This document shows positions 1 to 64,000 of a stretch of DNA of 64,000 nucleotides, piece by piece. A program made the translations under genes and the position numbers. The stretch comes from Methanohalophilus mahii DSM 5219 (GTDB lineage Archaea; Halobacteriota; Methanosarcinia; Methanosarcinales; Methanosarcinaceae). The notes beneath the pieces are model-generated. The model was not told the origin of the DNA and did not search any database. It saw only the letters and a program-made list of their open reading frames with translations. Position 1 is the stretch's first letter. Each line of letters opens with the position of its first letter. The stretch is taken from positions 992,001 to 1,056,000 of the forward strand of contig NC_014002.1 of assembly GCF_000025865.1 (NCBI RefSeq), written 5' to 3'.

Positions 1-506
1 GCTGAGGTAGTGAAAATTAAAAGGATAAGTGTAACCTTGAGTTTCTTCCTGTCAAGAAAAGCAGATGAATGGATTTCCTTTGTACCTTCCAGTACTGAAT
101 GAATCAAATCCTTAACTATAACATTGTTCAGATTACGGTTATCATAGGCTGTCCTGAGCCTTTCTTTCAGGGCCGGATATTTCTCTTCTGCCAGTAAGAT
201 AACTGAAGTGCTCTTTTCTCTTCTATAGAGCAGCAGAGTTACTGTCAGGGAAATTCCAATGGAAATAAGAAGAAGGGCAATAGTTGAAAATGAAATTGTC
301 AGTGAAGCAATATCATAACTTTTCCCGGCATATAATTCCAGAGCTCTTACAAGTCCAAAGACATTTTCCATATTTATTAAAAGCAGGACAGTATAAATGG
401 CAAGGGTCAGGATGACAAATTCTGCCAGTTTGAACAACCGCTGGTATTTGCGAACAGCCCTTTCCTGCCGATTGATGAATTGTTCTAGATCCTCTGCCCC
501 GGTCAT
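1..506 (-). CDS. Membrane protein of unknown function, C-terminus outside window
   Basis: An open frame reads leftward from an ATG at 504-506 and has no stop before the window edge (at least 168 residues). It begins MTGAEDLEQF and has a basic helix, a first hydrophobic segment (about residues 25-41, around LTLAIYTVLLL) and a second (about 65-90). A charged cytoplasmic-looking stretch follows, and a third hydrophobic segment begins near the edge. The start lies 7 nt beyond the pheA stop, so the two are probably cotranscribed. I recognise the type from other Methanosarcinales only as a conserved uncharacterised membrane protein and can assign no function. Confidence 0.75.
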   Translation of the reverse strand, partial: MTGAEDLEQFINRQERAVRKYQRLFKLAEFVILTLAIYTVLLLINMENVFGLVRALELYAGKSYDIASLTISFSTIALLLISIGISLTVTLLLYRREKSTSVILLAEEKYPALKERLRTAYDNRNLNNVIVKDLIHSVLEGTKEIHSSAFLDRKKLKVTLILLIFTTS

Positions 507-512
507 CGAATT

Positions 513-1349
513 TCACTCTTCCATATAACTTTGGTAGGAACCCAGATTCTTTAACATATAAACGTTCTGCTTCAGGTTGTCAAGCGCTTCTTTTACGTTG
601 GGATCATTGATACTGCCATTCATATCGATATAGAATACATAGTCTCCCAAGGACATTTTGGAAGGACGTGATTCAATCCTTGTCAGGTTGATGCCTCTTG
701 TAGCAAGTTCCCCCAGCATCTCATAAAGGGCACCCGGGTGGTCCCTATTAAGATAAACGATAATTGAGGTTTTGCAGTCATGTGTACAGGTTTGAATTCT
801 TGGATCTTGCTTTCTGGCAATTACTACAAACCGGGTGAGATCAGGTTTCCAATCCTGTATATCTTCTGCAAGAATGTCAAGCCCAAAACTTTCAGACGCC
901 TTTCTGGATGCAATAGCAGCCATTTCCGAAAACTCCGTTGCCAGTTTGGCGGCATGCGAAGTACTTCCTGTAGTCCTGATTTCCACATCCGTGTAATTCT
1001 TCCGGATGAAATGGCGACATTGTGCCAGTGCCTGGGGATGGGAAAGAATTATTCTTATATCCTCTTTCCTCCCCCTTGAAAGCAGACAGTGATGGATATG
1101 AACCACAACTTCCCCAATGATTGAAAATTCATGCTCCAGCAGCAGGTCAAGGGTAACACCGACAGAACCCTCTATAGAATTTTCTATTGGTACAACACCA
1201 TAGTCTATGGAATTTTCCTGAAGGACTTCAAATACTTCTGAAATATCCTTCAGATATGAAATATCCGGATTTGTTTCAAGGTGTGCTTTCCATATATTTG
1301 CAGCTTTTTCTGAATATGAACTTTCAGGCCCCAATATGCCGATTTTCAT
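513..1349 (-). CDS. pheA: Prephenate dehydratase
   Basis: Converts prephenate to phenylpyruvate in phenylalanine synthesis in the cytoplasm. At 278 residues it has the usual length of a monofunctional enzyme. It starts with GILGPESSYSEKAA, carries the catalytic-domain motif PIENSIEGSVG near residue 55, and ends with a regulatory ACT domain containing the phenylalanine-binding ESRP motif (about residues 222-232). It is the first gene of a short leftward unit with the membrane protein at 1-506. Chorismate mutase and shikimate kinase of the same pathway lie at 61-62.5 kb in a separate operon. Confidence 0.95.
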   Translation of the reverse strand: MKIGILGPESSYSEKAANIWKAHLETNPDISYLKDISEVFEVLQENSIDYGVVPIENSIEGSVGVTLDLLLEHEFSIIGEVVVHIHHCLLSRGRKEDIRIILSHPQALAQCRHFIRKNYTDVEIRTTGSTSHAAKLATEFSEMAAIASRKASESFGLDILAEDIQDWKPDLTRFVVIARKQDPRIQTCTHDCKTSIIVYLNRDHPGALYEMLGELATRGINLTRIESRPSKMSLGDYVFYIDMNGSINDPNVKEALDNLKQNVYMLKNLGSYQSYMEE

Positions 1350-1431
1350 TGGTTTTTATAAATGACTGATATTTAAAATAATTTGTGATAAAATAGCATA
1401 TAGATAGGTCTGCAACTCCCGTAAAAACCTA

Positions 1432-2868
1432 TCAATTGCGCATTATCCTGAAAATCATTGTCAGGCCTGTGAGATTAATAACTCCTATCAAAATTCCTCC
1501 CACAAGGTGCATGTTGTTTTCCGGGGAAGTAGTAGAGTCCTGATTTTCATCTTTTTCCTTTATTTCAATTACCCTCTCGTTTTCAATGGATAGCGTCTCT
1601 TTGTATGTCTTACCACTGCTATCAATCACTGTTTCCAGAGTGTATTGTTTATTTTTCTCCAGACCGGTTATGTAGTACACGGAATCATTGCTTCCAGAAC
1701 AAACTTCTTCGCCACTGCTGCTAAGTTTCATACTGGTAATGCTAGGTGACATGACCTTTATCGCTGCAGATTCTTTCAGGTTTTTTTCCTTTCCCTCACA
1801 AAAGGAAGGCCTTTCTGGAATGCCAAGTGTACTCAACAGAATTGGTGCTACATCTTCCTGGCCAATAGTTTCCTGAATTCGTTGTTGTTTAATGTTGGGG
1901 GACAAAATTATCAATGGCACATTGCGAACCTCATTTGCAGAGGCATATTTGTCTGATTTTGCCCCACCTCTTGCTTCAGCATCAGGAAATGCCATACCAT
2001 GGTCGGAAGTGATAACCAGTGCCAGATTGTTTTCCTGGCATTTTTTATAAAGAGGCACTATCATAGAATCAAGGTTTTCGATACACTGACTATAACCTTC
2101 ATAACCCCTGTAGATTCCTGCAGTTTCAAGCGCGGCAATATTGACGGTCATGAAGTATTTTGTATCCCTATCTTCATTTTCAAGGATACTGATAGAGTCC
2201 ATTGCTGCATCAATAGCCAATTTATTGTATGTATAATATCTCTGGATTGTCCCGGAAGGCGTACTTTCCACTCTGGAGAGTGCTTGGGATGCATGTGATT
2301 CAAACTCTTTTTTAAGAAGTGGCAGGACATTCATATCCTTATTCCCGGATATCTCAACCTGCATTACAGGTTCATTTATGGAATTGGTTGTGTCATGGAG
2401 AACAATGTCATTTTCTGCAACTACTTCTTCGGAGTCACCTCTCTCAAATATCCCAATTGTCAGGTATCCATGTTTCCTGACAACATCATAAATACTGGCA
2501 TTATCATAACCCACCATTGTGTCATCTGCATCCCTGTTACCTGTTATGATAACATTGTGTCCGCTGTTACCTTTCAGCTCAGGGACATAAACAGAATCAA
2601 AAATCGCAGCCTGATTATATATTTCTGGAAGATTTGACAAACAGGGTTTTTTGAGAACGGAATCATCGATTGCTTTTATATCCAGCTCAGGATTAATGTA
2701 ACCATTGCCAAGACCATCAACTACCAGTACCACTACACCATCAGGAGTATTTGTATTTCCTGCTTCAATAAATGTTGCACATCCGGCCAGGTTTATTGTT
2801 ATGCATAACAATAATAAGAGGAGAAGTGTTTTTCCACTCTAATGGATTTGTCTTTTAGAAAATTTCAT
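1432..2868 (-). CDS. Alkaline-phosphatase-superfamily lipoprotein with in-frame TAG at codon 10
   Basis: A probable secreted metal-dependent phosphatase or sulfatase-fold hydrolase of unknown substrate. The superfamily metal-site motifs are visible: VLVVDGLGNG near the N-terminus, GNSGHN as a candidate nucleophile region, and TSDHGMAFP. A C-terminal hydrophobic helix ends in FRIMRN. The uninterrupted frame offers no ATG or GTG, and a TTG at 2811 would cut into the signal peptide. Extending upstream through one TAG (2839-2841) gives ATG at 2866-2868 and a textbook leader: a basic n-region (MKFSKRQIH), then SGKT, a run of seven leucines and a lipobox-like LAGC. I therefore annotate the start at 2868 with TAG decoded as an amino acid, probably pyrrolysine. 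The alternatives are a nonsense mutation or a sequencing error. No clear ribosome binding site precedes the ATG. Total 478 residues. Confidence 0.75.
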
Positions 2869-3247
2869 CAGGAATAAAAATAGTGATTCATATTAATATT
2901 TTATGCTATGCTGTTTTATTTTTACGTTGAGAGTTGTTTTCCAGTTTACTATTATATAAATATATTTCTTTATTTTAAGTATATCGACTCTAATTTTTTT
3001 TCTTTAATATATAATCAATATCAATCAACATGTTTTACTTATAAATTATAAAATATATATTTTATATAACAATTATATTTATATATAAGTTTGTAATGCA
3101 CCTATTTTGACTTTATTATATAAGTATTATGTATATGTATAATGTATTTTTGTTTGCCATGCAGATAATATGATTATAAAAGCAATATCAAAAGAGACTT
3201 TTTTTCAAAAAATAAAAGTTTTGTTCTTTAATTGACTTTTGCAGAAC

Positions 3248-3290
3248 TTATATATAAAACATATATGTAATACAAATGTTTATATATAAT
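3248..3290 (+). promoter_or_regulatory. mtaA promoter region, tandem TATA elements
   Basis: The 495 bases between the phosphatase gene and mtaA hold no gene and are extremely A/T-rich. Two TTATATATAA elements lie 32 bp apart, at 3248-3257 and 3280-3289. The second is preceded by AAATGT, and almost the same AAATGTTTATATAT block stands in front of mtaC2 at 13137-13150. The second element would put the transcription start around 3305-3312, just before the leader hairpin. The start site is inferred from usual archaeal TATA spacing. Confidence 0.6.
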
Positions 3291-3315
3291 AAAATTACAA
3301 ATTTAATTGATTATA

Positions 3316-3354
3316 ATGTGCCTCACGCAATGGCACATACTCATAGATTGGAGT
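3316..3354 (+). promoter_or_regulatory. mtaA 5' leader: hairpin plus GATTGGAGT element
   Basis: ATGTGCC (3316-3322) and GGCACAT (3332-3338) form a perfect 7-bp stem with a 9-nt loop close to the predicted 5' end of the transcript. Seven bases later comes GATTGGAGT (3346-3354), whose GGAG also serves as the ribosome binding site for the ATG at 3364. The same order (TATA, hairpin, GATTGGAGT) occurs upstream of mtaC2. No B12 box is visible, so I do not call it a cobalamin riboswitch. Confidence 0.5.
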
Positions 3355-3363
3355 GTTGAAAGT

Positions 3364-4383
3364 ATGTCAGAATTGACTCAAAAAACCAGATTAACGAATG
3401 CTTTAAAGGGCGAGTCTGTAGACAAAGCCCCGGTTGCCTCTGTTACACAGACTGCAACAGTAGAGCTCATGGAAATGACCGGTGCATCCTGGCCCGAGGC
3501 TCATTCAGATGCTTCCAAAATGGCAAAACTGGCATTGGCATCCCATACTGAAGCCGGGCTGGAAGCTGTAAGATATCCATTTTGCCTAACGGTCCTGGCT
3601 GAAGCCATGGGTTGTGAAGTGAACATGGGTACCCAAAACAGGCAACCCTCAATAACAGAACATCCCTACACAAAAGGAACTGACGATCTCAAAATGCCTG
3701 ATAACCTGGCTAAACTGGGCAGGATTCCGGCAGTAGTTGAAACAACAGGTATCGTGAGAGATAGTGTAGGTGAAGATGTGCCGATCATAGCAGGAATGGA
3801 AGGACCGGTTACCCTGGCCTCAGATCTGGCCAGTGTCAAAAAATTCATGAAATGGTCTATCAAGAAGCCTGATGACTTTAACACCATCCTTGATTTTGCC
3901 ACTGATGCATGTATCGAATATGCCAATATCCTTCTGGATAGTGGAGTAGACATGATATGTGTGGCAGACCCGGTCGCATCTCCTGACCTTATGAATCCGG
4001 CCACATTCAATGACACCCTTAAACCCTGTCTTGCAAAATTTGCAGAAGCTGTTGATTGTGTAAAAATACTGCATGTATGTGGCAATGTAACACCAATCCT
4101 GGATATGATGGGAGATTGTAAATTTGAAGGTTTGAGCATTGAGGAAAAGGTAAAGGATGTAAAGGAAGCCAAAAAGACAGTTGAAGGACGTGCTACACTT
4201 GTTGGTAATGTTTCCAGTCCTTTCACAATTCTCAGTGGAACTCCTGATAAGGTAAAAGAGGAAGTGAAAAAGGCTCTGGATGATGGAATTTCTGTAGTTG
4301 CCCCTGGTTGTGGTATTGCTCCAAATTCCCCTCTTGAGAATGTAAAGGCACTGGTTGAAGGAAGAGATGAATACTTTTCCTGA
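3364..4383 (+). CDS. mtaA: Methylcobamide:CoM methyltransferase MtaA
   Basis: Transfers the methyl group from the methylated corrinoid protein MtaC to coenzyme M, the last step of methanol activation, in the cytoplasm. The zinc ligands of the family are present: HVC (His237, Cys239) and PGCG (Cys316). The motif MEGPVTLASDL and the N-terminus MSELTQKTRL match MtaA rather than the methylamine-specific MtbA as far as I can recall. At 339 residues it has the standard length. The ATG at 3364 follows GGAGTG by 8 nt; a longer frame from 3307 has no such site and would swallow the leader hairpin. It is followed by the corrinoid activase and the CobW genes. Confidence 0.93.
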   Translation: MSELTQKTRLTNALKGESVDKAPVASVTQTATVELMEMTGASWPEAHSDASKMAKLALASHTEAGLEAVRYPFCLTVLAEAMGCEVNMGTQNRQPSITEHPYTKGTDDLKMPDNLAKLGRIPAVVETTGIVRDSVGEDVPIIAGMEGPVTLASDLASVKKFMKWSIKKPDDFNTILDFATDACIEYANILLDSGVDMICVADPVASPDLMNPATFNDTLKPCLAKFAEAVDCVKILHVCGNVTPILDMMGDCKFEGLSIEEKVKDVKEAKKTVEGRATLVGNVSSPFTILSGTPDKVKEEVKKALDDGISVVAPGCGIAPNSPLENVKALVEGRDEYFS

Positions 4384-4391
4384 TTGTATAG

Positions 4392-4411
4392 GGGATGCCT
4401 GATCGCATCCC
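4392..4411 (+). terminator. Stem-loop between mtaA and the activase gene
   Basis: GGGATGC (4392-4398), loop CTGATC, GCATCCC (4405-4411) form a perfect 7-bp hairpin followed by TCTTT, 9 bases after the mtaA stop. It could partly terminate transcription or protect the 3' end of a highly expressed mtaA message, lowering expression of the activase gene downstream. It is a structure call only; its function is inferred from position. Confidence 0.55.
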
Positions 4412-4436
4412 TCTTTAAACTAAAAGAGGTGGTTAT

Positions 4437-6068
4437 ATGAAAGTGGGAGTTGCTATTGATCTTGGAACCAGTGGTTTCAGGGCTCAGAAAATAGATATTG
4501 AAAGTGGTGAAATCCATAAAACGGTGATTACCATGAACAATCCTCTTCCGGGGGCCAATGTCATGGATCATTTGGATTTTGCCATGAATTATGGACAGGA
4601 TCTTGCCCACGAACTAGTAATAGGTGCTTTCCGGAATATTCTTGAGGAACTTGGGGTTCATTCATCTCCTGACAGAATCGCGATTTGTGGAAATCCTATC
4701 CAGTTATCCCTGTTTCAGGGAATACCAATTGATGATCTTGCATATGCGGGACAGAGAAAAAAAGCAAAATATAACATAAAAGAACAGGAACGCAAAGCAG
4801 CTATTGTAAAAAGTATCTTTATTCCGGGTCTTGAAGATCTTGATAATTGCAGTGTTGTTATTCCTCCTGCAATCAAACATGAAGTTGGAGCTGATGCTCT
4901 TGCACTTATTGTTAAATCTGGTATGCTGGACTGTGCAGACATTTCAATTGCAACGGATTACGGAACAAATGCCGAGATGGCTTTGAAAGTAGGAAATGTA
5001 ATATATACAGGCTCAGCTGCAGCTGGACCAGCCCTGGAAGGACAGGAAATTGAAGATGGTACGATTGCCAGGCCTCATGCGATATCGGATGTGTCTTTTG
5101 AAGATAAAGCACTACGTAATTATGTCCTTAATGATGAAATGGATACTGTACAGGGCGACCTCGTAAAACCAGACGATGGCACGGTAATAGATAAGGGAGA
5201 CATAGAAGCACATGGTATTACAGGAACAGGTGTAATTTCTTTAATTGATGAATCTATCAAAAATGGTCTTGTAGTACTCCCAAAGATCAATCTGAAAAAC
5301 AGCGTCATCCAATTGCAGGATGGAATAAAGTTTAACGAACATGATCTTGTAGAAGCTGGCAGGGCAATTGGGGCCATAAGGGCAGGTCATATAACTCTTT
5401 GTAATGCTGCCGGAATAGGAATGGAGGATATACAAACTGCATATATGTCAGGTGCTGCAGGAACCTATATGGATGCTATTAAGGCGCACAATATTGGTAT
5501 GATCCCTTATGATGTAAGCAAAATTAGCCAAATTGGAAACACTTCCTTGATAGTTGCCAAAGAAATTTTGCTTTCTGAGGACAGATTATGGGAATTGCAG
5601 GAAATTGCAGAGGAAATCGTTGGTACACATGTCATGTTTGCTATGGATGATGCATTTAAGGATGCCTACATTCTCGAACTTTCCTATTGGGGAGAAGGCA
5701 TGCCTTTCAAAGTCCTTAAAAAATACCTGAAGAAAAAGAAACTACCTACAATAGATGTTGTAAAATCGGTTCCTGATGTTGAAAAGCGTGTAGTGAAAGA
5801 TATTCCTGTACTGGGAGAAGAAGGCCTTCATGTTCTTGATAAGGTTGGAACATATCTTACAATGGTCATTGAAGGCTGTGAAGCCTGCCATAAGTGTGTA
5901 AAGGTCTGTCCTAATGATGCCCTTTCTATGGAAGATAACAGAGTATTGATACGTACTGATCTATGTGATGGTGCTCATTGTCAGAAATGCATACATGCTT
6001 GTCCACATGATCTGTTTAAATGGGAAAATCTGGATGTTATGATGCAGGAACCATCAACTGAACAATAA
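4437..6068 (+). CDS. Corrinoid protein reductive activase, RamA/MAP-like
   Basis: An ATP-dependent iron-sulfur protein that re-reduces inactive Co(II) corrinoid to Co(I) so that the methyltransferase can work. The N-terminus has an actin-like ATPase signature (VAIDLGTSGFRAQ), and a second nucleotide-binding segment lies around DYGTNAEMAL. The C-terminal 80 residues carry two [4Fe-4S] motifs: CEACHKCVKVCP, and a CX4CX2CX3C set beginning CDGAHC. The length of 543 residues matches RamA. Its place directly after mtaA suggests that it serves the methanol system, where the corresponding activity was historically called methyltransferase activation protein, rather than the methylamine system. It has a good GAGGTGG ribosome binding site. 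Its stop is 3 nt before the CobW gene. Confidence 0.88.
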   Translation: MKVGVAIDLGTSGFRAQKIDIESGEIHKTVITMNNPLPGANVMDHLDFAMNYGQDLAHELVIGAFRNILEELGVHSSPDRIAICGNPIQLSLFQGIPIDDLAYAGQRKKAKYNIKEQERKAAIVKSIFIPGLEDLDNCSVVIPPAIKHEVGADALALIVKSGMLDCADISIATDYGTNAEMALKVGNVIYTGSAAAGPALEGQEIEDGTIARPHAISDVSFEDKALRNYVLNDEMDTVQGDLVKPDDGTVIDKGDIEAHGITGTGVISLIDESIKNGLVVLPKINLKNSVIQLQDGIKFNEHDLVEAGRAIGAIRAGHITLCNAAGIGMEDIQTAYMSGAAGTYMDAIKAHNIGMIPYDVSKISQIGNTSLIVAKEILLSEDRLWELQEIAEEIVGTHVMFAMDDAFKDAYILELSYWGEGMPFKVLKKYLKKKKLPTIDVVKSVPDVEKRVVKDIPVLGEEGLHVLDKVGTYLTMVIEGCEACHKCVKVCPNDALSMEDNRVLIRTDLCDGAHCQKCIHACPHDLFKWENLDVMMQEPSTEQ

Positions 6069-6071
6069 TCG

Positions 6072-7211
6072 ATGGAAAGGTTTAAACGAATGAAAGTACT
6101 CGTTGTGGGAGGATTTTTAGGAAGTGGGAAAACCACTACAATCCTCCGCATTGGTAAATATCTTGGGGAAAAAGGTCAGAAAGCTGCTATAATAGTAAAT
6201 GAAATAGGTGAAGTTGGAGTTGATGCTGATATCATCTCCAGTTATGGTTTTGATTCTATAGAGCTCACAAACGGGTGTGTATGTTGTACTCTCAAGAGAG
6301 ATATGAGGTATACAGTAGATGAAATATATAGGAAAATGAAGCCGGATATACTACTTGTTGAACCCACAGGTATTGCATTTCCTGGTGTAATAAAAGAAGA
6401 TATCATGCTGATGAATTTAAAAGATGTTGAGTTTGCACCTCTGGTAACAGTAATTGACGGCAGCCGTTTCAAGCAAATAATGAAAGAAACGAAACAGTTT
6501 TCCAAAAGACAGATCATTGATGCTGAGATACTGGCCATCAACAAGGTAGATCTAATAGAAGATTTGTATATACCGATAGTTGAATCTTCAGTTCAGCAGA
6601 TGAATCCTCAGGCACATACAGTCCGTTTTTCCGCAAAAAGCAGGGATGAAGAGTTTGCCGAATTCATTAGTACACTATTAAGTGATGAAACATCCTTTGA
6701 GGTAGATAGAAGGAAAGAAAGTATCAATAAAAGCCCTGATGCAGAAGAAATTGTTGCAGCTAGTGGGGATAATTCGATAGAGTATTCAAAAATGGCTACT
6801 TATGCATCTGAATACAATCTTAATCATGATTATATTGAGCCTGAAAAAGCCCAATCAATAGTCTCAAACCTGATGGAAGATCTAAAAAAAGAGATAATAG
6901 TGATGAATCCGGAATTTGTTGGTCACATGAAAGTGATTTTGCAAGCCGGTACTGTAAATGTACGCTCCAGCGTCACAGGAGCCGAAGAACAAACTCAAAT
7001 TGAAACTATAGAATCATATTCTTCTCACCCTTCTGTTAAGATTCTCTCTGCAATTTCAAATGTTCCTCGTTCGGAATTAATGGAACTTGTGGATTTCTTT
7101 GTCAAAGAAAATTTCACAAATCATGGTATAAAAATAGTGAAAACTGCTGTCCATCAGCACAACCATGAAAGTCACAACCACGACAATCACAATCATTCAG
7201 AAGGTGTGTAA
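6072..7211 (+). CDS. CobW/G3E-family GTPase with histidine-rich tail
   Basis: A P-loop GTPase of the CobW/P47K group, whose members deliver metal ions or act as metallochaperones. Visible are Walker A GGFLGSGKTTT near the N-terminus, the metal-binding CVCC motif (about residue 70), the switch region EPTGI and the guanine-specificity NKVD. The C-terminus ends in HQHNHESHNHDNHNH, a metal-storing tail. An in-frame ATG at 6090 would give the more usual N-terminus MKVLVVGG, so the first six residues are uncertain. It lies in the mtaA-activase unit with a 3-nt gap. Supplying cobalt or zinc to MtaC, MtaB or MtaA is a reasonable inference that nothing here proves. Confidence 0.85.
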   Translation: MERFKRMKVLVVGGFLGSGKTTTILRIGKYLGEKGQKAAIIVNEIGEVGVDADIISSYGFDSIELTNGCVCCTLKRDMRYTVDEIYRKMKPDILLVEPTGIAFPGVIKEDIMLMNLKDVEFAPLVTVIDGSRFKQIMKETKQFSKRQIIDAEILAINKVDLIEDLYIPIVESSVQQMNPQAHTVRFSAKSRDEEFAEFISTLLSDETSFEVDRRKESINKSPDAEEIVAASGDNSIEYSKMATYASEYNLNHDYIEPEKAQSIVSNLMEDLKKEIIVMNPEFVGHMKVILQAGTVNVRSSVTGAEEQTQIETIESYSSHPSVKILSAISNVPRSELMELVDFFVKENFTNHGIKIVKTAVHQHNHESHNHDNHNHSEGV

Positions 7212-7214
7212 GGT

Positions 7215-7303
7215 GCAATGTTTCTAAAGGATACGCTCACACCTTATGAACACGAATCATCGATTGGAGTGAAGGAAGCGAGTCTGAGGTGTGAGCACAT
7301 TGC
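7215..7303 (+). ncRNA. Structured RNA element containing GATTGGAGT
   Basis: Four bases after the CobW stop, GCAATGT (7215-7221) pairs with ACATTGC (7297-7303). GCTCACACCT (7235-7244) pairs perfectly with AGGTGTGAGC (7287-7296). The two helices abut on the 3' side, giving 17 paired bases with one 13-nt bulge. The 42-nt apical region contains GATTGGAGT (7262-7270), the nonamer also found in the mtaA and mtaC2 leaders. A competing pairing, AAGGTG (7210-7215) with CACCTT (7240-7245), is possible. It could be a 3'-UTR element, an attenuator or a small RNA. Transcription is not shown by sequence alone. Confidence 0.55.
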
Positions 7304-7341
7304 CAATGAAATAGGATATATATAATAGTTACGCAATCCCC

Positions 7342-7350
7342 TTATATATA
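7342..7350 (+). promoter_or_regulatory. Putative TATA box of the PAS/GAF sensor gene
   Basis: TTATATATA at 7342-7350 lies about 60 bp before the ATG at 7411. It would give a start site near 7370-7375 and a leader of about 40 nt. A second A/T-rich block (GATATATATAATA, around 7315-7327) is an alternative. No other element is recognised. Confidence 0.4.
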
Positions 7351-7410
7351 TGAGACTGATTTGTTTTGTATAATATTAAGTTTCGATGTATTTGCATTGG
7401 CAGGAACATT

Positions 7411-10400
7411 ATGGAAAAACCTACTTTAAAAAAAGGGCAAATTTATCTTGAACCCGCATTAGACTTTCTGGATATCGGTATTCTTCTACTTGATAGTAAA
7501 TTTAACATAATACATGTAAATTCCAAAATGGACAGTTTTTTAGGACATCCTGGAAACCTTTTTGGAAAATCAGTTTTCGATATTGAAATATGGCCTTTCA
7601 CCAAAAAAGAAATTGTTGAATCCCTCGAAAATATACCTTCTAAAAATGAACCAACGATTTATTCCATTGAAGATAGTGCAGGTGAAGCCTACAATTTTAC
7701 AGCTCATTATTTGAATCCTGCTTTGCCTGATGCACCGGCATTTATGGTCACACTTGAAAATCATCCTTTTTCTGAAAATGAAACTGAAAAATTTGAAGAC
7801 CTGCTCTCCATTTTCACATCGGGTATTTCTGAAGGAATAATCATAATTCAAGATGAGCAAATCCAGTTTGCAAACCGTAAATTCGGAACAATTGTTGGTA
7901 AAACGTGGGATGAAATAAAAGGTACGCATTTCCTGGATTATTTTCCGATTCAATATCGTCGGATGTTGTACAAAAAATATACCAAACGTATTGAAAAGAA
8001 AATATACAGGGAAATGACATATGAGGTCGAATTGCTTTCAACATCAGGTAAAGTCACTCCTTTTGAGTTGTCCTCATCACTTGTTGAGTATGGCAATCGA
8101 CCTGCAGTGATGGTTGTATTCCGGGATATATCAGCTAAAAAGGAAGCAGAGGAACATCTCAAAGAGGCTGAAAAGAAATACAGGTCGATTTTTGAAAAAA
8201 CACCGATTGGAATAGTTTATTTTGACAGGAAAGGTAGAATAAGACATTCCAATGAAGCCTTTAAATCTATATTTAAATCTTTTATTGCTGAAAAGGCAGA
8301 ACCTGAAATTTTTGATTATATTCCTGATAAAGAAGTATCTGGAGAGATTAAACAGGTGCTTTCCGGAAACGCTCTTTCTTACAGGGGAGAATATGAGGTA
8401 AATACTCAATATTCATCCAAATCGATAAAAATCACATGTAATTCTTTGCTCCTCGATGGTGTTTTACAGGGGGGGATAGGCATCTTTGAAGATATTTCCC
8501 TGCAAAAAAGTGCTGAAAGCACTCTTCAAATGAACAAATCCCGCCTTGAAGCCCTTTTAAAATTAAATCAGATGGAAGTATTTTCTTTCGATGAAGTAGC
8601 CCGTTTTGCTCTTGAACTTATAGTTGAATTTACAGACAGCAATAGGGGTTACCTTTGCAAGGTGGGGCTGGATGGCAAAACTGAAAAAATACTGTATACT
8701 CCTGATACAGAAGATCTGGAATCATTCGTATCTGGAAGAATTGAAAATCTTGATTTCAAAGATAGAAAATACAATGTTTTGGATGCGGGAAAGACTGTTG
8801 AAATACCAATTTTCGAAAATGAGCAGCTCGAAATGGTTGCAGGGTTTAGCAGGAATATAGCCTTCAAAGAAATGGAAAAAGATCAATTAGAACTTTTTAT
8901 ACAGGATATATGGACTACGATAAAACATAAAATGGCCGAGAAATCGTTACGTGATTCTGAAAACAAATATTCTTCTCTTGTGGAAAAGGGCAATGATGCA
9001 ATAGTAGTAATTCAGGATGGTAAACTTAAATATGCAAATTCGATGTTTTGTGAATTTGTAGACAACGATTGTGATTCAATAATTGATACGGATTTTAAGA
9101 ATTATGTTGCTGAAGAATACCGCCGCATGGTGGCCAAAAAAAGCCAGCAATATATACAGCAAAAGGAGATGTCTCATTCCAGGGATGAAATTGAACTGGT
9201 TACAAGGAATGGTAAAAAAATACCTGTAATCGTAAGCACATCTGTGATCGACCATGAAGGCAAACCTGCAGTAATGGCATTTATAAGCGATATTACACAA
9301 CAAAAAGAAAAGGAGAATGAACTTCTTGAAACGTTTAAGGTCCTGAAAGTGCTTCAATCTGTAATTCGTACCAGTCCTGCGATAGTTTTCTTTTGGGCCC
9401 CGGAGGAAGATTGGCCGGTGGAATTTGTATCTGAAAACATTGAAAATTTTGGTTACAGGCCCGAGGAATTTACTTCTGGAAAATTACAATATGGGGATAT
9501 CATACATCCTTCTGATCTGGATTATGTCCACCAGAAACTTGCAAAATATTCAGATGAAGGAATGTCGGATTACAATCTGGAATACCGCATAATCACAAAA
9601 AAAGGAGAGGTGCGTTGGGTTGAAGAACGAGGTTCCATCCAATATGAGAATAGTGAAATAAGCCATTACCAGGGAATAATCCTTGATATCACTGAAAGAA
9701 AAAGAGTAAATCGTTTTTTGGATATTGATACCGATATTGGGAATTTCCTGACTCCCACCGGTGATATGCAGGAAATGTTTGATCAGTTACTCGAGCTAGC
9801 TCTTCATATCGAAGGGGTGGATGCAGGTGCCCTTTATATTGTTGACAAATCCAGTAAAGACCTTAATATTGTAGCGCATCGTAATATTTCCGATGAATTT
9901 GCTGAAAATCATTCTACAATTGAAAAAGATTCACTTAGAGGGAAGTTCCTGTTAGTACAATATCCCGTATACAAACTCTATTCTGAGATCTATCCCTTCT
10001 CTAAATCCAAAAAAGGCAAAGAAAACCTTTTGGCAACAGCCATTATCCCTGTAATAACCAATGATAATTTATCTGCGGTATTGTTTTTGGGATCTCATAA
10101 AAATTATGAGATTCCATATTCTATACGTAACTCGCTTGAAACTGTGGCAAACCAGATAGGTTCTGTACTTGACAGGATAGAAAAAGAAGCAGGTATCCAG
10201 AAAAGCCAGTATGATTTACAGGTTCTCTTTGACACAATATCTGAGATGATTTATGTAGTGGATTCAGAAGGTTGCATCCTTTACTCCAATCTTAACGTTT
10301 CAAAAACCCTGAAATATTCCAAACAGGAAATAACAGGTATGAATTTTATAAAAATTCATTCACATGCTCAGGTACTTGATGCTGCAAATGCCTTTAATGA

Positions 10401-10542
10401 AGCACTCAAAGGTAACAAACAGCAACACTTGTTCACTTTGATGGACAAAAACAATAATCTAATAAATGTCGATACTACAATGCAAAAGGGGGAATGGAAC
10501 GGTAGTGAGGTAGTAGTAGTTGTCAATAGAATTGTTGAATGA
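7411..10542 (+). CDS. PAS/GAF multi-domain sensor without a recognisable output domain
   Basis: A predicted soluble sensory protein of 1043 residues with no membrane segment. Read in order: PAS (about 10-115), PAS (125-245, ending with the PAC-like RPAVMVVFRDIS), PAS (255-365), GAF (385-510), PAS (525-640), PAS/PAC (645-770, with WVEERGSI), GAF (785-925) and a last PAS (935-1040). I see no HisKA H-box, no HATPase N or G boxes, no receiver, no HTH and no cyclase motif. The frame ends naturally with TGA. The ATG at 7411 has AGGA five bases upstream and removes a poorly supported 15-residue extension. Lying between the two methanol gene sets, it may sense a methanol- or redox-related cue and act by protein contact. 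Confidence 0.82.
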   Translation: MEKPTLKKGQIYLEPALDFLDIGILLLDSKFNIIHVNSKMDSFLGHPGNLFGKSVFDIEIWPFTKKEIVESLENIPSKNEPTIYSIEDSAGEAYNFTAHYLNPALPDAPAFMVTLENHPFSENETEKFEDLLSIFTSGISEGIIIIQDEQIQFANRKFGTIVGKTWDEIKGTHFLDYFPIQYRRMLYKKYTKRIEKKIYREMTYEVELLSTSGKVTPFELSSSLVEYGNRPAVMVVFRDISAKKEAEEHLKEAEKKYRSIFEKTPIGIVYFDRKGRIRHSNEAFKSIFKSFIAEKAEPEIFDYIPDKEVSGEIKQVLSGNALSYRGEYEVNTQYSSKSIKITCNSLLLDGVLQGGIGIFEDISLQKSAESTLQMNKSRLEALLKLNQMEVFSFDEVARFALELIVEFTDSNRGYLCKVGLDGKTEKILYTPDTEDLESFVSGRIENLDFKDRKYNVLDAGKTVEIPIFENEQLEMVAGFSRNIAFKEMEKDQLELFIQDIWTTIKHKMAEKSLRDSENKYSSLVEKGNDAIVVIQDGKLKYANSMFCEFVDNDCDSIIDTDFKNYVAEEYRRMVAKKSQQYIQQKEMSHSRDEIELVTRNGKKIPVIVSTSVIDHEGKPAVMAFISDITQQKEKENELLETFKVLKVLQSVIRTSPAIVFFWAPEEDWPVEFVSENIENFGYRPEEFTSGKLQYGDIIHPSDLDYVHQKLAKYSDEGMSDYNLEYRIITKKGEVRWVEERGSIQYENSEISHYQGIILDITERKRVNRFLDIDTDIGNFLTPTGDMQEMFDQLLELALHIEGVDAGALYIVDKSSKDLNIVAHRNISDEFAENHSTIEKDSLRGKFLLVQYPVYKLYSEIYPFSKSKKGKENLLATAIIPVITNDNLSAVLFLGSHKNYEIPYSIRNSLETVANQIGSVLDRIEKEAGIQKSQYDLQVLFDTISEMIYVVDSEGCILYSNLNVSKTLKYSKQEITGMNFIKIHSHAQVLDAANAFNEALKGNKQQHLFTLMDKNNNLINVDTTMQKGEWNGSEVVVVVNRIVE

Positions 10543-10609
10543 CGATAAATTCATAAATTATTACTACAGAGTAATAGAAAATCAGTAATGCAGTTAGAGT
10601 GGGGCAAAA

Positions 10610-11374
10610 ATGATAGATATCAATCCTAAAAACATCTTGATACGCTACAACATATTGGTTGAAAGCGACATGACTCCTGAAGAAGTGGCAGAACAGCTGT
10701 TCCCCACAGATCCCCACATTCGCCGAGTTGCCAAATCTGTTTTTGAAGGTGATGAAGATGAAGTTGTTGCTGGTTTGCAAAAAACAATTGATTCCGGAGT
10801 AGACCCCCTTTCACTTATAAACAATGCTCTTATGGCAGGAATGGAAGTAGTGTCTACTCTCTATGATTACGGATTGTTGTACCTGCCGGATGTTATTATC
10901 TCTGCCCAGGCAATGATTGAAGGTATAGAATACTGCAAGGAACAATCAAAACAGGTTCATGAATCAAAGGGTAAGATCATTTCTTATGTTGTGGAGGGTG
11001 ATATACACGACATCGGAAAAACGATTGTAACTGTTCTTTTACGTGCCAATGGTTATGATGTTATTGATCTTGGAAAAGATGTGCCTGTTGAAGAAGTTGT
11101 GGCCGCAGCCAAAAGAGAAAAACCCATCATGCTTTCTGGAACCGCTTTGATGACCACAACAATGCATGCTTTCAAAGATGTGAATTCGCGACTGCTTGCA
11201 AGTGACATAAATGTACCTGTGGTCTGTGGTGGAGGTGCTGTTACTCAGGATTTTATTTCCGATTATGATCTAGGGGTATATTGCGAAGAAGCTGCAGACG
11301 TACCAAAAATTGCAGATTCCATCCTGCACGGATTGAATATAAGGAAATTAAGGGATACTTTCCATAAACACTGA
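10610..11374 (+). CDS. mtaC: Methanol corrinoid protein MtaC (copy 1)
   Basis: Carries the corrinoid that accepts the methyl group from methanol (by MtaB) and gives it to CoM (by MtaA). At 254 residues it has an N-terminal helical cap domain followed by a Rossmann-like B12 domain. That domain has the cobalt-ligand motif DIHDIG (Asp131, His133, Gly136) and the glycine-rich GTALMTTTMHAF and CGGGAV segments. It is preceded by a weak AGAGTGGGG ribosome binding site and followed 13 nt later by mtaB1. The upstream gap carries only a short ATTACT/AGTAAT hairpin and not the GATTGGAGT leader of copy 2, so the two operons are probably regulated differently. Confidence 0.94.
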   Translation: MIDINPKNILIRYNILVESDMTPEEVAEQLFPTDPHIRRVAKSVFEGDEDEVVAGLQKTIDSGVDPLSLINNALMAGMEVVSTLYDYGLLYLPDVIISAQAMIEGIEYCKEQSKQVHESKGKIISYVVEGDIHDIGKTIVTVLLRANGYDVIDLGKDVPVEEVVAAAKREKPIMLSGTALMTTTMHAFKDVNSRLLASDINVPVVCGGGAVTQDFISDYDLGVYCEEAADVPKIADSILHGLNIRKLRDTFHKH

Positions 11375-11387
11375 GGAGATCCATATT

Positions 11388-12773
11388 ATGTCTGTTAAAC
11401 GTTATTCTTCCATGGAATATGACAATTTTGAAGACCTTCTTTTTGGCCACTCAAAATATCCTGTGAAAACCGGTCTTGATCTGGAAATCGGTGCTGGATA
11501 TACCACTGCTGAAGTCAATTATGCTCCCCGTCCGGATGCGGCTGAAAATAAGGCTAAGCTTGTAAACGAATACGAGCGTATTACCCGTGACATAATGGAA
11601 AGGATGGTCCAGGTTGGTTTTCCATCAGTAGTACTTGAAACTGAACATGTGCAACAGATGACACACAATCCTGAATGGGGGGCTGATATTGCAACTGCTC
11701 AAAAAGCTATCATGGAAGAATATCATGATGAATATGGTATCAAATGTGCCCTCAGGCACACAGTGGGTGATGTCAGGGGAGATAGGGAAAGCATCGATCT
11801 GCGGGGAGATGCTTATTCCCGGATACTTGAATCGTTTGAGCAAGTTGCTTCTTCAGGAGCGGATATGTTGTCGATCGAATCCCTTGGAGGTAAAGAAGTA
11901 TTTGATCATTCTATCCTGAGGAATGACATGCGGGGAGTAATCTTTTCAGTTGGTATACTTGGCGCGCTTGATGTTGAGTATATATGGAAGGATATCTGCA
12001 GTATTGCAAAGAAAAATAAAGTAGTACCTGCGGGTGATACGGCCTGTGCACAGGCAAACACTGCAATGTTTGTTGCAGGGGGACTCCTTGACTTCAAATT
12101 ATCCCATAGTGTGGCATCTGTTGTAAGGGCTATTTCCGCATCAAGATCCCTTGCTGCATATGAAGCAGGTGCAATTGGTCCGGGCAAGGACTGTGGTTAT
12201 GAGAACAATATCATTAAAGCAATTACCGGTTACCCCATTTCCCAGGAAGGCAAAGGTTCCACATGTGCCCACTCGGATCTGATGGGCAATATGGCCATGC
12301 AATGTTGCGATCTATGGTCCAATGAATCTGTGGAATACCGGGGAGATTTTGGAGGAACCACTGTACAGTGTTGGGGAGAAACCCTTTCTTACGATTGCAG
12401 CATGATGAATACGGCATTGGAAGCCGGAGTTGGTAAAACCCTGCGTGATGTGCTAATGGTTTCGGACAGATACAGGGATCCACAGGCATTCATACTATCT
12501 TATGACAATGCGTATCGTATTGGTGAAATAATAACTGCCCATCCGGATGATTTGTACCTGAGGGGAAAAGAGGCAGGCATAAAAGCTTGTGAATTAATAG
12601 AAAGTGGTTCTGAAGGATTCCTGGCGTTATCCAAGTTTGAAAAAGCCACAATAAAGAAAGCCCAAAATGACCTAAAATCATTGGACGAAGACATGGAATC
12701 TTTTATTTGTAATTGCCTGGATACCTATTCATCTGAAGTGGAAACCTTTAATGCATCAAATTATGGCCTTTGA
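11388..12773 (+). CDS. mtaB: Methanol:corrinoid methyltransferase MtaB (copy 1)
   Basis: A zinc enzyme that activates methanol and methylates Co(I) on MtaC. At 461 residues it has full length. It contains the family segments GLDLEIGAGYTT, ERITRDIMERMVQVGFP and GPGKDCGYEN, and cysteine-bearing stretches such as AGDTACAQANTAMF and STCAHSDLMGNMAMQCCDLWS (shortened here) that include the metal-site region. Ribosome binding site CTGAGGAG lies 8 nt before the ATG. It is paired with mtaC1 and clearly similar to mtaB2 over its full length, so the pairs arose by duplication of the whole mtaCB unit. Confidence 0.94.
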   Translation: MSVKRYSSMEYDNFEDLLFGHSKYPVKTGLDLEIGAGYTTAEVNYAPRPDAAENKAKLVNEYERITRDIMERMVQVGFPSVVLETEHVQQMTHNPEWGADIATAQKAIMEEYHDEYGIKCALRHTVGDVRGDRESIDLRGDAYSRILESFEQVASSGADMLSIESLGGKEVFDHSILRNDMRGVIFSVGILGALDVEYIWKDICSIAKKNKVVPAGDTACAQANTAMFVAGGLLDFKLSHSVASVVRAISASRSLAAYEAGAIGPGKDCGYENNIIKAITGYPISQEGKGSTCAHSDLMGNMAMQCCDLWSNESVEYRGDFGGTTVQCWGETLSYDCSMMNTALEAGVGKTLRDVLMVSDRYRDPQAFILSYDNAYRIGEIITAHPDDLYLRGKEAGIKACELIESGSEGFLALSKFEKATIKKAQNDLKSLDEDMESFICNCLDTYSSEVETFNASNYGL

Positions 12774-13112
12774 TTTCTATAATTTTAACTACTAATTTTG
12801 TTTTTTCAGGTTCTCCTATATATAGTTATTTCTATTCATTGTGTGATAATTAATTTATTAGTAATGTCTTTTTGAAAACGCTATTCTGCAACGTGTGTAT
12901 AATTAGAAGTATTTTATGTATATATTAAATAGTAATTATGTATTTATATTATTTATTCAATTGATCTTTATCATTATTATATATAAGTATTGTTGCAACT
13001 AAAAGTAGTTATTTTTTGAATAAAGGTGTATATACTGAAAAAAAAAGCAACCTATAGCCACTTTTTTGACTGTATAAATATATAGATATGAATGCAGAAT
13101 AATCAGCAATCT
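12774..13112. other. Gene-free A/T-rich upstream region of mtaC2B2
   Basis: The 496 bases between mtaB1 and mtaC2 contain no supported reading frame. The first part holds T-rich runs just after the mtaB1 stop (around 12797-12807, TTTTGTTTTTTC) that could act as an archaeal oligo-T terminator. The rest is A/T-rich spacer leading into the mtaC2 promoter. Such long upstream regions are known for regulated mta operons. Confidence 0.5.
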
Positions 13113-13152
13113 TTATATATAAGCACCAAACAATAGAAATGTTTATATATGA
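13113..13152 (+). promoter_or_regulatory. mtaC2 promoter region, tandem TATA elements
   Basis: TTATATATAA at 13113-13122 is followed 30 bp later by TTATATATGA (13143-13152). The second sits in AAATGTTTATATAT, nearly identical to the block in front of mtaA. A start near 13168-13172 is expected from usual TATA spacing. That would place the leader hairpin at the very 5' end and give a leader of about 100 nt. Confidence 0.6.
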
Positions 13153-13170
13153 TTATATCGCATTTGAATA

Positions 13171-13232
13171 TGAGGTTTGATTAAACCTCACAATTGATTG
13201 GAGTTGGGCCAATCGCCATCAGGCATTGACCC
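13171..13232 (+). promoter_or_regulatory. mtaC2 5' leader: two hairpins flanking GATTGGAGT
   Basis: TGAGGTTT (13171-13178), loop GATT, AAACCTCA (13183-13190) form a perfect 8-bp hairpin. Then comes GATTGGAGT (13196-13204), and then a second stem built from GGGCCAAT (13206-13213) and ATTGACCC (13225-13232) with an extra inner GCC/GGC pairing. GATTGG (13196-13201) can instead pair with CCAATC (13209-13214), which would break the second stem, so two mutually exclusive folds are possible. The ribosome binding site GGAAGGAAG lies separately just before the ATG at 13270. Confidence 0.5.
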
Positions 13233-13269
13233 TAGATATATTTAAAACAAATATGGAAGGAAGTGTAGA

Positions 13270-14040
13270 ATGACCAGTTTGGACTTAGACCCCAGTGAAA
13301 TTCTGGAAAGGTATAACGTCAAAATGGAAAAAGCAATGACGCCGGATGACGCGGCAGCAGAACTTTATCCAAAAGACGATCTGATTCGCCCTATTGCAGA
13401 ATCAATCTATGAGGGAGAAGAAGATGACACAGTAGAGGGCCTTAAGAAAGCAATTAAAGCCGGTAAGGATCCAATTGCTTTAATTGATGATGCCCTGATG
13501 GTGGGAATGGGAGTGGTAACAAAACTCTATGATGAGGGTATAATTTTCCTGCCAAATGTAATGATGTCTGCAGATGCAATGCTTGATGGTATTGATTTCT
13601 GTAAATCCCAGGCCAAGGAACCACCTGTATCCAAAGGTAAGATCGTATGTCATGTTGCAGAAGGTGACGTGCATGACATCGGCAAGTCTATTGTCTCAGC
13701 CCTCCTGAGAGCAAATGGTTTCGATGTAGTGGATCTTGGACGTGATGTGCCGGTAGATGAGGTAATTGAAGCTGTGAAGAAAGAAAAGCCAATGATGGTA
13801 ACAGGAACCGCTTTGATGACCACAACAATGTATGCATTCAAGGCTGTCAATGACAGGCTTCTTGAAGCAGGTATAAAAGTCCCATTCCAGTGTGGTGGCG
13901 GTGCTGTAAACCAGGACTTCGTATCAACCTATGAACTAGGAGTATACGGAGAAGAGGCTGCCGATGCACCAAAGATGGCAGAGGCAATTCTTGCAGGCGC
14001 AGATCTTGGCAAACTCAAGGAACAATTCCATCAACACTGA
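13270..14040 (+). CDS. mtaC: Methanol corrinoid protein MtaC (copy 2)
   Basis: The second corrinoid carrier of the methanol methyltransferase system, 256 residues. It has the same layout as copy 1: a helical cap, then a B12-binding domain with DVHDIG (His135 as the lower cobalt ligand), GTALMTTTMYAF and CGGGAVNQDF. Compared with copy 1 its codon use leans to C- and G-ending codons, and it has a stronger ribosome binding site and a conserved-looking leader. I infer that this is the highly expressed copy. mtaB2 starts 13 nt after the stop. Confidence 0.95.
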   Translation: MTSLDLDPSEILERYNVKMEKAMTPDDAAAELYPKDDLIRPIAESIYEGEEDDTVEGLKKAIKAGKDPIALIDDALMVGMGVVTKLYDEGIIFLPNVMMSADAMLDGIDFCKSQAKEPPVSKGKIVCHVAEGDVHDIGKSIVSALLRANGFDVVDLGRDVPVDEVIEAVKKEKPMMVTGTALMTTTMYAFKAVNDRLLEAGIKVPFQCGGGAVNQDFVSTYELGVYGEEAADAPKMAEAILAGADLGKLKEQFHQH

Positions 14041-14053
14041 AGAGGTGAGCAAA

Positions 14054-15436
14054 ATGACAGTAAACAGATACACCAAGATGGCATATGCCAGCGCAGACGA
14101 TATGATTTTTGGAAACTCTCCCAATCCTGTAAAAGCAGGTCTGGACTTAGAGATTGGTGCGGGTTACACCACACCTGAAGTAAACTATGCACCAAGGCCA
14201 GAAGCCGGTGAGACCAAAGAGAAACTTGTGAAGGAATATGAGCGTATCACCCGTGACATAATGGAACGGATGGTTCAGGTAGGTTTCCCGGCAGTTGTAC
14301 TGGAAACCGAGCACGTTCAGCAGATGACCAATAACCCAACCTGGGGTGGAGAGGTCGCAAACGCACAGAAAGCCATTATGGAAGATTACCATGATGAATA
14401 CGGCATCAAATGCGCTCTGAGACACACTCCTGGTGACATTCGTGAAGACCGTGATTACCTGCAGCTGAGGGGAGAAAAATACAATACCCTTATGGAATCT
14501 TTCGAAGAAGTTGCATCAAACGGTGCAGATCTCTTATCCATCGAAACCATGGGTGGTAAAGAAGTCTTTGACCGTGCAATTCTGAGAAATGATGTGCCAG
14601 GTATGCTTTTTGCAATTGGTTGCCTGGGTACTATGGATATGGAATACATCTGGCAGGACATTGCCAAAGTTGCCAAGAAGAACAATGTCGTCGCAGCTGG
14701 TGATACTGACTGTGCACAGGCAAACACTGCAATGTTCATTGCAGGCGGACTTCTTGACAAGAACCTTGCCCACACCCTTGCAATAATTGCCAGGTCTATA
14801 TCCGCCCCACGTACCCTTGCTGCCTATGAAGCAGGTGCTGTCGGTCCGGGTAAGGACTGTGGCTATGAGAACACCATTGTAAAGTCCATTGCAGGTGTCC
14901 CGATTGCCCAGGAAGGTAAATCTTCCACCTGTGCCCACTCCGATGTAATGGGTAACCTGGTAATGCAGTGCTGTGACCTCTGGTCCAATGAATCCGTAGA
15001 ATATCACGGTGAATTCGGTGGTACAACTGTACAGTGCTGGAGTGAATCCCTTGCATACGACTGTGCACTGATGAATGTCTCCCTCCAGACAGGTCAATCC
15101 AAGAACCTCAGGGACATGATGGTTCTCTCCGACAAGTACAGGGATCCACAGGGATACATCCTGGCCTATGACAATGCCTACAAGATCGGTGAAGCAATTG
15201 TCAAGGATTCAGATGATATCTATCTCCGTGCAAAGAACGCTGCTGTAGAATGTGTGAACCTGCTTGAAAATGCAGATCCCAAACTACAGATGACCAGATT
15301 CGAAAAGAACGCACTTGCTGATGCAAGTGAAGCTCTGGCTGGACTTACTGATGATTCAGATAAGTTCCTCAGCGACTCCCTTGAACAATACAAAAAGGAA
15401 GTCAAGGTATTCAGGCCGGAGAACTACGGTCTCTGA
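14054..15436 (+). CDS. mtaB: Methanol:corrinoid methyltransferase MtaB (copy 2)
   Basis: The 460-residue zinc-dependent partner of MtaC2, which cleaves the C-O bond of methanol and methylates the corrinoid. The family segments GLDLEIGAGYTTPEVNYAPR, DTDCAQANTAMF and GPGKDCGYEN are intact. The ATG at 14054 follows GAGGTGAG by 5 nt; an open frame reaching back to 13964 overlaps mtaC2 and has no site of its own. It is followed by a 12-bp stem-loop that probably ends the transcript. Confidence 0.95.
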   Translation: MTVNRYTKMAYASADDMIFGNSPNPVKAGLDLEIGAGYTTPEVNYAPRPEAGETKEKLVKEYERITRDIMERMVQVGFPAVVLETEHVQQMTNNPTWGGEVANAQKAIMEDYHDEYGIKCALRHTPGDIREDRDYLQLRGEKYNTLMESFEEVASNGADLLSIETMGGKEVFDRAILRNDVPGMLFAIGCLGTMDMEYIWQDIAKVAKKNNVVAAGDTDCAQANTAMFIAGGLLDKNLAHTLAIIARSISAPRTLAAYEAGAVGPGKDCGYENTIVKSIAGVPIAQEGKSSTCAHSDVMGNLVMQCCDLWSNESVEYHGEFGGTTVQCWSESLAYDCALMNVSLQTGQSKNLRDMMVLSDKYRDPQGYILAYDNAYKIGEAIVKDSDDIYLRAKNAAVECVNLLENADPKLQMTRFEKNALADASEALAGLTDDSDKFLSDSLEQYKKEVKVFRPENYGL

Positions 15437-15458
15437 ACGGCAAACATACAGACATTTA

Positions 15459-15486
15459 GCTGTGGACTCCTTTAGGGGTTCACAGC
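15459..15486 (+). terminator. Stem-loop after mtaB2
   Basis: GCTGTGGACTCC (15459-15470), loop TTTA, GGGGTTCACAGC (15475-15486) form a 12-bp stem with two G-U pairs and one mismatch-like A-T/T-A-rich centre, 22 nt after the mtaB2 stop. No U-tract follows directly, so it may stabilise the 3' end rather than terminate by itself. Confidence 0.6.
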
Positions 15487-15661
15487 CCCAATCACCTTGT
15501 AATCTTCTATATAGCGTAGCTAAGAAACAAGGAGGAGATATAAAAGCAATGCAATACTTACAACCTCCCTTTACTCCTATTTTTTAGTTTAAATTAATTG
15601 TGAGTTATTGTAACTTTTAGTCTGTATCGATCTATTAATTCAAATGATAGAGGTGATATTT

Positions 15662-16258
15662 ATGGAAGGAAATATTGAAATGGTGCAAGCCGATGTAGCC
15701 GATAAAACGGCCAACCCGGCACCACTTGGTTTCACGGGTCTTGGGCTTTCAGCAGTTTTACTAAGTCTTACATATGTAGGTTTATTCCCACTTGACTCAA
15801 TGGTAGTCTCAATGGCAATATTCCTGGGTGGATTCGCCCAGGTGTTTGCAGGTATAATGGCATGGAAGAAAGGAGATGTATTTGCTGGAACTGCCTTTAA
15901 TGCATTCGGGCTTTTCTGGTTCTCACTTGCAGGGCTGATTATTTTACAGTCTCTTGGATGGGCCGCTGCAGCTGAACCAATGTCAATGGCTGCTTATCTC
16001 TTCATATGGGGTGTTTACACCTTTGTGATGCTCATAGGTACCTTGAAAATGTGCAATGGCAGCAGGGTCATACAATTTGTGTTCCTTACCCTGTTCATCC
16101 TGTTCATCCTGCTTGCAATTATCAATGCTACAGGAATGACCGGTTTACTTGTTATTGCAGGTATTGATGGACTCCTACTCGGATTTGGTTCACTGTATGC
16201 AGCTCTTGCTATGGTACTAAATGAAATTTGTGAGAAGCCTGTGGCTCCAGGTATTTAA
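15662..16258 (+). CDS. satP: Acetate/succinate-type transporter, GPR1/FUN34/YaaH family
   Basis: A membrane protein of 198 residues with six predicted helices. The family signature NPAPLGF near residue 25 marks the GPR1/FUN34/YaaH (SatP, AceTr) group of monocarboxylate channels or symporters. The next hydrophobic block contains GGFAQVFAGIMAWKKGDVF, also typical. Acetate is the likely substrate by family. In a methylotroph it could import acetate as carbon source or simply balance acid. The ATG at 15662 has AGGTGAT four bases upstream and is preferred over the one at 15644. Confidence 0.85.
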   Translation: MEGNIEMVQADVADKTANPAPLGFTGLGLSAVLLSLTYVGLFPLDSMVVSMAIFLGGFAQVFAGIMAWKKGDVFAGTAFNAFGLFWFSLAGLIILQSLGWAAAAEPMSMAAYLFIWGVYTFVMLIGTLKMCNGSRVIQFVFLTLFILFILLAIINATGMTGLLVIAGIDGLLLGFGSLYAALAMVLNEICEKPVAPGI

Positions 16259-16306
16259 AACAAAACATATGGGTATATTTATGTCATTTATTTTGGAGGA
16301 TTGGAA

Positions 16307-17185
16307 ATGTACAGGAAAACATTGTTGGAAAAATACTTTTTCCTATTTGTATTCCTGATTTTTTTTGTTTCCATACCAAAGATATTGTATGGATATTTTT
16401 ACGATATAGTCTACCTCGAAACAAGTGGGTATTATTCACTGTTAAGAGGATTTACAATTGTGTTTATTGCCGGTACTTTTTATGTTACTTCCCTCTCACC
16501 CAATTCCCTGCATCCATATGGTTATTCTAAATATGCAAAAATGGGTCAGTTTTTGGTGGCTCTTGGAATTGGAATAATTTCGTTACTTTTAATAGGCCAT
16601 TCGATTATAGGCAAATATAGTTATCATAAAGTCCCCTTTGTTGATATATCAGGATACATTATAGTCCTGCTTTCTGCCATGTTTTTTCTACTATTAGTCC
16701 ATTCCATGAAAAAGATCCAATTCCCCTTGCAGGAAGATAAAAAATATAATAAGTCTAACAACATCAGAGAAGAAGTGGCTTTAACTATAATTACATTAAT
16801 AGGTTTGATAGGTATTGAACATGGATATTTTTTTATTGATATCGTGCTTTCAATCTTTTTCTTTTCATTTTTGGTTAAAGAAATCCTTTCTTTAATTTGG
16901 GAGAGCAGCATTTTTTTGAGTGATAGATTTAGCCTTGATGAAAAGCAAATCTGCAATCTTGTAAATTCAATAGAGGGGGCCAGCGAATGTCACAATGTAA
17001 GGGCACATGGAACTGATTCCGACCTTTATGTTGACCTGCATGTGCGTATGGACCCCAAAATAAAAATCATTCAGACCAAACCAATCGTTGAACAAATAGA
17101 ATCATCCTTAAAAGCAAGTTATTCATCAGTCAGGGATGTTACTGTACATATAGAACCTAAAAAGAAGAAGGGAGATTTTATATGA
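16307..17185 (+). CDS. CDF-like membrane protein lacking usual metal-site residues
   Basis: A 292-residue protein with about six hydrophobic segments and a C-terminal cytoplasmic domain. It resembles cation diffusion facilitators: HPYGYSKYAKMGQFL matches the loop after TM2, FIDIVLSIFF matches the TM5 area, and DSDLYVDLHVRMDP matches the C-terminal dimerisation domain. The HxxxD pairs that bind zinc in TM2 and TM5 are not evident (YSLLRG and GYFFID instead). I therefore doubt normal zinc transport. The ATG at 16307 has GGAGGA six bases upstream. Its stop overlaps the start of the HyuA-like gene by 4 nt, so the two are translationally coupled. Confidence 0.7.
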   Translation: MYRKTLLEKYFFLFVFLIFFVSIPKILYGYFYDIVYLETSGYYSLLRGFTIVFIAGTFYVTSLSPNSLHPYGYSKYAKMGQFLVALGIGIISLLLIGHSIIGKYSYHKVPFVDISGYIIVLLSAMFFLLLVHSMKKIQFPLQEDKKYNKSNNIREEVALTIITLIGLIGIEHGYFFIDIVLSIFFFSFLVKEILSLIWESSIFLSDRFSLDEKQICNLVNSIEGASECHNVRAHGTDSDLYVDLHVRMDPKIKIIQTKPIVEQIESSLKASYSSVRDVTVHIEPKKKKGDFI

Positions 17186-19107
17186 AATATAGTCTGGGCA
17201 TAGATGCCGGCGGAACTTATACTGATGTAGTCATCATTGAAAACAATTCAGGAGAGGTAGTTAGTTCAAACAAAGCACTTACAACCTATCCTGATTTGCT
17301 TGAAGGCATTGAAAATTCAATTGATGGACTTGATTTTCAATATCTTGAAGATATTGCAGTAGTTTCTGTCTCTACAACTCTTGCCACAAATACGGTCCTC
17401 GAGAATACAGGATATCCTGTAGCACTTATACTGATTGGGGAACACGGAAGTGAAAGTGAAGGTTTTCCTTCCCAGCATATATTTCATGCAAACGGTGGCC
17501 ATGATCACAAAGGTCTGGAAATGCAGGAACTTGACATAAAAACCATCGAATCCTTTGTTGAGAATGTAAAGGATAAAGTATCTGCCTTTGCAATTTCGTC
17601 TCATTTCAGTATCCGTAATCCGGATCACGAAATAAAAACAAGAGAAATGATTCAAACAATTGTTGATATGCCAGTTGTTTGTGGTCATGAACTCTCCCAG
17701 GACATCGGAGCTTATGAAAGGGCTGTAACAGCTACACTGAATGCACGGCTCATTCCTGTAATAAAGCAATTTATTGAAACTATAGTTAAGGAGATAAGAA
17801 GAAGAGGAATCAGTGCCCGACTCTTGATGCTTAAATGCGATGGATCCGTAACTGGTATTGAAGATGCACTCAAAAAACCTATAGAAACCGTATTTTCAGG
17901 GCCTGCTGCAAGTCTCATAGGAGCTTCTCATTTAAGTGGAAGGCATACCTGTGTCACAATAGATGTGGGAGGTACAAGTACAGATGTTTCATCCATTTCA
18001 AAAGGAGTACCTGAACTAAGTGAGTCCGGTGGAATTGTAGGAGGATGGAAAACCAGAGTACGTGCAATTCATATGGAAACCTCTGCAATGGGGGGAGATA
18101 GTGGTATCTGGACGCGTAAAGGGGGACTTTTCATAGGTCCTCGTCGCGTAATTCCCCTCAGTCTTGCAGCAGAAATGTACCCGGGATTCGTATCGAAATT
18201 GAAAAATGCTTCTCATCCACAAAGGGATATCTGTGATGAAAATATCCAACCAGCTAGGTTTTTCGTTAAAAATGGTTCTGGCAAACATGAGTTAACCGAC
18301 TCTGAAAGAAAAGTACTTGATGTACTTGGCAATGAACCTATGTCTTACAGGGAACTGACCTCCATCTCCAGAAGCCACATTTCATCAAATATGCTGGATT
18401 CCCTTATAAGCAAACGATTTATCCGGGTTATAGGTTTTACTCCGACAGATGTATTACATGTACTGGGAGATTATGAACAATGGAATGTGGAAGCCGCATC
18501 AATCGGGGCTGACATTCTTGCAAGATTTGCTTTTAGCAGTAAGTTTGAAATTTGTGAAACACTGAAAGAAAAATTCGCTCTCAATATGGCATATGATTTG
18601 ATGTGCTTCTCCCTACCAAATATAGAAAAAGAGAGTATAATGGATACACTGACCGGTAATTATTCTGCTACCTTTAAGATGAAATTACCTGTAGTTCTTA
18701 TCGGTGGTCCTGTAGCTCCTTATGTAAAATTACTTGGAAAGATTGTGGACGCTGATATAATCCTCCCCGATCATGCAGATGTGGGAAATGCGATTGGGGC
18801 TCTATATGGTAAAGGAATAAAAAGGCTTGAATACCTTATAAGGCCTGCATCTTTATCAGAACCTGATCAGGATTTCATTGTTTTTTCCCAAAATGGAAGA
18901 AAGAGTTTTCAAACTTACACGCAAGCCTATGACTATTCCATAGATAATGGCAAAAATGTCCTATTTGAATATATGAAAAGCTGTGGTATCAAAAAAGATC
19001 AGATATCCTTCAACATAAAGGAAAAGAAAATAATTCCTGAGGGGTGGAAACATCCTCCTATGGAAACACAATTGACAATTATGGGAATAGGTACATCCCC
19101 ACTTTAA
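17182..19107 (+). CDS. Hydantoinase/oxoprolinase (HyuA-like) protein with embedded winged-helix-like segment
   Basis: A 641-residue ASKHA-fold protein of the HyuA family, members of which hydrolyse hydantoin, 5-oxoproline or related cyclic amides with ATP. Visible motifs are the phosphate-1 loop GIDAGGTYTDV at the N-terminus, STTLATNTVLE, and phosphate-2 VTIDVGGTSTDVSS about residue 255. Around residues 370-430 there is an insertion beginning ELTDSERKVLDVL and containing ALPLS-free helical turns up to GFTPTDVLHVLG that reads like a small winged helix. A close paralogue with the same insertion lies at 63147-64000. No HyuB partner is present. The substrate is unknown. Confidence 0.8.
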   Translation: MKYSLGIDAGGTYTDVVIIENNSGEVVSSNKALTTYPDLLEGIENSIDGLDFQYLEDIAVVSVSTTLATNTVLENTGYPVALILIGEHGSESEGFPSQHIFHANGGHDHKGLEMQELDIKTIESFVENVKDKVSAFAISSHFSIRNPDHEIKTREMIQTIVDMPVVCGHELSQDIGAYERAVTATLNARLIPVIKQFIETIVKEIRRRGISARLLMLKCDGSVTGIEDALKKPIETVFSGPAASLIGASHLSGRHTCVTIDVGGTSTDVSSISKGVPELSESGGIVGGWKTRVRAIHMETSAMGGDSGIWTRKGGLFIGPRRVIPLSLAAEMYPGFVSKLKNASHPQRDICDENIQPARFFVKNGSGKHELTDSERKVLDVLGNEPMSYRELTSISRSHISSNMLDSLISKRFIRVIGFTPTDVLHVLGDYEQWNVEAASIGADILARFAFSSKFEICETLKEKFALNMAYDLMCFSLPNIEKESIMDTLTGNYSATFKMKLPVVLIGGPVAPYVKLLGKIVDADIILPDHADVGNAIGALYGKGIKRLEYLIRPASLSEPDQDFIVFSQNGRKSFQTYTQAYDYSIDNGKNVLFEYMKSCGIKKDQISFNIKEKKIIPEGWKHPPMETQLTIMGIGTSPL

Positions 19108-19154
19108 TTTCAAAATGTCGTATCTTTGTAGATTTCAATACCATTCCCTGAAAC

Positions 19155-20297
19155 TCAACCTATATAAGTTTTATTTGATCTTATTTTATAAGTAACAAAA
19201 AGGGTCAGGAAAAGGATAATTGCAAAACTCGCAAAGATTGTTTCTAACCCCATTATTCCTGTCAGGGCTCCTGCAAATATAGGCATGATTGCAAGACCTC
19301 CGTAGGTATATGTGCTGTAGAGGCCCATTGTGATCCCTTTGTTCTTACTCATTGATGCCAGCAGTGTTGGTAATCCGACCATCGCAAGTCCTGAACCAGA
19401 CCCCAGCAATGCAAATCCTACAAAAGGCAACTATATGGTCGCCAGGGTTCCTGAAGCTGCTACCACAATACCCATATTGATCATTTGTTTTGATTCCATG
19501 GATGTATGTGATACCCAAATGGAAGATATCATTGTGCTGATATAACTTACTGCAATGGCAATTCCCAGTTCGGATTTGGAAAGCATGCCTGTACTGTAAT
19601 CAGGATACAACGAAAGTAATACACCGTTGGTACCTATTAGTACAAAAACGATAATCCAGATTCCTGTATAAGATCTGTCTACCAGAAACCCGGAGGTCGT
19701 AGAGACCTTTTGCCGAATTTCAGCAATGATCGGAGACTTCGATTTTTCTTTATTCCTCCCATTTTGGTACAGGTATCCTATCCCTGCAATAAGGGTCAAG
19801 AAAGATATAACAGTAAAGGCCATTATACCATATTTTAAGCCTGTAGTAGCCAAAAGACCACTTAAAGCAACACCTGCAGCAAGTCCTGCATTTAAAAGAA
19901 AATTAAATTCTCCCATATACTGTTTTCTCCTGCTGAATGAGCCAAGGTAAGAAAATGCCGCAGGGAAAAATGCACCACATGCAGTTCCTTCCATAAATCT
20001 TGCAAGAATCAGCAGGTGAATTTCATTGGTAAAAAGCATTATAATTCCTGAAAAAAATGTCAACAACAGGCTGATCGTCACAAATCTCATGAACCCATAT
20101 CTTTCTGCCAGTATCCCAAAAGGCAACATCGTAAGCAAAGCTCCTATAAAGTAGGCAGAAAAAAGAAGACTTGACAATTCAACTGCATGATTTCCAGACC
20201 CGAATCCTGCAAGTTCAGGAAGAATAGGTATCACTGCATTGGACAATCCCATTATAGTAAATATAGATAAATAAACAAGTAATCTACCCTTTTCCAT
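19155..20297 (-). CDS. MFS transporter with in-frame TAG at codon 289
   Basis: A 12-helix major facilitator superfamily permease, 380 residues including the TAG position. The N-terminal half has the MFS loop pattern (GILAERYGFMRF) between TM2 and TM3. Conventional translation stops after ...SGTLATI at a TAG (19431-19433). The same frame continues without interruption as LPFVGFALLGSGSG and on through helices 10-12 to a TGA at 19155, completing a normal-length transporter. No frameshift or other lesion is seen. I read TAG as an amino acid, most likely pyrrolysine. The conservative alternative is a recent nonsense mutation splitting the gene. Substrate unknown; the weak N-terminal half similarity to drug or sugar efflux permeases does not decide it. 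Confidence 0.8.
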
Positions 20298-20457
20298 CCA
20301 TCTACCGCCTGTTGAACTGACTGCACAATGGAGGAGTGCATTAATAACAGTTGCTATTGCTATCTGAAAATATTATAACAAATAGAAATGTTCAGGAAAA
20401 TGAATATCTAAAATGGCCAGAATGAGTTCGAAAAAAGTTAGATTAATAAGCCCTTTG

Positions 20458-20679
20458 TCAACGCAGGACTCGGTATTTTCGGAAGAACATCGAAGATTTA
20501 AGTACAGAAACGGTTCCATTATTACGCTTGACGATATAATCTCCCGCTTTGCCATTTACGGTTCCTCTCTTTGTTTCCACGCTGAAGTCGGTCAACATCT
20601 TTAAAGCATGACCCACAGGGGTTTTTTCATTTGTTTCCATCATTTCCGAAACTATAGTCTCTTTGCTTAGTTCACTCAT
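20458..20679 (-). CDS. Small PGDYG-like protein
   Basis: A 73-residue soluble protein with a strong ribosome binding site GGGAGG seven bases before the ATG at 20679. The central segment AGDYIVKRNNGTVSVL resembles the PGDYG/PGDYL small domain found in scattered bacterial and archaeal proteins. I infer a beta-rich fold but no function. It stands alone, leftward, with A/T-rich flanks. The 160 bases between it and the MFS gene show nothing further. Confidence 0.6.
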   Translation of the reverse strand: MSELSKETIVSEMMETNEKTPVGHALKMLTDFSVETKRGTVNGKAGDYIVKRNNGTVSVLKSSMFFRKYRVLR

Positions 20680-20823
20680 ATTGAAACCTCCCTAGAATAG
20701 ACCCGAAAATAATTATGATACTATAACGTATATACCTAACCGATGAATTAAAATTTTTAATTAGTAAATATTCATTAATTTGCAAACATTGCATTTATCC
20801 CTTAATAAAACCAAGTGATATTT

Positions 20824-21342
20824 ATGATAATTACCCTAATTGGAATGGCCGGTGTCGGAAAAAGCACTATTGGTAAACTTCTTGCCTCCCATTTAGGCTA
20901 TAGCTTTGTTGATGTAGATGATCTTATCAAGCAAAGAATCGGTGGACAATTACAGGATTATCTTGATGAAAAAGGAGATTCAGCTTTTATCAAAGTTGAA
21001 GAGGATGCCATACTGGATTTGGATTTAAAGGACAAAATGGTGATTGCTACAGGTGGTAGTGCAATCTACTCAGAAACTGCAATGAAAATCCTTTCTGAAA
21101 AATCTTTAATTATACTGCTTGATGATACCTTTCCAAATATTAAAAAAAGGATATCCCACCCCTGGAAAAGGGGGCTTGTGGGCTTGCGGGAAAAAGGAAT
21201 TAGGAAATTGTATCTGGAAAGATGTCAATTGTACCGGAAATATGCAGATATTGTTGTTGACATCAATGAAATGACAAACAAAAAGAAAGTTGTAGATGAT
21301 ATTGTGGAAAAGAGTAAAGTATTCTATAGTTCCACTTTTTGA
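20824..21342 (+). CDS. Bacterial-type AroK-like P-loop kinase, substrate uncertain
   Basis: A 172-residue nucleoside-monophosphate-kinase-fold protein of the shikimate kinase family. Walker A is GMAGVGKST (about residues 7-15), DVDD follows near residue 33, ATGGSA stands where shikimate kinases have GGG, and RCQLYRKYAD corresponds to the region with the C-terminal substrate arginine. The arginine in the usual FRxxE motif is replaced (FIKVEE), and the third glycine of GGG is Ser. The organism already has an archaeal GHMP shikimate kinase at 61667-62524, so this enzyme probably phosphorylates something else. Start chosen at 20824, preceded by AAGTGAT. Confidence 0.75.
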   Translation: MIITLIGMAGVGKSTIGKLLASHLGYSFVDVDDLIKQRIGGQLQDYLDEKGDSAFIKVEEDAILDLDLKDKMVIATGGSAIYSETAMKILSEKSLIILLDDTFPNIKKRISHPWKRGLVGLREKGIRKLYLERCQLYRKYADIVVDINEMTNKKKVVDDIVEKSKVFYSSTF

Positions 21343-21347
21343 TACTT

Positions 21348-22709
21348 TCAGTTTGTGAGTGCCTGTATTGGTGCCGGTATACGACCTGCTTTTTTAACAA
21401 ACCCTTCCGAACTGAATTTGTGGACAGGCATGACCGGACAGCTTCCAAGCAATCCTCCGTACTCAACAATGTCTCCCGTATTTTTGCCAGGTGCAGGAAT
21501 AATACGCACTGCTGTTGTTTTCCTGTTTATCATTCCTATAGCCATTTCATCGGCCATGATTGCCGAAATCGTAGAGGCAGAAGTGTCTCCGGGAACTGCA
21601 ATCATATCCAAACCCACCGAACATACAGATGTCATTGCTTCGAGCTTATCCAGTTTCAGTGAACCACGTTTCACAGCCTCTATCATTCCTGCATCTTCAC
21701 TTACAGGTATAAAAGCCCCACTTAGTCCGCCTACAGAAGATGATGCCATTGCACCGCCTTTCTTTACGGCATCATTCAACAATGCAAGAGCTGCCGTGGT
21801 TCCGTGGGTGCCACAGCTTTCCAGCCCCATTGCCTCAAGGATAGCTGCTACACTATCACCAACTTCAGGTGTGGGTGCAAGTGAGAGGTCCACTACTCCA
21901 AAATCAGCTTCCAGTCTGCGGGATACTTCCCTGCCGGTCATCTCTCCCATTCTTGTGATTTTAAAGGCGGTTTTCTTTATACACTCAGCAATTTCCCCAA
22001 GGTCAGGATTATCTAGGTCCCTTATAGCAGAATTCACAACACCGGGACCGCTCACGCCCACATTTATGACGCAATCAGCCTCACCGACTCCGTGAAAAGC
22101 ACCAGCCATAAAAGGATTATCTTCCGGGGCGTTTGCAAAAACTACGAGTTTAGCACAGCCAATACCGTCCCTGTCCCTGGTAAGGTCTGCAGTTTCTTTA
22201 ATCACATTTCCCATAAGATGCACAGCATTCATGTTTATGCCGGCTTTCGTAGTTGCCACATTAACAGAAGAACAAACTTTTTCCGTAACTGCAAGAGACT
22301 CCGGGATTGCATTAATAAGCCGCCTGTCGCCAGCTGTCATCCCTTTGTGGACAAGAGCGGTAAAACCACCTATGAAATCTACTCCAATGTCATTGGCTGC
22401 TCTGTCAAGAGTCTGTGCAATGGAAACTATCTCTTCCTGTGTGAAAGTTTCTGCAATTGTGGCAATTGGTGTAACAGATATACGTTTATTGATTATGGGT
22501 ACTCCATACAATTGTTCGACTTCGTCGGCAACATCAACCAATTTGTTGGCGCGATGTGTTATCTTTTCATAAACATTGTCATTAAAAGTATCAATATCAG
22601 GATGGGCACAGTCTCGCAGATTGATTCCCATTGTGACAGTTCGTATGTCAAGGTTCATGCTGGAAATCATCTGAATGGTTTCCATTATTTCTTCAGGATG
22701 AATGAACAT
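21348..22709 (-). CDS. UPF0210 (PFL-like) family protein
   Basis: A 453-residue conserved protein of the UPF0210/DUF711 family. It is distantly related to glycyl-radical-type folds and has no established reaction. Diagnostic stretches include [13 protein letters not shown] near the N-terminus, [14 protein letters not shown] and [18 protein letters not shown] near the end. It follows a small ACT-domain gene by 22 nt, the same order as in many bacteria and archaea. This supports an amino-acid-regulated function of the pair. It converges with the AroK-like gene with only 5 bases between the stops. Confidence 0.88.
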
Positions 22710-22731
22710 TTATACCACCTCTTTTGGGAAT

Positions 22732-23010
22732 TCAGATACGGTGCATGAAACGGAATACATCGTCTTTCTGTACCTGGATCTCAACACCAAGTTCATCTCC
22801 AGCAGCATTTATTGCATCCTGGAACGCATCAAGGTCAAATCCTTTTTCTTTTGACTCTGTAAGCATTATCATGGTGAACAGGTCTTCCATTATAGTCTGG
22901 CTTATATCCACAATGTTCACCTCGAATTGGGCCAGTACATTTGTTATATGTGCTACTATCCCTACTTTATCTATTCCAATTACAGTGATAACAAAACGTG
23001 TGGATGTCAT
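22732..23010 (-). CDS. ACT-domain protein, UPF0237 family
   Basis: A 92-residue protein consisting of two ACT-like halves. It begins MTSTRFVITVIGIDKVGIVAHIT, shortened to its key motif IGIDKVGIVA. ACT domains bind amino acids or other small ligands and regulate partners. It precedes the UPF0210 gene in one transcription unit and is probably its regulatory subunit (family knowledge plus context). The upstream region contains the possible leader for the unit. Confidence 0.87.
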   Translation of the reverse strand: MTSTRFVITVIGIDKVGIVAHITNVLAQFEVNIVDISQTIMEDLFTMIMLTESKEKGFDLDAFQDAINAAGDELGVEIQVQKDDVFRFMHRI

Positions 23011-23257
23011 AATCAGTCCTCCTCGATATGTAGAATACGGTGGAACTACGATTTCATCATATTTAATAGTGCATCAAGTTACATAGCGGGATAACAAAAA
23101 TAAAACATAATTTAAATAAATTTCCAAATATAGTCCCTTATGTATCAGAGCAATTCTAATAAAGTTTACTTGTTCAATTATAAAAAATAATTTTTAATAA
23201 GTGTTATATATGATGCAGTTGCAACTTCTAGTTACACAATAAAAGGGTGGTTAACAC

Positions 23258-23437
23258 ATGCCTTGCTGGGAATATGATATAAAACCTATAAGAACTGATG
23301 ACTGGAGTAAGACAAAAGACGAATTGAATGAAATGGGTAACGAAGGTTGGGAATTAATCAAGTTCTGTGGACCTTTGGATGGACAGGGAGATTCTGATGC
23401 TTTTTTCAAAAGGCTGGTTGATGAAGCAAATATCTGA
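23258..23437 (+). CDS. Small DUF4177-like protein
   Basis: A 59-residue protein encoded from ATG 23258, after a TATA-like TTATATAT around 23205-23212 and the weak site GGGTGG. It starts MPCWEYDIKPIR and contains LNEMGNEGWELI, the hallmark of the small DUF4177 family (an aromatic strand, then NxxGxxGWEL). Function unknown. The stop is 7 nt from the convergent stop of the DUF2115 gene. Confidence 0.65.
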   Translation: MPCWEYDIKPIRTDDWSKTKDELNEMGNEGWELIKFCGPLDGQGDSDAFFKRLVDEANI

Positions 23438-23450
23438 GTGATTTTCACTC
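23436..23450. terminator. Small bidirectional stem-loop between convergent stops
   Basis: GAGTGA (23436-23441), loop TTT, TCACTC (23445-23450) form a 6-bp palindromic hairpin made largely from the two stop codons and neighbouring bases of the convergent small gene and DUF2115 gene. It is short, so termination is only likely. Confidence 0.4.
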
Positions 23451-23960
23451 TCCCATTTCATCCATATCTTTGCATATGCAAAATTTGCATAATGCAATTT
23501 CCACATCTTTTTGTTTGTTTTTTACAGGACAATAATATGCATTGTCCTTTTTTGCAATTTTGCGACCTCCGGGGAATTCCATATTTAAAGGATGGAGGGG
23601 TTTACCTGCAACAAATATTAGATATATTGAAGTCAATTTGACCATATCTGTGAACAACTTGTTTTTTTCATTATCCTCCTCCCGCATTAAATCGATACGC
23701 TGAATTAGTTCCAGGCAATCTTTCCTGTCAAAGGTTGGGAGTTGAGGGGTTGCCTTGTATTTTCTAATCTCATCTATGGTTTCATAAAGATGCCTGAATA
23801 ATTCCTCGCCATACATCTGCCTGTATTTTGAAGGGAGGTTTTCAGTACTTTGCAATATTCGGGATCTTATTTTCATAAAATCCGAAGGAGTAAACCGGTT
23901 TGCCTTGTTTTTGAGATTGGTAATCAATTCTTGCCCATTGTCGACATGATCGCAGATCAT
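23445..23960 (-). CDS. UPF0305 (DUF2115) family protein
   Basis: A 171-residue archaeal protein of the DUF2115/UPF0305 group, found mainly in methanogens. The C-terminal part has the typical IYLIFVAGKPLHPLNMEFPGG block followed by four cysteines (YYCPVKN, then ALCKFCICKD) that could bind a metal. Function unknown. The ATG at 23960 starts 2 nt beyond the msrA stop; an alternative ATG at 23978 overlaps msrA. It is cotranscribed with msrA. Confidence 0.75.
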   Translation of the reverse strand: MICDHVDNGQELITNLKNKANRFTPSDFMKIRSRILQSTENLPSKYRQMYGEELFRHLYETIDEIRKYKATPQLPTFDRKDCLELIQRIDLMREEDNEKNKLFTDMVKLTSIYLIFVAGKPLHPLNMEFPGGRKIAKKDNAYYCPVKNKQKDVEIALCKFCICKDMDEMGE

Positions 23961-23962
23961 AC

Positions 23963-24457
23963 TTATTTCCAGCCACATTTTCCGGATCTACATATCCCCT
24001 TTTTTTCAAAATATTGCTGATGGTAATCTTCTGCAGGATAAAATTCAGAAGCAGGCTTAATTTCTGTAACTATAGTGTTGAATTTGCCTGATTCCTGTAA
24101 CTTATGAAGAGAACGTAAAGCAATTTCTTTTTGTTTAATGTCATGATAAAATATAGCAGAGCGATATTGTGTTCCAATATCGGGACCCTGTCTATTAGGT
24201 GTTGTGGGGTCATGGATATTCCAGAAAATATCCAGCATTTGTTCATAACTTACAATTTGTGGATCATAAGTAACCTCAACAGCTTCAGCGTGGCCTGTGC
24301 GCCCGGTACAAACTTCTTTGTAAGAGGGATTGGACATACTCCCTCCAGTGTAACCAACCTGTGTACTAATAACGCCTTCAACTTCTCTGAATGCTGCCTC
24401 AACTCCCCAAAAACATCCTGCAGCAAATGTCGCTTTTTCTATCGATTTCAAACTCAT
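23963..24457 (-). CDS. msrA: Peptide methionine-S-sulfoxide reductase
   Basis: Reduces S-methionine sulfoxide in oxidised proteins. At 164 residues it has the MsrA core. The catalytic cysteine lies in GCFWGVE (about residue 15), followed by [41 protein letters not shown] (shortened) and EDYHQQYFE. The C-terminal cysteine in GKCGWK could be the resolving residue. It is the first gene of a two-gene leftward unit with the DUF2115 protein. Confidence 0.95.
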
Positions 24458-24523
24458 GTGTAATCCCCATTATCTCATTGATTTTCTGCCAGATATAATT
24501 ATTCAATAGTTTCTAGGGAATGG

Positions 24524-24531
24524 TTTATATA
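24524..24531 (+). promoter_or_regulatory. TATA box of the Hsp20-like gene
   Basis: TTTATATA at 24524-24531 precedes the ATG at 24588 by 57 bp, giving an expected start near 24550-24556 and a leader of about 35 nt with a clear GAGGAGGT site at 24573-24580. No HSP-specific operator is recognised. Confidence 0.5.
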
Positions 24532-24587
24532 CTATGTTCGCATATACTCGAACAATCTATTTTTACTACATCGAGGAGGTAAAGAAC

Positions 24588-25070
24588 ATGAATGATCGCA
24601 AAAAAGATGACAACAATGGAGATGAAAATAATTCTTTTGAAGACATCGAAGACCTTCTTCAGTATGTTTTTGAAAAGATGAGGGAAGGTAATGACAATAA
24701 ACCCTTCATATACGGGTTTTCCATTGCTCATAATCCCATGAATAATGATCAATTCAATGAACAGTCACCGTCAGCAGAAGAAACACCAGAGGATGTTTTT
24801 GTAAAAGATCAAACTCCCCAGGTTGAGACATTTAAGACTGACGAGGAGGTTTACGTAACAGTTGACGTTAAAGTTGAAGAAGACCTTGTGTCAATTTCTT
24901 CACGCCACAATGAAGTAGACGTTGCGGTCCATTTCCCGGATGCTGGACGCACTGAGACACAACACGTAACTCTGCCTGCAAGTGTTGATCCAGATAGTGA
25001 GTCAATCAGCTGCAACCACGGAGTAATGGATATTAGGTATAAACGAAGAGTGGCTTCCCCTTCGAATTGA
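24588..25070 (+). CDS. Hsp20/GvpH-like small heat-shock-related protein
   Basis: A 160-residue acidic protein. The first 90 residues are low in hydrophobics and probably flexible. The last 80 form an alpha-crystallin-like beta domain (QVETFKTDEEVYVTVDV, EEDLVSISS, ETQHVTLPASVDPD, GVMDIRYKR). It is similar to archaeal Hsp20 and GvpH proteins, which act as holdase chaperones. No gas vesicle genes are nearby. The ATG at 24588 has GAGGAGGT seven bases upstream, so an open frame extending to 24534 is rejected. Confidence is lower for the exact family than for the gene. Confidence 0.75.
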   Translation: MNDRKKDDNNGDENNSFEDIEDLLQYVFEKMREGNDNKPFIYGFSIAHNPMNNDQFNEQSPSAEETPEDVFVKDQTPQVETFKTDEEVYVTVDVKVEEDLVSISSRHNEVDVAVHFPDAGRTETQHVTLPASVDPDSESISCNHGVMDIRYKRRVASPSN

Positions 25071-25153
25071 TCTTATTTTAATTTATTTCTCCTGTTTTAT
25101 TTGCCAATTAAAGGGATTTCTTTCATCCCAAGCATAAATTAATAGTGTCAAGT

Positions 25154-25638
25154 AGCATTCGTGAAGAAGTAGGAATGGTTTTCCAGCACTTTAACCTCTT
25201 TCCTCATATGACAGTCCTGAGAAATGTCTCACTTTCTACCATTATTGTGAGAGGGGATAGATAAAAAAAGCAAATATCCGTGCGATGGAACTCCTCACGA
25301 AAGTTGGATTAAAGGACAAAGCAAATGCTTATCCAGCCTCCTTTCAGGCGGCCAGAAACAGAGAGTGGCAATTGCAGGAACTCTTGCAATACATCCGAAA
25401 GTGATGCTATTTGATGAACCTACTTCGACGTTGGGTCCTGAAATGGTGGGAGAAGTATTGGCTGTCATCCGGGACCTTGCAAAAGAAGGTATGGCCATGG
25501 GTTGTCGTCACGCATGAAATGGGTTTTGTAAGAGAGGTAGCTGATAGGGTCTTCTTCATGGACGACGGCTTGATAGTGGAAGAAGGTAACCCTGGGGACC
25601 TTTCCACAAATCTTTCTTTTTTATTAGTTATTTATTAA
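25154..25638 (+). pseudogene. Decayed polar-amino-acid ABC transporter ATPase
   Basis: Reading across three frames recovers a GlnQ-type ATPase from the Q-loop onward. The pieces are IREEVGMVFQHFNLFPHMTVL, then (new frame) [20 protein letters not shown], then (new frame) [21 protein letters not shown] and [16 protein letters not shown], then (new frame) [21 protein letters not shown], each quoted in part. The Walker A half is missing and at least three frameshifts plus TAA and TGA stops interrupt it. No permease or binding-protein gene remains. It is a dead remnant that marks a degraded locus. Confidence 0.88.
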
Positions 25639-26832
25639 GATTTTTTTGAATTTTTCATTCGGAAAAGTATGTTTCATAAAGTGTACTATCTATAATATAT
25701 ATAATACAATTAATGAATGAACGTTTGTTTTCAAAAGTATTCATTTTGAAGCATATATTGAACTACTATAAAATACCACATAGTATATTTTATAGTAAAT
25801 ATGTTTTAATATACATACTTTTATGTTGTTAGTGCACAACGTTACAAACAAAGCATGCAATTCTCACTTAAAAAACACAGTATTTATGTGACAATCCTGA
25901 AAAGTGAGAGATAAAAAAGTAAATAAATATTATAGTAGTATATTTATATATGCATAATTAAGGCAATACTCCTATGAGTGGCGTTTAGAAAAGGATATGA
26001 AAGACATAGCAAAATTTCCACTTTCATCTCATACTTGAATAAAGAAGCGAAAGAACTCATGCAAGAAATAATTAAGAATAAAATTATAAGATTATATGTA
26101 TATATACTTTTATTGTGCGCTACCCATATACCTAATAGACAAAAAAGGCCATATAAAGCATAGGCATATTCACGCCATAATCATAGGGTACTCCACAAAA
26201 AATAACTATTCAATCGCCCCCTTATTTTATAGAGGTCCTCCTGGCAAAAGTATCTGCCTTTACCTATATTTTCCTACATTCATATAATATATGTGAATGA
26301 ATTTGACAACTAGGTGTTAAGCACAGATTCAGTAAACATAATTATTTCATATACTATATGAATAGAGTGGTTCCACTCCACTACCGCCCCATTTAGTGTA
26401 CAATAAAATAGAAGAAACGCATATTTGTCAAATATAAATATTCTGTTCATATATACTATGTAACAGGTGAGATGTACCTGGCCAGCATTTAATATGCCAA
26501 CTCTCACTCAATGTTACTTCACTTCACAAGATAAACATAATAATTAAATTGAGGATTTCTCCAGGAAAAACTTTGCACTTTTATTATGCAAAACATTAAT
26601 AATTAAAAAGAGTGCACTTAAGATGAAATTTACTAATGTAACTATTTTTAATTACTTATACTATTTTAATTTATTGTAATTAATATATAATACATAAAAT
26701 AAAATAAACTAAATAATTTTAAGTTGTATATTTTATCAAAATAGTTTTAATGTTAGTCCGCAATATTCCATACAAATTTAACATAAAAAATAAAAATGTT
26801 TTTGCAAAAAAAAGAGCGCCAAAAAGTGAGAA
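25639..26832. other. Gene-free, strongly A/T-rich degraded region
   Basis: About 1.2 kb with no supported gene. Frames of 60-65 codons occur (for example from 25978 plus and 26507 minus) but have no ribosome binding site, start mostly at GTG and have unconvincing composition. A short palindrome GAGTGG-TT-CCACTC is present near 26366-26379. I see no transposase, no inverted terminal repeats and no CRISPR units. With the neighbouring ABC pseudogene it looks like eroded accessory DNA. Confidence 0.5.
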
Positions 26833-27327
26833 TTAAATCTCCAGGTAATAACCAAACAATTCATTGAATCGTGGATATTTTTTCCTTGCATTATAGAGAT
26901 ACTGGCGAACATATTTTTCACCCTTTGATTTTTGAATCATAGCTTCGATTTCTCGAGAGGAAAATACAGCCTCTAGTTTTATTGCAGCAATGTTTTCAAT
27001 ATCGGATATCGAGTTACTTTCAACTAAATTGGTACAGTCTTGTGAGGCGTTTTCAATAATTGACACCGGATATTCCCCCACCCACTCCCATGCAGGATCG
27101 AAAAGAATTATCCTTAGAAGAGAGCAATCTCCACAGCGACATACTACTGCCTTATAATCCTGAAAATTATGATAAGTGAAGGAATACAACAGACCTCCGC
27201 ATTCACTACACACCCCCATTTCATTTACTTCTTCTTCAAAAGGAGGAATTAACCTATTATCATCTATGCACAATAGTTTATTTGGCAGTGAATAGCGCAA
27301 GGTTGATTTATCAAAAGAAACATTCAT
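26833..27327 (-). CDS. Hypothetical zinc-ribbon-like protein
   Basis: A 164-residue protein I do not recognise. The N-terminal half contains CSECGG (about residue 40) and CRCGDC (about residue 65), two cysteine pairs spaced like a zinc ribbon and separated by a beta-hairpin-like stretch. The C-terminal half is helical and basic (KGEKYVRQYLYNARKKYPRF). The ATG at 27327 is preceded by AGAGG at 11 nt. It is divergently oriented to the DUF2551 gene across a 103-bp shared promoter region, and it forms the border between the degraded region and normal genes. Confidence 0.65.
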   Translation of the reverse strand: MNVSFDKSTLRYSLPNKLLCIDDNRLIPPFEEEVNEMGVCSECGGLLYSFTYHNFQDYKAVVCRCGDCSLLRIILFDPAWEWVGEYPVSIIENASQDCTNLVESNSISDIENIAAIKLEAVFSSREIEAMIQKSKGEKYVRQYLYNARKKYPRFNELFGYYLEI

Positions 27328-27430
27328 TATATTAGGCCTCTATTAAAGTTACAGAAACAACATTACATTACAAACATATAAATAGTTTAATTGTATATAT
27401 ATGAATTAATACATAGATAGGGGTAATTCT

Positions 27431-27751
27431 ATGAAAGCTATTAGATCTAAGATAAAAAACCGTCTCAAAAAGTTCGTAGAACTTGACGTGAGCGGACTGC
27501 GTACCCATATACTATCTATTCTTCTCAACGTAAAACAGTTTACGGTTGATGATCTTCACGAAAAGATCAACAAGCAGTTCGACGTATCCAGAAGTGTAGT
27601 GGCCTCCATGGTTGGTTATATACATTCAAAATTGGGCATTTTAAGGTCCCATAAGGAGTCATACAAGACCCCTACAACGTACTCACTGAAAGAAGAGTAT
27701 GTGGACTTGATACAAAATGCCATTACCGCGCGAGAAAAACCATCTACATGA
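27431..27751 (+). CDS. DUF2551 winged-helix protein
   Basis: A 106-residue archaeal protein. The sequence IKNRLKKFVELDVSGLRT, followed by LSILLNVKQFTVDDLHEKI and VSRSVVASMVGYIHSKLGIL (each quoted in part), fits the DUF2551 winged helix-turn-helix family of methanogens. It is likely DNA-binding with an unknown target. A TATA-like TATATATA lies around 27392-27399. The following gene begins 10 nt after the stop, also a winged-helix protein, so the pair may act together. Confidence 0.75.
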   Translation: MKAIRSKIKNRLKKFVELDVSGLRTHILSILLNVKQFTVDDLHEKINKQFDVSRSVVASMVGYIHSKLGILRSHKESYKTPTTYSLKEEYVDLIQNAITAREKPST

Positions 27752-27761
27752 ATGAGTATTC

Positions 27762-28163
27762 ATGGTATCAATAAAGGATGCCCCACGCACATCCACAACT
27801 CTAATAATACGTTCTGATTCGGGGTCCCGGATTACCCATTCCAGAGATCCTTATTATAGCCTTATGCGCAGGCTTTTTCAGGAAGATGCTACCGCACGTC
27901 GTGGTCAGCAATTTCTGACTATAATCGAAGAACGCCAAAAGAGTGGCAATGCTGTTAAAACAAGTGAATGGGAGTCAATAATGAAAGAGCTTGACGTTGG
28001 ACGAGCATCTTTCTATGCAATGCGCAACAAATTACTTGGTGCGGGACTCATATCTAACAAGAATAAGGAATACCGTTTATCCAGTCAGTTCAGTAAGGAT
28101 CTTATAGATATGGCCAACTGGTGGTCTACTGCTATATTAAATAAAGACCCGGATGAAATATAA
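27762..28163 (+). CDS. Small winged-helix-like protein
   Basis: A 133-residue protein, not assigned to a named family by me. The middle (EERQKSGNAVKTSEWESIM shortened, then LDVGRASFYAMRNKLLGAGLI) has the spacing of a helix-turn-helix with recognition helix ASFYAMRNKLL and a wing NKNKEYRLS. The N-terminal 40 residues are polar and basic. No ribosome binding site is evident, so translation may be coupled to the DUF2551 gene 10 nt upstream. Role inferred as a DNA-binding regulator. Confidence 0.65.
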   Translation: MVSIKDAPRTSTTLIIRSDSGSRITHSRDPYYSLMRRLFQEDATARRGQQFLTIIEERQKSGNAVKTSEWESIMKELDVGRASFYAMRNKLLGAGLISNKNKEYRLSSQFSKDLIDMANWWSTAILNKDPDEI

Positions 28164-28174
28164 TTCCCGATAAT

Positions 28175-28182
28175 TTTATATA
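28175..28182 (+). promoter_or_regulatory. TATA box of the tRNA-Gln gene
   Basis: TTTATATA at 28175-28182 stands 34-41 bp before the first base of the tRNA, the expected distance for an archaeal stable-RNA promoter with a short 5' leader. Confidence 0.55.
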
Positions 28183-28215
28183 CTAAATATCCAATGTAGG
28201 ATACGTTTTCGTAGC

Positions 28216-28288
28216 AGCCCGGTAGTGTAGTGGTCAATCATGTGGGACTCTGGATCCTGCAACCTCGGTTCGAATCCGTGCCGGGCTA
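28216..28288 (+). tRNA. tRNA-Gln (anticodon CUG)
   Basis: A 73-nt cloverleaf. The acceptor stem is AGCCCGG (28216-28222) with CCGGGCT (28281-28287) and discriminator A. The anticodon arm is TGGGA, loop CTCTGGA, TCCTG, giving anticodon CUG. The T arm has loop TTCGAAT with one weak pair in its stem. No CCA is encoded, and no intron is seen. It reads CAG glutamine codons. The TAG triplet in the acyl-CoA synthetase stands where the family normally has Gln. Confidence 0.93.
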
Positions 28289-28436
28289 CTGAACCTTTTT
28301 TGTTAATATTTCAAAACTTTTTTACTTATTGCTATATGACTGATCTTAAGTGTACCATATAAATATATACAAGAGATACTGAGATATTAGTCATAGGTAA
28401 TTAATCTCCAATATACGATGTGTTGGAGGCAATAGC

Positions 28437-29597
28437 ATTAAGAAAAAGAAGGATGAACCGAATACAAAATGTGTCGAAGCTGCATTGAGAAAGCGGACAC
28501 ATGATCTGGAAGAGCGGGTCAAGGAATTAGACTGCCTCTACCAGATATCCAGAATTGTCGAAAAGAGAAGCGATCTGGATACAATTTTACAGGAAATCGT
28601 GGAATTCATTCCTTCCGCCTGGCAATACCCACACATAGCTTGTTCAAGGATTATCCTGGAAGAAAATACATTTACAACCCCCAATTTCCAGGAGAGTCAG
28701 TGGAAACAGGCCTCCCCCGTAATTATTGAAAACCGACATGCTGGTTACCTTGAGGTCTTTTACCTTGAAAAGAAGCCACATTCAGATGAGGGGCCTTTCC
28801 TCAAGGAGGAGCGCAAGCTGATTGACGCCTTAGCTGAAAGAATAGGAGATGCCATCAAACTGATGCGTGCAGAGAAAGAACTCAGCATCTACCGCAAGAA
28901 GCTGGAAGAAATCGTAGAAAAGCGTACTTCTGAACTGACCCTTGCCAACCAGCAACTACAGAAGGAAATTGCTGAACGGGAACGTGCCGAAAAATCCCTC
29001 CGTGAATTTGAAGATATGAGAATAAAAGAGATTCACCACAGGATTAAAAACAATCTGCAGGTAGTCTCCGGACTGCTGTATCTTGAATCGACAAATTATA
29101 ATCCCAATAAAGTAGTGGAAGCTTTCAAACAAAGTGAAAACAGGGTGCGTTCTATAGCCCTTATACACGAAAAGTTATACCAATCCTGCGACTGCAAAAC
29201 CCTCGACTTTTTGGATTATGTTAATGAGCTTATGGAATATCTTATGCACTCCTATGATCTTGATACTAACAAAGTAATTGTAAAAATCAATGTGGACAAA
29301 GTCCATCTTGAGATGGACAGGGCCGTACCCCTTGGAATCATAATCAATGAGCTGGTTTCCAATGCCCTGCAACATGCTTTTAATGAAGGACAGGATGGTG
29401 TAATCGATATCCATTTCGCTAAGGAAAATAGTGGTTATAGCCTAATTGTGCATGACAGTGGTGACTTCCCAAAAGAAATAGATTTCAAAAATGCAGAATC
29501 CCTTGGGCTGCAACTTGTAACAAATCTTGTTTCCCAGATAGACGGCACAATCGACCTGAACACATCTGAAGGTACGACTTTTACGATACACTTCTGA
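28437..29597 (+). CDS. GAF-containing sensor histidine kinase (HisKA_2 type), probable AUU start
   Basis: A soluble two-component kinase of about 386 residues. A GAF-like domain (residues 25-145) is followed by a coiled coil (KLEEIVEKRTSELTLANQQL, in part). Next come a HisKA_2 box EIHHRIKNNLQVVSGLLYLES (phospho-accepting His in IHHRIKN) and an HATPase domain with the N box NELVSNALQHAF, ending near the G boxes (DSGDFP, LGLQLV). The frame is open from a TAA at 28398 but has no ATG or GTG before 28485. A perfect GGAGG (28425-28429) is followed after 7 nt by ATT (28437-28439), so I infer an AUU start. TTG at 28485 has no binding site. Confidence 0.8.
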   Translation: MKKKKDEPNTKCVEAALRKRTHDLEERVKELDCLYQISRIVEKRSDLDTILQEIVEFIPSAWQYPHIACSRIILEENTFTTPNFQESQWKQASPVIIENRHAGYLEVFYLEKKPHSDEGPFLKEERKLIDALAERIGDAIKLMRAEKELSIYRKKLEEIVEKRTSELTLANQQLQKEIAERERAEKSLREFEDMRIKEIHHRIKNNLQVVSGLLYLESTNYNPNKVVEAFKQSENRVRSIALIHEKLYQSCDCKTLDFLDYVNELMEYLMHSYDLDTNKVIVKINVDKVHLEMDRAVPLGIIINELVSNALQHAFNEGQDGVIDIHFAKENSGYSLIVHDSGDFPKEIDFKNAESLGLQLVTNLVSQIDGTIDLNTSEGTTFTIHF

Positions 29598-29636
29598 CCA
29601 CAGGAAACTCGTATCTGGCCTATAAAAAGTAATGAT

Positions 29637-29658
29637 AGCAACCCTGGAGAAGGTTGCT
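29637..29658. terminator. Bidirectional stem-loop between histidine kinase and ppsA
   Basis: AGCAACC (29637-29643), an 8-nt loop and GGTTGCT (29652-29658) form a perfect 7-bp stem in the 70-bp gap between the convergent histidine kinase and PEP synthase genes, followed on the plus strand by an A/T-rich tail. Confidence 0.6.
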
Positions 29659-29667
29659 GAAATATTT

Positions 29668-32076
29668 TCATTTCCCAATACTTTTTTCGGTTTCCATCAC
29701 CTTCAGATATATCCTGAGTATCGAATCCGGATTCAGAGAAATGGAATCAATGCCTTCCTGCACAAGGAATTCGGCAAATTCCGGGAAATCACTTGGCGCC
29801 TGACCACAAATTCCGCTGTGCTTATTGTTTCGTTTTGCACCTTTTATTGCCATGGATACAATCTCTTTTACAGCCTCATCCCTCTCATCAAAGGTTGAAG
29901 CCAGAATCTCAGAATCCCTATCTACACCTAGTGTGAGCTGTGTCAGATCATTGGACCCGATAGAAAAACCATCGAAATATTTGCTAAACTCATCGATCAG
30001 GAGTACATTACTGGGAATTTCACACATCACATATACCTGCAGGCCGTTTTCACCCCTCTTAAGGCCGTGTTTTCCCATCTCTTCGATAACTTTGCGGGCT
30101 TCCTCAACACGTCTGCAGAAAGGAATCATCAGAATAAGGTTGGTAAGTCCCATTTCATCCCGAACCTTTTTCATAGCCCTGCATTCAAGGGCAAACCCTT
30201 CCCTGTATCTTTCATCATAATAACGCGAAGCTCCCCTGAAACCAAGCATGGGATTATTTTCCTTTATCTCAAAATCTTCCCCACCCAACAGGGTTGCATA
30301 TTCATTGGATTTGAAATCGCTCATGCGCACAACTACAGGCTTTGGGTAGAATGCAGCTGTGATTGTCGCGACACCTTCGGCAAGCCTTTCCACAAAGTAT
30401 TCCTCTTTATCCGAATATCCCTGTGTCAATTTTTCAATCTGGTCGACTACATCCAGATCTTTGACTTTTTCCGTATGGACCAGTGCCATCGGATGAATTC
30501 CTATATAGCTGTTTATAATAAACTCAAGTCGAGCCAGTCCAATTCCATCATTGGGGACCCGGGACAGTGCAAAAGCTTCTTCAGGATTACCCAGATTCAT
30601 CATTATTTTTGTTTGGGTCTTGCTGACATCTTCCAGCTCTGTGGTTTCCTTATGAAATGCAAGCTGGCCTTCATAGACCCTGCCTGTGTCTCCTTCAGCA
30701 CAGCTTACCGTGACTTGCCTTCCCGTTTCAAGGATTTCTGTGCTGTCATCCGCCCCCACAACCGCGGGAATATCGAGCTCACGACTGACAATCGCTGCAT
30801 GACAGGTCCTGCCTCCTTTATTGGTAATAATAGCTGCCGCATTTTTCATCACAGGTTCCCAATCAGGAGTGGTTGTATCTGCCACCAGGATTTCCCCAGG
30901 TTTAAAGGAAGACAAACCAGAGACATCCTTGATAACCTGCACCCTGCCCGAGGATATCCTGGATCCAACACTTCTGCCTGTGACAAGCACCTTGCCTTTT
31001 TCATCCATGTAATAGGTTTCAAGCACATCTTTCCTTTTTTGGGATTGTACGGTCTCCGGCCTTGCCTGAACGATGAACAATTCTCCTGTATCACCGTCCT
31101 TTGCCCACTCTATGTCCATGGGCATTGCCTTATTCGATCTGCCTGAATAGTGCTTCTCAATAGTGGCAGCATACCTGGCAAGCTGTAGTATTTCCTCATT
31201 GTTGATGCAGAAGATTTTCCTGTCACTTTCAGGGACTTCCACATTACGCGTAAGTACCCTGGAATCCCCCCGGCCGTAGATCATCTTAATCTCTTTGCTG
31301 CCAACCTTTTTGCGGATAATGGGCTTATAACCTTCCTCGAGGGTTGGTTTGAATACGTAGAACTCATCCGGATTTACCAGCCCCTGCACGATATTCTCAC
31401 CTAACCCATATGAGCCGGTGATAAAGACCACATCCTCAAAGCCAGTTTCTGTATCGATGGTGAACATCACTCCGCTGGACGCAAGATCGGAACGCACCAT
31501 TTTCATTATGCCAATAGACAGGCCCACATCAAAATGATCGAATCTGTTATTTATCCTGTAGGAAATGGCCCGGTCGGTGAACAAAGAAGCAAAACAGCGA
31601 CTACATGCATCATTCAGGGCATGGTAGCCATGGATGTTGAGGTAGGTTTCCTGCTGGCCTGCAAAGGATGCATTCGGCAGGTCTTCAGCAGTGGCTGAAC
31701 TGCGTACTGCAACATCGGTATCTGCACCATACTGTTCACACAGTTTGTCGTATGCAGTTTTTATTTCATCCCATAGATCTTCAGGGATAGGTGCATCCAG
31801 GATTGTATGCCGGGCCTTTTTGCCGACATCAGCAAGGTTGCTGAGATTCTTCGTGTCCAGTTCATCCAGAATCTTTCTTAAATCCCCCACCACACCTGCT
31901 GAGTCCAGCACATGCCAGTAGGCTTCAGCAGTGATAGCAAAACCGTTAGGAATCCTTATATCCTTATCAGTAAGTTCCCTGTACATTTCACCCAGGGATG
32001 CATTTTTTCCTCCCACCAGGGACACATCATCAATCGTAATCTCTTCAAACCATCGTATGTATTTGTTATCGCTCAT
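29668..32076 (-). CDS. ppsA: Phosphoenolpyruvate synthase
   Basis: Makes phosphoenolpyruvate from pyruvate and ATP, the entry to gluconeogenesis from acetyl-CoA in methanogens. At 802 residues it shows the three-domain order. First is an N-terminal ATP-binding domain (VGGKNASLGEM; VRSSATAEDLPNASFAGQQ). Next is the swivelling phosphohistidine domain with GGRTCHAAIVSRE (His about residue 430). Last is the C-terminal PEP-binding TIM barrel (GFRGASRY, FSIGSNDLTQL and the catalytic Cys in SGICGQ). It is a single gene with its own upstream region. A long antisense frame inside it is a shadow. Confidence 0.96.
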   Translation of the reverse strand: MSDNKYIRWFEEITIDDVSLVGGKNASLGEMYRELTDKDIRIPNGFAITAEAYWHVLDSAGVVGDLRKILDELDTKNLSNLADVGKKARHTILDAPIPEDLWDEIKTAYDKLCEQYGADTDVAVRSSATAEDLPNASFAGQQETYLNIHGYHALNDACSRCFASLFTDRAISYRINNRFDHFDVGLSIGIMKMVRSDLASSGVMFTIDTETGFEDVVFITGSYGLGENIVQGLVNPDEFYVFKPTLEEGYKPIIRKKVGSKEIKMIYGRGDSRVLTRNVEVPESDRKIFCINNEEILQLARYAATIEKHYSGRSNKAMPMDIEWAKDGDTGELFIVQARPETVQSQKRKDVLETYYMDEKGKVLVTGRSVGSRISSGRVQVIKDVSGLSSFKPGEILVADTTTPDWEPVMKNAAAIITNKGGRTCHAAIVSRELDIPAVVGADDSTEILETGRQVTVSCAEGDTGRVYEGQLAFHKETTELEDVSKTQTKIMMNLGNPEEAFALSRVPNDGIGLARLEFIINSYIGIHPMALVHTEKVKDLDVVDQIEKLTQGYSDKEEYFVERLAEGVATITAAFYPKPVVVRMSDFKSNEYATLLGGEDFEIKENNPMLGFRGASRYYDERYREGFALECRAMKKVRDEMGLTNLILMIPFCRRVEEARKVIEEMGKHGLKRGENGLQVYVMCEIPSNVLLIDEFSKYFDGFSIGSNDLTQLTLGVDRDSEILASTFDERDEAVKEIVSMAIKGAKRNNKHSGICGQAPSDFPEFAEFLVQEGIDSISLNPDSILRIYLKVMETEKSIGK

Positions 32077-32377
32077 TGTAACCCCACTACTATTTTCAAT
32101 TAGTTGATTATATGATTCAGGAAAGTATTATGTGTTCCTGTGGGTACTAAAAATCTATAGGTGGACAAACTGCGATACTTTTAATAGCTATTAAAAAGAA
32201 TATAATTGGAAGTTATGAGATTAAATTATCTGGTGGTCAAATTAATTCCATTCTGGTTAACCGCAGGTATAAATGGTTGTTTTGAATTTGTTCAGACTGG
32301 AAGGAATCATCCTGCCAGGCATTTTTTATAGAGTTATCATTGGTGCGGTCCAACTATACATCAAGAGGAGAGAAAGG

Positions 32378-34381
32378 GTGTACGACAGTAATACTACATT
32401 CAGGGAAATTGAAAATGAATGGATAACCATGTCTGATGGCTGCAAACTTGCAGCCAAAATATGGTTACCAGAAGGTGCGGATGAAAAGACCGTACCTGCT
32501 GTTCTTGAATATATTCCTTATAGGAAACGTGATTTCAAAGCGATTCGTGATTCCAAAATACATAGATATTTTGCCCAAAAGGGTTACGCGGCTATAAGAG
32601 TGGACTTGCGGGGTAGCGGGGATTCAAATGGGGTACTGGAAGATGAATACCTGCCCCAAGAACTCAATGATGGTATCGAAATCATCGAATGGATTGCCTC
32701 ACAACCCTGGTGTACTGGCAATGTAGGAATGATAGGCATTTCCTGGGGTGGTTTCAATGCTCTCCAGATAGCGGCAAAGGATACACCCCATCTAAAAGCG
32801 ATAATTACAGTTTCATCATCTGATGACCGTTATGCAGACGATGTTCATTATATGGGAGGTTGCCTGTTAACGGATAATCTTTCATGGGCCTCAACAATGT
32901 TTTCCTATAACTCTCTTCCACCAGACCCTGCTATTGTAGGGGATAAATGGAAAGAGATGTGGCTGGACAGACTGGAAGGAAGCGGACTATGGCTAAAAAA
33001 ATGGCTTCAGCACCAGAGAAGAGATGAATACTGGAAGCACGCTTCAGTTGCAGAAAATTATGAAGCTATTTCCTGCCCTGTATTTGCAGTAAGTGGATGG
33101 GCGGATGGATATTCCAACACTGTATTCAGGCTCATGGAAAACCTGCAGGTTCCACGCAAGGCCCTTGTCGGAGGATGGGGACACAAGTATCCTAATTTCG
33201 GTGGAGAGGGGATCGGAATTGACTTTTTGAGAGAAGCCACACGCTGGTGGGACAGATGGCTTAAAAAGATTGATAATGGAGTAGATAAAGAACCCATGTT
33301 ACGCCTCTGGATGCAGGATAGTGTCTCCCCTCTTATTTCAAGTTGTCCTGGCAGATGGATAGCAGAAAATAATTGGCCTTCTGCCAACATTGAAAATCAA
33401 GAATTTTTATTGTCAAAAGGTAGGATCCATCTTGAAGAAGATGAAATCAAAAATGAAGATATGAGGATTAGGAGTCCCTTAAGTGTTGGGCTATTTGCAG
33501 GTAAATGGTACTCATACTCAGAGTCAACAGATCTTCCCCATGACCAAAGCGAAGAAGATGGAGGAGCCCTTGTTTTTGATACACCTGAATTAGAGGAAGA
33601 TATTGAAATAGTTGGATCTCCGGAAGTAGAACTCGAATTAGAGTCAGACCAGCCTATAGCTATGATTGCCCTGCGACTAAACGATGTATGCCGGGAAGGA
33701 ACCTCCACAAGAGTTACTTATGGACTTCTGAATCTTACACACAGGGATGGTAATGAAAATCCCGCTGTGCTTGAAGTTGGTAATACGTACAGGATTTGTA
33801 TAAAAATGAATTACGTGGCACAAAATTTCCCTGCGGGCAATAAAATACGGCTGTCTATTTCAACTTCGTACTGGCCTTTTGCATGGCCGAGTCCTGAACC
33901 TGCAGCTTTGACTATAAAGAGCAAAGGTAAACTCATACTACCTGTAAGACCAAAAAGCAAAGAAGATGACAAATTACCAGACTTGGGAGAACCGATATTA
34001 TCAGAACCGATCCGATCCACACTTCTGGAGCCTGCAAAGAGAGAATGGACAGTGCAACATAATCTTGCAACAAATGAAGTGAAACAACAGATAATCAACA
34101 ATGATGCCTTCTTACGGCTGGAGGATATCAACTTGGAAATTAGAAAAGAAACAACTGAAGTCTATTCTTATCTGAATAATAATTATGATACAGTTAGGGG
34201 AGAAGTGGAAAGTACAAGAAGTCTGGCACGTGGTAATTGGAAGATAAAAACACTTACAAGAACAGTACTTACGTCCACACCTACTCATTTTCAAATTCGG
34301 GCAATCCTTGATGCTTATGAGGGTGATACACGAATTTTTAGCAAAAGCTGGGATGATTTGATTCTACGTGATATGATTTGA
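32378..34381 (+). CDS. CocE/NonD-type serine hydrolase (X-Pro dipeptidyl-peptidase-like)
   Basis: An alpha/beta hydrolase of peptidase family S15 type, 667 residues. The catalytic serine sits in GISWGG (about residue 125), the acid probably in the CPVFAVSGWADGY region, and the His in GGWGHKYPNFGG. The C-terminal part is the jelly-roll XPP domain (VGSPEVELELES, TRVTYGLLNLTHR). The substrate could be esters or acyl peptides. The GTG at 32378 has GAGGAG seven bases upstream, so a frame extending to 32273 is rejected. The ATP-grasp gene begins 9 nt after the stop. A hydrolase plus ligase pair suggests making or remodelling of a small amide or peptide. Confidence 0.82.
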   Translation: MYDSNTTFREIENEWITMSDGCKLAAKIWLPEGADEKTVPAVLEYIPYRKRDFKAIRDSKIHRYFAQKGYAAIRVDLRGSGDSNGVLEDEYLPQELNDGIEIIEWIASQPWCTGNVGMIGISWGGFNALQIAAKDTPHLKAIITVSSSDDRYADDVHYMGGCLLTDNLSWASTMFSYNSLPPDPAIVGDKWKEMWLDRLEGSGLWLKKWLQHQRRDEYWKHASVAENYEAISCPVFAVSGWADGYSNTVFRLMENLQVPRKALVGGWGHKYPNFGGEGIGIDFLREATRWWDRWLKKIDNGVDKEPMLRLWMQDSVSPLISSCPGRWIAENNWPSANIENQEFLLSKGRIHLEEDEIKNEDMRIRSPLSVGLFAGKWYSYSESTDLPHDQSEEDGGALVFDTPELEEDIEIVGSPEVELELESDQPIAMIALRLNDVCREGTSTRVTYGLLNLTHRDGNENPAVLEVGNTYRICIKMNYVAQNFPAGNKIRLSISTSYWPFAWPSPEPAALTIKSKGKLILPVRPKSKEDDKLPDLGEPILSEPIRSTLLEPAKREWTVQHNLATNEVKQQIINNDAFLRLEDINLEIRKETTEVYSYLNNNYDTVRGEVESTRSLARGNWKIKTLTRTVLTSTPTHFQIRAILDAYEGDTRIFSKSWDDLILRDMI

Positions 34382-34390
34382 GGGAGAAAT

Positions 34391-35671
34391 ATGAAGAAAA
34401 ATATTTTTGTTGTAGGAATGGATTCCTTCAATCTGGAAAAACTTAAAAAAGTGCCAGCTGCCGAAGGATGTGTATTTCATTCAGCTATTGATATAGATGA
34501 GATACGGAATGTGGAAAATTTTGATATGGATAAACTATTATCAACTGCAGAAAGCAGAATGAGATCGGTTGAAGGTGGACCAACCGGTGTAATAACTTAT
34601 TTCGATTTCCCTGCACAGGACATGGTTCCAATTCTGGCATCAAGAATGGGTTTACCGGGCCCGAGTTTTGAAAGTGTCCTTAAATGTGAACACAAATACT
34701 GGAGCCGGTTAGAGCAGCAAAAAGTAATTTCAAATCATATACCCACATTCTGTGCATTTGATCCTTTTGCTGAAAATATATTTGATACTATAAATATGCC
34801 ATTTCCTTTCTGGATAAAGCCTTTCAGATCATTTCGTTCATTCCTTGCTTTTGAAATAGAAAACCGTGGGCAATTTGAGGAAGTAATGGAAGAAATACGT
34901 GAAGGTATTAATTTTATCCATAAACCATTCATGCAACTTTTACAGGACCAGAATCTCCCTGCTGACATAACTCAAATGAAAGAGAGCTGTATTGCAGAGA
35001 CACCTCTTTACGGAAGACAATGTACCCTGGAAGGCTATGTGTATGATGGAAAAGTAAAGGTTTATGGTGTTGTGGACTCTGTAAGGGATCAACATTTTTC
35101 TTCTTTCTCACGTTATGAATATCCTTCATCATTACCAAAATGGGTCCAGAAAAAAATGATTAATGTTTGCGAACGATTCATCAGATCTATTGAATTTGAT
35201 AATTCGGCCTTCAATGTTGAATTTTTTTATGACCCATTTCATAAACAGGTATATCTGCTGGAAATAAACACGAGAATATCCCAATCTCATGCTGACCTTT
35301 TTGAGAAGGTTCACGGAGTTTCACATCATCAGATCATGCTACAACTTGCACTTGGCGAAAAACCAAAACCTCTGGGAGACGAGGGCAAATTCAAGCATGC
35401 AGCAAAATTCATGCTCAGGACATTTGATTCCGGTAAAGTAATTGCAGTTCCGTCAGATGAAGAAATTGAGTCGGTTATGAATGAAATGCCTGGTACAATA
35501 ATCAAAGTGCTGGTTCAAGAGGGACAGCAACTATCAAAAATGGAGTTGCAGGACAGTTATAGCTATGAACTTGCAGATATTTTTATAGGAGCAGATAAGA
35601 GATCCGAACTTGTAAATAAATATGATCGGGTGGTTGAGAAGATAACTTTTAGTATTCAAAAAGAATTTTAA
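34391..35671 (+). CDS. ATP-grasp family ligase
   Basis: A 426-residue enzyme with an ATP-grasp fold. FWIKPFRSFRSF holds the first lysine of the ATP site, GRQCTLEGYVYDGKV lies in the middle, and VYLLEINTRISQSHADLF gives the metal-binding ExN signature. Such enzymes couple carboxylates to amines or thiols with ATP. The C-terminal 60 residues (TIIKVLVQEGQQL) resemble a biotin-carboxylase-like tail. Substrate unknown. It has GGGAGAAAT just before its ATG and is cotranscribed with the CocE-type hydrolase. I infer joint action on an amino-acid-like compound but have no direct evidence. Confidence 0.8.
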   Translation: MKKNIFVVGMDSFNLEKLKKVPAAEGCVFHSAIDIDEIRNVENFDMDKLLSTAESRMRSVEGGPTGVITYFDFPAQDMVPILASRMGLPGPSFESVLKCEHKYWSRLEQQKVISNHIPTFCAFDPFAENIFDTINMPFPFWIKPFRSFRSFLAFEIENRGQFEEVMEEIREGINFIHKPFMQLLQDQNLPADITQMKESCIAETPLYGRQCTLEGYVYDGKVKVYGVVDSVRDQHFSSFSRYEYPSSLPKWVQKKMINVCERFIRSIEFDNSAFNVEFFYDPFHKQVYLLEINTRISQSHADLFEKVHGVSHHQIMLQLALGEKPKPLGDEGKFKHAAKFMLRTFDSGKVIAVPSDEEIESVMNEMPGTIIKVLVQEGQQLSKMELQDSYSYELADIFIGADKRSELVNKYDRVVEKITFSIQKEF

Positions 35672-36111
35672 TATTATTTAACAATACATACTTGCTTAAA
35701 TGTTCAAAGGTCTATTGAATATTTAGGTAAGTATACCTCTCTTCAATAAATTTCTATTTTGGATTTCCAGGGATTATGTAGTGATTTTTTAGGATGAGTT
35801 ATCCTAATCCCTATGTGACACTACAGATTTTGAAAAAATTGTAATCCTTGAAAGCCTGCTTCTCAAAAAAGTAAGGAGCGCCTTAAGTGAGCCTATAAAG
35901 GGCCGGGCCTGGCTGGCAATCGCTAAGAGGATATAGAGTTACACGGCAGTACATATTGTTGTTGAAAAAATCCTAAGAAACAGGGTAATGTATTCTGTTT
36001 AAGCTTACAATCCAGCCATAACAAATAACTTTTTAACTATCAGGATAGATGTAAATACTTAGAGCATCATCTAGCTGAAATAGTTATTATGAATAATAAG
36101 CGGAGGATCAC
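35672..36111. other. Gene-free region with nested inverted repeats
   Basis: 440 bases without a supported gene. TTAGGAT (35789-35795), loop GAGTT, ATCCTAA (35801-35807) form a perfect 7-bp hairpin. It is enclosed by TGTAGTG (35777-35783) and CACTACA (35819-35825). A G/C-richer patch lies at 35870-35935. A frame of about 64 codons crosses this part (with one TAG at 35934) but has no start codon. The last 50 bases lead into sufC with the site GCGGAGGATC. Confidence 0.5.
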
Positions 36112-36855
36112 ATGTTAGAAGTAAAGGACCTTACTGTTGAGGTTGGTGGAAAAGAGCTGCTAAAAGATGTAAACTTCAAAGTGGAAAAAGGTTATACAAA
36201 TATCATTCTGGGGCCAAACGGTGCAGGAAAATCTGCTCTTTTGATGACATTGATGGGATTTAGTGGTTACAGGATAGTAAGTGGGCAGATATTATTCAAA
36301 GGTGAGGATATTACCCATATGTCTATTGACGAAAGGGCAACAAGAGGAATCGGGATTATGACCCAGCGCCCTCCGAACATGAATGGGGTCAAACTGAAAA
36401 ACCTCTTAAAACTGATAGCAGGGGATAAGGACATGGAACATATGGCAGAATCCCTTGATATGATGCGATTCATGGAAAGAGATATTAACGTGGGATTTTC
36501 AGGCGGAGAGATTAAAAGATCCGAATTATTACAACTTGCTGCCCAGAGACCATGTATATATTTGTTTGACGAGCCAGAATCAGGTGTAGACCTTATGAGC
36601 ATTGACATTATCGGAAGCACAATTAATAATTTGATTCATGGTGATTCAGCCTGCCCCGGTGACCGTAAAGGCCATGGCAAATCAGCTTTAATCATTACAC
36701 ATACAGGTAAGATTCTGGATTACATAGAAGCAGATCGTGCTTATGTCCTCTGCAACGGAACAATAATGTGTGAGGGTAATCCAAGGGAGATGCTTCAGGA
36801 GATCAAAGAAAACGGTTACGAGGAGTGTATTACATGCAAACTGAAGAAAGCCTGA
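36112..36855 (+). CDS. sufC: Fe-S cluster assembly ATPase SufC
   Basis: The ABC-type ATPase of the SUF system, 247 residues. Walker A is LGPNGAGKSALL (about residues 37-44), the signature is NVGFSGGEIKRSELL, Walker B is IYLFDEPESGVDL, and a switch His follows in IITHTG. It is cytoplasmic and partners the SufBD scaffold encoded next. A good GGAGG precedes the ATG. Its last 22 bases overlap the following gene. Methanogens often keep only this two-gene version, regarded as an ancestral minimal SUF system. Confidence 0.94.
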   Translation: MLEVKDLTVEVGGKELLKDVNFKVEKGYTNIILGPNGAGKSALLMTLMGFSGYRIVSGQILFKGEDITHMSIDERATRGIGIMTQRPPNMNGVKLKNLLKLIAGDKDMEHMAESLDMMRFMERDINVGFSGGEIKRSELLQLAAQRPCIYLFDEPESGVDLMSIDIIGSTINNLIHGDSACPGDRKGHGKSALIITHTGKILDYIEADRAYVLCNGTIMCEGNPREMLQEIKENGYEECITCKLKKA

Positions 36856-38057
36856 AAAAAAGGGCAGAAGCAGCACTACAAAAGGAAGCTGCATACGGAG
36901 AAAAATTTGATCTGGATAAGTATTCGATTGCTCCAAAGGAAACTAAATACACTGATAACCTGAAGGAACTCGATGAAAAATCCCAGAGAACTCTTCTCAA
37001 TGTAGGAGTGATTCCCAGCGGGGAAGGCAGAGGTGGCAGCCTTGTAATGGTTGATAATGCCATATCCCATTCTTCAGTTTCCGATAAAGAAATTGAATTG
37101 ATGCCTCTTCACTTTGCAATGCAAAAGCATGATTGGCTTAAAGATTATTCCTGGAATCTGGTGCCAGTGGATGCAGATAAATACACTGCGACCAGTTATC
37201 TGGAAAACGCCAATGGTTATTTTATAAGAGCTCCTGAAGGAGTCAAAACAAAATTACCCATCCAAACCTGTCTGCTAATGGGTTCAAAAGACGTCTCTCA
37301 GACAGTCCACAACATTGTAATCGTAGAAGAAAATGCCAGGCTGGATGTAATTACAGGCTGCTCCACAAGCAGCGATGTGGATAAAGCTATGCATCTGGGC
37401 ATTTCGGAAATGTATGTAAAGAAGGGTGGTACCCTGAACTTTACCATGATCCATAATTGGGCAGAGCAAATTGGTGTACGTCCCAGAACAGTAATTCATC
37501 TGGAAGAAGGTGCTACCTTCATCAACAATTATGTTACTCTCAAAGCGGTAAAATCCATTCAGAGCTATCCGACAGCACGCCTTACCGGCAAGGGAGCATT
37601 TGCCAGGTTTAATACCATTGCAGTGGCACATCCCGGTTCTGAATTGGATATTGGTAGTCGTGTTATATTTGATGCACCCAATACAAAAGCAGAGCTTGTC
37701 TCCAGGACGATCACAACCGGTGGAACCGTTATTGCAAGAGGAGAAATGATAGGAAATGAAGTCCAATCAAAAGGCCACCTGGAATGCCACGGACTTGTCC
37801 TGAGCAAAAAAGGTACACAGAGAGCAATCCCCATCCTTGAAGCAAACGTGGATGATATTGAACTGACACACGAAGCAGCTGTTGGCAGGATTGCAAGGGA
37901 ACAGGTAGAATACCTGATGGCGCGTGGTCTTTCCGAAGAAGATGCTGTAGGAATGATAGTGCGTGGTTTCCTGGATGTAGGTATTTCCGGAATCCCGGAT
38001 GAGCTCCAGAAAGATATTGATGAAACAATTGCACAGATAGGCAAAAGCGCAATGTGA
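36834..38057 (+). CDS. sufB: Fe-S cluster assembly scaffold SufB/SufD
   Basis: The scaffold of the minimal SUF machine, 407 residues. The beta-helix core is visible as repeated hydrophobic strands, with GCSTSSDVDKAMHLGISEMYV (in part), RPRTVIHLEEGATF and GKGAFARFNTIAVAHPGSELDIG (in part). The C-terminal helical domain includes EAAVGRIAREQVEYLMARGLSEEDA (in part), which is typical of SufB/SufD. The ATG at 36834 is preceded by GAGGAG and overlaps sufC by 22 nt, implying translational coupling. One protein probably forms the homodimer that SufB and SufD form elsewhere. Confidence 0.93.
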   Translation: MQTEESLKKRAEAALQKEAAYGEKFDLDKYSIAPKETKYTDNLKELDEKSQRTLLNVGVIPSGEGRGGSLVMVDNAISHSSVSDKEIELMPLHFAMQKHDWLKDYSWNLVPVDADKYTATSYLENANGYFIRAPEGVKTKLPIQTCLLMGSKDVSQTVHNIVIVEENARLDVITGCSTSSDVDKAMHLGISEMYVKKGGTLNFTMIHNWAEQIGVRPRTVIHLEEGATFINNYVTLKAVKSIQSYPTARLTGKGAFARFNTIAVAHPGSELDIGSRVIFDAPNTKAELVSRTITTGGTVIARGEMIGNEVQSKGHLECHGLVLSKKGTQRAIPILEANVDDIELTHEAAVGRIAREQVEYLMARGLSEEDAVGMIVRGFLDVGISGIPDELQKDIDETIAQIGKSAM

Positions 38058-38073
38058 TGCAAAAAGCATCACA
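38053..38073 (+). terminator. Stem-loop at the end of sufB
   Basis: TGTGATGC (38053-38060), loop AAAAA, GCATCACA (38066-38073) form a perfect 8-bp hairpin that includes the sufB stop codon, followed by TATTCTCTATTTTT. It lies between convergent genes and probably ends transcription from the left. Confidence 0.7.
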
Positions 38074-38090
38074 TATTCTCTATTTTTAGA

Positions 38091-38741
38091 TCAATCACTT
38101 ACCTTTTTTGCAGCTTCATCCAGTTCCCTGAGTTTTGTAGGAATAGGATTGTCCTTCAGAAGTTTTGCCATATAAGCAAGATTGTTTACCATATACCTGA
38201 CGGTCCTGTTTGTGTAAAGATGCCTGTCTCCTCCTGCATCAATATAACTTGGGCCCGGACCCGCATCTCCCACCCAGTAGCAATCAGCATTAGGTGGAAT
38301 TGTACAGCCAAGATGGGTCAGATTGAAAAGTGTATTTGCAGAAACATTGTGTGCTCCATCCTCATTGCCCGTCACAATAACTCCAGCTACCTTACCGTAA
38401 AGTGGATATTGCCCTGTTTCGGGGTCAGCATCTGCATAAGATCCATCCAGTCTTTCAAGTACCATCTGTGCCACTGCAGATCTTACTCCAAACCATATGG
38501 GAGATCCAATTATTAGTATATCACAGGCTTTTATTTTTTCAAGAATCTGTGGCCACTCGTCATCGCCTCCTTCATCAGAAGAAACACCAAAAGCTATATT
38601 GTGGTCTACAATGCGTATTACCTCACTATCTACACCAAGATCCTGAAACAGTTCAATTGCTTTATCGATAAGGGCTCTTGTATGCGATACTTCAGGTGAT
38701 TTTTTCAGTGTACAGTTTAAAAAGAGAGCTTTCAATGACAT
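38091..38741 (-). CDS. Flavodoxin-fold NADPH-dependent FMN reductase family protein
   Basis: A 216-residue flavoprotein of the NADPH-dependent FMN reductase/iron-sulfur flavoprotein-like group. LKALFLNCTLKKSPEVSHT is the FMN-phosphate loop region, ILIIGSPIWFG the isoalloxazine-contacting loop, and GVIVTGNEDGAHN the third. There is no cysteine cluster, so it is not an Isf-type protein. It is likely an electron-transfer or quinone-reducing oxidoreductase. I start at ATG 38741 (MSLKALF), because the extra upstream residues in the open frame do not fit the fold. It stands alone. Confidence 0.8.
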   Translation of the reverse strand: MSLKALFLNCTLKKSPEVSHTRALIDKAIELFQDLGVDSEVIRIVDHNIAFGVSSDEGGDDEWPQILEKIKACDILIIGSPIWFGVRSAVAQMVLERLDGSYADADPETGQYPLYGKVAGVIVTGNEDGAHNVSANTLFNLTHLGCTIPPNADCYWVGDAGPGPSYIDAGGDRHLYTNRTVRYMVNNLAYMAKLLKDNPIPTKLRELDEAAKKVSD

Positions 38742-38867
38742 AATGAATATGTTGGTCAGTTGTGACATATAACCTTTTCCTAAAATGAAATGAGTCACAA
38801 ATGTAGCAAATTATAAATAATTTTATAAACAAACAAATTGTATCAGGAATTTTATATACTGTCACAT

Positions 38868-38996
38868 ATGCTTGGAATCATGCTTGATGATGCCGGATAT
38901 GATGTAGAGGTGAGAGAAGGACCTGGAGGGACTTTTGTAAATTACAAAGTCCTTGAAAAACACCTGATGTCCTTTAAATATAAAAATACAGATTAA
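38868..38996 (+). CDS. Possible 42-residue protein
   Basis: A short frame from ATG 38868 (or 38880) encodes a compact acidic peptide containing [25 protein letters not shown]-like TTTATATA lies at 38851-38858, close enough that the ATG at 38880 would be nearly leaderless. The codon composition looks coding, and the stop overlaps the convergent nadA stop by 2-3 bases. I know no family for it. Confidence 0.4.
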
Positions 38997-39901
38997 ATTT
39001 CAAGCATCCTGTCAAGGGCTTTTTTTGCTTTTTCCCTTACACTTTCCTCTACAGTCACTTCATATTGCATTTTTTCCATTGAATCCAGCAAAATAGAAGG
39101 TGTAACCATTTTCATGTTTGCACATGAGGCAAAGGGAGATGCAAAATAGAATGTTTTATCGGGATGCTCTTCCTTGAGCCTGCATAGAATACCATTTTCC
39201 GTCCCGATAATAAATTCGTTTACATCTGGTTTGCCCGCTCTTTCAATAATTCCCGAGGTACTGAGTACGGCATCTGCCATTTCAACAACGTCGGGCCTGC
39301 ATTCCGGATGAGCCAGGAATTCAGCATCCGGATGCTCCTGCTTTGCCATTATGATTTCTTCCGGCATTATCTGGTGATGAACCGGACAATAACCTTCCCA
39401 GGAAATAATTTGTTTTTCTGTGTGAAGGGAGACATAATGTGCCAGGTTCTTATCTGGCACAAATATTACTTTATCTTCTTTAAGGGAATTTACCACATTG
39501 ACTGCGTTTGAGGAAGTACAACATATATCGCTTTCTGCCTTTACAGCCGCTGAGGAATTCACATAACATACAACTGCAGCATCAGGGTTTTTTGCTTTTG
39601 CTTTTCTGAGGGATGAAACATCAACCATTGCTGCCATAGGACAATGAGCATCCTTTGCAGGCAGTAGTACCTGCTTATCCGGGGAAAGAATAGCCGCACT
39701 CTCCGCCATGAAATCCACTCCGCAAAATATAATGACATCGCAGTCATGTTCCACTGCCTGACGGCTCAGTCCCAGTGAATCACCCGTATAATCTGCCAGT
39801 TGCTGTATTTCGCATCGCTGGTAATTATGGGCCAGAATAACAGCATTCATTTCTGTTTTCCGTTCTTCGATTTTAGCAATTATTTGATCCATATAAATCA
39901 T
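38993..39901 (-). CDS. nadA: Quinolinate synthase
   Basis: Condenses iminoaspartate with dihydroxyacetone phosphate to quinolinate for NAD synthesis, using a [4Fe-4S] cluster. At 302 residues it has the short archaeal form. Motifs include [18 protein letters not shown] near the start, FCGVDFMAE (first cluster Cys), [13 protein letters not shown] (second), and [15 protein letters not shown] (third). An alternative ATG lies 9 nt downstream at 39892. No nadB or nadC is in the window. It is transcribed alone toward the left. Confidence 0.95.
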
Positions 39902-39986
39902 CTTAATTTTTAATTCACGGCGTTAACTATATTTGAGAGGCAAATATATTAAATTGTTGGACAATAACTTAAACAGGTGATATTTT

Positions 39987-40187
39987 ATGGAAAAGATAGA
40001 TATTAAAGTTAAAGGAATGGCATGCGGCCACTGTAAGATGGCAGTTGAGAAGGCATTACAAAAGATTACGTCTGTATCCAAAGCTGAAGTAGATCTTGAA
40101 AAATGTGAAGTCCACGTGGAATATGAACCTGATATAAGTGTAGAGGATCTGAAAAAAGCTGTCAGGGATGCAGGTTACGAGGCATAA
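39987..40187 (+). CDS. Heavy-metal-associated (copper chaperone) domain protein
   Basis: A 66-residue single HMA domain of CopZ type. It has the copper-binding [11 protein letters not shown] (CxxC near residue 13) and the family pattern of ferredoxin-like strands ending VRDAGYEA. It probably hands Cu(I) to the ATPase encoded 7 nt downstream. It has a good AGGTGAT site before the ATG. Confidence 0.92.
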
Positions 40188-40194
40188 TACAACC

Positions 40195-42924
40195 ATGGCT
40201 GAGATTCTTTTACATGTAAGCGGTATGAGTTGCGGACACTGCACAAAAAGTGTCCACGATGCCCTTGAAAAACTGGAAGGGGTGAAATCCGTAGAGGTTA
40301 ATCTTGACAGTGGCATTGCTACAATCAATTATGATCCTTCATCCACAAGTGTTGAAACTATGAAGGAGACTATTAGCCAGGCCGGATATTCTGTCGAAGA
40401 TCAGGAAGAGAATGCATGTGAGGGAACCTGTCCTGTAAGTATTGAAGAAATATCGAAACAGGATGCTGAAAAGACCCTGTCATTGAATATTTATGGCATG
40501 TCCTGCACTGCATGTGCCAAACGTATCGAAACCGGCCTTGAAAAAGTAGATGGAGTACGGGAAGTCTCTGTCAACTTTGCTTCTGAAAAAGCGTCTGTGA
40601 CCTATGATACAAATAAGCTGGACTTAAGGGAGATACGCGATCGCATAGAATCCCTTGGATACGGAATTCGTAGTGACCGTTTGACTCTGAATATTACCGG
40701 GATGAGCTGTGCTTCCTGTGTATCCAATGTAGAAAAGGCGCTTAAAAATCAACCCGGTGTACTTGAAGCAAATGTACATCTATCCCTGGAAAAAGCGGAT
40801 ATCATTTTCGATAGTTCCATAATGGACCCTGAAGGGCTTATCAAAGTCATAGAGAACACAGGTTATGGCGCGTCAATACCGGAAGATACAAAAAATAATT
40901 TGAAGGACAAACAAGAACAGGAAAGAATTGAGCAACAAAAAAATGTTTTGATAGCCTTTGCTCTGACATTGCCCCTCACCCTTGGTGCCATGCAGGGAAT
41001 GCTGAGAATTGATCCTTATGTGCCTGATATTCTCGCCAACAACATTGTTCAATTCACCCTGGCAACCCTCACTCTGGTTTTCCCCGGCAGACAGTTTTTC
41101 ACCGGAGCTTTTCGGGGATTGCAGCACGGGTCTGCCGATATGAACTTGCTGGTAGCCTCGGGTACCGGAGCGGCCTTTATTGCAAGCACTGCAGCAGCCT
41201 TCCTGAACCTGGGTGCGGGATATGAACATACGTACTTCGATTCGGCTGCCATGCTTATCACATTCATCCTTTTCGGACGTTACCTGGAAGCCAAAAGCAG
41301 GGGCAAGACATCAGAAGCGATACGTAAACTTATGGGACTGCGGGCAAAAACTGCCCGTATAATCATGGATGGTGAAGAAAAAGACATTCCTGTCGAAGAA
41401 GTAAAACCAGGTGACATCGTTGTTATAAAACCCGGGGAAAAGATACCGGTTGATGGTGAAGTCATAGAAGGTGATTCTGCTGTTGATGAATCCATGATCA
41501 CAGGAGAAAGCATCCCTGTCGAAAAAAGCACTGGAGATACAGTCATCGGTGCAACGATAAACAAGACGGGGTCATTCAGGTTCAAAGCTACAAAGGTCGG
41601 TGCTGATACCGCCCTATCACAGATCATAAAACTGGTGGAGAGGGCCCAGACATCAAAGGCACCCATCCAACGCCTTGCAGATATTGTAGCAGGGTACTTT
41701 ATTGTCATTGTGATGACCATTGCCATGCTAGCATTTTTCTTCTGGTTCTTCATAGGCTACGGCACATTTAATGTTGCTGAGCTTACAGGTGTTGCCAGCC
41801 CTTTCCTTTTTGCATTGCTGATTGCCATCACGGTGCTTGTTATCTCATGTCCCTGTGCGCTGGGCCTTGCTACACCTGTTGCCATAATTGTAGGTACGGG
41901 TATGGGCGCTGAAAATGGAATCCTCATACGTGATGGGGAAAGTCTGGAGACTACTCCCAAAGTAGACACAATCGTGTTTGATAAAACCGGTACCCTTACA
42001 ATTGGTAAACCCTTCCTCACAGATGTTGCAACAACAGGCAATTATGAAGAAAACTACCTGCTTCAGGCAGCAGCTTCAGTTGAAAAACTTTCCGAGCATC
42101 CGCTGGCTGAAGCAATCGTTGAAGGAGCAAAATCCAGAAAACTCCAGCTAAAAAACATATCCGGTTTTGAATCATTTTCTGGAAAAGGAGTTGCAGGAGA
42201 ATGGGATGATCATTCAGTGATTATAGGCACCAAACGCTTGATGGAAGAAAAAGCAATCTATCCGGGTGATGTAGCCAACTATTCGAATAGGTTTGAAGAT
42301 GAAGGGAAAACAGCAATACTGGTCGCCATCGATGGTACAATCGCCGGTGTTCTTGCTGTTGCCGATGTATTGAAGGAGGAGGCACCATCAGTAATAGCCC
42401 AACTGCAGGAAATTGGACTTGGAGTTGCCATGATAACCGGCGATAACAGCAAAACTGCACAGGCAATTGCAAGACAGGCAGGAATTGATACGGTCCTTGC
42501 AGAAGTATTGCCCGCTGATAAGGCAGCAGAGGTTGAAAAACTGCAAAAGCAGGGCAAAAGGGTAGCAATGGTAGGGGACGGGATCAACGATGCACCGGCC
42601 CTTTCTCAGGCAGATGTGGGAATTGCCATGGGTGCAGGAGTGGATGTCGCCATCGAGTCTGCGGATATTGTCCTCATCAAGAATGACGTGAAGGATATTT
42701 TAAAGGCCCTGAATTTGAGTAAACTTACGATGAAAAAAATCAAACAAAACCTTTTCTGGGCTTTTGGTTACAATACACTTGGCATACCCATTGCAGCAGG
42801 TGTGCTCTTCCCGGTATTTGGGCAAACACTAATTACACCGGCAATGGCAGCAGCATTTATGGCTATGAGTTCGGTCTCTGTGATGACAAATTCCCTGCTG
42901 ATGAAAAGGAAAAGGATTGAGTAA
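40195..42924 (+). CDS. copA: Copper-translocating P1B-type ATPase CopA, three HMA domains
   Basis: Exports Cu(I) across the cytoplasmic membrane. The 909-residue protein has three N-terminal metal-binding domains, MSCGHC (about residue 10), MSCTAC (about 103) and MSCASC (about 171). These are followed by eight predicted helices, the TGES actuator motif, the CPC membrane metal site ([11 protein letters not shown], about residue 552), DKTGTLT (Asp about 596), [12 protein letters not shown] and GDGINDAP. Three HMA domains are more than the one or two usual in archaea. The start at 40195 avoids overlap with the chaperone gene. A small membrane protein follows at 2 nt. Confidence 0.95.
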
Positions 42925-42926
42925 TT

Positions 42927-43136
42927 ATGGATAAGAAAAATGAGAATAAGACCAGGATCCTGGCTCTTGCAAGCTCTATGATTACAACAGCCCTTTTTGC
43001 GGGAGTTGCCATCTTTGTCAATAATGAAAATCCGGGCAAATTTACAGATGTTGATATTGTCGCAGGCTCGGTTTTTGTATTTCTAATAAGTTTTATCATT
43101 TTCCTGCTCATCTGGCCTATACTTTCTGATAGATAA
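42927..43136 (+). CDS. Small two-helix membrane protein downstream of copA
   Basis: A 69-residue protein with two hydrophobic helices (about residues 10-31 and 45-65, ending FLLIWPILSDR) joined by a short polar loop. It starts 2 nt after the copA stop, so it is cotranscribed and possibly an accessory of the copper pump. No family recognised and no metal-binding Cys or Met cluster. Confidence 0.7.
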   Translation: MDKKNENKTRILALASSMITTALFAGVAIFVNNENPGKFTDVDIVAGSVFVFLISFIIFLLIWPILSDR

Positions 43137-43310
43137 TCCAGATTTGTTTTTTTATTTCATTACATTGCAGATATACAATAAACGAGATTGTTGTTACTTG
43201 TTAGCATGAATCACGGTCTCACAATTCACAAATATATTTAAAATATTGTTGTTTAAATGATTAAAACTTAAATCATGAATAAATATGATAGTTAAAAGGC
43301 AGGGCTTAAT

Positions 43311-43862
43311 ATGCAAGAAAAAATAAAAGAAATTTCATCACGTGTCAAAGAGTTGCGTGGTTTATCCGGTATAAGTACAGAGGAAATAGCCTCCAACCTT
43401 GATATCTCACTAGAAGAATATAATAAATACGAATCGGGAGAACTTGACATCCCTGCAAGTATCCTTTTTGAGATTGCACAACTGCTCAAAGTTGATATGA
43501 CGGTGCTGCTTACCGGTGAAGATCCAAGGATGCATATTTTCACCATTACCCGTAAAGATGAAGGAGTAAGTGTGGAAAGAAGAAAACAGTACCAATACGA
43601 AGGACTGGCTCCAAATTTCATTCACAAAAAGGCAGAACCATTTGTAGTTACCGTTGAACCCCAATCCAATCAGGATTCCACCCCCAATTCCCATCCCGGA
43701 CAGGAATTTGATTATGTACTTGAAGGGTCCCTGAAAGTTACCATCCATAACAATGAGATAATTCTCAACGAAGGTGACTCAATATACTTCGATTCAAATT
43801 ACAACCATTCAATGCAGGCGGTCGGAGACAAAACTGCAAAATTCCTTGCAATAATCTTCTAA
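43311..43862 (+). CDS. XRE-family regulator with cupin sensor domain
   Basis: A 183-residue transcription factor. The N-terminal helix-turn-helix ([19 protein letters not shown], about residues 11-60) is joined to a C-terminal cupin ([20 protein letters not shown] in part, then [16 protein letters not shown], with metal-binding His positions). It precedes the acyl-CoA synthetase gene by 30 nt in the same direction and very probably controls this operon, with the cupin sensing an organic acid or its CoA ester. That ligand is inferred only from context. Confidence 0.88.
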
Positions 43863-43892
43863 ATTCCAAAAATAAACAAAACGGGTGCAAGA

Positions 43893-45572
43893 ATGACCTC
43901 ACTTATAGATAATTTTTTGGCAAAAACAGATTTTGAATCATACGATGATTTCCACGCTAATTTTAAGATCAACATCCCTGAGAATTTTAATTTTGTATAT
44001 GATGTTGTTGATGTGTATGCCAAGGAGCAGCCTGAAAAAAAGGCTCTTGTCTGGTGTAACGATAACGGTGAAGAAAAGATATTCACTTTTGCTGATCTGA
44101 AATATTACAGTGAAAAATCTGCCAGCCTTTTCAGTAAATATGGAATAAAAAAGGGTGATGTGGTAAAACTTACCTTAAAGGGAAGATATGAATTCTGGGT
44201 ATGTATACTGGGATTGCACAGAATTGGTGCCATCGCTCTTCCCGGCACGCATATGCTAACAACCAGGGATCTCAAATACCGCATTGAAAGAGCAGACATA
44301 CAAATGGTCGTCAGTAATGCTGATGAAGGGCTTTTAGATCACATAGATGAGGCACACAAGGATTTCAAAGATGTGCTCAAGCACAAATTTGTAATTAACC
44401 ACAATCGTCCCGGCTGGATTAATTTTACAGAAGAACTGGAAAAATCACCCGCCGAATTTGTACGTCCAAAAGGAGAGGAAGCAACACAGAACAATGACAT
44501 ATCCCTGATGTATTTCTCATCCGGCACAACCGGCTTCCCGAAAATGGTACAACATGATTTTACATATCCCCTTGCCCATATACTCACAGCCGGCTACTGG
44601 CAGAATGTAATGGACAATGGTCTGCATCTCACAGTAGCAGATTCGGGCTGGGCAAAATGTGCCTGGGGAAAAATCTACGGCCAGTGGATTTGCGGCTCAG
44701 CTGTCTTTGCTTATGATTATGAGAGATTCGATGCCAGGAATATGCTGGAAAAAGCCAGCCATTATGGTGTGACCACATTCTGTGCACCACCTACAGTATA
44801 TCGCTTCCTGATAAAGGAAGACATGAGCCAGTACGATTTTAGCAGTCTCAATTACTGTGTGGTTGCAGGAGAGCCTTTGAATCCCGAGGTGTATGAAAAA
44901 TTCCTGAAATATACCGATCTCAAACTAATGGAAGGATTCGGCCAGACAGAAACAGTTGTAGCCATTGCAACATATCCATGGATGGAACCAAAACCCGGGT
45001 CAATGGGAAAGCCCTCACCAATCTATAATATACAGTTGATGCGTCCTGACGGAAAACTTGCCGATGTTGGAGAAGAAGGAGAAATTGTAATCGATACATC
45101 ACAGGGCAGACCCATAGGTCTGTTTGCAGGCTATCGTGCAGATCCTGAAAAGACAGAGGCAGCCTGGCATGACGGTTATTACCATACCGGTGACATGGCA
45201 TGGAAAGATGAAGACGGATATATGTGGTTTGTAGGACGAGCAGATGATATCATCAAGAGCTCTGGTTACAAAATAGGGCCATTTGAAGTTGAAAGTGCAC
45301 TTATGCAGCATCCTGCGGTCCTGGAATGTGCAATCACTGCATCCCCTCATCCTGTACGTGGGTAGGTTGTAAAAGCCACCATTGTACTTACCAAAGACTA
45401 TGAAGCAAGTGAGCAGCTCAAGAAAGAGTTGCAGGATCATGTAAAGAAGGTTACCGCACCCTACAAGTATCCGAGAATTGTGGAATTTGTACCCGAACTT
45501 CCCAAGACCATAAGTGGCAAGATTCGCAGGGTAGAAATCAGACAACATGACGACGAAAAGGGAGACAATTGA
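43893..45572 (+). CDS. AMP-forming acyl-CoA synthetase with in-frame TAG at codon 491
   Basis: Activates a short or branched carboxylic acid to its CoA ester via an acyl-AMP. Core motifs are [13 protein letters not shown] (ATP-binding P-loop, about residue 210), EGFGQTETV, and [34 protein letters not shown] (in part). Standard translation stops at a TAG (45363-45365) right after HPVRG. The same frame continues [12 protein letters not shown] and on to [10 protein letters not shown], which contains the catalytic C-terminal lysine, and ends with TGA. Full length is 559 residues, normal for the family. Where the TAG stands, relatives usually have Gln (RGQ). Without readthrough the protein would lack its essential lysine. 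It resembles medium/branched-chain synthetases of methanogens. The next three genes encode a 2-oxoacid:ferredoxin oxidoreductase. Confidence 0.88.
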
Positions 45573-45633
45573 TTTATATTTCTTTTTCCTTTTCTACTTT
45601 TCAGATCATTAGAAGGCATCAAGAGTTGATTTT

Positions 45634-45873
45634 ATGAAGGAAGAAAAAGCAGAACCATATCCTCTAATCAATATTATTGAATGCAAAGGCTGTGCCAGAT
45701 GCATTACTGCCTGTCCAAAAAACGTGCTGGAAATGAGTGATGAACTCAACAGAAGAGGTTACCATTATGCCCAGTATAAAGGCCAAGGATGTACCGGCTG
45801 TGCCAATTGTTATTACACATGTCCGGAACCTCTTGCAATAGAAATACATATCCCTGTTAAAAAAAGGTGTTAA
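45634..45873 (+). CDS. 2-oxoacid:ferredoxin oxidoreductase, ferredoxin subunit
   Basis: A 79-residue dicluster ferredoxin with two [4Fe-4S] motifs, [12 protein letters not shown] and [12 protein letters not shown]. It is the delta-type subunit passing electrons between the enzyme and soluble ferredoxin. It is 3 nt upstream of the alpha-chain gene. Gene order and sequence match the VorD/PorD-like subunit of 2-oxoisovalerate-type enzymes. Confidence 0.9.
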
Positions 45874-45876
45874 GAT

Positions 45877-46935
45877 ATGGCTACACAACTTACAAAAGGT
45901 AATGATGCGGTGATAATAGGGGCACTCTACGGAGGATGTGACTGCTACTTTGGTTATCCCATAACCCCTGCAAGCGAAATTCTTCATGAGGCATCCAGAA
46001 CCTTCCCCCAGGTCGGCCGTAAATTCGTACAGGCAGAATCCGAAGAAGCCGCAATAAGCATGGTATTCGGAGCAGCTTCTGCTGGACACAGGGTTATGAC
46101 CGCATCCTCTGGCCCGGGAATCAGCCTGAAACAGGAAGGTATATCCTATCTTGCAGGTGCACAGCTTCCATGTGTAATCGTTGATATCATGAGAGCCGGA
46201 CCCGGTCTGGGGAATATCGGTCCGGAACAGGGCGATTATAATCAGGTCGTAAAAGGTGGCGGACATGGGAATTATCGTAACATCGTGGTTGCACCCAATT
46301 CAGTCCAGGAAATGTGTGATTTGACAATCAAGGCTTTTGAGCTGTCTACAAAATACAGAAATCCTGTAGTGGTACTGGCCGATGGTGTACTCGGGCAGAT
46401 GGTCGAACCACTGAAATTCCCTGAAAAAGCAGTCAGGCCGGAAATAGATAATTCCTGGGCCGTAAGAGGAAACAAGGAAACCTACCAGAACCTTGTAACT
46501 TCCATTTTCCTTGACTTTAGCGAACTGGAAGAATTCAATTATGAGCTGCAGGAAAAATATGAGACGATAAAGGAAAGGGAAGTCGATGTCGATGAATACA
46601 TGATGGATGATGCAGAAATCGTCCTTGTGTCCTATGGAATTAGCAGCCGGATCTGTCGCTCTGCTGTTGAACTTGCCCGCAAGGAAGGTATCAAGGCAGG
46701 ACTTTTCAGGCCTATTACACTTTTCCCGTTCCCCGAAAAAGAACTGGCCGATCTTGCCGAAAAGGGTGTCAATTTCATTTCAGTGGAAATGAGCAACGGA
46801 CAATTGATGGATGACATAAAACTGGCAACATGTTGCAAAAAACCTGTGGAATTGGTTAATCGCATGGGTGGCAATCTCATTACAATGGACCAAGTACTGG
46901 GTAAAATAAGGGAAGTCGCAGGCAAGGAGGAATAA
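45877..46935 (+). CDS. vorB: 2-oxoacid:ferredoxin oxidoreductase, alpha subunit (VorB-type)
   Basis: The 352-residue alpha chain (pyrimidine-binding domain). [20 protein letters not shown] is near the N-terminus, followed by [31 protein letters not shown] and [18 protein letters not shown] (in part), all typical of the KOR/VOR group. VOR decarboxylates branched-chain 2-oxoacids to acyl-CoA, or runs in reverse to carboxylate them. With the acyl-CoA synthetase encoded just upstream, the reverse route from imported branched or aryl acids to amino acids is plausible (inference). Confidence 0.9.
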
Positions 46936-46937
46936 AA

Positions 46938-48362
46938 ATGGAAGAAAAAGTTATAAAGAAACCGGATTCCCTCTACGATGAATTCACACGCAAGGGTGGA
47001 GCCGCTCCGACTGCTACCCACTATTGCCCGGGTTGTGGGCATGGCATCCTCCACAAACTTATTGCTGAAGCCATGGACGATCTTGAGATTCAGGACCGTA
47101 CAGTCATGATCAGTCCCGTGGGATGTGCTGTTTTTGCCTATTACTATTTCAATTGTGGCAATCTGCAGGTAGCCCACGGCAGGGCACCTGCAGTTGGAAC
47201 AGGCCTTTCCAGATCAGAAGGGGATGCAGTTGTTATCTCATACCAGGGTGACGGTGACCTGGCTTCCATAGGCATGAATGAAACAATCCAGGCTGCCAAC
47301 CGTGGGGAAAAGATGGCGGTATTCTTCGTCAACAATACCGTATACGGAATGACCGGAGGCCAGATGGCACCCACCACACTCATCGGCGAAAAAACAGTGA
47401 CATGTCCCACAGGCAGGGATCCCAGGTTTGCAGGATATCCCCTGCATATGTGCGAACTGCTCAATAACCTGGACGGGCCTGTCTTTATTGAAAGGGTATC
47501 GGTGTCAGACATCTCCCATATACGCAAGGCCAGAAAGGCAGTCAAGAGGGCTCTTGAGATCCAGAAGGAAGGCAGAGGTTATGCATTTGTGGAAGTGCTT
47601 GCAGCCTGTCCTACAAACCTGAAACAGAATGCCGAGCAGAGTACAAAATTCATTAATGAGGAAGTGGAGAAGGAATTCCCGCTGGGTAACCTCAGGGACC
47701 TGGCTGAAAAAAGAGAACCACTTCCCTGCCCTGTAAGTGATTTTTCAAAGGAAAGTATCGATCAAATTTACAATATCGGCGATTCCGCATCCCCTGATGC
47801 TGTGGAGGATCCGGGATTTACACGTGTACTTACCAAGATTGCAGGGTTTGGAGGCCAGGGGGTGCTCAGTATGGGTCTGATACTGGCCCGTGCAGGATGT
47901 CGTGCCAAACGATTCACTTCCTGGTATCCATCCTATGGTCCGGAACAGAGGGGAGGTACATCCAACTGTTCAGTGGTTATTTCAGGAGAGGAAATCGGCT
48001 CCCCTGTAGTATATGAATCTGATATCCTGGTTGCCATGAACCTGCCATCACTGGAAAAATTTGCCTCTGATGTCAAACAGGGAGGAATTATCCTTTATGA
48101 TGCCACTGTAGGTGACTTCAAGGCTCCTGAAGGTGTAAGGGCAATTAAAGTACCCGCCACCCAAATTGCAAAGGAGGGAGGCTCTGAAAGGGCTGCCAAT
48201 ACTGCAATAATAGGTGTATTAATGCAGCTTGGAGTAACAGGTCTTGATATTGGGGACTATATGGAGGCCATTGAAGAGACTTTTGCAGCAAAGCAGAAAC
48301 TCATACCTCTCAACCAGCAGATATTGAAAGAAGGAGCAAAATGGGCTTCTGAGAATCTCTGA
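46938..48362 (+). CDS. 2-oxoacid:ferredoxin oxidoreductase, fused beta-gamma subunit (VorA-VorC)
   Basis: A 474-residue fusion. Residues 1-265 are the thiamine-diphosphate beta chain ([17 protein letters not shown] motif [27 protein letters not shown]). Residues 295-474 are the gamma chain ([40 protein letters not shown] in part). The acidic linker EDPGFTR lies between them. It starts 2 nt after vorB and completes the enzyme. In many archaea the two parts are separate genes, while in methanosarcinal relatives fused forms occur. Confidence 0.9.
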
Positions 48363-48370
48363 TATCATAC

Positions 48371-49183
48371 ATGGAAATGATATCAGCACTATTACGACCA
48401 ATTGATATGGATTATCCGGACAACCGGATAATCGTTTATCTTTCTACCGCGGTATTTGTTGCAGCTATCTCATATCAGATTCTTTCAGGAGAACAGCTGA
48501 TTGAGGCGATGATATCGGCTGGTAGAGCTGCTCTTTCTATCTTTTTTGCGTGGGCACTTACAAAAGAGATTGACCCTGATTATCCACATGCAGCATTGAT
48601 TGCTGCTGGCATTGGGATTTGTTGTCTGTTATTTTTAGAGATTCCATTTATATTGCCCCTTGTATTGCTCTTATTCCTTTTTCGAATTACAAACCGAACC
48701 ACTGGGATAATACCTACGCTGTTTGACAGTATACTGATCCTTCTTACAGGCACATACCTGATATATACAGGAAACTGGATGCAAGGACTGCTAATGGCTT
48801 TTGCTTTTTTAATGGATGCCAGACTAAATGAACCCGTCAAAAGACATTTCATTTTTGCTTCTATTGGTCTTATTATCAGCCTTTTTGTTCTTTACGGAAG
48901 TAATATCGAAATCCTTTTTCCATCACAATACAAGATTTTTATTTTACTGCTATTAATTGTGTTTTCCATTGTAAAGATTATAGATGCTGAAGTTCCCCGC
49001 ACTTTATCTGATGTGAAATCAAAACCATTGCCAAAGGAAAGAATAATTGCCACCCGTATGATTGCGCTCTTAACTGGCTTGCTGACACTATTTGTATGTC
49101 TGAATTCATTTAGTTCAATTTTCCCTCTCTGGGTGGCAATTGGTGGATCAACTACATATTATATAATACAGAAAATCAAATGA
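48371..49183 (+). CDS. Polytopic membrane protein of unknown function
   Basis: A 270-residue protein with about eight to nine hydrophobic helices and short loops. DMDYPDNRIIVYLS is near the start and KEIDPDYPHAALIAAG follows the second helix; the paired acidic DYP motifs suggest an internal repeat. It begins 8 nt after the oxidoreductase fusion gene, so it may be the last gene of that operon and could be a transporter for the acid substrate. I recognise no named family. Confidence 0.7.
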   Translation: MEMISALLRPIDMDYPDNRIIVYLSTAVFVAAISYQILSGEQLIEAMISAGRAALSIFFAWALTKEIDPDYPHAALIAAGIGICCLLFLEIPFILPLVLLLFLFRITNRTTGIIPTLFDSILILLTGTYLIYTGNWMQGLLMAFAFLMDARLNEPVKRHFIFASIGLIISLFVLYGSNIEILFPSQYKIFILLLLIVFSIVKIIDAEVPRTLSDVKSKPLPKERIIATRMIALLTGLLTLFVCLNSFSSIFPLWVAIGGSTTYYIIQKIK

Positions 49184-49189
49184 GGGGAA

Positions 49190-49375
49190 ATTGATATCAG
49201 TTATCCAATAAAAATAGTCAGAAATATCCTCGCATCCATTCTGGTATTTTTGGCAATTGGAATTATCGTAACTGAATTTTTTGCAGATACTATTTATTTT
49301 TCTCTTTTTTGGGAATATCTGCAGGTTTGGTTGCAGCAATCATAGTTCTGGTTTACCTGCAGATAAAGCATACCT
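49190..49375 (+). pseudogene. Frameshifted small membrane protein remnant
   Basis: From 49190 a frame without a canonical start encodes a hydrophobic helix (ILASILVFLAIGIIVTEFFAD). At the T-run near 49305-49310 the reading moves to another frame, which gives a second helix GISAGLVAAIIVLVYL. Joining them needs one extra T. Together they look like a two-helix membrane protein now broken by a frameshift. It sits between the polytopic membrane gene and a truncated acetyltransferase. Confidence 0.45.
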
Positions 49376-49382
49376 GTGGAGA

Positions 49383-49655
49383 ATGGAATTGGTTGAAATA
49401 CGCTGGACAGAAGGGATTGATGGTTTTAATGAGGTCTATCAGGTACGCAGAAAAGTATTCATCGGTGAACAGAATGTCCCGGAAGAACTCAAAAGCGATG
49501 AAAATGATCCGATCGCCAGGCACATAACAATTTTTGATAAAAATAAACCAATTGCAATCGGAAGGTTGTTTGAAAAAATTATATGTTTTACACAGGCAGG
49601 GTATGAGGATTTGCCCATGTGCGGATACGCATGTATATGGGATAATACAAACTAA
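49383..49655 (+). pseudogene. Truncated GNAT-family N-acetyltransferase
   Basis: From ATG 49383 (site GTGGAG) 60 residues match the N-terminal half of a GNAT enzyme of the ElaA/YitI sort: YQVRRKVFIGEQNVPEEL, ARHITIF and IAIGRLFEK. After that the sequence departs. A one-base frame change near 49575 would continue NYMFYTGRV, as expected for the family, but a TGA follows at once. The acetyl-CoA-binding loop (Q/RxxGxG/A) is missing altogether. I call it an inactive remnant of 90 codons. Confidence 0.65.
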
Positions 49656-49686
49656 TAAATAATATTGGAAATATACAAGATGTAGC

Positions 49687-52600
49687 ATGAATCTTCGGTT
49701 GTTGTTTTTAGTAAGTATCATCTTTTTATTGATTCCATCGGGTAGTGCAGGGCAAAATCCAGAGGCGATGCAGAATCAGAGTGACTGGATTTTGCTCAAG
49801 CATTCTCATATAAATACAGATGAAGCAGGTTCTTCTATCCAGACCCAATCAGTAGTTCCTTTCGAAAAAGGATACTATATAGTGCAATTTACGGGAATCA
49901 TCCAGCCAGAGTGGCAAGAGGAAATCCAAAATATCAGTGGTATTTATGGTTATATCCCTGAAAATGCCTATGTTCTCTATCTTAATGATACAAAAGCCAA
50001 TCACATAAAGGCACTTCCCTATTTCAAATGGATGGGTAAAATAAAGCCTGAATATAAAATAGAACCCGAAATAAGGAAAACAAAGGGAAATATCACACTC
50101 AATATCAAATTATACAAAAATGATAGGGCCCTGAATACAACGGATTATATCGAAAAAATGGGAGGAATTGTGCTATCCGGCAATTCCAGATTATTGCAAG
50201 TGCATATTAATTCCTCACTTATTGATTCTATTGCTGCTTTAGAAAATGTTGAATGGATAGAAAAGCATCATAAACCTGTCATCTTAAACAATAATGCCTC
50301 CAGAATAATGAATGTAACAACCATTCACCAAAACTATAGCCTTACAGGATCAGGACAAATAATAGGAATTGCAGACACCGGAGTGGACACCGGATATAAC
50401 AATGAATCGATGCATGATGATATAGAAGGACGTATCATCAATATCTCCTCATGGGGAGATGAGGATGCCTCGGACACCCATGGTCATGGTACCCATGTTG
50501 CAGGTTCAGCACTGGGCAACGGTTCACTGTCCGGAGGAAAATATAGCGGTACAGCCCCTGCAGCAAATTTGGTTTTCCAGGCAATCGGGGATGAAGATGG
50601 TGATCTGCCGGGTGTCAGTACTTCAGAAGATTTATTTGAACTACTCAGCTTTGCATATGCCAAAAATGCAAGAATTCATAGTAACAGCTGGGGAAATTCA
50701 AACAATTCCTATACGACTTATTCAGAAGTTGCAGATGAATTCATATGGAACCATACGGACATGTTGGTATTGTTTGCCGCCGGAAATTATGGTGAAAATG
50801 GAAGTTACACTGTGGGTTCACCTGCCACCGCCAAGAATATTCTCACAATCGGCGCCACGGAAAATCTGAGGCCTGAAAAAGACTCATTAGGGGATAATCC
50901 AGATGAAATAGCTTCTTTCAGTAGCCGGGGACCTACCGCTGATGGAAGGATCAAGCCCGACCTTGTGGCACCCGGGACCTGGATTATTTCCATCCGTTCA
51001 AGCAAAACAACCAATGAATCTATTTTCTGGGAACCACTCAATGACAGTTATGCCTACATGGGTGGCACCAGCATGGCTACTCCTCTTGCTGCCGGCACAT
51101 CTGCTCTTGTCAGACAATATTACATGGAGAACCTATCCATAAGCCCATCTGCTGCATTGATCAAAGCAACCCTGATAAATGGGGCTGATGACCTTGGTTA
51201 CAACAGAACAACACAGGGATGGGGAAGAATCAATCTCACTGCATCTCTTTATCCACCAGCACCTGCTGAGGTGGCATATTATGACAATATATCCCTGACT
51301 ACCGGTGAAACATGGCAGACAAAACAATATGTTAAATCAAACCAGACACCTTTTAAGGCAACTCTTGTGTGGACCGATCATCCGGGAAGCACTAAAGCAG
51401 AAAAGGTGCTTGTGAACGATTTGGACTTTACAATCATGGTACCTAACGGCAGCATTCTTTATGGAAACGGTGGTGAGGGACCGGATCGGCTCAACAACAT
51501 TGAACAGGTATTATTGGCTTCTCCTGATACAGGAAACTATACGTTATGTGTAAATGGATCAAATATTCCCGAAGGGCCCCAACCTTTTGCGTTTGTAGTT
51601 TCTGCAGATATTGATGTCACACCTCCAGCATCAATTACTGACCTTCATGCATCAAACATTGGATGCACATGGATCAACTGGACCTGGTCAAATCCGGATG
51701 ATACTGACTTCAACCACACCATGGTATATCTTGATGGTGAATTAAAGGGAAATGTATCCAATGAATACTACAATGCAACCGACCTGTATCCAAATACAAC
51801 CTACGAAATCGCCATCCGTACGGTTGATGTGAATGGTAACATCAACACAACCTGGCAAAACGATTCTGCTACTACAGATGAAGATACCCTGCTCCCCGTG
51901 GTTTACTCCGCATCTCTGGACAATTATACCCCGGGTATGGATGAAACGATCACTTTGAATGTCAATGCCACTGATGCAGAGAGTGGTATAGGAAATATCA
52001 CCGCATTTATGGACGGAACATCACCGTCAATCCCCCTGGATTACAACACTACCTCCGGAAACTATACTGCTACCTTCTATGCTGAATACGGCTGGCACAG
52101 TATGAATATTTCTGTGACAGATAATGCCTCTAACACTCGCTGGGATAACAGTACTTCTTATGAAGGAAAAGATGTCACCTCCCCTGTTATCACTTCGGTA
52201 ATTCTGGATAATCACATCCCTGAAGTTGGAGAATACATTGCCTTGAAAGTCAATGCCAGCGACAACATCGACATTATGGATGTCACCGCCTACAACGGTT
52301 CGATGTCCACTACTGTAGAACTGACATTAAACGATGGCAACTATACTGGTAACCTCCTTGCAAACCCCGGTCTCAATGCAGTGAATGTCTCAGCTACCGA
52401 TACCTCCGGTAACACGGGTTGGTATAATGATACTTTTTACATTGCAGGAGATGATGAAAAACCCGTTATCAGTAATGTAAGCATTGATAGTCCTACTCCT
52501 TTTATTGGTGATCCTGTAATACTAGAGGTAAATACAAGTGATAATATTGGTATCCTCAATGTCACCGCCTACAACGGCTCGATGTCTTCTCCCATAGAAC

Positions 52601-53469
52601 TGATTCTGGATACAGACGGCAACTATACCGGCACACTAATCGCAAATTCTGGAATCAATACCGTAAATATTTCAGCTACTGATGCTTCTGGCAATACAGC
52701 ATGGGATAATTCCACCATCTATGACGGTCAGGACAAGCCAGGTGATTCCAATAACGAAAAAGGAAGTAGTGGAGGAGGCGGAGGTTCTGCAACAGGTGAG
52801 GAGTATTCCAACATAAAATTCAAAGATTTTTCCATTCGATCAGTCAAAGCTGAAGTACCCACCATCTATAATTTCGAAGAAAAAGAAAATCCGGTCATCG
52901 ATATCGACCTTATATCGTCGAAAAATAGTGGCCAGGCAAAATTAATCATCGAAGTTCTGAAAAACACTTCGACACTAACAAATGAGCCACCAATTGATAC
53001 AGTGTATATAAATCTCAATATTTGGGCAGGTAGTAGTGGATTTGAAAATCACATCCGGAATTCTTCAGTAACTTTCAAGGTGGAAAAAGAATGGATCACA
53101 CAAGAGAATATCGACATCGAAAACATTCGTTTGGAAGTTTTTGAAGACGGTCAATGGATTTCACTGCCAACAGAATATATCGATGAGGTTGGTAATTATT
53201 TACATTTCAAAACTGCTACCGATAAATATCTAAATTCACCATTTGTAATTGCAGGAAGCGAAATGGAACAAAAGTCCAATGCCGAAAACGATAATGTTAT
53301 TGCTGAAACTAATAACTTGAATACACAAAAAACAGACACAAATGAAAGTGTCAATAATGTATCAGGAGAAGCAGAGAAAAATGTATTAGGTTCAGAAAAA
53401 GTGATGGACAAGATGCTGCCTGCATGGATTTTGATAATAGCATTTATTGTAAGAAGAAAATTGGAATAA
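49687..53469 (+). CDS. Cell-surface subtilisin-like serine protease with Ig-like repeats
   Basis: A 1260-residue secreted S8 peptidase. It has a signal peptide at residues 1-22 (MNLRLLFLVSIIFLLIPSGSA in part) and a propeptide to about 210. The catalytic domain has Asp in IADTGVDTG (about 230), His in HGHGTHVAGS (about 269), the oxyanion Asn in FAAGNYG, and Ser in GGTSMATP (about 463). A fibronectin-like domain follows (about 640-735), then three Ig-like repeats of about 90 residues. A glycine-rich linker (SSGGGGGSATG) leads to a PGF-pre-PGF-type domain (VIDIDLISSKNSGQAKL). It ends in a hydrophobic anchor (PAWILIIAFIV) and RRKLE. It probably processes surface-layer or environmental proteins. 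Confidence 0.92.
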   Translation: MNLRLLFLVSIIFLLIPSGSAGQNPEAMQNQSDWILLKHSHINTDEAGSSIQTQSVVPFEKGYYIVQFTGIIQPEWQEEIQNISGIYGYIPENAYVLYLNDTKANHIKALPYFKWMGKIKPEYKIEPEIRKTKGNITLNIKLYKNDRALNTTDYIEKMGGIVLSGNSRLLQVHINSSLIDSIAALENVEWIEKHHKPVILNNNASRIMNVTTIHQNYSLTGSGQIIGIADTGVDTGYNNESMHDDIEGRIINISSWGDEDASDTHGHGTHVAGSALGNGSLSGGKYSGTAPAANLVFQAIGDEDGDLPGVSTSEDLFELLSFAYAKNARIHSNSWGNSNNSYTTYSEVADEFIWNHTDMLVLFAAGNYGENGSYTVGSPATAKNILTIGATENLRPEKDSLGDNPDEIASFSSRGPTADGRIKPDLVAPGTWIISIRSSKTTNESIFWEPLNDSYAYMGGTSMATPLAAGTSALVRQYYMENLSISPSAALIKATLINGADDLGYNRTTQGWGRINLTASLYPPAPAEVAYYDNISLTTGETWQTKQYVKSNQTPFKATLVWTDHPGSTKAEKVLVNDLDFTIMVPNGSILYGNGGEGPDRLNNIEQVLLASPDTGNYTLCVNGSNIPEGPQPFAFVVSADIDVTPPASITDLHASNIGCTWINWTWSNPDDTDFNHTMVYLDGELKGNVSNEYYNATDLYPNTTYEIAIRTVDVNGNINTTWQNDSATTDEDTLLPVVYSASLDNYTPGMDETITLNVNATDAESGIGNITAFMDGTSPSIPLDYNTTSGNYTATFYAEYGWHSMNISVTDNASNTRWDNSTSYEGKDVTSPVITSVILDNHIPEVGEYIALKVNASDNIDIMDVTAYNGSMSTTVELTLNDGNYTGNLLANPGLNAVNVSATDTSGNTGWYNDTFYIAGDDEKPVISNVSIDSPTPFIGDPVILEVNTSDNIGILNVTAYNGSMSSPIELILDTDGNYTGTLIANSGINTVNISATDASGNTAWDNSTIYDGQDKPGDSNNEKGSSGGGGGSATGEEYSNIKFKDFSIRSVKAEVPTIYNFEEKENPVIDIDLISSKNSGQAKLIIEVLKNTSTLTNEPPIDTVYINLNIWAGSSGFENHIRNSSVTFKVEKEWITQENIDIENIRLEVFEDGQWISLPTEYIDEVGNYLHFKTATDKYLNSPFVIAGSEMEQKSNAENDNVIAETNNLNTQKTDTNESVNNVSGEAEKNVLGSEKVMDKMLPAWILIIAFIVRRKLE

Positions 53470-53496
53470 AAGATATAATTCTGTTATTTAAACAGA

Positions 53497-54321
53497 TCAC
53501 ATATCTTTCTGACTATTCTGATAATAAATCATATTTTCAACACCTTTGCGTTCAGAGATATCATAGAACAACACCAGTGTACCCAGTAGTTTACCTGCTT
53601 CATTACGAATGGGAGAGCCGATTACATCTACAGGAATCCGGGTTTTGTTTTTAGTAACAAGCACTGTATGACTACCAAGGCCGTAAAACATACCTTCCTT
53701 CATGACTTTATGGATAGGATCATCTGCCTTTTCACCAGAAACTTCATTCTCAACCACGAAAACTTCTGACAAAGGCAAACCAATTGCTTCATCCTGATCC
53801 CAGCCGGTTAGGGCCTCTGCAAATGGGTTAATGAATTTGACCAGGCCTTCTTCATCTGTTGCAATTACTGCATCCCCGATACTGTTGAGCACAGCAGTAA
53901 GCCATTTCTGGCTTTCTTTGAGCCTGCGTTCCATTTCATATTTGTATAATGCAATTTCTATGTTTGTACGCAACTCGGACTCTTCAAATGGTTTGAGGAT
54001 ATAACCAAAAGGCTCAGTGAGCTTGGCCCTTCGCATTATACTGTCATCGGCATAAGCTGTAATATAGACTAAAGGAATATCATAATTGATTTTTATGAAA
54101 TGAGCAGCTTCTACACCATCCATACCGTCTTTGAGCATTATATCCATGAGTATAAGATCCGGCAGGTCATCCTCACAGGATTTCAGTATGTCCAGTGCTT
54201 CACTACCACTGTAAGCAGGAATAATGTCATAATCATTCAATAGATAAGCCGTAAGTAATTCGACATTATCAGGCTCATCGTCGACTACAAGAATTTTTGT
54301 CCTTATCCCCTCATCTGCCAT
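53497..54321 (-). CDS. Response regulator, receiver plus PAS domain
   Basis: A 274-residue two-domain signalling protein. The receiver (residues 8-125) has the acidic pair in VVDDEPDN, the phospho-accepting Asp in LILMDIMLKDGMDG, Thr/Ser in YITAYADD and Lys in LKPFEESE. A PAS domain follows (about 140-265; WLTAVLNSIGDAVIATDEEG in part, PAC end LVLFYDISERK). There is no DNA-binding or kinase domain, so it is an intermediate or docking regulator. It converges with the protease gene. The 142 bp upstream contain an A/T-rich promoter. Confidence 0.9.
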   Translation of the reverse strand: MADEGIRTKILVVDDEPDNVELLTAYLLNDYDIIPAYSGSEALDILKSCEDDLPDLILMDIMLKDGMDGVEAAHFIKINYDIPLVYITAYADDSIMRRAKLTEPFGYILKPFEESELRTNIEIALYKYEMERRLKESQKWLTAVLNSIGDAVIATDEEGLVKFINPFAEALTGWDQDEAIGLPLSEVFVVENEVSGEKADDPIHKVMKEGMFYGLGSHTVLVTKNKTRIPVDVIGSPIRNEAGKLLGTLVLFYDISERKGVENMIYYQNSQKDM

Positions 54322-54463
54322 ATTGACACCTGGTTATTATAGTTCCATCTGAACAGTATTGAACAGTATCTATCAAGTAAATTTCAAAAACCTTTGGTAT
54401 TTGATTTTGTATATACATAGTTAGAGAGGGTAATATATAATGATTACTGATTAAAATCAGCAG

Positions 54464-55780
54464 TCAGCCTATTACATTCATATTAGATACCCATATTGAA
54501 GGGGTAATAATACTACCAACCATCCGGACATCATCTCCGGCACCTTTCACATTCCTGAGCAACTCAAAAATATTGCCTGACACCATAAGTGACTTGATCG
54601 GTTTTTCTATCTGGCCATCCTTAATCACAAAAGCATTGCGACCTTCCACTGAAAAATCCCCGGATATCGGGTTTGCGGTATGTGCACCTATTACATTTGT
54701 AACAAACACACCATCTTTTATCTCAGAAATTATGTCAGAAGCTGGATAGTCAAAAACTACATTGCGGGTGCCAACGCTTGGAGTGGAAGTATATGAACCT
54801 CTTACAGCATTGCCTGTACTGGACCGTTCTTCCTTACCAGCAGTATAGGAATCATAGATGTAAGATTTGAGTAAACCATCTTTGATAATCCCGGTGGATT
54901 GTGAAGGAGTACCCTCATCATCAGAAACCGAAGATGCAATACCTCCATTCAGGATACCGTCATCAGTTATTGTAAGGTTTCGGGCTGCAATATCGGTATT
55001 CAGTTTTCCTGTCAGGCTGGATCTGCCTTTCTGTATATTATCCGCCTCTAATGAAGATAAGAATGAAGATTCAATTATGTCCGAAAAGGCAAAGGGATGA
55101 AATACGACATCTTTCTGTCCGCTTTCCACAGAAACACCATTTTTGCATGAATTGGCCAGGTTTGCGGCTTCTTTCCCGATTCCATAGAAATCAATATCCA
55201 TATCACGGGATATACGGAAATCGTATGCTGTAGATGGAACATCAGAAGTTGTGATCACATCAATAAAACCCGATACTGCAGTGCCCTTTTCCTCAACTTC
55301 AACACTATTAGTGTTCATGATAAGCTGGTTGGAAACCATACGAGAAAAGGAACCCGAAGGGGCCATTATATCGCTAAAAGAACAAACACCATCGATCATT
55401 TCTTTTGTCAGGGAGATGCAATCCTCAAGCTCAAGTTCATTGACCTTCTTACTGAAAATGCCATTCACAGCCGGATATTTACCATTAGAAGGTAGATTTT
55501 TCCAATCTTCATCTGAATTGCGCACCTTTGCCATTGCAATTGCACTATTCACAGTTTCCTCAAGCCGATTGAAAATGTTGGTACTTGCAAATCCTACTGC
55601 ACCGTCTTTAACAACCCTTATCCCCAGCCCCTGACCTTGTTGGTTCCTGGCACTTTCGATAAGATTGCGACGGACACTTGCAGAAGTCACCTGATTTTCT
55701 GAGATAAATACCTCAGCCTCATCTGCTCCATATTTATTGGCAAATTCAAGGACTTTATTGCCAATATCGTAATTTTCCAT
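54464..55780 (-). CDS. tldE: TldE/PmbA family protease subunit
   Basis: The non-catalytic partner of TldD, 438 residues. It starts MENYDIGNKVLEFANKYGADEAEVF (in part) with the usual ASVRRNLIESARNQ hairpin. Its C-terminal half has GSYTSTPSVGTRNVVFD and GDFSVEGRNAFVIKDGQI. There is no HExxxH motif, as expected. The ATG at 55778-55780 overlaps the tldD stop by one base (TAATG), so the two are coupled. I reject an upstream extension into tldD. TldD/TldE heterodimers trim peptides in other systems; the archaeal substrate is unknown. Confidence 0.92.
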   Translation of the reverse strand: MENYDIGNKVLEFANKYGADEAEVFISENQVTSASVRRNLIESARNQQGQGLGIRVVKDGAVGFASTNIFNRLEETVNSAIAMAKVRNSDEDWKNLPSNGKYPAVNGIFSKKVNELELEDCISLTKEMIDGVCSFSDIMAPSGSFSRMVSNQLIMNTNSVEVEEKGTAVSGFIDVITTSDVPSTAYDFRISRDMDIDFYGIGKEAANLANSCKNGVSVESGQKDVVFHPFAFSDIIESSFLSSLEADNIQKGRSSLTGKLNTDIAARNLTITDDGILNGGIASSVSDDEGTPSQSTGIIKDGLLKSYIYDSYTAGKEERSSTGNAVRGSYTSTPSVGTRNVVFDYPASDIISEIKDGVFVTNVIGAHTANPISGDFSVEGRNAFVIKDGQIEKPIKSLMVSGNIFELLRNVKGAGDDVRMVGSIITPSIWVSNMNVIG

Positions 55781-57114
55781 TACTGGACACCTCCCACAAG
55801 GGCATCCGAAATAAGAAGATGGGGAGAGCCGTCTGATACCGGAACCGCCTGACCGCTTTTGCCACATCTACCCGAATGCATTTTAAGATCGTTTCCTACA
55901 AGTACAACATTTTTGAGGATTTGAAGAGTATTGCCAGACAGGGATACATCACGCACAAGGTCTCCGATTTCCCCATCTTCCACAATATAGCCTTTCTCGG
56001 CATTAAACTGAAAGACTCCTTCACCTGTATTAACCTGTCCACCACGGGAACCCGCAAGGTATATTCCGTCACCCAGTTCTTCCAGCATTTCATCAAGATT
56101 TGAATTTCCATTGTCAACATATGTATTACTCATTCTGACAACGGGTGCAGAATATCCCTGACTGCGACTGTTACCTGATGCGCCACCGAGTTTACCTGCG
56201 GTTTCTCTGGAATGTAGATATGAATTTAATATTCCATCCGTGATAATATCCGTTCTATGAGATTGCATTCCTTCTGCATCAAAGGGATAGTAACCGAATT
56301 TATGAAGGGTAGGGTCATCTATTATATTTACAAGGGGTGAAGCTATTTCTTCACCTATTCTATCTGCCAGGATTGAACTGCCTTCCAGCACCAGATCGGC
56401 TTCTGAGGCGTGCCCAACCGCTTCATGGGCAAATACTCCGGCAAGTTCAGGGTCAAGAATAACGGGACCTTTACCTCCTTTTGCCTGACGGGCACCCAAC
56501 AAATCCACAGCTGTCTTTCCGGCAGATTGTGCCTTTTCCAGGATTTCAGGGTCACGGAACATTTCATAACCGCATACGTCAAAGTTGCTTTCTCTTCCTA
56601 CCTGATAAGCTGCACCGTCTGAAGCAATGGCAGAAATTGCAAATCCAACTCTGGTAAGTTCATATTCGCAATCCGCACCTTCAGAATTTGTATAATGAAT
56701 CTTCAGGGTAGATTCAGAGTATGATGCTGATGTACTGCTAATACCCTTACATGAAGCGTTATTGGAAAGATCTTTTAACAACTCAACCTTTTCTTCAACC
56801 GGAACATCCCGGGGATTTTCCTTTATAGAAGGCAGATTGTCAACATTGGGTTCACTGTAAGATGCAAGAGATACTTTTTCTCTTGGACTGTGTTTATCCA
56901 CATCAGAAGCCAACTCTATAGCTGCTTTTATTGCAGCATCGATACCATCGACACCTTCAGATGAAGTATAACCCCATGAACCGCCACAAAGAGCACGTAC
57001 CCCACAACCATTACCATAGTTGGTTTTTATGTCCTCTATCTTCCCATTGTCGAGAAGGATAGAAGTTGATTCACCCTCTATCCACCTCACATCATGAAAT
57101 TCTGATTCTCTCAT
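55780..57114 (-). CDS. tldD: TldD family metalloprotease
   Basis: The catalytic subunit, 444 residues. The zinc-binding motif FAHEAVGHASEADL (about residues 230-243) is present, with NIIDDPTLHKFGYYPFDAEG, RTDIITDGIL and SGNSRSQGYSAPVVRMSNTYV (in part) further on. The C-terminal CGKSGQAVPVSDGSPHL is usual for the family. It starts 25 nt beyond the lonB stop and is followed by tldE with a 1-nt overlap, so lonB-tldD-tldE probably form one leftward proteolysis operon. Confidence 0.94.
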   Translation of the reverse strand: MRESEFHDVRWIEGESTSILLDNGKIEDIKTNYGNGCGVRALCGGSWGYTSSEGVDGIDAAIKAAIELASDVDKHSPREKVSLASYSEPNVDNLPSIKENPRDVPVEEKVELLKDLSNNASCKGISSTSASYSESTLKIHYTNSEGADCEYELTRVGFAISAIASDGAAYQVGRESNFDVCGYEMFRDPEILEKAQSAGKTAVDLLGARQAKGGKGPVILDPELAGVFAHEAVGHASEADLVLEGSSILADRIGEEIASPLVNIIDDPTLHKFGYYPFDAEGMQSHRTDIITDGILNSYLHSRETAGKLGGASGNSRSQGYSAPVVRMSNTYVDNGNSNLDEMLEELGDGIYLAGSRGGQVNTGEGVFQFNAEKGYIVEDGEIGDLVRDVSLSGNTLQILKNVVLVGNDLKMHSGRCGKSGQAVPVSDGSPHLLISDALVGGVQ

Positions 57115-57139
57115 TTACTGGATTTCCTGTAAGTATTGT

Positions 57140-59032
57140 TTAACCGGGCACGGAGTCGGGAAGTTCCAGATCAACTTTCATATCTGTCAGCTCCTTGAGT
57201 TTTTCCCGCATTCCTTCCTTTTTGGAGCCCACAAGACTGTGCTCTATAACTTCGGATATTGTTTTGACAGGAATTATTTCGACCTGATCCTTGTAAGCTT
57301 CTTCAATCAATACATCATCCTTGTTTGTCCAGGGTATAATAACTTTTTTAATTCCACCCTGGGCTGCGGCTTCGATCTTGTAGGTTACACCGCCAACCGG
57401 CAATACGTCACCTCTTACAGACAAAGAACCGGTCATAGCCACACTCTGATCAACAGGTATGCCTTCAAGTGCCGAAATTACGGCAGTTGCAATGGATACA
57501 GAAGCACTGTCTCCCTCAACTCCTTCATAGGTACCGACAAACTGGATATGAATATCCCTATTCATTATGTTCTCGCCTGTTACCTTCTTGATAACTGCTG
57601 ACACATTAAGAACCGCTTCCTTGGCAATATCCTTGAGCATACCGGTGGCAATTACTTTGCCTTCAGCATGTGATTGAGGAGGAGTTACTTCTGCCATTAT
57701 AGGCAAGACGATTCCAGAATCTCCGCCCATTACAGCAAGCCCATTGACCTTACCGACAGCAGCACCTTTCCTGGAAAACAACTGGTAATCTTTTCTTCTT
57801 TCAAGATAGCTGTCAGCAAGCTGTTGTTCTATGGAGCGTGCCATGTTCTTGGCTGCAAGTACATGTTTTGCAGAGGTAATCTTTGCACTCTCAGCATGTG
57901 CAATATCTCCTGCTACCCTCACAAGTCCTCCAAGATCACGCAATTTCAAAGTTAGATGGCCTTTTCTTCCGGCCCGTCTGCGTGCTTCCTGTACGATTTC
58001 ATCAACTGCGGACTGATCAAAATCAGGTATATGTCCATCCCGCTTAACTTCCTGTGCCACGAACCGAACAAGATACTTGCGGTTATCAGCAGTGTCTTCC
58101 ATGGATTCACGCATGTAGAGCTCATATCCATAACCCTTTATACGTGACCTGAGTGCAGGATGCATTTTTTCCACAGCATCCAGATTACCTGCAGATACCA
58201 TTATAAAGTCACAGGGAACAGGTTCTGTTTTCACAAGGGCACCGGAACTGCGTTCTGACTGACCTGTAATCGGATATTCTTTCTCCTGTATTGCCGTAAG
58301 CAGGCTCTGCTGGGATTCAATTCTGAGAGTGTTGATCTCATCAATGAATAGTACACCCTTGTGGGATTTGTGAATGTCTCCACTCTCTACCCTGTCATGG
58401 GAAGGAGTTTCCAGACCTCCTGACTGGAATGGGTCATGCCTGACGTCTCCGAGAAGGGCCCCTGCATGGGTACCGGTAGCATCAATATAAGGAGCATTGT
58501 CCTGTTCGTAATTTGAAACCAGCAGTTTTGGGACCATCATTTCTTCTTTTGGCATAAAGTTCTTTGCAAGAATCAGCATCATTATAGCTGCAATGATACC
58601 CCAGAGAAGTTGACCCACATAGAAAGAATACATCACAATACCAAAAATAAGGAACATCATCAACATATTCCTTGATTGGGATTTCTTTCTGGCCTCCATT
58701 TTATGAGCCATAACAATCTCCCTGCCCTTTCCGGCAGGAACAGTACGAATACGTGGATTGTTGTTGTCTTCAACGTTGGGATATGCAAGGATATCCTGCA
58801 GTTCCTCCTTTGGAAGCAATTCTGCCATTGCCTTTGCAAGCATGGATTTGCCGGTACCTGGAGTACCGATCATCATAACATGTCTTCGCTGGCTTGCAGC
58901 TTTTTTGACAACCTCCACTGCATGCTCCTGACCAATGATCTGATCGATCAATAGTTTAGGCACTTCGATGGAACTGGTGGTGTCAAATGATTCTTCCAAT
59001 TCCTCATCTTTAGAAGCCATTTCTTCCGCCAT
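57140..59032 (-). CDS. lonB: Archaeal membrane-bound ATP-dependent protease LonB
   Basis: A 630-residue quality-control protease. Walker A is MIGTPGTGKSMLAKA (about residue 55). It carries an archaeal insertion of two transmembrane helices (about 118-160; MFLIFGIVMYSFYV), Walker B GVLFIDEINTL, sensor and helical AAA parts, and a C-terminal Ser-Lys protease domain. The catalytic Ser is in GDSASVSIATA (about residue 508) and the Lys in TYKIEAAAQGG (about 552). Membrane anchoring by the ATPase insertion is the archaeal hallmark. It is the first gene of the unit with tldD and tldE. Confidence 0.96.
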   Translation of the reverse strand: MAEEMASKDEELEESFDTTSSIEVPKLLIDQIIGQEHAVEVVKKAASQRRHVMMIGTPGTGKSMLAKAMAELLPKEELQDILAYPNVEDNNNPRIRTVPAGKGREIVMAHKMEARKKSQSRNMLMMFLIFGIVMYSFYVGQLLWGIIAAIMMLILAKNFMPKEEMMVPKLLVSNYEQDNAPYIDATGTHAGALLGDVRHDPFQSGGLETPSHDRVESGDIHKSHKGVLFIDEINTLRIESQQSLLTAIQEKEYPITGQSERSSGALVKTEPVPCDFIMVSAGNLDAVEKMHPALRSRIKGYGYELYMRESMEDTADNRKYLVRFVAQEVKRDGHIPDFDQSAVDEIVQEARRRAGRKGHLTLKLRDLGGLVRVAGDIAHAESAKITSAKHVLAAKNMARSIEQQLADSYLERRKDYQLFSRKGAAVGKVNGLAVMGGDSGIVLPIMAEVTPPQSHAEGKVIATGMLKDIAKEAVLNVSAVIKKVTGENIMNRDIHIQFVGTYEGVEGDSASVSIATAVISALEGIPVDQSVAMTGSLSVRGDVLPVGGVTYKIEAAAQGGIKKVIIPWTNKDDVLIEEAYKDQVEIIPVKTISEVIEHSLVGSKKEGMREKLKELTDMKVDLELPDSVPG

Positions 59033-59320
59033 AGTTTACTCACGTTTAAATCAATATTAAAAGTTCACAATCTCTAGAGTCTATCAAAAGTATATAATCA
59101 ATGTATTGGCATGATGCATGAAGTAAACTCATTTCTGATAAATATATTTAACCGTTCAACTTGTCCTTTTCGGGAAAAATTGCATTGCATATTGTGACAA
59201 TAATGTTTGTTTATTTCCAAGTCCATAACATAATTACAGTGAACATAAAGTACAATAAATTTGTTAAAAGGAAGAAACATTCTATATATAAAGACTTGTA
59301 TAGTAATCAGCGGTGTACCA

Positions 59321-60034
59321 ATGGAAAGGCTATCTACAGGAATTCAGGGTCTTGACAAAAAGATTGGTGATGGATACCCGGGGAAAAAAGGAATTCTTAT
59401 CACCGGTGCTCCCGGATCAGGTAAAACGATTTTTGCAATGCACGCAATAAACCAGGCATGTACAGATGGGAAAAAATCTGTAATAATGGCAACAGAAGAG
59501 ACCGAAGAAGATATTACCCAACAGGCCAAAATGTTTGATTTTCCTTTTGACAAATATATAGAAAGCGGTTTACTTGAAGTTGTAAAAATCCTGGAAATGA
59601 GAAGCCGTAGCGTAACTAAAGCTGCTGAAATGATAGATGGATTGAGTTTAAAAGAGGTTGACATCATAAGCCTGCCTGAACTGATACCTTATGATGCCGA
59701 AGTAATCGTAATAGACAATATCGGAGTTTTCGCAATTGGTTTAACACCGCGTGAATTTCGTGATCAGTTTGATACACTGAATCTTTTACTTTCACAAAAA
59801 GATGTGACAACACTTTTTGTAATGGATGAGGCTGCCCACCAGATGACCCGTGGGGTTGCAGATTACTCGACCTTTGGCAATATCGATTTATTGGTAAAAG
59901 AAAATCCATATACAGGAAAAATGGAACGTTTTGTTTTCATACCAAAGATGAGAAATACACCCATTTCACTTGACCCCATCCCGTTTGATATTACATCTAA
60001 AGGCATAGATATAAAGGGTAGGAAAGATAATTGA
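59321..60034 (+). CDS. KaiC/RadA-like signalling ATPase
   Basis: A 237-residue RecA-superfamily ATPase of the single-domain KaiC type. It starts MERLSTGIQGLDKKIGDGYP, then Walker A TGAPGSGKTIFAMHA (about residues 29-36), catalytic Glu pair ATEETEED, and Walker B EVIVIDNIGVFA. These small archaeal KaiC homologues usually work with two-component proteins. A receiver-MetOD1 protein is encoded 57 nt downstream, which supports a signalling role. The ATG at 59321 follows a TATA element around 59283-59290 by about 30 bp, so the message may be nearly leaderless. The 288 bp upstream hold no other gene. Confidence 0.82.
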   Translation: MERLSTGIQGLDKKIGDGYPGKKGILITGAPGSGKTIFAMHAINQACTDGKKSVIMATEETEEDITQQAKMFDFPFDKYIESGLLEVVKILEMRSRSVTKAAEMIDGLSLKEVDIISLPELIPYDAEVIVIDNIGVFAIGLTPREFRDQFDTLNLLLSQKDVTTLFVMDEAAHQMTRGVADYSTFGNIDLLVKENPYTGKMERFVFIPKMRNTPISLDPIPFDITSKGIDIKGRKDN

Positions 60035-60091
60035 CAGCACTTTTTTTAAAAAGACTTATTAATCAAGTATCCCAACCATAACATAGAAAAT

Positions 60092-60949
60092 ATGGAAAGC
60101 GAAATCCCACCCAAAATACTCATCGTAGATGATGAACCACAAAATCTGGATCTAATGGAAGCATACCTTTCCCACTTATATGAAATTACGCTGGCTGAAA
60201 GTGGAGAGGAATGCCTCCAAAAAGTGGAAGAAAAAGACATAGATCTTATTCTTCTTGACATTATGATGCCGGGTATGAGTGGCTATGATGTTGCTAAAAC
60301 TTTAAAGGAATCAGAAAGTACACGCCATATCCCGATCATTATGGTAACCGCACTATCTGAAAAAGAGGATCGCATTAAAAGTATTGAAGTTGGTGCCGAT
60401 GATTTTCTTACAAAACCCGTAAACCGTGTGGAACTCCTAACCCGTGTAAAGTCATTGTTGCGCATCAAAAGCCTCCACGATGAGCTGGTGGCTGAAAAAG
60501 AACATCTTAAAATGCAAAACCATATTCGCAGGGTTTTGACCTCAATTATTCCCGCACTACTAAGTAGTGCGCCACCTGAACAGAAGAAAATAATCATTCG
60601 TCAAATGGTTGATATGGTAGAAGATATTGTACGTAGTTCATGCACTGATTGTGAGAAGGAAATTAAAGATTCACAAGATGTAGCCAGAATTTGCTGTGAG
60701 GCCATGAATCAACTGGGAGCCAGTTATTTTGTGGACGGTGACGGTGATCAAAGTGGGTGTTCAACAATAAAAGCACACAAGTGTCCATGGGGAGAAGAAA
60801 GTAAAATAAACCCCATTATGTGCAACCTCACTACCGGTGTATTCTCAAAGATGGTAAACGGAGTCACCGATGGAGAAGTTAACGTCAATAAAACAATGGG
60901 TAATGGGGATGACCACTGTTGTTTTGATATTTGTATAGAAGGAGAATGA
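60092..60949 (+). CDS. Response regulator with methanogen output domain (MetOD1)
   Basis: A 285-residue protein with a receiver domain (VDDEPQNLDLME; phospho-Asp in LILLDIMMPGMSG about residue 54; TALSEKED; Lys in FLTKPVNRVE) and a linker helix. The cysteine-rich C-terminal domain of about 140 residues has SCTDCEKEIKD, ARICCEAMNQLG, KCPWGEESKINPIMCN and GDDHCCFDI. This pattern is the methanogen-specific MetOD1 output domain, which I infer to be a ligand- or redox-responsive module. It is coexpressed with the KaiC-like ATPase. Confidence 0.85.
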   Translation: MESEIPPKILIVDDEPQNLDLMEAYLSHLYEITLAESGEECLQKVEEKDIDLILLDIMMPGMSGYDVAKTLKESESTRHIPIIMVTALSEKEDRIKSIEVGADDFLTKPVNRVELLTRVKSLLRIKSLHDELVAEKEHLKMQNHIRRVLTSIIPALLSSAPPEQKKIIIRQMVDMVEDIVRSSCTDCEKEIKDSQDVARICCEAMNQLGASYFVDGDGDQSGCSTIKAHKCPWGEESKINPIMCNLTTGVFSKMVNGVTDGEVNVNKTMGNGDDHCCFDICIEGE

Positions 60950-60964
60950 GAGTTCATTCTCCTT
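60939..60964. terminator. Perfect 11-bp bidirectional terminator overlapping two stop codons
   Basis: AAGGAGAATGA (60939-60949), loop GAGT, TCATTCTCCTT (60954-60964) form a perfect inverted repeat whose arms contain the stop codons and last codons of the convergent MetOD1 regulator and purE. Both proteins therefore end in Gly-Glu. It is a compact shared terminator. Confidence 0.7.
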
Positions 60965-61346
60965 TGAGTTTCAGGATACGGATTGCCATATGGGCAGCAT
61001 TTGCCCCGTTATCAATACCAACAGCTGCAACCGGTACACCGGGTGGCATCTGTGCTGTGGACAATAATGCATCCAGCCCCCCAAGCTTTGCACCAACAGG
61101 CACCCCGATAACAGGTTTGCCAGTCTTTGATGCTATCACACCGGGAAGTGCGGCTGAAAGTCCGGCTATCGCAATGTAAACGAAAGCATCGTCCTTACCT
61201 ACATATTCTTCCAGTTCATCGGGATTACGGTGGGCAGAAATTACCTGTACATCATAACTGTAATCTGTGTTGTCCAATACATTGGTTACACGATTCGAAA
61301 TCGCCCTGTCCGATTCAGATCCCATAACTATTGCAATATCTACCAT
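60954..61346 (-). CDS. purE: Phosphoribosylaminoimidazole carboxylase/mutase PurE
   Basis: A 130-residue enzyme of purine synthesis that makes CAIR. It has the [10 protein letters not shown] phosphate loop (residues 5-14), [12 protein letters not shown], and [22 protein letters not shown] (in part) with [22 protein letters not shown] (in part). The pattern resembles the CO2-using or mutase form; I cannot settle which from sequence alone. It is the last gene of a leftward unit with chorismate mutase and shikimate kinase. Confidence 0.94.
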
Positions 61347-61360
61347 TTTTGTACCTCATT

Positions 61361-61645
61361 TTAGGGAAGATTACCTTCGCCGCTTAATTCATGTTGCCTT
61401 TCTATATTCATCTGTATAAGGAGATTGAAAATCTGCTTTACCACAGTGGAGTCTAAACCTTTTTCAATAGCAATAGACACAGCTCTTTCTATCACCACAT
61501 CATTTTGCCTGTTGTCATTGATAGGAAGGTTGGCCTGGTGTTTGTATTTCAAAATATCATCTGCAAATTCAACTCTTTTTGCAATGAGTTCCACCAGTTC
61601 CCTATCAATATTCTCGATCTCCTGTCTTACATTTTCGATTGTCAT
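61361..61645 (-). CDS. Chorismate mutase (AroQ class)
   Basis: A 94-residue all-helical chorismate mutase. It has MTIENVRQEIENIDRELVELIAKR (in part), the catalytic Arg in the first helix region, LKYKHQANLPINDNRQNDVVIERA (in part; Lys and Arg of the active site) and a final helix VVKQIFNLLIQMNIERQ. It channels chorismate to prephenate for the dehydratase at 513-1349. The ATG at 61645 is chosen over a TTG 9 nt upstream. It is between shikimate kinase and purE. Confidence 0.93.
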   Translation of the reverse strand: MTIENVRQEIENIDRELVELIAKRVEFADDILKYKHQANLPINDNRQNDVVIERAVSIAIEKGLDSTVVKQIFNLLIQMNIERQHELSGEGNLP

Positions 61646-61666
61646 AAAAACCAACAGTTCCCTGGT

Positions 61667-62524
61667 TTAAATTGCTCCCTCATTATTGATCTTCGTCCTT
61701 ATCAGCTTTCCGCCTGTACCACCCTTTTCCCAGGCCTTTGCAACTTTGTCCAGAACGGAGCTATCTCCCATTGCCACATATGCAGGACCGGTACCAGAAA
61801 GGGTGACGCCTTCAATACCACTTTCAAGGGCTATCATCATTGGTTCGGTATCAAAACCCAAAGCACCACAATAAAGAAAACCATTTAATGTCATTGCTTT
61901 CTCAAATTCCCGATGGATAACAAGGTCATAAGCCATGTCTATCCAGGGTCCAATTAATTTTGATCTTGCTACATCAGTATCCGAACTATATGCCTTTTGA
62001 GGAGGAACAAAAACAAGTACTTCACTATCTTTCTTGATACGTTTAAAAAGGATATCTTCCCTGTTATCAGTTACTACCACACCACCAAAAAAAGATGCAC
62101 AGGCATCATCGAAAGCCCCCGTGATTGTCACTCCGGATTTTTTGGCAGCTTCGACTCCCAATTTCACCATATCCAGAGGTTCCATTGATTCTTTTATGGC
62201 ATCCAGAGTAGCAATAATAACAGCATTCGCCGCAGCACTGCTACTTTTTAGCCCGCTTGCATGAGGGATTTCACTTCTTGTATGTACCGTACCCTGCATT
62301 TTCAAATTAAAAAGATCGAGAGTTATGCCAACTGCATTCTCGATCAGCGTGGTATCCATATCCTCATTTTCTTCAATGCTGCCTTCTATAGGACCATCGC
62401 CCTGTGATAATTCAACCCTGGCAAAAGTCTTGAGGTCCAATCCAAAAGCTGCACCTTTCCAGGTAGAAATTGCATTGAGGATGGTGCCTGCACCCAAAGC
62501 TTGCCCATATCCTGTTACAGTCAT
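61667..62524 (-). CDS. aroK: Shikimate kinase, archaeal GHMP type
   Basis: The archaeal (GHMP superfamily) shikimate kinase, 285 residues. It starts with MTVTGYGQALGAGTILNAI, carries the GHMP ATP loop PHASGLKSSSAAANA (about residues 83-97) and ends with the SGTGPAYVAMGD motif. It phosphorylates shikimate in the aromatic pathway and is followed by chorismate mutase with a 21-nt gap. Its presence makes the bacterial-type AroK-like gene at 20824 redundant for this step. Confidence 0.95.
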   Translation of the reverse strand: MTVTGYGQALGAGTILNAISTWKGAAFGLDLKTFARVELSQGDGPIEGSIEENEDMDTTLIENAVGITLDLFNLKMQGTVHTRSEIPHASGLKSSSAAANAVIIATLDAIKESMEPLDMVKLGVEAAKKSGVTITGAFDDACASFFGGVVVTDNREDILFKRIKKDSEVLVFVPPQKAYSSDTDVARSKLIGPWIDMAYDLVIHREFEKAMTLNGFLYCGALGFDTEPMMIALESGIEGVTLSGTGPAYVAMGDSSVLDKVAKAWEKGGTGGKLIRTKINNEGAI

Positions 62525-62542
62525 GAAAAATCTCTCCTTATC

Positions 62543-63088
62543 TCAGAGTTGCTGTTCAAACATTTCTTTAAGCTTACTTATATCAGCAATAACCGATTCC
62601 CGTTCTAATTCAACGGGATTTTGCTCCCTGCTGTATTTATCCGTCAACTTGTCAATAAAATCAAGTTCAACATGAGCAGAAGTAAATTCCGGACGGTATG
62701 AAGACAAATCTTCAAGCGGTATTACTGCAACACTGCCCTTTGTAGTCTTTGCTTCCAATCCTTTAACTACAAGTGAATAATTGAATTCCAGGAAACCATA
62801 TGTACGAGCCAGGTTCCTGGAGGTATCCTGAACCTGTTGTGCCCGTTTTGCATTCATACGCCGATAGGCAGCAGTTGAATCTTTATATTCCAGAAAACAG
62901 ACCCTGTTTTCTCTCCACCAGACAGCATCATATTCTGCAAGAGTGGATGAATTGCGGGAAGCCAGAACATTGAACAATACACCATTTACATCCGAAATGT
63001 CCAGATTTTGTCGAAAATCATATTCAGATTCTACAATATCGGGCCTGGTGCGCAGGCTGTAAGGCTCTTGTTTTCTAAATTCCAGCAT
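62543..63088 (-). CDS. Hypothetical protein with possible PD-(D/E)XK-like core
   Basis: A 181-residue protein I do not recognise by name. Its centre has LAEYDAVWWRENRVCFLEYKDS. An acidic residue, an Asp at the end of a strand, and ExK in the next strand are spaced like the core of PD-(D/E)XK nucleases. The rest is alpha/beta with charged ends. It precedes shikimate kinase by 18 nt in the same unit. Function unproven; the nuclease suggestion is weak. Confidence 0.6.
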   Translation of the reverse strand: MLEFRKQEPYSLRTRPDIVESEYDFRQNLDISDVNGVLFNVLASRNSSTLAEYDAVWWRENRVCFLEYKDSTAAYRRMNAKRAQQVQDTSRNLARTYGFLEFNYSLVVKGLEAKTTKGSVAVIPLEDLSSYRPEFTSAHVELDFIDKLTDKYSREQNPVELERESVIADISKLKEMFEQQL

Positions 63089-63146
63089 AGATGGAAATAA
63101 AGCTACCTTTTATTTAAAATTGACCAAGGAAGAGAAAAAAGGGAAA

Positions 63147-64000
63147 TTATCTCCTTATATCCTTCTTCCCCATTTTGATATCTCCGACACCCAGGAAAGT
63201 AAACCTTGTTTCCATTGGAACACCGACCCCATGCACCTGAACATCCTTGCGGTCAACATCTATAGTAATTTCACCCTCGTCCAGTTCGGCTTCATGCATA
63301 TAATCCATTATCAGTCTATGACCGATCTCTCTGGCAGCCTCCACAGCCTCTTCATGGGACTTGAAAGTTTCATTTCCGCCGGGATAGAACATTGATACTG
63401 AAGAAGGACGCAGATTATATTTGGATTCGCCAAAATTCGGACGAATCAGAACTTCGATACGCTTTATTCCCTTACCTGCAAGCGCCCCTACAGCATTGCC
63501 CACCTCGGCATATTCAGGCAGGATTATTTCTGCATCTACTAACCTTTGTATATCATTTACATAGGCCTGTACGGGACCTCCAAGCAGCACCACGGGAACA
63601 TCCACATGAAATCCGCCATAATGATTGCCACGGACAACTTTATTGATCTGTGAATCCTCGAGATCATGGAAGACATAGGAAAGAAGGTTCTGTGCCATGT
63701 TCTTTGCAACTTCATCCTTAACTTTACCGGCGATTTCATCGGCATCCAGGTCTGCAAAATATCCAAGTATTTCTGCACCTACTCTTGATGCTTCAATGTC
63801 CCACTCATCATATTCCCCAAGAACATGAAGGGCGTCCGTTGGAGTAAAACCTATAGCCTGTACCAGACGTTTCTGGATCAGGCTTGCCATGACCATAGGC
63901 GATGGCAGTGCCTTGCTGTCCCAGTAGATTTCACTCACTGTCAGGGGTTCATCCTTTATTCGAGAAAGAAGATCTTCTTCACGATCTGTAAGTTCAATGG
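63147..64000 (-). CDS. HyuA-like hydantoinase/oxoprolinase protein, N-terminus outside window
   Basis: The C-terminal part (about 284 residues) of a close paralogue of the protein at 17182-19107. The frame runs open to the window edge, so the real start lies beyond 64000. A GTG at 63938 is internal. It keeps the same features: IELTDREEDLL, the winged-helix-like segment ending GFTPTDALHVLGEYDEWDIEASRVGA (in part), VPVVLLGGPVQAYV, EYAEVGNAVGALAGKGIKR (in part) and a C-terminus ending METRFTFLGVGDIKMGKKDIRR (in part). Substrate unknown. Confidence 0.85.
   Translation of the reverse strand, partial: IELTDREEDLLSRIKDEPLTVSEIYWDSKALPSPMVMASLIQKRLVQAIGFTPTDALHVLGEYDEWDIEASRVGAEILGYFADLDADEIAGKVKDEVAKNMAQNLLSYVFHDLEDSQINKVVRGNHYGGFHVDVPVVLLGGPVQAYVNDIQRLVDAEIILPEYAEVGNAVGALAGKGIKRIEVLIRPNFGESKYNLRPSSVSMFYPGGNETFKSHEEAVEAAREIGHRLIMDYMHEAELDEGEITIDVDRKDVQVHGVGVPMETRFTFLGVGDIKMGKKDIRR

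Follow-up and report, generated by a model that had tools for sequence, protein, structure and literature searches.

In the methylamine methyltransferases MtmB, MtbB and MttB, UAG is read as pyrrolysine (Pyl) by means of the pyl gene cluster, and the Pyl residue is catalytic and occupies a conserved position. Pyl has also been reported or predicted in proteins with other functions. The tRNA-His guanylyltransferase Thg1 of Methanosarcina acetivorans, a Pyl-using methanogen, contains a lineage-specific in-frame UAG; the protein has been tested experimentally, Pyl is dispensable at this position, and its presence is attributed to neutral evolution (Heinemann et al. 2009, as cited in PMC2933860). 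Additional candidates for neutral drift to Pyl have been published (PMC2933860, PMC3639795). In the salt-loving methanogen Methanohalophilus mahii, the authors of the genome noted a UAG within the citrate synthase gene, proposed that it encodes Pyl, and argued that this biosynthetic enzyme is necessary (PMC3017947). In a different order of methanogens, 'Candidatus Methanomethylophilus alvus' combines a low frequency of TAG at gene ends with scattered in-frame TAG codons; 16 Pyl proteins were predicted, including a 'transporter family protein' of 289 aa that is annotated only as a member of a bacterial/archaeal transporter family (PMC4153887).

Here we describe an MFS transporter gene whose codon 289 is an in-frame TAG. 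It lies in a 64,000-nucleotide stretch of the M. mahii genome (the window), which corresponds to genome positions 992,001-1,056,000. Comparative analysis suggests that this UAG is probably translated as Pyl, which would be a neutral replacement of Trp inserted without a dedicated RNA signal. Like Thg1, the transporter is a non-methyltransferase of a Pyl-using methanogen with a lineage-specific in-frame UAG at a position where Pyl appears to be dispensable; unlike Thg1, it is a membrane protein known from sequence. Both it and the M. mahii citrate synthase come from the same genome and are encoded by conserved genes that are intact apart from one UAG; the citrate synthase, being argued to be necessary, is the stronger indirect case for read-through. 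M. mahii resembles 'Ca. M. alvus' in its TAG usage, with a transporter among the affected genes in both organisms. In contrast to the methyltransferases, where UAG is read via the same cluster, Pyl in the MFS protein would be neither catalytic nor at a conserved position. The original prediction presented the transporter as showing that Pyl is not limited to methyl-transfer enzymes, a point for which Thg1, the citrate synthase and the 'Ca. M. alvus' set are the earlier examples. Thus, the MFS gene is a new, clean membrane-protein example and not a new kind of phenomenon.

The boundaries, strand and single continuous frame of the gene, with TAG as codon 289, are as originally predicted (Table 1), and so is the lack of any other defect: examination of the whole frame revealed no second stop and no frameshift, and all family-invariant MFS residues downstream of the TAG are retained. 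The read-through protein matches the Pfam profile MFS_1 (PF07690) with 113.9 bits, over the cut-off, and the separate halves score 82.1 and 31.2 bits, covering profile positions 2-284 and 89-171, respectively. A chance open frame is excluded, given that five congeners encode an uninterrupted protein of 378-380 residues with 90-93% identity. In the AF2 model (mean pLDDT 87.3, pTM 0.86), the protein adopts a 12-helix fold, and residue 289 lies in the short loop that connects TM9 (helix 269-286) to TM10 (helix 291-316), in agreement with the predicted division of helices 1-9 from helices 10-12; by the usual MFS topology, this loop would face outward. The top fold matches in PDB are the MFS exporters NorA, VMAT and MdfA, which have the 12-helix MFS fold in common with this protein at 15-21% identity, and a search of solved structures by sequence yielded weak MFS matches at most. 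On one side, the gene converges with a hydantoinase-family gene ending at 19107; on the other, a shikimate-kinase-family gene, starting at 20815, is oriented divergently.

Table 1. The MFS transporter gene, other genes with in-frame TAG, and TAG-terminated pylB genes. Positions refer to the window unless a locus is given; all features are from M. mahii except the last.
Feature	Position	Strand	Details
MFS transporter gene	20297-19155	minus	380 codons with TAG as sense; ATG 20297; terminal TGA 19157-19155
In-frame TAG of MFS gene	19433-19431	minus	codon 289; TGG in five congeners
Pre-TAG part of MFS gene	19434..20297	minus	288 residues, TM1-TM9; product if UAG terminates
Post-TAG part of MFS gene	19158..19430	minus	91 residues, TM10-TM12; family motifs retained
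AMP-binding (acyl-CoA ligase-type) gene	43893..45572	plus	TAG 45363-45365, codon 491; CAG (Gln) in five congeners
Metalloenzyme/sulfatase-superfamily protein	1432..2868	minus	TAG 2841-2839, codon 10; Gln in two congeners
Citrate synthase	L109 (G000:C1:499571-500650)	minus	one in-frame TAG near N-terminus
PAS histidine kinase	L042 16479-19169	minus	continues across in-frame TAG
DUF255/thioredoxin-like protein	L163 105-1952	plus	continues across in-frame TAG
GNAT acetyltransferase	L050 15177-15716	minus	continues across in-frame TAG
URO-D-family protein	L172 4256-5296	minus	continues across in-frame TAG
pylB TAG end	L035 7386-7388	minus	
pylB TAG end, congener G007	L128 after 3259	plus	

Alignment with MFS homologues, the check suggested in the original prediction, shows TGG (Trp) at codon 289 in all five congeners, three of which are Methanohalophilus sp. 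RSK, M. profundi and M. euhalobius; therefore, the alignment identifies the TAG as a single, M. mahii-specific G-to-A transition. A distant orthologue with 53% identity to the MFS protein also has Trp at this position. The one-base distance from the TGG of the congeners would also fit TGG as the true codon, altered in the deposited sequence by an error of sequencing or assembly. We consider such an error very unlikely because the M. mahii SLP genome is finished as a single contig of 2,012,424 bp, the three TAGs of the window (one of them probable) replace different codons, TGG once and glutamine codons otherwise, and the published annotation includes another TAG gene (PMC3017947). An apparent break of the orthologue in another genome by TGA was rejected, as this TGA is the ordinary end of that gene.

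Across 29 relatives, the column of residue 289 contains W, S, R, Y, H, K, N, I, Q, F, V or L, with basic and polar residues being common. Thus, judging from this alignment, the column is not conserved across the MFS family, and it offers no indication that Pyl has a particular function there. Among the 50 genomes with a match, no other one has TAG at codon 289. A conserved or functional Pyl position was accordingly rejected. A related possibility is that Pyl at 289 is adaptive, with an outward-facing, imine-bearing side chain that alters substrate handling or senses amines. The location of the loop beside TM10, outside the cell if the usual MFS topology applies, would be compatible with such a role, whereas the unconserved column, the lack of TAG at this site in the other genomes with a match, the restriction to a single recent lineage and the nature of the change, a plain transition, make it most improbable.

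M. mahii encodes a complete pylT-S-B-C-D cluster, in which PylS was identified by a match over the cut-off, PylB, PylC and PylD by reading the adjacent ORFs, and which includes tRNA-Pyl with anticodon CTA; a second tRNA with this anticodon was not found in ~0.9 Mb of the genome. PylS over the cut-off was detected in 33 of the genomes searched, including the whole genus. The region 3' of the TAG in the MFS gene has no credible Rfam match to a known RNA element and no stable RNA structure (z = +0.61). PYLIS-dependent insertion of Pyl was rejected, with no structured element found downstream of the UAG. When an amber codon was introduced into a reporter in M. acetivorans, the yield of full-length product was 20-30% (PMC2933860), and therefore, read-through at codon 289 is plausible.

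That Pyl methanogens avoid TAG as a stop has been published (PMC4153887), and UAG is avoided as a terminator in the M. mahii genome as well. Genome statistics were obtained for sampled stretches, first of 481 kb, in which 4 of the 371 gene calls (1.1%) end in TAG, and later of ~0.9 Mb, in which 8 of the 716 do. The corresponding fractions are 1.3% in the congener G007 and 2.5% and 1.8% in two other PylS-encoding genera; a relative that lacks PylS has 10.9%. Seven of the eight TAG-ended M. mahii calls could be read past the TAG, and coding continues immediately in five of these, as opposed to 53 of the 701 calls that end in TAA or TGA (Fisher p = 6e-5); the relative that lacks PylS has such continuation past TAG in 3 of 18. 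The sole clear TAG terminator seen in M. mahii is that of pylB, which likewise ends in TAG in G007 and for which a TAG end has already been published in other species (PMC2933860). Read-through of this codon would append 39 non-coding-like residues; speculatively, it might provide feedback of Pyl supply on PylB. In a comparison of M. mahii with G007 orthologues, two convincing internal stops were found, both TAG, in the MFS and AMP-binding genes. These two alone are compatible with chance, given that TAG accounts for about 35% of the nonsense opportunity. One M. mahii gene seemed to contain an internal TAA, which is most likely located upstream of the true start.

The AMP-binding gene is nearly identical to its congeners on either side of the TAG and represents an independent parallel case, which is stronger for read-through than the transporter because the TAG column is conserved within the genus. 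The metalloenzyme/sulfatase-superfamily gene contains a probable third in-frame TAG of the window, its start site being uncertain. Beyond the window, several more M. mahii genes, including that for citrate synthase, contain in-frame TAG (Table 1). It is quite conceivable, although we lean slightly to the contrary, that UAG is effectively a dedicated Pyl codon genome-wide, with hardly any genuine terminators, and that Pyl is routine in membrane proteins, in this case in an extracellular loop of the transporter. A paper from 2025 reportedly argues for an archaeal code in which every TAG codon means pyrrolysine; therefore, reading of Pyl codons across the genome would mainly extend known work.

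Upstream of the TAG, the M. mahii-specific changes in the MFS gene comprise 2 amino-acid and 20 silent ones, and this part of the gene is clearly under purifying selection. Downstream, they comprise 4 amino-acid and 3 silent changes, the TAG excluded (p = 0.018 compared with the pre-TAG part). This relative excess of amino-acid changes is one reason to consider an early pseudogene: the TAG would be a plain nonsense mutation that ends translation in most cases, and the C-terminal part of this dispensable transporter would no longer be selected. The confinement of the TAG to M. mahii also fits this explanation, as does the fact that some relatives lack the transporter or have fragments of it, which marks it as a losable gene. 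The same region shows 4 amino-acid and 15 silent changes in the other five species, from which M. mahii does not differ significantly (p = 0.15). The residues substituted in M. mahii after the TAG are mostly ones found in relatives, so that the counts are suggestive of a possible relaxation of constraint and do not demonstrate decay. Given also that the gene shows no further damage and all invariant downstream residues are retained, and that UAG is hardly used as a terminator in M. mahii and sits inside other conserved genes, we regard a pseudogene as unlikely.

The original prediction that UAG is translated thus receives indirect support from the Pyl cluster, the near absence of UAG terminators and the other conserved genes with in-frame TAG. 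Under the preferred explanation, that codon 289 is read as Pyl, UAG in M. mahii would be mainly a sense codon for pyrrolysine, so that a TGG-to-TAG mutation in the MFS gene could be tolerated. At position 289, Pyl-tRNA(CUA) would compete with the release factor, and ribosomes would insert Pyl; the expected products are a full-length transporter of 12 helices that carries Pyl in the loop between TM9 and TM10, and some truncated 9-helix protein. The Trp-to-Pyl replacement would then be a case of neutral drift, similar to Thg1. From the evidence above, we infer decoding of codon 289 at some efficiency and neutrality of Pyl at this site. If UAG is indeed read through, genes annotated as 'split' or as pseudogenes in Pyl-using methanogens need re-annotation. 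The transporter would also provide a membrane-protein test case, in which a single Trp-to-UAG change can be compared with near-identical, Trp-bearing orthologues from sister species, and would illustrate how freely Pyl drifts into proteins after UAG loses its role as a stop.

The congener G007 has gene calls of its own that continue across TAG (L123, L141, L073, L078 and L140). Apparently, these are not the genes that cross TAG in M. mahii, a pattern consistent with drift having proceeded independently in each of the two species. In the metalloenzyme/sulfatase-superfamily gene of M. mahii, the TAG at codon 10 directly precedes a lipoprotein-like signal sequence.
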